From positions 1 to 20,217 of IMG/VR virus record IMGVR_UViG_3300042545_000804: DNA of 20,217 nucleotides. One strand, given 5' to 3'. The notes below the pieces were generated by a model, which saw only the letters and a program-made list of their open reading frames with translations, was not told the origin of the DNA and made no database searches. Of the stretch, positions 1 through 20,217 are shown one piece after another. The DNA comes from a virus. The translations under genes and the position numbers were made by a program. Each line of letters begins with the position of its first letter. Position 1 is the stretch's first letter.

Positions 1-549
1 GTATTTGCGGAATGAGCCAGCGGCGAGTGTGCCCGCGCCTACCGCATACCAGACGGGCGTGAGCAGGAGGTAAACCGTGGAGGCGCTGAATGCAGAGGCC
101 TGAGCGGCCACGGTGATCGTCGCGTTTTCGCCCACCGTGTTGCGCTCGATCGGCAGAGTGAGCCCTGCGTTTGGCCCAGAGACGATGCGCACCGAGTAGC
201 CTCGCAGATCGCTGGCAAGGGTCTGGTTGGTCGCGATCGTCGTCGTGGTGCCCCCCGTGGCGGTGAGTCCCGACACGCCTGTTGCGTTGCCGATGCTCAC
301 ATGGCCCGCCGCCACCGCTGCGCCTGCGCCAAATGTTCCAGCGAGTGCGGGAGATGGGAGGGAGATAAACCCATCTTCTTCGGGAGCGTAGAGCCATGCC
401 ACCGTGTTCGAGTGGAGGTAAAGCGCACGCGGAGACACATGGTTGGCCATGGCGACACACGATCCCGCGCCAGTTGCGGAGAACGCACTTTGCACAGGTT
501 CCCAGCGTTTGAGGTTAAGTCCTTTGCGGTTGTAGTTTGTGGTTGGCAT
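1..549 (-). CDS. Virion structural / tail-associated protein, 3' end off the left edge
   Basis: The frame is open for 183 codons from the ATG at 549 to position 1 with no stop, so the C-terminus lies outside the window. The protein starts MPTTNYNRKGLNLKRWEP. It continues with low-complexity Ala/Gly/Thr-rich sequence and a segment reading RGYSVRIVSGPNAG near residues 120-135. That pattern resembles repeat proteins of phage tails or capsid surfaces, in which a value is spread along a virion surface sheet. It follows a run of similar structural genes with a gap of 13 bases after the stop of its upstream neighbour. No Shine-Dalgarno is visible; the leader is A-rich (cagaaataccaat). The phage structural assignment rests on composition and context, and the exact role is unknown. 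Confidence 0.75.
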   Translation of the reverse strand, partial: MPTTNYNRKGLNLKRWEPVQSAFSATGAGSCVAMANHVSPRALYLHSNTVAWLYAPEEDGFISLPSPALAGTFGAGAAVAAGHVSIGNATGVSGLTATGGTTTTIATNQTLASDLRGYSVRIVSGPNAGLTLPIERNTVGENATITVAAQASAFSASTVYLLLTPVWYAVGAGTLAAGSFRKY

Positions 550-562
550 ATTGGTATTTCTG

Positions 563-1072
563 TTAGGTGAGTGAGATTTTAGTGAGGAGAGTATCTGCCG
601 CCAATCGGCGCAAGGCCGGCACTTGGTCGTTTGCGGCCACACCGCCTATCGAGGTTTGGTTGGTGAGCGTGGTGATAGTTGCGAGCGTCAGGGACGCCGA
701 TATTTGGTCGATCAAAACTCGGAGTCGCCCGCCGCCATCGACGCGGGTCTGGCCTATTGTATTGCGCAAAATCTCCAGCTCTCCCTGCATCTGGCGCACG
801 ATCTCGGTTAGCTCCATCTCCTCGTAGATCACCTGCAAAACATCGCTCGCGCTGTGGTCGGCCGTATCCGCTGCTAGCGTCAGCGTCGTGCCAGCGAGCG
901 CCGTGTAGCGAGTGGCCGTCGAGCCTGTCGCGTAGATCGTCACGCCGCGTGTCTGGTTGATGACAGCAACGAGAAATTTGATGTTAAATCCAGAAATTCC
1001 ACTGAGGTTGACTGTTCCAACTCCAGATGCGCCCGGAGTAAATGTGTAAGTAGGTGCAATAAATGATTTCAT
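563..1072 (-). CDS. Phage tail/virion structural protein, 169 aa
   Basis: The protein begins MKSFIAPTYTFTPGASG. The first 85 residues look like a small beta-rich domain with the motif VAVINQTRGVTIYATGS and end in LQVIYEE. I have seen this pattern in phage tail and virion proteins. The C-terminal half is predicted helical (VRQMQGELEILRNTIG), then threonine-rich, and could mediate oligomerisation. The ATG at 1072 is chosen over an in-frame TTG at 1081 because it sits one base after the TAA of the preceding gene. The leader ttttggataat lacks a Shine-Dalgarno. It probably belongs with the neighbouring fibre or decoration genes as a virion surface component; the precise position in the particle is not shown. 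Confidence 0.8.
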   Translation of the reverse strand: MKSFIAPTYTFTPGASGVGTVNLSGISGFNIKFLVAVINQTRGVTIYATGSTATRYTALAGTTLTLAADTADHSASDVLQVIYEEMELTEIVRQMQGELEILRNTIGQTRVDGGGRLRVLIDQISASLTLATITTLTNQTSIGGVAANDQVPALRRLAADTLLTKISLT

Positions 1073-1073
1073 A

Positions 1074-1433
1074 TTATCCAAAAATTAGTGCGTTTACGAT
1101 AGAGTCTGTAATAGATGCTTTGCCAGCGTCGATGGTGTCCTGTGCGGCACTAGTTCGGTAGGGTGTGAGATCGGCGGGTTGGAGAGCGGAGTCGGCCTTT
1201 GCCCCCTGTTCGGAGGTGGCCGCGCCGATGCTGGCTGGGGAAATAGCGTCTGCCCCTCCGGTGGCGTGGCTTGCAGCGTGCGTGGATGGCGCAAAACTGG
1301 CTGGCTTGTCATTGATGTCCAACCACCCTAGCCCCCTAGCCACGGCCTGCCAAGCCGTGCCATTCCAGCGCCAAGTGCGCCCCATGGCGGTAAATTCTTG
1401 GTTGAGAGCTGGAGAGTTTGGGAAGTCAGTCAT
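1074..1433 (-). CDS. Tail-fibre-like protein, 119 aa
   Basis: The N-terminus (MTDFPNSPALNQEFTAMGRT followed by a WRWNGTAWQ motif) matches a motif often found at the start of phage fibre or virion appendage proteins. A segment around residues 51-72 (HAASHATGGADAISPASIG) is a classic phage tail-fibre repeat sequence. The C-terminus is helical. The ATG overlaps the TGA of the upstream gene by one base (TGATG), which implies translational coupling. At 119 residues it is far shorter than a full fibre, so it may be an adaptor segment or one part of a multi-protein fibre. Structural role is likely; receptor binding is inference. Confidence 0.8.
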   Translation of the reverse strand: MTDFPNSPALNQEFTAMGRTWRWNGTAWQAVARGLGWLDINDKPASFAPSTHAASHATGGADAISPASIGAATSEQGAKADSALQPADLTPYRTSAAQDTIDAGKASITDSIVNALIFG

Positions 1434-2791
1434 CAGATGAGGCCGGCGAGTTGATCGCCGGTGGATTGGGTTGTCGCGCAGTTTTTAATCCGCTCGCCGA
1501 TGGAGTCTGCCACCGTCAAATCATTAGCCGGTTTGGACCAGACTGCTGTGGCAGTCTGCGCGGCTGTGGGGATGTCGCCGGTTGCGGCGGGTGAGGCGGG
1601 GAGGGCGTCGGTTTTGGATTTGATGGCCGAGAGCTGCGTGCTGTTGCTGTCGATCTCGGCTCGGATCGAAGCCGCGCTTGGCACTGAAGGCGCGTTGGTG
1701 AGGGTATCGACCGTTCCGCCCGTGATGGTGCGCGTTGCTGCTCCCCAGACGGCTGCGGCAACAGCGTTGGCACTTAGTGCTGCGGTGCCGACGGTGTTAT
1801 CCACAGGGACACCTGTCGCAACAGTTGCCGGGCTTGGGATAAATGCCGATCCCGTAAGTGCGCCCGATGCGTAGCTCACGCCGCTGCGCACATCGGTGGC
1901 GGCGGGCATAGCGGCGTTGGCCGTGGCGTCGATGAGGGTTTTTGCGCCTGCCGTGTCGCCGTAGTTGAAGACGGCGACATTGGTGTTGGCCTTTTTGAGG
2001 CGGATACCTGTGCCGCTGGTGGGAGACATGCCGAATGCGCCGTATTCAAGTTGCTCGATCTCGATGATGCCGAGGCCAACATTTGCGGCTCCAACTGCTG
2101 CGACGAGGCCGCTGGTGTTGCCAGGGCCGTAGGCGTTGCCGCGCACTCTGGTTGCGCGGATAGTGCCGGTTGAGGCGTTATTTGCGCCTGCGGAACCTGT
2201 TCCACCTATGACAGTGCCTGTTATTGTAATAACGCCAGTGGTTTGGTTTCTAACCCCGAAGCCTGTGGCTCCTGTTACAATACCAGTTATATTTATGTTA
2301 CCAGCGATTTCGTTTGTTATGCCGGTGGAGGCGCTGCCGGACGATATGACATTGCCAGTTACATTTAATGTGCCCCCAGCAGATACATTTATCCCGTGCG
2401 CAGACGATCCCGCTGAACCAGCGGTCACGTTGCCAGTTACATTTAGAGTGCCAGTGTTGCTGTGCATAATTCCATTGTTGCCGGTTCCCGCATTGCCCCC
2501 GGTAATTGATCCTACAACCGTAGCAGATGAGGGAGCGACTGCGTTAAAATTAAGGGTTGTTCCTGTTGTAGTTGATAAATTTACAACATTTGCCGTTAGT
2601 GTAATTTCAGGGCTTAGAATAAAATTACCTGAGCCAACATTACTTATAGAATCGCATGTGGTATTTACATTGATTGTTATCGTATGCCCGGTGCTGGCGC
2701 GAGCTTCATCGCCGATAGTTGGCACGACGCCACCAACCCATGTCGCGCCTGCGTTAAAATTGCCTGTGGCGGCAGATAGTATAAGTGCCAT
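1433..2791 (-). CDS. Repeat-rich beta-solenoid-like virion surface protein, 452 aa
   Basis: The N-terminal 45 residues carry the pattern ATWVGGVVPTIGDEA followed by GHTITIN, a motif typical of secreted and surface beta-helix proteins. Residues of roughly 60-230 form degenerate repeats of about 25 residues built on GTLNVTGNVT, GNINITGIVTG and GVITITGTVIGG, as expected for a right-handed beta-solenoid. The C-terminal third is alanine/serine-rich and ends in a helical stretch (SIRAEIDSNSTQLSAIKSK). The gene starts directly after the TAG of its upstream neighbour with no gap. The solenoid part is AT-richer than its surroundings. A tail fibre, spike or head fibre is the best guess. No catalytic motif for depolymerase activity was recognised. 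Confidence 0.85.
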   Translation of the reverse strand: MALILSAATGNFNAGATWVGGVVPTIGDEARASTGHTITINVNTTCDSISNVGSGNFILSPEITLTANVVNLSTTTGTTLNFNAVAPSSATVVGSITGGNAGTGNNGIMHSNTGTLNVTGNVTAGSAGSSAHGINVSAGGTLNVTGNVISSGSASTGITNEIAGNINITGIVTGATGFGVRNQTTGVITITGTVIGGTGSAGANNASTGTIRATRVRGNAYGPGNTSGLVAAVGAANVGLGIIEIEQLEYGAFGMSPTSGTGIRLKKANTNVAVFNYGDTAGAKTLIDATANAAMPAATDVRSGVSYASGALTGSAFIPSPATVATGVPVDNTVGTAALSANAVAAAVWGAATRTITGGTVDTLTNAPSVPSAASIRAEIDSNSTQLSAIKSKTDALPASPAATGDIPTAAQTATAVWSKPANDLTVADSIGERIKNCATTQSTGDQLAGLI

Positions 2792-3073
2792 CTAGAGTCC
2801 TTTCGCGTTGATGTAGGCTTGGAGGGCGGCTTGGATCGCGCCCACGGCTTGCTGGGTGGCGGCGTCCGAACCGGCGAGTGAGCCGAGCGCGATGCCGATG
2901 GCAGCTTCGTCTGCGGTGATGACCTCGCCGTTTTCGATACGGGTCGGGACGAGGCGCATGGCGACATTGGCGTCTGAAGAACCATCGCCGTTATATTTGC
3001 CCGATATGGCCAAGTTGAGCGAGAATTTGTCGTAGGATTTTCCGTTGATTTCGATGGGTGTGGATGCGTTCAT
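2792..3073 (-). CDS. Small hypothetical protein, 93 aa
   Basis: The start MNASTPIEINGKSYDKFSLN is preferred over longer upstream frames because its ATG lies one base after the TAG of the preceding gene. The stop abuts the ATG of the next gene. Residues 1-55 are beta-like, and the remainder is a helical alanine-rich tail (DAATQQAVGAIQAALQAY). A compact protein like this among fibre genes could be a virion accessory factor or chaperone. I do not recognise the family. Confidence 0.75.
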   Translation of the reverse strand: MNASTPIEINGKSYDKFSLNLAISGKYNGDGSSDANVAMRLVPTRIENGEVITADEAAIGIALGSLAGSDAATQQAVGAIQAALQAYINAKGL

Positions 3074-3074
3074 G

Positions 3075-3587
3075 CTATGCGTATGTGAGAGATTCGCGGT
3101 TATTCCAAACGCCAGATGCCGTAGCTGTCGCAGAAATGGCCCCGGAGTTATTGAGCGTGGTGCGCTTGATCTCCCACCCGCCAGACGAGTCGGCAGTGCC
3201 GTCAGCGGCCTTTCCAGCGTAGTAAATTTGCGCATTTGAGCTATCTGCCGCGTAACGTCTCAAGATCGGGGTTGGGAGTGTCGCGTAACCGCTAACCGTC
3301 TCGACCCAAGTGGAGTCGTAGCGCACATAAGTGCGAAGTGTTGTTTCGTCGAACCATGTCATGCCCTCAGTGGGTGATGATGGCGGTGTGGCGCTGAGAA
3401 TGATCGCAATCGGGCCTTGCGCTCCGCCTCCGCCGCTTGGCGTCTGCGGCACATACTCGTCGATGGAGGACGAGTAAACGAGTGTCTGCCCGTTTGCGGG
3501 CTTTAACCCCGAGACAGGCGTGCCGTTGATCTTGAGCGCGTCCGCCGTTCCCGAGTCAGGATAGAGGGGCGAGGTGGAGAATCCCAT
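3075..3587 (-). CDS. Tail-fibre/virion appendage protein, 170 aa
   Basis: The protein begins MGFSTSPLYPDSGTADALKI. It holds a glycine-rich linker (PSGGGGAQGP, near residues 50-59), then TEGMTWFDETTLRTYVRYDS, a motif common in phage fibre proteins that display short repeating beta modules. The last 40 residues (GGWEIKRTT ... GVWNNRESLTYA) resemble the C-terminal cap of many small phage structural proteins. The gene lies two bases after the stop of the 263-residue protein and is followed one base later by the 93-residue gene, so they are co-expressed. Structural assignment is firm; its place in the virion is not. Confidence 0.8.
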   Translation of the reverse strand: MGFSTSPLYPDSGTADALKINGTPVSGLKPANGQTLVYSSSIDEYVPQTPSGGGGAQGPIAIILSATPPSSPTEGMTWFDETTLRTYVRYDSTWVETVSGYATLPTPILRRYAADSSNAQIYYAGKAADGTADSSGGWEIKRTTLNNSGAISATATASGVWNNRESLTYA

Positions 3588-3589
3588 GT

Positions 3590-4381
3590 CTAGACGAAAA
3601 GCGCGGTCATGTGCAGGTTTGCCGATCCGAGAGTCTTAGTCGGGCCGGTCGTGGAGTTCGTCACCGCGATGCCGGCGGAGAGTGGGATGCCCACAAGCCC
3701 CGCGTTAAAGGAAAAGGTCGTCTGCGCTGGCACGGCCAGCACCATCACAGGCACAGCGCCATCAGCCGGGATCGTGGCCGAGTTAAAGAGGTGGATGAAT
3801 TGCGCCGGTCCCGAATTGTAGCCCGAGATGGAATACAGCGTGCCAGCCGAGTTCTTGAATACGCGCCCGCTCTCGTAGGCTGTGCTATTGCCAAGCAGGA
3901 CGGCGGATGGCGTCACCGGCAAGGGCGTGCCGGAGGGCGAGCCTTGCACAGTCAACACATCGGCGCTTGGCGTTCCTGCCGTGCCCAAGGCAGGTTGCTT
4001 GGCTGCTGTGGCAGCTCCGGAAGGAAGAGAGGAGCTGGAGACAACTACGGCACCGGTGTTGCAAGCTGTGACCTTGGTATCGATGCTGGTCAGGCGCGTG
4101 GTCTGCGTGGTCTGAGCAGCCTCAGTGGCAGGAGCGGCGATGATCTTCGCCAGGATCGCAGCCGAAGTCGTTTCCGTGGCAGCGCCGGTGGGGAGGGTGG
4201 AGGATTTCACAACGACTCCGTTGGTCGTGCCAGCGGTCGTCTGGTCGATGGAGACCGTGCCGATTGAGACCGTGCCGGAAAAGGCCAGGCCGACATCGAG
4301 TTTGCCGTCGGAGGTGACAGCGACTGGGCGCACGATGCCGGACGCGTCACGGCCAGCAATGAGGGAGGCGGGGGAGTTCAT
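3590..4381 (-). CDS. Low-complexity virion decoration / structural protein, 263 aa
   Basis: The N-terminus MNSPASLIAGRDASGIVRPV and the repeated SSSLPSGAATAAKQPALGT and TLPTGAATETTSAAILAK segments are typical of phage structural proteins that occur alongside capsid and tail genes. The C-terminal 110 residues are beta-rich (GRVFKNSAGTLYSISGYNSG, then AVPVMVLAVPA) and may form a jelly-roll or similar fold. The start codon is preceded by a TATAAT box six bases upstream and lacks a Shine-Dalgarno, so this gene may head its own transcript. It begins the run of virion surface genes that continues to the left edge. Confidence 0.8.
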   Translation of the reverse strand: MNSPASLIAGRDASGIVRPVAVTSDGKLDVGLAFSGTVSIGTVSIDQTTAGTTNGVVVKSSTLPTGAATETTSAAILAKIIAAPATEAAQTTQTTRLTSIDTKVTACNTGAVVVSSSSLPSGAATAAKQPALGTAGTPSADVLTVQGSPSGTPLPVTPSAVLLGNSTAYESGRVFKNSAGTLYSISGYNSGPAQFIHLFNSATIPADGAVPVMVLAVPAQTTFSFNAGLVGIPLSAGIAVTNSTTGPTKTLGSANLHMTALFV

Positions 4382-4408
4382 GGGTTAATTATAGGTAGAG
4401 GGTGTCAA
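4382..4408 (-). promoter_or_regulatory. Promoter-like motif TTGACA-N9-TATAAT ahead of the structural run
   Basis: Reading the minus strand, TTGACA (4408-4403) is followed after nine bases by TATAAT (4393-4388) and six bases later by the ATG at 4381. The hexamers are perfect sigma70 boxes but their spacing is far below the usual 17. The distance from the -10 box to the ATG would put the transcript start at the start codon, giving a leaderless mRNA. The same arrangement recurs at 10718-10738. A promoter or phage-specific regulatory element is likely; standard sigma70 use of both boxes is not. Confidence 0.5.
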
Positions 4409-4415
4409 GTGGGGG

Positions 4416-5123
4416 TTATTGGAAGGTGGCGGAGTAGCGGCGAACCTCGCCTCGGCGCAGCCAGGCGTCGTCCATGCGCTGCATCAAGACGCCTTCGGCG
4501 CGGACGAATTGGAACTGGCTCTTGTCGTATTGCCCGTCCTCAGCCAGCGTCTCGGCAACGGCGTAGAATTTAATGTAGTCCGCCAGGAAAGTCGGGATGC
4601 GGTGGCGAAGCCAGAAGGTGGTATCTGTCGGGAGGTTGCCGGTCGTGGCTTGGATTGCCTCGTAGCAGTCGCCGGTCGTGTTGTAATAAACCAAGTCGCC
4701 CTTGGCATAAGTCGTGCCGGAGTTGAAAGCCGTGTCGGTAAACCGGGGAATGGGCAGGGCAAAGAACACATACACATCGCCGGTCGTGTAAGCCGCGTCT
4801 GTGATCGTGAGGGCGTCATCCGTGACAACAAACTCCAGCTCGACGGCGATGCCCGTGGCGGCGGGGTCCGAAGCATACACAGCCGAGACAGCGCCAATCG
4901 GCGTGAGGCCAGTTTGGTAGAGCGCAATGCTCCCTGCCACCACCGCTCTCTGCTCGATCTGCGTGGTGTCGGGCCAATCATAAAATCCCCAAGCCAGCGC
5001 GGCCGCCGTCGTCGCATACTCGGCAATGGCCGATGCCTGCGAAGGCAGCAAACTCTGCGCGGGGTCGATGCCCATGCGCTGAATCACACCATCGCGGACG
5101 GTGCGGTAGGGGGTGGCCTTCAT
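4416..5123 (-). CDS. Head-tail adaptor/connector-like protein with embedded carbohydrate-binding-like module, 235 aa
   Basis: This gene lies immediately downstream of the portal and overlaps it by four bases (ATGA), with a strong Shine-Dalgarno (AAGGAGG, six bases before the ATG). The N-terminal part (MKATPYRTVRDGVIQRMGID, then EYATTAAALAWGFYDWPD) is helical. The C-terminal part (LADYIKFYAVAETLAEDGQY) is also helical, as in head-completion proteins that dock under the portal. Residues 131-171 (YAKGDLVYYNTTGDCYEAIQ, then PTDTTFW) match the small aromatic carbohydrate-binding-like module found in chitinases and in some phage adaptors, inserted between the helical parts. Role: sealing the filled head and attaching the tail. 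The assignment rests on position and layout. Confidence 0.75.
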   Translation of the reverse strand: MKATPYRTVRDGVIQRMGIDPAQSLLPSQASAIAEYATTAAALAWGFYDWPDTTQIEQRAVVAGSIALYQTGLTPIGAVSAVYASDPAATGIAVELEFVVTDDALTITDAAYTTGDVYVFFALPIPRFTDTAFNSGTTYAKGDLVYYNTTGDCYEAIQATTGNLPTDTTFWLRHRIPTFLADYIKFYAVAETLAEDGQYDKSQFQFVRAEGVLMQRMDDAWLRRGEVRRYSATFQ

Positions 5124-5136
5124 TGTGCGCCTCCTT
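5120..5136 (-). promoter_or_regulatory. Ribosome binding site at the portal/adaptor overlap
   Basis: The minus strand reads AAGGAGGCGCACA then ATGA. It gives the adaptor gene a strong Shine-Dalgarno six bases before its ATG while encoding the portal's C-terminal QGGAQ. It resembles the junction element of the 12.7-15.1 kb array but is read in a different frame. Confidence 0.75.
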
Positions 5137-7210
5137 GTTGCAACGCGGGCAGTGTGCCTTGGCGGCCGATCTGCGCGTTTTGTTGTTGCTGCATCTGGAA
5201 GTTAAAACCCTTCATGCGGGCGTCGATCATCTTGCGGAAAATCTCATCTTGCTGGTAGCGCTGCTGCACGGCGGGGTTGGCCTGGATGATGCCTTGGAGG
5301 ACTTGGGCGCGGAGCTGATGGTTTTGGCCTTCGGCGGGAAGTTCGGGCTCGGTGCCTGCGGCGATTTTTGTGTAGGCCAGTTGCTCCTCGTTGGCTTCGA
5401 TAGCGGCGGCGGGTCCGGGGTCGCGCACCAATAGGTCGGCAAGGTTGGGATCCACGGCGGCCATGATGAATTTCACAAGCCCAGCGCGGTCGATGACACC
5501 GGCGACATCCATTGGCACGATGGCCTCGGAGATATATTTCAACTTCACCCCAAGCGCTTCCGCGTCGAGGTTCTTGGCGTCCCAATCAATGATGAGATCA
5601 AACTTGCCTTGGATGCTTTCGCGGTCGGCTTCAAAAGGAATCGACTGCCCGCCGGAAACGCGCAGGATTTGCACCGGCAGCATGTATTGCTGCATGAGCT
5701 GGTAGGTCTGGGTGATGATGGCTTTGAAGTCGCGTAGCCAGCGGTCCACCGTGTGCTGTGTGACGAGAGCGACATAGTTGGGGTCCACTCCCTCGCCTGC
5801 CATGCCGAAGTATTCATTCACATCGCGGCGCACAGCGCGTTCGATCTCGATGGTGCCCTGGTCAAAGGGCGGCGGCTGCATCCAGCCAAACTCATTCGGG
5901 CGGCGTTCGGGGATTTGCACGGCTGGGCCGAGGATGATGTCCAGCTTGCCACGATTGGCAGGCACACGCATGGGGGGAAGGATGGCGATTCCGGCGCGGT
6001 CTGTTCTGTAGTCGCGCTGGGTTTTGATCTCCGCCTGCATGGTCGAGACGATCTCGGGGATGCCACGGGCTTCCAGTATGCACCGGCTCACGCGCTCGCG
6101 GGCCAGCTCGATGAAAGGATATTCGCCGTGGGAGTAGGGGGAAATTTCCTCCTTGGCAAAGATGTCTACATTCGGGTGCATGACGCGGCACATGACCTTT
6201 GTCGCGCCGGTCTTCTCGTCGGTCTCCTTGCTGTAAACATGCCAGATTTCCACCAGGTCGCGGTGGTCTTGCCAGAGGATGCTATCGCGGCGGTTCTGGT
6301 TCTGCTGCGAATACACCGGCCACAGGCTTGCGCCTATGTAGTTCTCGGCCTTCTCGTAAAACTCTTGGGGGTAGCCTTCGGTAAGCGTGCGCTCTTCCAG
6401 CTCCTCGCAAGTCACCATCTCGCGGCGGGCGATCCATGGAGCGCGTTGCAAGTCATAGGTGGCAGTAGGAAAAATGATGTCGTTGAAAGGCTCCAGCGCC
6501 GTCCACTCAGGCTTGCTCTCAAAAATGTATGGCTCGGTGTATTCCACCGTGCCGCCTTCGCGCAGCTTGCGGATATTGGCAGCCGTGCCGGTGCCGGGGG
6601 CGAATTGCTCGGCCAGCTCAATGGCGACTTCCTCCTGGAGCGGGTCCAGAATCGCACCGATAAACATGGCGAGCGGTGAGTTTGGGTCGCCCTGCTCTTG
6701 TGCCATCACGATGATGTCTTCGAGGCTGATGGATTTCTCCTCAATGCGTGTCGTCGTTTTCCAAAACACACCCATCACAGCGAGGCCGTAGGTGGCGCGG
6801 ATGTTGAGGGCGAGTTCCAGCTCGCGCCGGAGGTCGGAGGCGCAGTGGGTGAAGAGCATCCATTTCAGCACGCTCTCAGCGGCCGTGCGCGACATGGCGT
6901 CGGTGGACTCCACCGGCATCATCTGCAAGCGGGCAGCAAAGGTGGAGGTAAGGCAAAGCTGGGTCTCGCGGTTGCAAACAAGATCGGCCAGGCGGATGCG
7001 GCTGTCGCTCGCGCCTTCCCAGGGGAAGACATTTTTGCCGAGGTTGGTGGCCCACTTGCGGCCATCCGAGGACTGCCCATCCCAGAGCGACATGCGGGTG
7101 TCGTAGTTCCGGCTGCGGATGGTGGAGAACCAACCGCCATCGGTGGCGGCCTCGGTGAGTTGGCCGATCCAATACTTCGTGTCGCGTGTGGGCTCAGAGT
7201 CGTCGTTCAT
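5120..7210 (-). CDS. Portal protein, 696 aa
   Basis: The length and pattern fit the large portal proteins of short-tailed phages. The portal is the dodecameric ring at one capsid vertex through which the terminase drives DNA. Recognisable stretches are the N-terminal FPWEGASDSRIRLADLVCNR segment, the central HGEYPFIELARE motif, and the later FGMAGEGVDP segment. The last 60 residues are glutamine-rich and helical (FNFQMQQQQNAQIG), matching the barrel or crown tail of such portals. The ATG at 7210 (MNDDSEPTRDTKYW) is chosen over an in-frame ATG at 7282 because it overlaps the stop of a 38-codon gene by four bases. In this genome the portal follows the capsid gene instead of preceding it. Confidence 0.9.
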   Translation of the reverse strand: MNDDSEPTRDTKYWIGQLTEAATDGGWFSTIRSRNYDTRMSLWDGQSSDGRKWATNLGKNVFPWEGASDSRIRLADLVCNRETQLCLTSTFAARLQMMPVESTDAMSRTAAESVLKWMLFTHCASDLRRELELALNIRATYGLAVMGVFWKTTTRIEEKSISLEDIIVMAQEQGDPNSPLAMFIGAILDPLQEEVAIELAEQFAPGTGTAANIRKLREGGTVEYTEPYIFESKPEWTALEPFNDIIFPTATYDLQRAPWIARREMVTCEELEERTLTEGYPQEFYEKAENYIGASLWPVYSQQNQNRRDSILWQDHRDLVEIWHVYSKETDEKTGATKVMCRVMHPNVDIFAKEEISPYSHGEYPFIELARERVSRCILEARGIPEIVSTMQAEIKTQRDYRTDRAGIAILPPMRVPANRGKLDIILGPAVQIPERRPNEFGWMQPPPFDQGTIEIERAVRRDVNEYFGMAGEGVDPNYVALVTQHTVDRWLRDFKAIITQTYQLMQQYMLPVQILRVSGGQSIPFEADRESIQGKFDLIIDWDAKNLDAEALGVKLKYISEAIVPMDVAGVIDRAGLVKFIMAAVDPNLADLLVRDPGPAAAIEANEEQLAYTKIAAGTEPELPAEGQNHQLRAQVLQGIIQANPAVQQRYQQDEIFRKMIDARMKGFNFQMQQQQNAQIGRQGTLPALQQGGAQ

Positions 7211-7323
7211 GCGAAAGATTTGCCAGAGGCCGCTTTTGATGCGGTTACGGCCTGCGCGAAATAAGTGACCAGGGAAAAACATAACCCCGCCGCAATGCGT
7301 ATGCTGGCAAAAGTGGAAATCAT
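7207..7323 (-). CDS. Short membrane peptide gene between the 115-aa protein and the portal, 38 aa
   Basis: An ATG at 7323 overlaps the TGA of the upstream 115-residue gene by four bases, and the TGA of this frame overlaps the portal ATG at 7210 by four bases. The frame is exactly 38 codons with no other stop. It encodes MISTFASIRIAAGLCFSLVT and then an alanine/lysine-rich C-terminus ending SGKSFA. Residues 5-24 are a plausible membrane segment or signal-like helix. The double ATGA coupling is the main evidence that it is translated. It could be a membrane peptide, a short virion factor, or simply a leader that couples portal translation to the upstream gene. No family is recognised. Confidence 0.65.
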   Translation of the reverse strand: MISTFASIRIAAGLCFSLVTYFAQAVTASKAASGKSFA

Positions 7324-7667
7324 GCTGCTTTGAGGCCCGGCATGAGGATCATGGTCTTGCCTGTGCCGCCGCACCGCACGGTGCATTGCGGGAAGTTGCG
7401 CTTGAACCAGGCAATGAAATCGGGATCGTTCCAGCAACCGGGCACTTTCCAGTTCCAGAAGTGGTAGATCTGTGGGTCCACGGAAAGCGTCAAAGCGCCC
7501 ACGCCCTCAATCGAGCGGAGGTCTTGCTTGGCATGGTCGGCAGCGATGAGATGCTGGCGGGCGTCGGCCTGCACAGCCTGGGAGTTCCACTGCGCGAAGA
7601 GTTCGTTTTTGGCCCCTTCGGCCACTTCGCCAGGTATGTCGCTGAGTGCTTCTTTGAGGATTTCCAT
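7320..7667 (-). CDS. Hypothetical protein downstream of the capsid gene, 115 aa
   Basis: The protein begins MEILKEALSDIPGEVAEGAK and is helical for about 55 residues. A C-terminal domain follows, with aromatic-rich sequence (PQIYHFWNWKVPGCWNDPDF) and a terminal segment KRNFPQCTVRCGGTGKTMIL. GGTGKT looks like a fragment of a P-loop, but the protein is too short and lacks a Walker B site, so ATPase activity is not supported. It lies between the major capsid and portal genes, so a virion or assembly role is likely. The leader (aggggatttatttt) has an AGGGG stretch about ten bases before the ATG. Confidence 0.75.
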   Translation of the reverse strand: MEILKEALSDIPGEVAEGAKNELFAQWNSQAVQADARQHLIAADHAKQDLRSIEGVGALTLSVDPQIYHFWNWKVPGCWNDPDFIAWFKRNFPQCTVRCGGTGKTMILMPGLKAA

Positions 7668-7688
7668 AAAATAAATCCCCTGCCCCGT

Positions 7689-7723
7689 TTGCCGGCGGCC
7701 ATCGTCGAGACGGCCACCGGCAA
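7689..7723 (-). terminator. Strong stem-loop after the capsid gene
   Basis: On the minus strand TTGCCGGTGGCC pairs with GGCCGCCGGCAA over 12 positions with one G-U wobble, leaving an 11-base loop. It sits between the capsid stop (7740) and the start of the 115-residue gene (7667). No U-tract follows directly; ATTTATTTT occurs about 14 bases later. It could be a partial terminator or an mRNA-stabilising or processing hairpin that raises capsid expression over the following genes. Confidence 0.55.
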
Positions 7724-7739
7724 GGGCTGGGGGGCGGGA

Positions 7740-8750
7740 TTACGTGGTCGCTGCGAATTTTCCGAGGACCGAGGGGTTCGAGACCGCTACGCCGAAGATG
7801 GCGTCGCAGAAGCCACGGCGTCCACCGCCACGGTCTTCAAGCTCTTCCATGCGGGGCTTGCGGTTGAATCCGATGGAGACGAGGTCCATGTCGAGCACAT
7901 ATCCGCGAGCGGCCGAGACGGCTGCTGCCGCGCCATGGGCGAGGTAGGTGGACACATGAAGTGACAGGATGCCGAAGTCGCCTTCGTAGATGTCGATGGT
8001 GTTCACGATCTTCTTGTCTTCCGCGTTGGAGTTGAAGGTGCGGACGCTGGACATGACATTCGTCGAGCCAGTCTGAGTGCGGATGAAGTTTGTGAACGCA
8101 CGCTTGAGGGCGACGCCGCAAACGAGGTCGTAGTTCCGGCGAGCGCGGCGCACGCCGTAGATGCTCTGAAGCACATCGATGACATTGTTCTCGGTGAGAG
8201 AAGTGGTGACGGTCGTGTTGATCGAAGCGGCTGGGGTGCGGAATGCGGCATCCACGGCGGTCGCTGTATCGGCCTGCGCTGTGGCTTTGATCCACTCGCC
8301 GATGCCACGGGTGCGGTAGGGGGTCGATCCCGATTGCACCACGCTGTCGTTGTCGGAGCCCATGATGGCCTCGATGTCGATCTTCAGCTCAACGAGGGCC
8401 TTGGCTGCCGCCTTGTTGAAGGCTTGCTTTTTGCCAACGCCTGCGAGGTCGGCGACATTTTCAACAAGGTCGTCCACTTGGAACGCCCGGCGCACCTTTT
8501 GGATGCGGCCGCTGAGGAGAACGCGGTTGGCGTGCTCGTCGTCGAAGGTGGAAGCGTCTTCGTTAGCGAGGACGCCTGCGGTTTGTGGGTCGGAGTAGCG
8601 GTCGGCTGGCCACTGGAAGAGCACGTTGGCTGGTTCCTTGGACTTTTTGCACATGGAGAACAGAGGTGTGTCGCCGGGTTCGATTAGGACCATCGCGTCG
8701 GAAAGATCCTCGCGTTGGCCTTTGACTGTAGTGATGGAGGTTGCGGGCAT
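7740..8750 (-). CDS. Major capsid protein (SU10/DUF5309-like), 336 aa
   Basis: The N-terminus MPATSITTVKGQREDLSDAM followed by IEPGDTPLFSM is the signature of the SU10-type major capsid family, which has the HK97 fold and forms the icosahedral shell. Further family-like stretches are RVLLSGRIQKVRRAFQVDDL and IDIEAIMGSD in the middle, then YDLVCGVALKRAFTNFI and the C-terminal region ending KPRMEELEDRGGGRRGF. Length is usual for the family. The gene follows the scaffold by 35 bases and is separated from the next gene by a strong hairpin, which fits high expression. The leader (ccaaactactact) lacks a Shine-Dalgarno. Confidence 0.9.
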   Translation of the reverse strand: MPATSITTVKGQREDLSDAMVLIEPGDTPLFSMCKKSKEPANVLFQWPADRYSDPQTAGVLANEDASTFDDEHANRVLLSGRIQKVRRAFQVDDLVENVADLAGVGKKQAFNKAAAKALVELKIDIEAIMGSDNDSVVQSGSTPYRTRGIGEWIKATAQADTATAVDAAFRTPAASINTTVTTSLTENNVIDVLQSIYGVRRARRNYDLVCGVALKRAFTNFIRTQTGSTNVMSSVRTFNSNAEDKKIVNTIDIYEGDFGILSLHVSTYLAHGAAAAVSAARGYVLDMDLVSIGFNRKPRMEELEDRGGGRRGFCDAIFGVAVSNPSVLGKFAATT

Positions 8751-8785
8751 AGTAGTAGTTTGGGGGGATTAGGTTTTGGGGTTGT

Positions 8786-9838
8786 TTAGTTGAAAAGTGA
8801 TGCGACGAAATTTTCGGCGGCGTCACGGTTTCCAGACTTTTTCAACGCTTCGAGCGGGTCGGCTTGGGATTTGGTCTTAGGTGCGGCTGAGGGACTGACA
8901 ACTTTCGGGGCTACGGCTGGCTTGGCGGCTGCCGGTGCGGCAGGCTTGGCCTTGGCTGTGGCGGCTTTCTTTTGGATGGCCTCGGCTTGCTGGAAGCGGA
9001 GGGCTTGTCCACGAATGGCGTCACCGATGATCAGCTCCAGATTCGGTAGCTTGGCGATGCCGGGATACGCTTGCAGCGTAGCCATCATCATTTGCCTGGC
9101 CGGTGATTCTTCTTGAAACAACTCGGGGTAAACCTGCCGGGCTTCGTGCTGGAAACTCTCGCGCTGGGCGAGGTAGTTCCGGCGGGCGGGCTCGGCCTTG
9201 AGAATCTGGCGGGCGACTCGCAGGCGTTCTTGAAGCTCTTGCTTCGTGAACTTGCGGGTGCTGCCGTCTCCCATAGGCACTTCCACTTCGCCGCCTTCGT
9301 AGTCGGCTTTCGCAATGAGATCGGGCACATTGTCGAGCACGGTATTGGCTGCGGCGAGGCGGCTTTCGAGGGCTTCGGCGCTGGTCACATCGGCCAGCGG
9401 GTCGGCTGCATCTTGCAGCACGATAGGCTGGGCGCGGGTGAGCGCATCCTTGGCGGCGGCGAGTTCAGCTTGCAGGCTGGTGGCTTGCTCCTCGGCGCTT
9501 TTGGCGCGGGCGGTGAGCTTGTCCACTCGCTTGGCGAGCTTCTTCACAGCGGGGGCTTCGGCAGACTCAGGGTCTTCCTCGGCGGTCTCGTCGGCGTCTT
9601 CCTCGGTGGCGTCTTCGGGTTGTTCAGTCGAATCGGACGGATCAGACGAATCCTCGGTGGACTCGGCGGGATCGGCGTCTTCGGGCTGATCTTCTGGGGT
9701 GTTGTCAGTAGGGGTCTCATCCGCGACTGCTTCCTGGTCGGCCTCGGGGGCCGCCGGAGTCTCATCAATGGTCGGGAGCTTGACTCCCAGCGCGTCGATG
9801 ACTTCGCCGATGCTGAATGCTGTTTCTTTCTGTTCCAT
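8786..9838 (-). CDS. Capsid scaffold-like protein, 350 aa
   Basis: Placed directly before the capsid gene. Residues 25-96 are a very acidic low-complexity region (runs such as PEDATEEDADETAEEDPES). Residues 98-136 are a predicted coiled coil (VKKLAKRVDKLTARAKSAEE). The later helical part contains QERLRVARQILKAEPARRNY, and the C-terminus is Ala/Lys/Pro-rich before ending NRDAAENFVASLFN. An acidic N-terminus, coiled coil and basic C-terminal helix are the usual plan of phage scaffolds, which guide shell assembly and then leave. The ATG at 9838 is used; an in-frame TTG at 9856 is possible but less likely. The leader (acgcaacacaaacc) has no Shine-Dalgarno. Confidence 0.8.
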   Translation of the reverse strand: MEQKETAFSIGEVIDALGVKLPTIDETPAAPEADQEAVADETPTDNTPEDQPEDADPAESTEDSSDPSDSTEQPEDATEEDADETAEEDPESAEAPAVKKLAKRVDKLTARAKSAEEQATSLQAELAAAKDALTRAQPIVLQDAADPLADVTSAEALESRLAAANTVLDNVPDLIAKADYEGGEVEVPMGDGSTRKFTKQELQERLRVARQILKAEPARRNYLAQRESFQHEARQVYPELFQEESPARQMMMATLQAYPGIAKLPNLELIIGDAIRGQALRFQQAEAIQKKAATAKAKPAAPAAAKPAVAPKVVSPSAAPKTKSQADPLEALKKSGNRDAAENFVASLFN

Positions 9839-9948
9839 GGTTTGTGTTGCGTCCAAGTCGCGGTGTCAGAACTGAGGTCTGGTGCGGGTCCGACATTTTC
9901 ACGGGCTCGCGGCGAGCAGTTCAGCACTCGCGCTGATACGGGATATGC

Positions 9949-9963
9949 CTGCAAAATTTGCAG
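9949..9963. repeat. Perfect palindrome CTGCAAA-A-TTTGCAG
   Basis: Two 7-base arms flank a single central base. The symmetry and size fit a binding site for a dimeric regulator. It lies about 110 bases before the scaffold start and about 17 bases from the tandem repeat. Confidence 0.6.
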
Positions 9964-9980
9964 AGCGAAACACACCCGCG

Positions 9981-10023
9981 CCGGAACCGACCGGAACCGA
10001 CCGGAACCGACCGAAACCGACCG
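9981..10023. repeat. Tandem 10-bp direct repeat, four units plus a partial fifth
   Basis: The plus strand reads CCGGAACCGA three times, then CCGAAACCGA, then CCG before AT-rich sequence. The 10-base period equals about one turn of the helix, so proteins bound to each unit would face the same side of the DNA. Iteron-like origin, packaging or regulatory repeats would look like this. Replication slippage could also produce it. Confidence 0.8.
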
Positions 10024-10042
10024 TAAATTTATTGCGGAACGA

Positions 10043-10068
10043 CCATTTTCCTGGCGTCAGGAAATTGG
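10043..10068. repeat. Imperfect 26-bp palindrome next to a stop codon
   Basis: On the plus strand TTTCCTG (10047-10053) and CAGGAAA (10058-10064) are perfect inverted arms around GCGT. CCA (10043-10045) and TGG (10066-10068) extend the pairing past one mismatch. It ends exactly where the stop of the 78-residue gene begins. As RNA it forms a stem-loop; no U-tract follows in the minus direction, so an operator or 3'-end-protecting hairpin is as likely as a terminator. Confidence 0.6.
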
Positions 10069-10305
10069 TTATTTTTTGGAGTCGAATGCCTCGGCTCGTG
10101 TGCGCTCGATCTCCTCGCGCAAGGTGCGAAGGGCTTCCAAGCCGCCTGCGCTGTGGGCGAGCAAGCCGGGGTTCTGCGCCGTCTGCGGCATGCAGGTAAT
10201 CTCCGCCGCGTCCTCAATCGCGTCGCTTAACTTTGCCAACACAGCACGAAACCAAAGCTCCTCCTGCGGCACACACCAAGCGGCTTGTAGGTCTTCGGCA
10301 CTCAT
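10069..10305 (-). CDS. Small helical protein upstream of the scaffold, 78 aa
   Basis: The protein begins MSAEDLQAAWCVPQEELWFR and is mostly alpha-helical, ending ALRTLREEIERTRAEAFDSK. The ATG at 10305 shares one base with the TGA of the SSB-tail gene (TGATG), so the two are coupled. A small helical protein near the terminase could be a terminase accessory or small-subunit analogue, but nothing in the sequence proves that. No family is recognised. Confidence 0.7.
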   Translation of the reverse strand: MSAEDLQAAWCVPQEELWFRAVLAKLSDAIEDAAEITCMPQTAQNPGLLAHSAGGLEALRTLREEIERTRAEAFDSKK

Positions 10306-10559
10306 CAAAAAGGAATGTCAGGAGACTCAGAGAGCGGCACGGCCACTGGCTCTGCGGCGGAATCCTCGCGGGGTTTCTTCTGCTCGAAGTAGAGCTTGAA
10401 ATACTTCTCACCGCTATCGCGGCTTTCGTTCACATACGCGCTGATCCAATACTCGCGGCCCTCAATCGTGCAGGAGCCCTTGTGCGTAGGTTGCGTTTCC
10501 TTTTCCTTTTTCTTGTTGCGGGAAAGGCTGCCGTGGTTGTCGGTGCGCTTGGTGCTCAT
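10305..10559 (-). CDS. Putative single-strand DNA-binding-like protein with SSB-type C-terminus, 84 aa
   Basis: After a basic start (SRNKKKEKETQPTHKGS), a beta-rich core follows (TIEGREYWISAYVNE, then SGEKYFKLYFEQK). That core matches a family of small phage and prophage proteins I remember with the same GxxxYWxSA(W/Y) and Kyl(S/K)L.F pattern. The last residues are acidic and end SPDIPF, the exact kind of C-terminal tip bacterial SSB uses to recruit partner enzymes. Together these suggest an OB-fold-like DNA-binding protein that mimics SSB docking. The start at 10559 overlaps the HTH gene's TGA by four bases (ATGA). DNA binding has not been shown here. Confidence 0.65.
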   Translation of the reverse strand: MSTKRTDNHGSLSRNKKKEKETQPTHKGSCTIEGREYWISAYVNESRDSGEKYFKLYFEQKKPREDSAAEPVAVPLSESPDIPF

Positions 10560-10708
10560 GCCAGTTTTTCCAGATCGCTTGAGCGATACCAAGCGCGACT
10601 CCCGCGCTTGCGTATGGGTTTAATCAACGCACTTTCGACAAGCGTTCGGAATTGTCTCTCAGTAACCCCAAGACGGGCCATGACATCGCGGCGGCGGAGA
10701 AGTTTCAT
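10556..10708 (-). CDS. Small excisionase/MerR-like helix-turn-helix protein, 50 aa
   Basis: The 50 residues (MKLLRRRDVMARLGVTERQF, then SRAWYRSSDLEKLA) fit the helix-turn-helix fold of phage excisionase-like and DNA-binding domain HTH_17 proteins, in which a basic recognition helix and a small wing bind DNA. The start ATG at 10708 lies nine bases after a TATAAT box. It comes right after the terminase large gene, where a small-terminase or packaging-site recognition role is conceivable, but a regulatory or excisionase role is equally possible. It overlaps the SSB-tail gene by four bases. Confidence 0.75.
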   Translation of the reverse strand: MKLLRRRDVMARLGVTERQFRTLVESALIKPIRKRGSRAWYRSSDLEKLA

Positions 10709-10738
10709 GCGACTTTGATTATAGGGGGTAGGTGTCAA
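10709..10738 (-). promoter_or_regulatory. Second copy of the TTGACA-N9-TATAAT motif, before the HTH gene
   Basis: Minus strand: TTGACA (10738-10733) overlaps the TGA stop of the terminase, then nine bases, then TATAAT (10723-10718), then nine bases to the ATG at 10708. Hexamers and spacing are identical to the copy at 4382-4408, and both stretches begin TTGACACC and contain CCTATAAT followed by AA within two bases. Recurrence at two gene starts argues for function; the short spacing argues against ordinary sigma70 use. Confidence 0.55.
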
Positions 10739-12444
10739 TAGCAGCCTCCTCCTCGGGTGCGGAGGGATTCTGGATCCACATATTCGACATCTCTGGCGAG
10801 AACGATGTAGCGGAGAACATCGATCCAGTCTTTGGTTGCGCCGTGTTTGCCGTCTTTGCCGGTCCAAGTTTTAAGCGAGTAGATGAGGTTTTTGCACCGC
10901 TCGCTGATGTAGAGCCTCGGGGAGTTGTCAGACCCAAGCGGCCGCTCCTCGTCGAAGGCGAGCCAATCGTTGATGATGCCGACGCCTTCGGTGATGGCTT
11001 TGCCGGAGGTGGCCTTGAAGTCTAAGCCCATACGGTCGTCGCATTGTTCGATGAGGGTGCGAACGCCTTCCTCCGTCATGGTGGGCGTATTGCCGTAGCG
11101 AGAATCCATCCAGCGTTCTTCGACCTTGGCGATTTCATCGGCTTTCTCAGCAGCCTCGATGACGGCTTTGTATTCTTTGAATCCAAACCAGCAGCAGGCT
11201 TTTTGTGCGGGACCAGGGCGGCCGTCTTCGAGCTTGCCATCGGCCTCAGCCCACGGGCCGGGGTAGCCGACGCCTTCGATGTATTCCAGTTGGTTTGGCC
11301 ATTCGCGGTAAATCCAACAACGGTTGTCTGGAGTGAATCGAATCCACAACATGGCCCACGCTTTGCCTTCGCCGGGATCGACGAAATGGAAGACGGTTCC
11401 CTCCTTGGGAATTTTGTCGTGCGGGACGACATGCACATTCTCGCGAAATTTGGGAAACATCGACATCCGCGCCTTGGTCGGCACGCCGTAGGCACGCATC
11501 AAGATTCGCTCGCGGTTGCTGCCGCGCAGCTCGGTCTCCATGGCCTCGGGGTTGCCGTAGGGGTTGTCGGAGGTGTGGAAATAAACGACGCGGGCTTTTT
11601 CCCTGGTGCATTGCTGGATGCGCGGCACTTGCTCCACGCCGATCAGGCTGCCCTCGCGGTAGCGCGGCAGGAGCGGGGCGTCGCATTCCTCCAGCGTCTT
11701 TGCGCCGTCGAGGTATTCTTTGACGGTGGTCGTGTAACCCTCAATCGGCGTGAAGCCAATACCCAGCTCTCCATCTCGCGTGAGCAAACGGAAACGCAGC
11801 GCCTCCAGCCAATCGGGCGTCACCAATTCATCCGCCCATACGAAATCCAACTCCGAGCCTTCGATGCTGGTGACATCCATGGAGTAGAATTTGAACCAAC
11901 ACTGCGAGCCATTCGGGAGAACGAACGAGTTCTCGGTGAAACCACCCTTCTGCGAGTAGGTGATATTTGCCACCGCGCCCTTCTTGAGCTTGCCGCTTGC
12001 GGAAGGCTTCCATTCTTTCGGCAGATACTCCCACAAATAAGGCTGCTGACTCTGAATCGAAGCGGCCTCCGTGCTTTGCAGGCACCACACCTTTGCGCCG
12101 GGCTTATTGACCAGGTGTTGCATGGCCCGCCGCGCATAGTAGCGCGACTTGCCGGAGCGGTTGCCGCCGAGGATGAGAAGCTCGGTGACGCCCTTGGGAA
12201 AAAGCGCACGCAACTCCGAGAACCCCGCATCCGCCCGCGCCCAAGCGGGATTCTCCCACCCGTAGCGCCACGGATCTTCCACCATGCGGGCAATCTGCTC
12301 CTCCCGCTCGCGGTGGATGGCGAGCAACTGCGCCTCAGTGGCTCCCAGGCGTTGCCCCCGATACTGCACCACAAAGGTGCCGTCCGGCCGGCGGCCCTCG
12401 ATGACGATTTCTGGAATGACCGGGCTTTTAGTTTGAGGAATCAT
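10735..12444 (-). CDS. terL: Terminase large subunit, 569 aa
   Basis: The packaging motor ATPase and nuclease. Walker A is ILGGNRSGKS at residues 91-100, and Walker B with its catalytic glutamate is LDFVWADEL at 199-207. The C-terminal RNase H-like nuclease has acidic residues in HFVDPGEGKA (D355), RWMDSRYGN (D447) and KDWIDVLRY (D541), as expected for the metal-binding triad that cuts the concatemer. It docks on the portal to drive DNA into the prohead. The ATG at 12444 overlaps the TGA of the preceding 60-codon gene by four bases, without a clear Shine-Dalgarno. Family identity is firm; packaging mode (pac or cos) cannot be told. Confidence 0.95.
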   Translation of the reverse strand: MIPQTKSPVIPEIVIEGRRPDGTFVVQYRGQRLGATEAQLLAIHREREEQIARMVEDPWRYGWENPAWARADAGFSELRALFPKGVTELLILGGNRSGKSRYYARRAMQHLVNKPGAKVWCLQSTEAASIQSQQPYLWEYLPKEWKPSASGKLKKGAVANITYSQKGGFTENSFVLPNGSQCWFKFYSMDVTSIEGSELDFVWADELVTPDWLEALRFRLLTRDGELGIGFTPIEGYTTTVKEYLDGAKTLEECDAPLLPRYREGSLIGVEQVPRIQQCTREKARVVYFHTSDNPYGNPEAMETELRGSNRERILMRAYGVPTKARMSMFPKFRENVHVVPHDKIPKEGTVFHFVDPGEGKAWAMLWIRFTPDNRCWIYREWPNQLEYIEGVGYPGPWAEADGKLEDGRPGPAQKACCWFGFKEYKAVIEAAEKADEIAKVEERWMDSRYGNTPTMTEEGVRTLIEQCDDRMGLDFKATSGKAITEGVGIINDWLAFDEERPLGSDNSPRLYISERCKNLIYSLKTWTGKDGKHGATKDWIDVLRYIVLARDVEYVDPESLRTRGGGCY

Positions 12445-12623
12445 GGGCGGGCAGGCTTGAGTTCATTTTCATGCAGGCTCAACCAGGCGACGGCTTTGCC
12501 AGCATCGCCGACATCATCGACCGTCACACAGAGGTCGGAGATAACCCCGGCGTCTTGGAGAAGGTTCAGCGCATGGGTGGCATCGATCCGGCGGTGAGCA
12601 ATGTAATCGCGCAGGGAGTTCAT
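12441..12623 (-). CDS. Small hypothetical protein upstream of the terminase, 60 aa
   Basis: The protein reads MNSLRDYIAHRRIDATHALN and then LLQDAGVISDLCVTVDDVGD, ending HENELKPARP. It is short and mixed alpha/beta. The ATG at 12623 is one base after the TAA of the zinc-ribbon gene, and the stop overlaps the terminase ATG. It could be a terminase partner such as a small subunit, but no HTH or coiled coil is obvious. Family not recognised. Confidence 0.7.
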   Translation of the reverse strand: MNSLRDYIAHRRIDATHALNLLQDAGVISDLCVTVDDVGDAGKAVAWLSLHENELKPARP

Positions 12624-12624
12624 G

Positions 12625-12765
12625 TTATTTCCCGCAGTTGGGACATATCGCTTTCCCGTATGAGGTGTAATTGACCGACGATCCACATCGGTGACAAAAC
12701 CCGATAAAGTTAATCAGTTTACGCCAATAATAGCGCACCCGATAGCCAATAATAGTAAAACTCAT
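12625..12765 (-). CDS. Small zinc-ribbon protein, 46 aa
   Basis: The protein starts MSFTIIGYRVRYYWRKLINF, which is basic and partly hydrophobic. It then has CHRC, a spacer of about 13 residues, and CPNC, ending GK, a compact zinc ribbon with two Cys-X2-Cys knuckles. Such ribbons bind nucleic acid or host proteins. It is the last gene behind the shared junction element and the only one that does not itself end in KEGAK/E. The start at 12765 overlaps the TGA of its neighbour by four bases and uses the Shine-Dalgarno AAGGAGG. Confidence 0.75.
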   Translation of the reverse strand: MSFTIIGYRVRYYWRKLINFIGFCHRCGSSVNYTSYGKAICPNCGK

Positions 12766-13163
12766 TCCGCGCCCTCCTTGAGTTTTGGCATCCACGCTAT
12801 GTAAGCAATCCACACGAAATTCTCGTCTTCGTCGCTACCCCGTCTGGTGACTCCGTATATTTTATCAAGCTCAAGCGGCTCGATCATTCCCGGCCAATTC
12901 AGACCTCCAGTTCTTGCAAGGATTAGCAGCCCTTTTTCGACTGAGGCCATGTCCACATTTACGGGTTCTATGCGCCAGTTTCCATTTCCTCCTGTGATGT
13001 AGTCTTCATCAGTGGACATTCTTAAGTGCATATTCTGGATAGTCCCTTCATTTGTATTCTTCCGATCCATCTTCCACACTTCAATGACTTTCCCTCTGGG
13101 ATTGTCGTAGTCGTTACCCCATTCGGGTTCTTTTTGGATTGCGATTTCGTAGTTATCACTCAT
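12762..13163 (-). CDS. Accessory protein of the junction-element array, 133 aa
   Basis: The protein begins MSDNYEIAIQKEPEWGNDYD. It is acidic and beta-rich, with tracts such as GNGNWRIEPVNVDMASVEKG and FVWIAYIAWMPK, and ends in the array's KLKEGAE tail. No signal peptide or catalytic motif is seen. The ATG is preceded by AAGGAGGGCGCGAA and overlaps the upstream stop by four bases. Its place among other unrelated tiny genes suggests a host-takeover or anti-defence accessory factor; that is inference. I do not recognise the family. Confidence 0.75.
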   Translation of the reverse strand: MSDNYEIAIQKEPEWGNDYDNPRGKVIEVWKMDRKNTNEGTIQNMHLRMSTDEDYITGGNGNWRIEPVNVDMASVEKGLLILARTGGLNWPGMIEPLELDKIYGVTRRGSDEDENFVWIAYIAWMPKLKEGAE

Positions 13164-13780
13164 TTCGCGCCCTCCTTGGAGAATTTAAAATTCTGGCAAA
13201 ACAGAGTCAGCGTTGCCGTGTCTTTGTAAAAGCGATCTGCAATATCCTCGCTCCAATTTTTGCGATCGCCGAACCATGCCTGGTAATGAACGCGCAGCCA
13301 TTCCAATGCACGATCCGGGTGAAGCCTTGCCCTCGCCTCGTCGAGTCGGCGCTTGGTTTCTTCATAAGCATTTATCCTGTTCAGTATTTCGTTGACTATT
13401 TGCTGCGATGGATCGGTTCCGGCTCTCCGATGCTCAACTAATTTTTCTTCATCCAGCGTAATGGGCACACGAATGATTGTTTTTTGTCTCTCGTCGCGAA
13501 TTGTCCCCCAATCGTCAGACGGTCCACGCGAATGGGAAAGTTCACCCTGCCAAGGTTTTGCTGGTGATTCTATGTCTGGTGTTGGTCTGCTCATTTTGTT
13601 TCCTCCCACTTCCTCATTAGAAAATATGAGTTTCCAATCAGGGCAGGTTTCATCGTATTTTTTAATTTCTTTGTGCAGTCTGCAAAAGACTGGTGCTGCA
13701 TGGAAAATAGTGACTGATCCGCCGTGGTCACACCACTCACAGATGCGAGGAGCATTGCATTTTTCAGTCGTCTCGCTCAT
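13160..13780 (-). CDS. Two-part accessory protein with N-terminal cysteine cluster, 206 aa
   Basis: Residues 1-62 hold a probable metal site: CEWC near 14-17, then a Cys near 33 and a Cys near 46 (DETCPDWK). Residues 63-206 start with MSRPTPDIESPAKPWQGE and turn mainly helical, with VEHRRAGTDPSQQIVNEI and YEETKRRLDEARARL, and end SKEGAK. Before Met63 (ATG at 13594) the codons give GGGAGG seven bases upstream, so a second, shorter product could be made from the same mRNA. The protein may be a fusion of two array modules. Function unknown. Confidence 0.75.
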   Translation of the reverse strand: MSETTEKCNAPRICEWCDHGGSVTIFHAAPVFCRLHKEIKKYDETCPDWKLIFSNEEVGGNKMSRPTPDIESPAKPWQGELSHSRGPSDDWGTIRDERQKTIIRVPITLDEEKLVEHRRAGTDPSQQIVNEILNRINAYEETKRRLDEARARLHPDRALEWLRVHYQAWFGDRKNWSEDIADRFYKDTATLTLFCQNFKFSKEGAK

Positions 13781-14025
13781 TTCGCGCCCTCCTTGAGTTG
13801 GTCGAGTTCGGCGTCCCAATTTTTCGTCACGGAGAAAGTTAGGGTAGCGCAAACGACCTGAAGTTCCTGATAAAACTCGTTTCCACCTTTAGCCCGCAAC
13901 TTACCCATTGACGCCTCAGCTTCCCACTTCGTAAGTTCAAACCCGAGAGTTATGGGTAATTCGCGATTTTCCACGATGGCGTAACCGTCCTGAGAAAAAT
14001 TCCGAGTTGATTGCCGTTCACTCAT
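13777..14025 (-). CDS. Accessory protein of the junction-element array, 82 aa
   Basis: The protein begins MSERQSTRNFSQDGYAIVEN. It is a small soluble mixed-fold protein with a central segment LTKWEAEASMGKLRAKGGNE and ends ELDQLKEGAK. Both ends follow the array rule: start MSE preceded by AAGGAGGGCGCGGA, and KEGAK tail. The family is not recognised. Confidence 0.72.
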   Translation of the reverse strand: MSERQSTRNFSQDGYAIVENRELPITLGFELTKWEAEASMGKLRAKGGNEFYQELQVVCATLTFSVTKNWDAELDQLKEGAK

Positions 14026-14276
14026 TCCGCGCCCTCCTTCCACTTGAATGTGGTGTTCCCTTTGTAGTCAGAAACCCATTCCGCAAATCCGAGCTTCACC
14101 GCTTCTGCTTTCGCTCGCTCCACACTGGACAATTCCTTTTTTCGATTGTGATAGAACACGAAAGGAATGGCGGGCCACACCAGCAGAATAAAAACGCACC
14201 AAACCAAGCAGGCGATCACACAAAGAGGCACTGCAAACACGCTTCCGACGGCATACCAAAACGGGCTGAGTCTCAT
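14022..14276 (-). CDS. Small membrane protein of the array, 84 aa
   Basis: Residues 5-40 are strongly hydrophobic (WYAVGSVFAVPLCVIACLVW, then CVFILLVWPAIPFVFY), enough for one or two membrane segments. A basic cytoplasmic-type stretch follows (HNRKKELSSVERAKAEAVKL), and the tail is KWKEGAE. The ATG at 14276 (MRLSPFWY) is used because it overlaps the upstream stop by four bases behind TTGGAGGGCGCGAA. A small phage membrane protein could act in superinfection exclusion or lysis control, but that is a guess. Confidence 0.75.
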   Translation of the reverse strand: MRLSPFWYAVGSVFAVPLCVIACLVWCVFILLVWPAIPFVFYHNRKKELSSVERAKAEAVKLGFAEWVSDYKGNTTFKWKEGAE

Positions 14277-14794
14277 TTCGCGCCCTCCAATTTTTCGTAA
14301 ATCCACTGGCCGTGAGGTGGTGGTAACTCACCTGCGCAGCCATCGTCGATCCACTGCGACATGGCATCACCGTGGGTTGCTGACCAGTTTTTTGAGTTTA
14401 TTCCCCATGTTCGAACAGAGAGCAATGCCTCTCGGAGTGTTTTGTTCTGCTCCCGCGCCTCGTCACGCTCTTCCTTAAGGGCTCGCGCCAATTTTACAGC
14501 CTCCTCGGTTACCGTCATAAGATGGCTGTTCGCTCCCTCCAACACTTTGTAAAGCTCTCGGCGAAATTCCAAGTCGGCTCGCGCCTCGTCGCGTTCTTGC
14601 TCATATAACTCACACTGCATGATTGTTTCCATGCGCCGTGTAATTGCTTCCTCGCGCTCGCGTTTTAAAACCAACAGTTCGTCTTTAATAATGGAAATCT
14701 CTGACACAGACAAAATAACCCAGTCTTTGTGGGCATTGTGTTTGTGCAACCACTCTGCTCTACGTTTAGCTTCTGCTGCATCTGTCTCACTCAT
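14273..14794 (-). CDS. Coiled-coil accessory protein, 173 aa
   Basis: Long heptad-like helices run from about residue 5 to 125 (REREEAITRRMETIMQCE, YEQERDEARADLEFRREL, and ALKEERDEAREQNKTLREAL). A mixed C-terminal part (GINSKNWSATHGDAMSQWID) and the tail YEKLEGAK follow. The ERDEA-type helix at residues 108-122 recurs in the next array gene upstream. This is typical of phage small early proteins with coiled coils and variable ends. Start MSETDAAEAK with the array ribosome site. Oligomeric or host-protein-binding role likely; identity unknown. Confidence 0.78.
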   Translation of the reverse strand: MSETDAAEAKRRAEWLHKHNAHKDWVILSVSEISIIKDELLVLKREREEAITRRMETIMQCELYEQERDEARADLEFRRELYKVLEGANSHLMTVTEEAVKLARALKEERDEAREQNKTLREALLSVRTWGINSKNWSATHGDAMSQWIDDGCAGELPPPHGQWIYEKLEGAK

Positions 14795-15126
14795 TTCGCT
14801 CCCTCCTTGAGTTTGTTAAGTTCGGCGCGGAGCCTTAATCCTTCTTCTTTAATTTCTCGGACTGCAATTGCATCTGGCAAGCAAACTCTAACCACCATTC
14901 TCCAAACCGCTTTTTCCGCGATCTCGCGCAGCTTGGCGTTTTGTTCCAGCGCCTCGTCGCGCTCGCGCTCCAAATCAGGTAATTTAGCAATTCTGGAAGC
15001 TAAATCACACTCATCTCCGACTGTCTTTCCTCCGATTATCTGGGCAAAAATGTTGTAACCATCAGTGACGGCAAAACTTCCTTCTACTGGATATTCGGTT
15101 ACATACCATTCTGGTGTATCACTCAT
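14791..15126 (-). CDS. Accessory protein with coiled coil, 111 aa
   Basis: The N-terminal half (MSDTPEWYVTEYPVEGSFAV) is beta-like and aromatic. Residues 49-70 form a helix (LPDLERERDEALEQNAKLRE) almost the same as one in the 173-residue protein, and the end is LNKLKEGAK. The frame is bounded on both sides by array junctions. Phage early genes with this layout often bind host proteins; no specific function is seen. Confidence 0.75.
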   Translation of the reverse strand: MSDTPEWYVTEYPVEGSFAVTDGYNIFAQIIGGKTVGDECDLASRIAKLPDLERERDEALEQNAKLREIAEKAVWRMVVRVCLPDAIAVREIKEEGLRLRAELNKLKEGAK

Positions 15127-15338
15127 TTCGCGCCTTCCTTTCGTTTTTCTTCCATAAATCGATAAATCGATTCGGTGCTAACCCAAGCCAGCACTACGGC
15201 CAATCCAGTCAGCCACCATCCATTCCAAACAAGAAACGCCGCTACCAGCAGATTTCCGGCGCCAGCATTACCTCCAACTGCCGCCCAGACGAGCCAGGAA
15301 AAGGCTGTGTTTGTTAATACCCATGTTGTTATTCTCAT
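15123..15338 (-). CDS. Small membrane protein heading the array, 71 aa
   Basis: The sequence MRITTWVLTNTAFSWLVWAA is hydrophobic, followed by LLVAAFLVWNGWWLTGLAVV, giving two likely membrane segments. The tail is EEKRKEGAK. The ATG at 15338 (leader acataaatatt) is preferred. An in-frame ATG at 15413 would add 25 residues, 10 of them encoded by a dispersed CACAGAG repeat. A bilayer-located host-interaction role is plausible. Confidence 0.72.
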   Translation of the reverse strand: MRITTWVLTNTAFSWLVWAAVGGNAGAGNLLVAAFLVWNGWWLTGLAVVLAWVSTESIYRFMEEKRKEGAK

Positions 15339-15380
15339 AATATTTATGTTGTGAATGGTTGTAGAAATGCCGAGGCGTTT

Positions 15381-15410
15381 CTCCTCCGTGTTCTCTGTGT
15401 CCTCTGTGGT
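15381..15410 (-). repeat. Dispersed repeat of CACAGAG units (copy 1)
   Basis: Minus strand: ACCACAGAGGACACAGAGAA and then CACGGAGGAG. It has three 9-base units ((A)CACAGAGR), with the third varied. It falls in the gap between two small genes and would be read as TTEDTENTE if translated. I recall this repeat class from many bacterial genomes, often at gene starts; its function is unknown to me. Confidence 0.7.
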
Positions 15411-15655
15411 CATAGCTCGCTTTCAAAAGTTCGCGCCTTCACGATCAGCCGGCGGGCATTTTCCATGAGGTCGTAGAAAACCTCCTGCTCGCCGATGTCT
15501 CGGGTGTATTCCGGTGGTTTCACATAGGTGAGGACGGCGCGGAGGTTGGCGGCCAGCTCGACCGAGAGCTTGCAACAATGTGCAACGCCAGGGTGATCTT
15601 GCCACTCGCGGTGACAGGCGGGGCATGCTATCGCTGAATCAGATACTATTGTCAT
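15410..15655 (-). CDS. Small cysteine-containing protein, 81 aa
   Basis: The protein starts MTIVSDSAIACPACHREWQD and continues HPGVAHCCKLSVEL, giving Cys/His ligands (CPAC and HCC) that could hold one zinc. The rest is helical (EQEVFYDLMENARRLIVKAR). The ATG at 15655 follows a TATAAAT stretch with no Shine-Dalgarno; an in-frame ATG at 15739 is less likely because it has neither a ribosome site nor coupling. Function unknown; a nucleic-acid-binding adaptor is possible. Confidence 0.7.
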   Translation of the reverse strand: MTIVSDSAIACPACHREWQDHPGVAHCCKLSVELAANLRAVLTYVKPPEYTRDIGEQEVFYDLMENARRLIVKARTFESEL

Positions 15656-15843
15656 ATTTATAGGTGTTGTATGAGGTTTAAGGGTGAAAGCGCGTGTCCG
15701 TCGCGCCCCGGCTCTGAGTCCGTGGTTTGTGGAGACCATTCAGAGGGAGGTCGTTAGTTTTGAGCCATCCGCGCAAATTCCGTTCAGACTGCGGCCTCCT
15801 CGCGTGACTCTCACCGACTGGCACTCACGGCTTACCGATTCGC
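15656..15843 (-). other. Intergenic stretch before the accessory array
   Basis: About 190 bases with no credible minus-strand gene; a plus-strand frame here is judged a shadow. It ends in an AT-rich segment (acacctataaat) directly at the start of the next gene, which may include a -10-like box and hence a promoter for the array. No clear terminator was found. Confidence 0.4.
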
Positions 15844-16080
15844 TCATCGCAAAAGACTTAGCTCGATGCGGTGAATCTCGCTCTCGATCTCCGCCAGCAT
15901 CGACCACTGCTCGCGGTTATAGGTGCCTCGAAACGGGAAATCGCACCGAGAAAATTTGCCGTTCTCAAAGGTAATGATGACTTTACCCAAAGTGTCCGGA
16001 CACTTTGGCTCGGGCGTGTCTGAGGTAAGTTGGAAATGATATTCCGTGAAATTGCGGGTGGATTTTAGTTTAATGATCAT
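15844..16080 (-). CDS. Small hypothetical protein after the helicase, 78 aa
   Basis: The protein reads MIIKLKSTRNFTEYHFQLTS and then KVIITFENGKFSRCDFPFRG. It is a compact beta-rich protein ending in a helix (LAEIESEIHRIELSLL). It starts 12 bases after the helicase stop with an A-rich leader (gaaaaataacacc) and no Shine-Dalgarno. A role in replication is possible by position only. Family not recognised. Confidence 0.7.
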   Translation of the reverse strand: MIIKLKSTRNFTEYHFQLTSDTPEPKCPDTLGKVIITFENGKFSRCDFPFRGTYNREQWSMLAEIESEIHRIELSLLR

Positions 16081-16092
16081 GGTGTTATTTTT

Positions 16093-17460
16093 CTATTTCT
16101 GTCTTTCGTTCTGGTTGTTGCTGTAAGCCTTCTCGGTCACATTTTTGAAAAGGGTGTGCTGGCCGATGAAGTTCATTTTGATTTCCGGCGTCGGGCCGTT
16201 TCTTTGTTTTGCAAGGATGAGCAAGGTGTTGTGATCCATCGGCTCATCGTCGGCGTCGGATTTTTTCTTGTTTTTGTCCAGGCGGTGGATGAGGAGCACG
16301 GTGTCGGCGTCTTGCTCGATGCTGCCGGATTCGCGGAGGTTTGAGAGCTTTGGCTTGGAGCCTTCGTCGGCGTCGCGGTTCAGCTGCGCCAGAGCGATGA
16401 TGGGGATGTTGAGCTCCTTGGCCGTGGTCTTGAGCGCCTTGGAAATCTCGCTCACTTCCAGCGCCCGACTCTCGCCTGCCCGCTTGGAGGATCCGTGCAT
16501 GAATTGCAGGTAATCGACCACGATGAGGCCGAGGCCGTGCTGCGACTTGGCCCGCCTCGCCCGGCTGCGAAATTGCGCCACGGTGAGACCCGGCGTGTCG
16601 TCGAGGTAGAGCTTGCTCTGCACCAGCCGGGTGGCTGCGCCCGAGACATTCCCCATGGCTCTGCCGTCAAAAAACCCGTCGCGTGTGCGCTGGAGGTCCA
16701 AGCCTGCCTCGGAGCAGATCGCTCGAATCATCAACTCCGAGCTGGGCATTTCCACCGAAAAGACCAGCGTCGGCACGGCATTCTGCATGGCCGCGTGGAG
16801 GGCTATCTGCATGCCAAGCGCCGATTTGCCGCAGGCAGGGCGAGCGGCGATGACGATCATCTGCCCGCCGAGGAACCCGCCAGTCGAGCGGTCCAAGTCA
16901 TGGATGCCGGTCTCCAGGCCGACGGTCTCGCCTCGGGTGTGATACACCTTCTCGATATGCTCCACGGCGGCCAGCACGGCGTTTTTGCAGTGCGAGACGG
17001 GGTTTTCCCTTGTCGAGTGGTCGCGGAGGGCGTAGAGCGCCTGCTCGCAGCGCTCTTGGGCATCCTCCGTGGTGAGCGCATAGTCGTTTGCCGCCTCGGC
17101 CATGGCGAGGGCCGCTTGGCGCATGGCACGGCGTTTCCACACATCCAGCACCTCGGCAGCGTAGTGCCGCCAGTTCATCGTGATGGAGAGTTCCTGCACC
17201 AGCTCAGTCACATAGGCATAGCCGCCGCACTCATCAAGCTGGCCTACCTTCTCCAACTCGGTCGTGACCAGGATAAGGTCCACCGGCCGGGCAGCCTGCC
17301 GCATGGTGGCAACGATACCCATGATCGTCTGGTGCGCTGGTAAAGCAAACTGCTCGGGCGACAGCGCCTCCAGCACGCTATCCGCCGTGCGGCCATCGGT
17401 GATCGCCGCGCCGACCACGGCTTTTTCGGCGATTTGATTTTCGGGAAGGATGCTTTTCAT
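16093..17460 (-). CDS. dnaB: DnaB-like replicative helicase, 455 aa
   Basis: This unwinds DNA at the phage fork as a hexamer. The N-terminal domain starts PENQIAEKAVVGAAI and has the usual helical layout to about residue 150. The linker and C-terminal RecA-like domain carry Walker A ARPACGKS (206-213), the Walker B segment LIVVDYLQF (312-320), and the H4 motif region (LAQLNRDADEGSKPKLSNLR, then SGSIEQDADTVLLIHR). Length is normal for the family. The ATG at 17460 overlaps the TGA of the preceding gene by four bases. It follows an initiator-like gene, so loading onto the origin would be by that protein, as in other phages. Confidence in the family is high. Confidence 0.95.
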   Translation of the reverse strand: MKSILPENQIAEKAVVGAAITDGRTADSVLEALSPEQFALPAHQTIMGIVATMRQAARPVDLILVTTELEKVGQLDECGGYAYVTELVQELSITMNWRHYAAEVLDVWKRRAMRQAALAMAEAANDYALTTEDAQERCEQALYALRDHSTRENPVSHCKNAVLAAVEHIEKVYHTRGETVGLETGIHDLDRSTGGFLGGQMIVIAARPACGKSALGMQIALHAAMQNAVPTLVFSVEMPSSELMIRAICSEAGLDLQRTRDGFFDGRAMGNVSGAATRLVQSKLYLDDTPGLTVAQFRSRARRAKSQHGLGLIVVDYLQFMHGSSKRAGESRALEVSEISKALKTTAKELNIPIIALAQLNRDADEGSKPKLSNLRESGSIEQDADTVLLIHRLDKNKKKSDADDEPMDHNTLLILAKQRNGPTPEIKMNFIGQHTLFKNVTEKAYSNNQNERQK

Positions 17461-17786
17461 TTTCTTGGCAAACGGGAAGCAGCCATGGCCGTGGCTTTGC
17501 GGAGCGAGGATCCGAAGCCGAGAAGGCGGAAGACCTTGCAGCACACACTGGGGTTCGGCTCATAGCCGAGAAGGCGGAACTGCTCCGCCCCGTCCGCGCT
17601 CACCACCGGCGAGCCATCCGGATGCGTCATCGGCGTGTAAATGGGGTCATCCATAGGGCGGCTCTCGTAAGTGCCGACCTGCCAGCGGAGAAAGTCATTC
17701 ACAGCCTCCTCGTTATGTCGCGTCACGACGCACAGGAGCCCCAATTCGGTGGCTCTCGTTTCAAATGTTTCGATCATATTTATCAT
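17457..17786 (-). CDS. Small protein between initiator and helicase, 109 aa
   Basis: The protein begins MINMIETFETRATELGLLCV and has VVTRHNEEAVNDFLRWQVGT. An internal duplication at the C-terminal part gives FRLLG twice, 16 codons apart. Its place between the initiator-like and helicase genes suggests a loader or regulatory factor, but it has no P-loop and no family is recognised. Alternative starts are the GTG at 17834 (overlapping the upstream gene) and the second ATG at 17777. The A-rich leader (aaaaacaccaac) favours 17786. Confidence 0.65.
   Translation of the reverse strand: MINMIETFETRATELGLLCVVTRHNEEAVNDFLRWQVGTYESRPMDDPIYTPMTHPDGSPVVSADGAEQFRLLGYEPNPSVCCKVFRLLGFGSSLRKATAMAASRLPRK
17516..17579. 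repeat. 16-base direct repeat inside the small replication gene
   Basis: AGCCGAGAAGGCGGAA occurs at 17516-17531 and again at 17564-17579, exactly 48 bases apart, so the duplication stays in frame and yields the two FRLLG motifs. Confidence 0.8.
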
Positions 17787-17802
17787 GTTGGTGTTTTTGT
17801 TT

Positions 17803-18705
17803 TTATGCTGCGGCGAGTTCGCGTTGTTTTTCACGAACCCAAAATTTCATGCTCTCGGGAAGTTGCGCCCAGGTGGTGAGGTTCACTTCGGGAAATTCTG
17901 TCTCGATAAGATCACGCCATCCATCGGGTTCCGTGGATACAGGAGCCGTCGCGCTCACGCTCGCCCCGCTGCGCCCTGCCCAATCCCGCGCCCGGCTCAC
18001 TTCGGTGAGGATGTTATTCAAAAGCGTAGCTAAGTCCTTGCGGCGAAACTGCGCCGCCGCGCCTTCTTTTTGCCGATAAGCCCATTCGAGAAACCGCCAA
18101 TCATCTTCGCTCACGGCCGCCGCCGCCTTTTTATTTTTCTCCCAAGCACGGGTGGAGGAGGAGTCAAGAGGTGTCGAGTCTCGAAGGTTGAAGAGATTTC
18201 GGAATCGGGTCAGGACAGGATGCGTTGGCTCCGGTGTTGGTTCGCATTCCATGACCAACTCCATGTCCCCCGTGGGGACTATAGGGGTATTATCTATTCT
18301 ATTCTTATCTAGGTCATCGCCCCGTGATACATCCGTCATATTGGTTGTATGACGGTCTGATGATGAGGCTCTGTATTTTGATGACGCCTTTGCCATCACA
18401 GCGCGTCTTTTTGCAGACACTCCATTATGCTCATCGAATCGTGCAATCTCCACGCCGTCTTCACTTTCCAAAATCCAACCGACCTTTACCAAGGCGGCTC
18501 CAAGTCCTTTCAAGCCCGTCTTGCGGTCGATAGCTCCGATGGAGAGTCCTTCAAGGCGTCCATCCGTGCTCTGATCGTCGGCCATTGACCATATCCAATA
18601 CAGACTGCCGATGACCTCGCGCTCGGGCTTGTTTGTCATGTCGCAAATCTTGGCGATCCGAGGATCATCCCAAAGGTTGCTGCGCATTTTTATCCAGTTT
18701 GACAT
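17803..18705 (-). CDS. Replication initiator-like winged-helix protein, 300 aa
   Basis: The N-terminal 110 residues (MSNWIKMRSNLWDDPRIAKI, then GSLYWIWSMADDQSTDGRLE, DRKTGLKGLGAALVKVGWIL, and RFDEHNGVSAKRRAVMAKAS) match the DNA-binding domain of phage and prophage replication proteins that stand beside DnaB-type helicases. A polar linker rich in Ser/Pro/Thr follows to about residue 190. A C-terminal helical segment (EDDWRFLEWAYRQKEGAAAQ, then FRRKDLATLLNNILTE) could contact the helicase. It would recognise the origin and recruit the helicase encoded next. The ATG at 18705 is two bases after the stop of the 66-residue gene. The domain assignment is based on remembered family patterns. Confidence 0.8.
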   Translation of the reverse strand: MSNWIKMRSNLWDDPRIAKICDMTNKPEREVIGSLYWIWSMADDQSTDGRLEGLSIGAIDRKTGLKGLGAALVKVGWILESEDGVEIARFDEHNGVSAKRRAVMAKASSKYRASSSDRHTTNMTDVSRGDDLDKNRIDNTPIVPTGDMELVMECEPTPEPTHPVLTRFRNLFNLRDSTPLDSSSTRAWEKNKKAAAAVSEDDWRFLEWAYRQKEGAAAQFRRKDLATLLNNILTEVSRARDWAGRSGASVSATAPVSTEPDGWRDLIETEFPEVNLTTWAQLPESMKFWVREKQRELAAA

Positions 18706-18707
18706 AC

Positions 18708-18908
18708 TTATTTTTTCTTTCGATTTTGAAGCTGAGAGTCCCACCAGACGCTGCGCGTCCGGACGCCTCTTTTTTCCAGCCAGCGGTCGCAGGCAGCCGA
18801 GAACGCCCGGCTGTCGCGCACCGAGATCCACCCCACCCGTGCATCGTCCGGCCCGAGCGAGGGCACGCTCCGGTGTTGGCTGGACTTTTCGTAACCCTCC
18901 AGGCTCAC
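18708..18908 (-). CDS. Small GTG-start protein, 66 aa
   Basis: A GTG at 18908 overlaps the exonuclease stop by four bases (GTGA), with AGGAGG eight bases before it. The protein (SLEGYEKSSQHRSVPSLGPD, then RVGWISVRDSRAFSAACDRW) ends very basic with NRKKK. It could bind nucleic acid and act with the adjacent exonuclease or initiator. The alternative ATG at 18968 would overlap the exonuclease by 64 bases and lacks a ribosome site. Family not recognised. Confidence 0.65.
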   Translation of the reverse strand: MSLEGYEKSSQHRSVPSLGPDDARVGWISVRDSRAFSAACDRWLEKRGVRTRSVWWDSQLQNRKKK

Positions 18909-19489
18909 GCCACGGCCTCCTGTGTGCGCGGAGACATCTCGACAAGCCTCCGCAGGCGGTGGAAGCACGCCAGCGTCATCAGCGCATCCTCCAGCGCGTT
19001 GTGCGTCTTGCCAGATCGGGAGAAGCCCAGCGCCGCCGCAATGTGGTCCAGATTCAGCCGAGGCTGCCCATCCTTACCAACCGGCAGGGCAAGAGCCCCC
19101 ACCTCGTAGGCGAGCCACGCCGCCGCTTGCAGGTCCACCATCTTGCCCCTAGGCCAAGTCAGGAAATTGCGAGCAAAGGCCGCCCGCAGAAAGTCGCGGT
19201 CGAAGGCGACATTGCAGCCAGCCATCACCGAAAACCGGCGCGTGCCCAGCCACAAGGCGAGATCCTGCATCACATCCAGTTCCGGCCGCCCGTTTTTTTC
19301 CAGAAAATCGAGCGTAAAGCCATTCTTTGCCAGCGCCTCCGGCTCACAAATCCACTCGGCATTCGGCTTAATAATCGCAGTAAAAGCCTCGTTATCCGAG
19401 GAATCCACCGCCGCCACGCTAAGAAGCGCATTCTTCGAGGGGTCAAAGCCCCCCGTCTCCACATCAATGACAATCAATCGCGTCTTCAT
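18905..19489 (-). CDS. DEDDh 3'-5' exonuclease, 194 aa
   Basis: ExoI motif is VIDVETGG (D9, E11). ExoII is NVAFDRDF (D97). ExoIII is HNALEDAL (H163, D168). This is the full acidic metal site of DnaQ/RNase T-like exonucleases. Such enzymes trim DNA or RNA 3' ends and may proofread or degrade host nucleic acid. The start at 19489 is certain: it overlaps the DUF551-like gene's stop by four bases and has AAGGAGG four bases before the ATG. It is a stand-alone exonuclease, not fused to a polymerase, and no DNA polymerase is seen in this window. Confidence 0.9.
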   Translation of the reverse strand: MKTRLIVIDVETGGFDPSKNALLSVAAVDSSDNEAFTAIIKPNAEWICEPEALAKNGFTLDFLEKNGRPELDVMQDLALWLGTRRFSVMAGCNVAFDRDFLRAAFARNFLTWPRGKMVDLQAAAWLAYEVGALALPVGKDGQPRLNLDHIAAALGFSRSGKTHNALEDALMTLACFHRLRRLVEMSPRTQEAVA

Positions 19490-19500
19490 TTCGCCTCCTT
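19486..19500 (-). promoter_or_regulatory. Ribosome site at the DUF551/exonuclease overlap
   Basis: AAGGAGGCGAAATGA on the minus strand. It is a shorter relative of the array junction element and forces the upstream protein to end KEAK. Confidence 0.8.
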
Positions 19501-19704
19501 CGGTGGATTCGGCAACGGCATCCAATGCAAAACCCGCTCCTCGTCGTGAATGCGAGCCCCAAGAACATTGCGCCAGACAGCCGTGCCGTCGTTCCACGCG
19601 ACATCGCCGTCGAGGAATCCCGTCCAAACATCACCACCCAGCGTGTGAATGATGACCGTCTCGCCGTCATCAGGAAGCGTCACTGAAGCATTCCGCCACT
19701 TCAT
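19486..19704 (-). CDS. DUF551-like small protein, 72 aa
   Basis: Residues read MKWRNASVTLPDDGETVIIH and end VLHWMPLPNPPKEAK. The combination of a start like W...LP.DG..V and the terminal HWMPLP.PP motif is the signature of DUF551, a small family common in phages and of unknown role. The ATG at 19704 matches the usual family start. An in-frame ATG at 19740 would prepend 12 residues, most encoded by a dispersed CACAGAG repeat. The stop overlaps the exonuclease start. Confidence 0.85.
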   Translation of the reverse strand: MKWRNASVTLPDDGETVIIHTLGGDVWTGFLDGDVAWNDGTAVWRNVLGARIHDEERVLHWMPLPNPPKEAK

Positions 19705-19731
19705 CTCCGTGTCCTCTGTGTTCTCTGTGGT
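19705..19731 (-). repeat. Dispersed repeat of CACAGAG units (copy 2)
   Basis: Minus strand: ACCACAGAGAACACAGAGGA then CACGGAG, directly abutting the DUF551-like ATG. It matches copy 1 at 15381-15410 except where the A/G at the unit boundaries is swapped. The embedded GAGG and GGAG may double as a poor ribosome site. It has been inserted or kept in the leader of this gene. Confidence 0.7.
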
Positions 19732-19765
19732 TATTTTCATTTTTTCGGGGCCGTTTTTTTTTGCT

Positions 19766-19801
19766 CAAGAAAACGGCGATAGAGCGCAACGCTCACCGCC
19801 G
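19766..19801 (-). terminator. Hairpin with short U-tract between two small genes
   Basis: Minus strand: CGGCG-gt-GAGCG-TTG-CGCTC-tat-CGCCG folds into a two-step stem of 5 plus 5 pairs with a small internal loop, then TTTTCTT. The order is right for a rho-independent terminator on the minus strand, downstream of the 95-residue gene and before the DUF551-like gene. It might also be an attenuator. Confidence 0.55.
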
Positions 19802-19828
19802 CAGACTGAAACAGGGTTGTTGTTTTTT

Positions 19829-20116
19829 TCATAAAGTTCCGATATGGGGGGCAAAGCGTTGTTTGAGAGGAGCCCAGATGTCCCGCTCCCCAGGCAGCGC
19901 CGGAATCATCTCGCCAGGGCGGTAGAAGCGGCTGTCCTTCACACGCATCAGCGCCACACGCATCGTGCCCGCCTCGCCCGTAGGAATTTGCACCTGCACC
20001 AAATAGCGGTTCGGAGTCGGGCGATACACCTTCACCTTCACGGGCTCCGGCGTCACCGCCTCCGGAGTCACAGCAGCGGCCACCGCCGCGTTTTTTTTAT
20101 TTTTTGAGTCAGCCAT
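19829..20116 (-). CDS. Hypothetical protein, 95 aa
   Basis: The N-terminus (MADSKNKKNAAVAAAVTPEA) is low-complexity, with VTPEAVTPEPVKVKV. Residues 35-95 look like a compact beta domain (RYLVQVQIPTGEAGTMRVAL, then FYRPGEMIPALPGERDIWAP). The leader (caactaactaacct) has no Shine-Dalgarno. It is separated from downstream genes by a hairpin and so may belong to a different transcript segment. No family recognised. Confidence 0.7.
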   Translation of the reverse strand: MADSKNKKNAAVAAAVTPEAVTPEPVKVKVYRPTPNRYLVQVQIPTGEAGTMRVALMRVKDSRFYRPGEMIPALPGERDIWAPLKQRFAPHIGTL

Positions 20117-20119
20117 AGG

Positions 20120-20209
20120 TTAGTTAGTTGAAAGCTCCTCAGCGGCCTCCTGCGACGCAGAGACCCCTTTGCATAAAATTTTCTGCTCACCCAAATCAGT
20201 GGGTGTCAT
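20120..20209 (-). CDS. Short frame at the right edge, possibly the C-terminal end of a larger gene
   Basis: Starting at ATG 20209 the frame encodes 29 residues beginning MTPTDLGEQKILCKGVSASQ and stops at TAA three bases before the next gene's ATG. Upstream the frame remains open to the window edge through a run of C, so it may be the tail of a gene starting outside. The tight spacing to the next gene supports translation; nothing else does. Confidence 0.35.
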   Translation of the reverse strand: MTPTDLGEQKILCKGVSASQEAAEELSTN

Positions 20210-20217
20210 AGGGGGGG

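Follow-up and report, generated by a model that had tools for sequence, protein, structure and literature searches.

Why the borders of mosaic modules in phage genomes match gene borders is an old question, for which recombination at boundary sequences has been weighed against random joining followed by selection. Three described systems and one class of recombinase come closest to the locus reported here. The nin region of lambda and P22 has been termed a "chain of interlinked genes" (Kroger and Hobom 1982, in PMC8022706) and is described in that source as a series of small non-essential genes that overlap by ATGA and have their ribosome sites within the preceding gene; the series lies 3' to the replication genes and varies between relatives. 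In the boundary-sequence model of lambdoid mosaicism (Susskind and Botstein 1978; Clark et al. 2001 on HK620; PMC3233612, PMC3029335), homologous recombination at short conserved intergene sequences sets the module borders at gene borders, although the parts of these sources that deal with the model describe such sequences as missing from the majority of mosaic borders. Cluster K mycobacteriophages and Cluster EF Microbacterium phages carry Start Associated Sequences, over-conserved repeats at the ribosome site that are reported in one orientation before non-structural genes of different families (PMC3203893, PMC7302621). Relaxed recombination by Rad52-like proteins, finally, gives rise to mosaic fragments flanked by short homologies (PMC3945230).

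The locus is part of a virus record of 20,217 bases, which was analyzed over its whole length and is referred to as the window, and is sited between the genes of a DnaB-like helicase and the terminase. A motif scan detected AAGGAGGGCGCGAAATGA seven times on the minus strand, from 12762 to 15140 (Table 1). The copies deviate from this sequence by 0, 0, 1, 1, 1, 1, and 2 mismatches, shuffles gave a chance expectation of 0.01 copies, and no copy occurs elsewhere in the window. The element reads AAG GAG GGC GCG AAA TGA, which provides the KEGAK end and the stop of the upstream gene, and its ATG A.. is the start of the next one. The ORFs confirmed what a preliminary description of this DNA had stated, namely that nearly the same 18 bases recur at seven successive junctions and that every copy is at once the 3' end of the upstream ORF (..KEGAK, KEGAE, or LEGAK), a Shine-Dalgarno sequence, and the ATGA stop/start overlap. 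The AAGGAGG ribosome site lies within the element at a good spacing from the overlapping ATG. Successive genes of the array are chained by ATGA overlaps with the ribosome site inside the upstream gene, and the lambda and P22 nin regions resemble the array in each of the features listed above.

Table 1. Coordinates of the array and of its neighbours in the window.
Feature	Position	Strand	Remark
Opening gene of array, 96 aa, MTTEDTENTE... head, ..KEGAK end	15123..15413	-	ends in element 1
Linker element 1, AAGGAAGGCGCGAAATGA	15123..15140	-	1 mismatch
Cassette 1, 111 aa, MSDTPEWYV.. ..LKEGAK, coiled-coil family 0	14791..15126	-	no PHROG/Pfam
Linker element 2, AAGGAGGGAGCGAAATGA	14791..14808	-	motif scan
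Cassette 2, 173 aa coiled-coil, MSETDAAEAKRR.. ..LEGAK	14273..14794	-	
Linker element 3, TTGGAGGGCGCGAAATGA	14273..14290	-	motif scan
Cassette 3, 84 aa, membrane-helix-like head MRLSPFWYAVG.. fused to ..TTFKWKEGAE tail	14022..14276	-	
Linker element 4, AAGGAGGGCGCGGAATGA	14022..14039	-	motif scan
Cassette 4, 82 aa, MSERQSTRNF.. ..AELDQLKEGAK	13777..14025	-	
Linker element 5, exact AAGGAGGGCGCGAAATGA	13777..13794	-	motif scan
Cassette 5, 206 aa, MSETTEKCNAPR.. ..SKEGAK	13160..13780	-	parts common to L210, L085, L125
Linker element 6, exact	13160..13177	-	motif scan
Cassette 6, 133 aa, MSDNYEIAIQK.. ..LKEGAE	12762..13163	-	
Linker element 7, AAGGAGGGCGCGGAATGA	12762..12779	-	motif scan
Border gene, zinc-ribbon-like, 46 aa, MSFTIIGYRV..	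12625..12765	-	fixed 3' border of array
60-aa gene MNSLRDYI..	12441..12623	-	conserved neighbour upstream of terminase
Terminase large subunit, used for recruiting relatives	10735..12444	-	PHROG terminase match of close homologue in L127
DnaB-like replicative helicase, conserved	16093..17544	-	on array's 5' side

The 14 bases preceding ATGA are shared to 12.4/14 among the seven junctions of the array, compared with 3.2/14 among the nine ATGA junctions found elsewhere in the window and 5.3/14 on average in lambda nin. Accordingly, a phage-wide bias in codons or ribosome sites was ruled out as an explanation, and a chance origin of the repeats was ruled out by the shuffles together with the control spacers described below. 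Two further statements of the preliminary description held in part. It regarded the flanks of the element as kept; GYGA indeed follows ATGA in five of the seven copies, but CTC is found in only three, and across relatives both flanks are enriched though not fixed (16% versus 2% for CTC and 29% versus 5% for ATGAGYGA, with one count per gene-family pair). It also regarded the intervening genes as AT-richer and unrelated. The former is borne out by a GC content of 48.6% between 12762 and 15126 compared with 58.5% in the remainder of the window, while the latter does not apply to all of them, as two belong to coiled-coil family 0.

The cassettes gave no match to PHROGs up to the reporting threshold, every Pfam match stayed below the curated cut-offs, and PADLOC returned just two weak matches, both on one coiled-coil protein; the proposal that these genes serve host interaction was thus left unsupported. 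No homology to nin genes was found among the cassettes above the PHROG or Pfam cut-off, which distinguishes the array from the nin region. The border gene resembles a zinc ribbon, with matches below the curated cut-offs. A scan for promoters and terminators gave results near shuffle level. Parts of several cassettes were recovered in other contigs. In L008 and L035 the element is again followed by the first ~160 bp of cassette 2, and cassette 3 is a chimera whose head and tail are two separate genes in L210, the join lying near 14111-14127. The last ~37 nt of cassette 4 are common to genes starting MSDTPETDA (PETDA genes) in L127, L145, and L111, so that 19 further bases beyond the element (AELDQL) match despite an unrelated body.

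To recruit relatives, the terminase was used in a search that found 93, of which 80 with 80-99% identity were kept. All compared sequences are metagenome contigs, and their genes were called by a simple purpose-written caller. Among the relatives, the helicase-terminase interval is hypervariable. The full array is retained in a contig of 99.6% identity (L076), and L127, whose terminase is 99% identical, has one element and lacks the six cassettes of the window between the flanking genes. Four copies of the element were found in L144, four in L210, and three in L145; the seven copies of the window are the extreme, with 0-5 in most relatives. The piece starting at element 3 precedes two shared pieces in the window and follows them in L210, where it abuts the zinc-ribbon border gene. 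Moreover, the same cassette was observed at 77-97% DNA identity beside different neighbours, including in phages with unrelated terminases. Gene order and content thus vary among relatives and the other junctions of the phage differ from those of the array, in agreement with the modular cassettes proposed beforehand.

Homology between relatives begins or ends at the conserved element. When the border gene was compared between six phages in which it follows unrelated genes, the 60 bp upstream were only 17-30% identical, i.e., at background level, in 14 of 15 pairs, the element was 83-100% and the 60 bp downstream 83-98% identical; in the one exception both phages have the same upstream gene. 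A like pattern was obtained for the 'MKxSPFWYA' gene, including L009 and L072, which are outside the terminase-recruited set. The ends of BLAST blocks were then determined in 163 non-redundant loci. Left block ends peak at -15 to -12 from the ATG, at the first base of the element, compared with -5 to 0 at other ATGA junctions, and right block ends at element junctions peak at +3 to +10. Since the element belongs to the upstream gene, right-hand ends at +4 are weak evidence and the left-hand ends carry the argument. The number of unique ends per junction was 0.75-0.87 for the element, 0.32 for other ATGA junctions, and 0.085 for the background, and the break density at the outer edges of the element was ~9-10 times background and more than twice that of other ATGA junctions. 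One-sided breaks accounted for 76% of comparisons at element junctions and 39% at other ATGA junctions, with 46% (pooled pairs) at other junctions up to 2.5 kb from an element. Some breaks fall inside genes, and ordinary ATGA junctions are frequent breakpoints as well. Block ends and alignments agree in placing breakpoints between relatives at the element, as had been anticipated. Judged from the sequences, genes have been gained, lost, reordered, and swapped at element junctions between related phages.

At the switch point both parents carry the element (83-100% identity). For pairs with a common downstream gene but unrelated upstream genes, the junction sequence was kept in 166/250 comparisons at the element, in 31/275 at other GGAGG junctions, and in 198/3467 at the rest (Fisher, 1e-8 versus other GGAGG junctions and 7e-26 versus the rest), and retention was seen in twelve downstream families. 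With terminase-recruited loci only, retention was 10/14 versus 14/28 at other GGAGG junctions (p = 0.32; p = 0.001 versus the rest). Given this value and the many element-bearing loci that were recruited through the motif itself, the case is carried by the alignments, the block ends, and the controls, and not by the retention test alone. Motif recruitment also inflates the raw count of the spacer GCGCGAA, which was 106/276 GGAGG-N7 junctions. One exact recruiting copy per locus was removed before the corrected count, after which the exact spacer was present in 12/114 such junctions, representing 12 different gene pairs; the terminase-recruited loci gave 10/75, and the expectation from the other spacers is 0.8%. 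The element was found in at least 119 contigs, with two or more exact copies in 14 among the matches listed, and the copies of multi-copy loci are on one strand in 58/59. By comparison, two composition-matched control spacers in the same scan occurred in 41 and 5 contigs, all of them single-copy.

These results suggest, with a probability of about 0.68, that the element is a linker for translational coupling and at the same time provides short homology through which cassettes are exchanged, and short-homology exchange at the linker appears to be the best-supported reading of the breakpoints. Alternatively, the element could be only a favoured ribosome site with a C-terminal tail, illegitimate joins at gene boundaries having been followed by selection for those that were in frame with a good ribosome site. 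Such selection would account for gene-boundary breaks at element-free junctions, for GGAGG at 7-nt spacing being the commonest type among the ATGA junctions of these phages (276 cases), and for the near variants GCGGGAA and ACGCGAA; it explains poorly that the spacer GCGCGAA is far above the composition expectation, that the control spacers yielded far fewer contigs, that the sequence is missing from the phage's nine remaining ATGA junctions, and that genes with unrelated bodies share up to 19 more bases upstream of the element. We therefore consider it unlikely.

An improbable reading is that of a start-associated regulatory motif of the Cluster K type, conserved for the binding of a protein or an RNA that controls early translation. 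The constant position, the single strand, the non-structural region, and a conservation beyond the need of a ribosome site fit the description of such motifs in PMC3203893, but the element is part of the upstream coding sequence, moves among gene pairs that are unrelated, and coincides with breakpoints. Growth of the array by tandem duplication of one gene, with copies that diverged past recognition and no exchange between phages, would agree with L047 and L111, where the element connects PETDA genes in tandem, and with the MS[DE] heads and KEGAK tails that the genes have in common. It is nevertheless very improbable, given that cassettes with the high identities reported above stand beside other neighbours in other phages and that zinc-ribbon, membrane-helix, and coiled-coil proteins do not form a single family; as an explanation of where the linker came from, tandem duplication may hold. 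An integron-like site-specific system, with the element as recombination site, has next to no probability. The cassette behaviour and a tyrosine recombinase present in relatives of the window's clade would be compatible with it, but the element is without inverted arms on inspection and no integrase is adjacent, the recombinase being ~11 kb away from the elements in G001 and G006, for which both places are known, and it is more simply seen as a prophage integrase.

In the exchange at a coupling linker proposed here, the ATGA overlap and the strong internal Shine-Dalgarno sequence would lead to coupled termination and reinitiation. ATGA-coupled translation with an internal ribosome site is established in other operons. 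A cassette between two linkers would be translated from a single early transcript and would need no promoter of its own. The shared 18 bp, or up to 37 bp with the shared upstream tail, would offer short homology between co-infecting phages or prophages, and recombination at this homology could result in gene gain, loss, reordering, and chimeras. Among the carriers of the element, RecT was found in one, Erf in two, and AAA_24 above the cut-off in two, and no carrier matched the Rad52 profile. None of RecT, Erf, Sak4-like AAA_24, and Rad52 was found in the clade of the window, for which 13 long contigs were searched. A phage annealing protein was hence rejected as the agent in this clade, the matches being scattered and in other carriers, and with none detected there, host functions or an undetected protein would have to supply recombination. 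It may be added that 18 bp is short for general recombination, which counts against linker exchange. We infer that the phage may actively use the linker for exchange.

With respect to the known systems, the array combines a nin-type ATGA chain with probable boundary-sequence recombination, in an unusually uniform, dual-coding form. In contrast to the boundary model, one linker is used for many junctions, is coding on both sides, and is common to phages with unrelated terminases. As with Start Associated Sequences, the element is positioned within a few nucleotides of the starts of non-structural genes of different families; it differs, outside AGGAG, from their 13-bp GGGATAGGAGCCC-type motif (PMC3203893), and in the accessible text of the sources on them these sequences are mostly not described as coding for the end of the upstream protein, nor are cassette breakpoints reported. 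The longest perfect stretches in tests of Rad52-like recombination were 11-298 bp inside long diverged homologies (PMC3945230), compared with isolated stretches of 18-37 bp here. Taken together, the interpretation in the preliminary description is partly supported.

The element is not confined to close relatives of the window, as 40/45 element contigs, including several of 38-69 kb, had no match to its terminase; part of the contigs are fragments. In 37 mostly long contigs, the element occurred 0-5 times with up to 2 mismatches, and a reversed control once. No match to a 22-base form of the element was obtained in bacterial genome contigs, a terminase peptide pattern matched 20 stretches in bacterial genomes, none encoding a relative, and GenBank phages yielded one terminase relative (32%). 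In L047 and L111, the tandem genes on both sides of the element start with MSDTPETDA and end with ..DQLKEGAK, and PETD heads are found in 18% of genes after the element versus 1.8% of all genes. The linker may consequently represent the surviving tips of tandem 'MSDTPETDA...AELDQLKEGAK' genes: it would have arisen from their head-to-tail junction, the bodies being replaced and the tips kept. Tentatively, a single coding linker derived from PETDA tips could act as a common 'plug' within a pool of phages whose packaging genes are unrelated, making the flanked accessory genes movable and expressed at once.

The locus provides a clear example from nature of gene shuffling by a route that has been proposed for viruses but rarely documented. 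With dozens of borders carrying one linker, the two models of mosaicism become separable by sequence statistics, and the linker can serve as a marker by which exchangeable accessory genes are recognized in uncultured phages.

In the minus strand of the window, the cassette gene at 14022-14276 is a chimera in which the head of a membrane-helix-like gene is fused to the tail of another gene; the two genes stand separately in the metagenome contig L210. Runs of tandem genes were found in two further contigs, L047 and L111, where the head MSDTPETDA and the tail DQLKEGAK are conserved and the middle is variable. A database family search with these tandem genes gave no matches over the cut-off.

A shorter junction resembling the linker type, GAAGGAGGCGAAATGAA (..KEAK / MK..), links genes of the replication region. 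Among the terminase relatives, a further junction, AAGAAATCCAAATGAACTC (..KKSK / MNS..), is seen repeatedly ahead of the MNSLRDYI gene, and the gene following it almost always belongs to one and the same family. Besides the linker element, a second, dispersed repeat was observed, ATGACCACAGAGGACACAGAGAACACGGAGG, whose in-frame reading gives the gene heads MTTEDTENTE..; its reverse complement, CTGTGTCCTCTGTGGTCAA, directly precedes the terminase start in many relatives.

Positions of junctions, repeats and tandem genes in the window and in other contigs
Feature	Sequence	Position	Strand
GAAGGAGGCGAAATGAA junction	window	18905-19627	-
GAAGGAGGCGAAATGAA junction	L127	5052, 5270	
ATGACCACAGAGGACACAGAGAACACGGAGG repeat	window	15380-15413 and 19708-19740	-
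ATGACCACAGAGGACACAGAGAACACGGAGG/CTGTGTCCTCTGTGGTCAA repeat	L127	9237	
Tandem MSDTPETDA...DQLKEGAK genes	L047	119-1371	
Tandem MSDTPETDA...DQLKEGAK genes	L111	4766-6077	
AAGAAATCCAAATGAACTC junction (example)	L129	8332	
AAGAAATCCAAATGAACTC junction (example)	L131	536	
AAGAAATCCAAATGAACTC junction (example)	L146	7113
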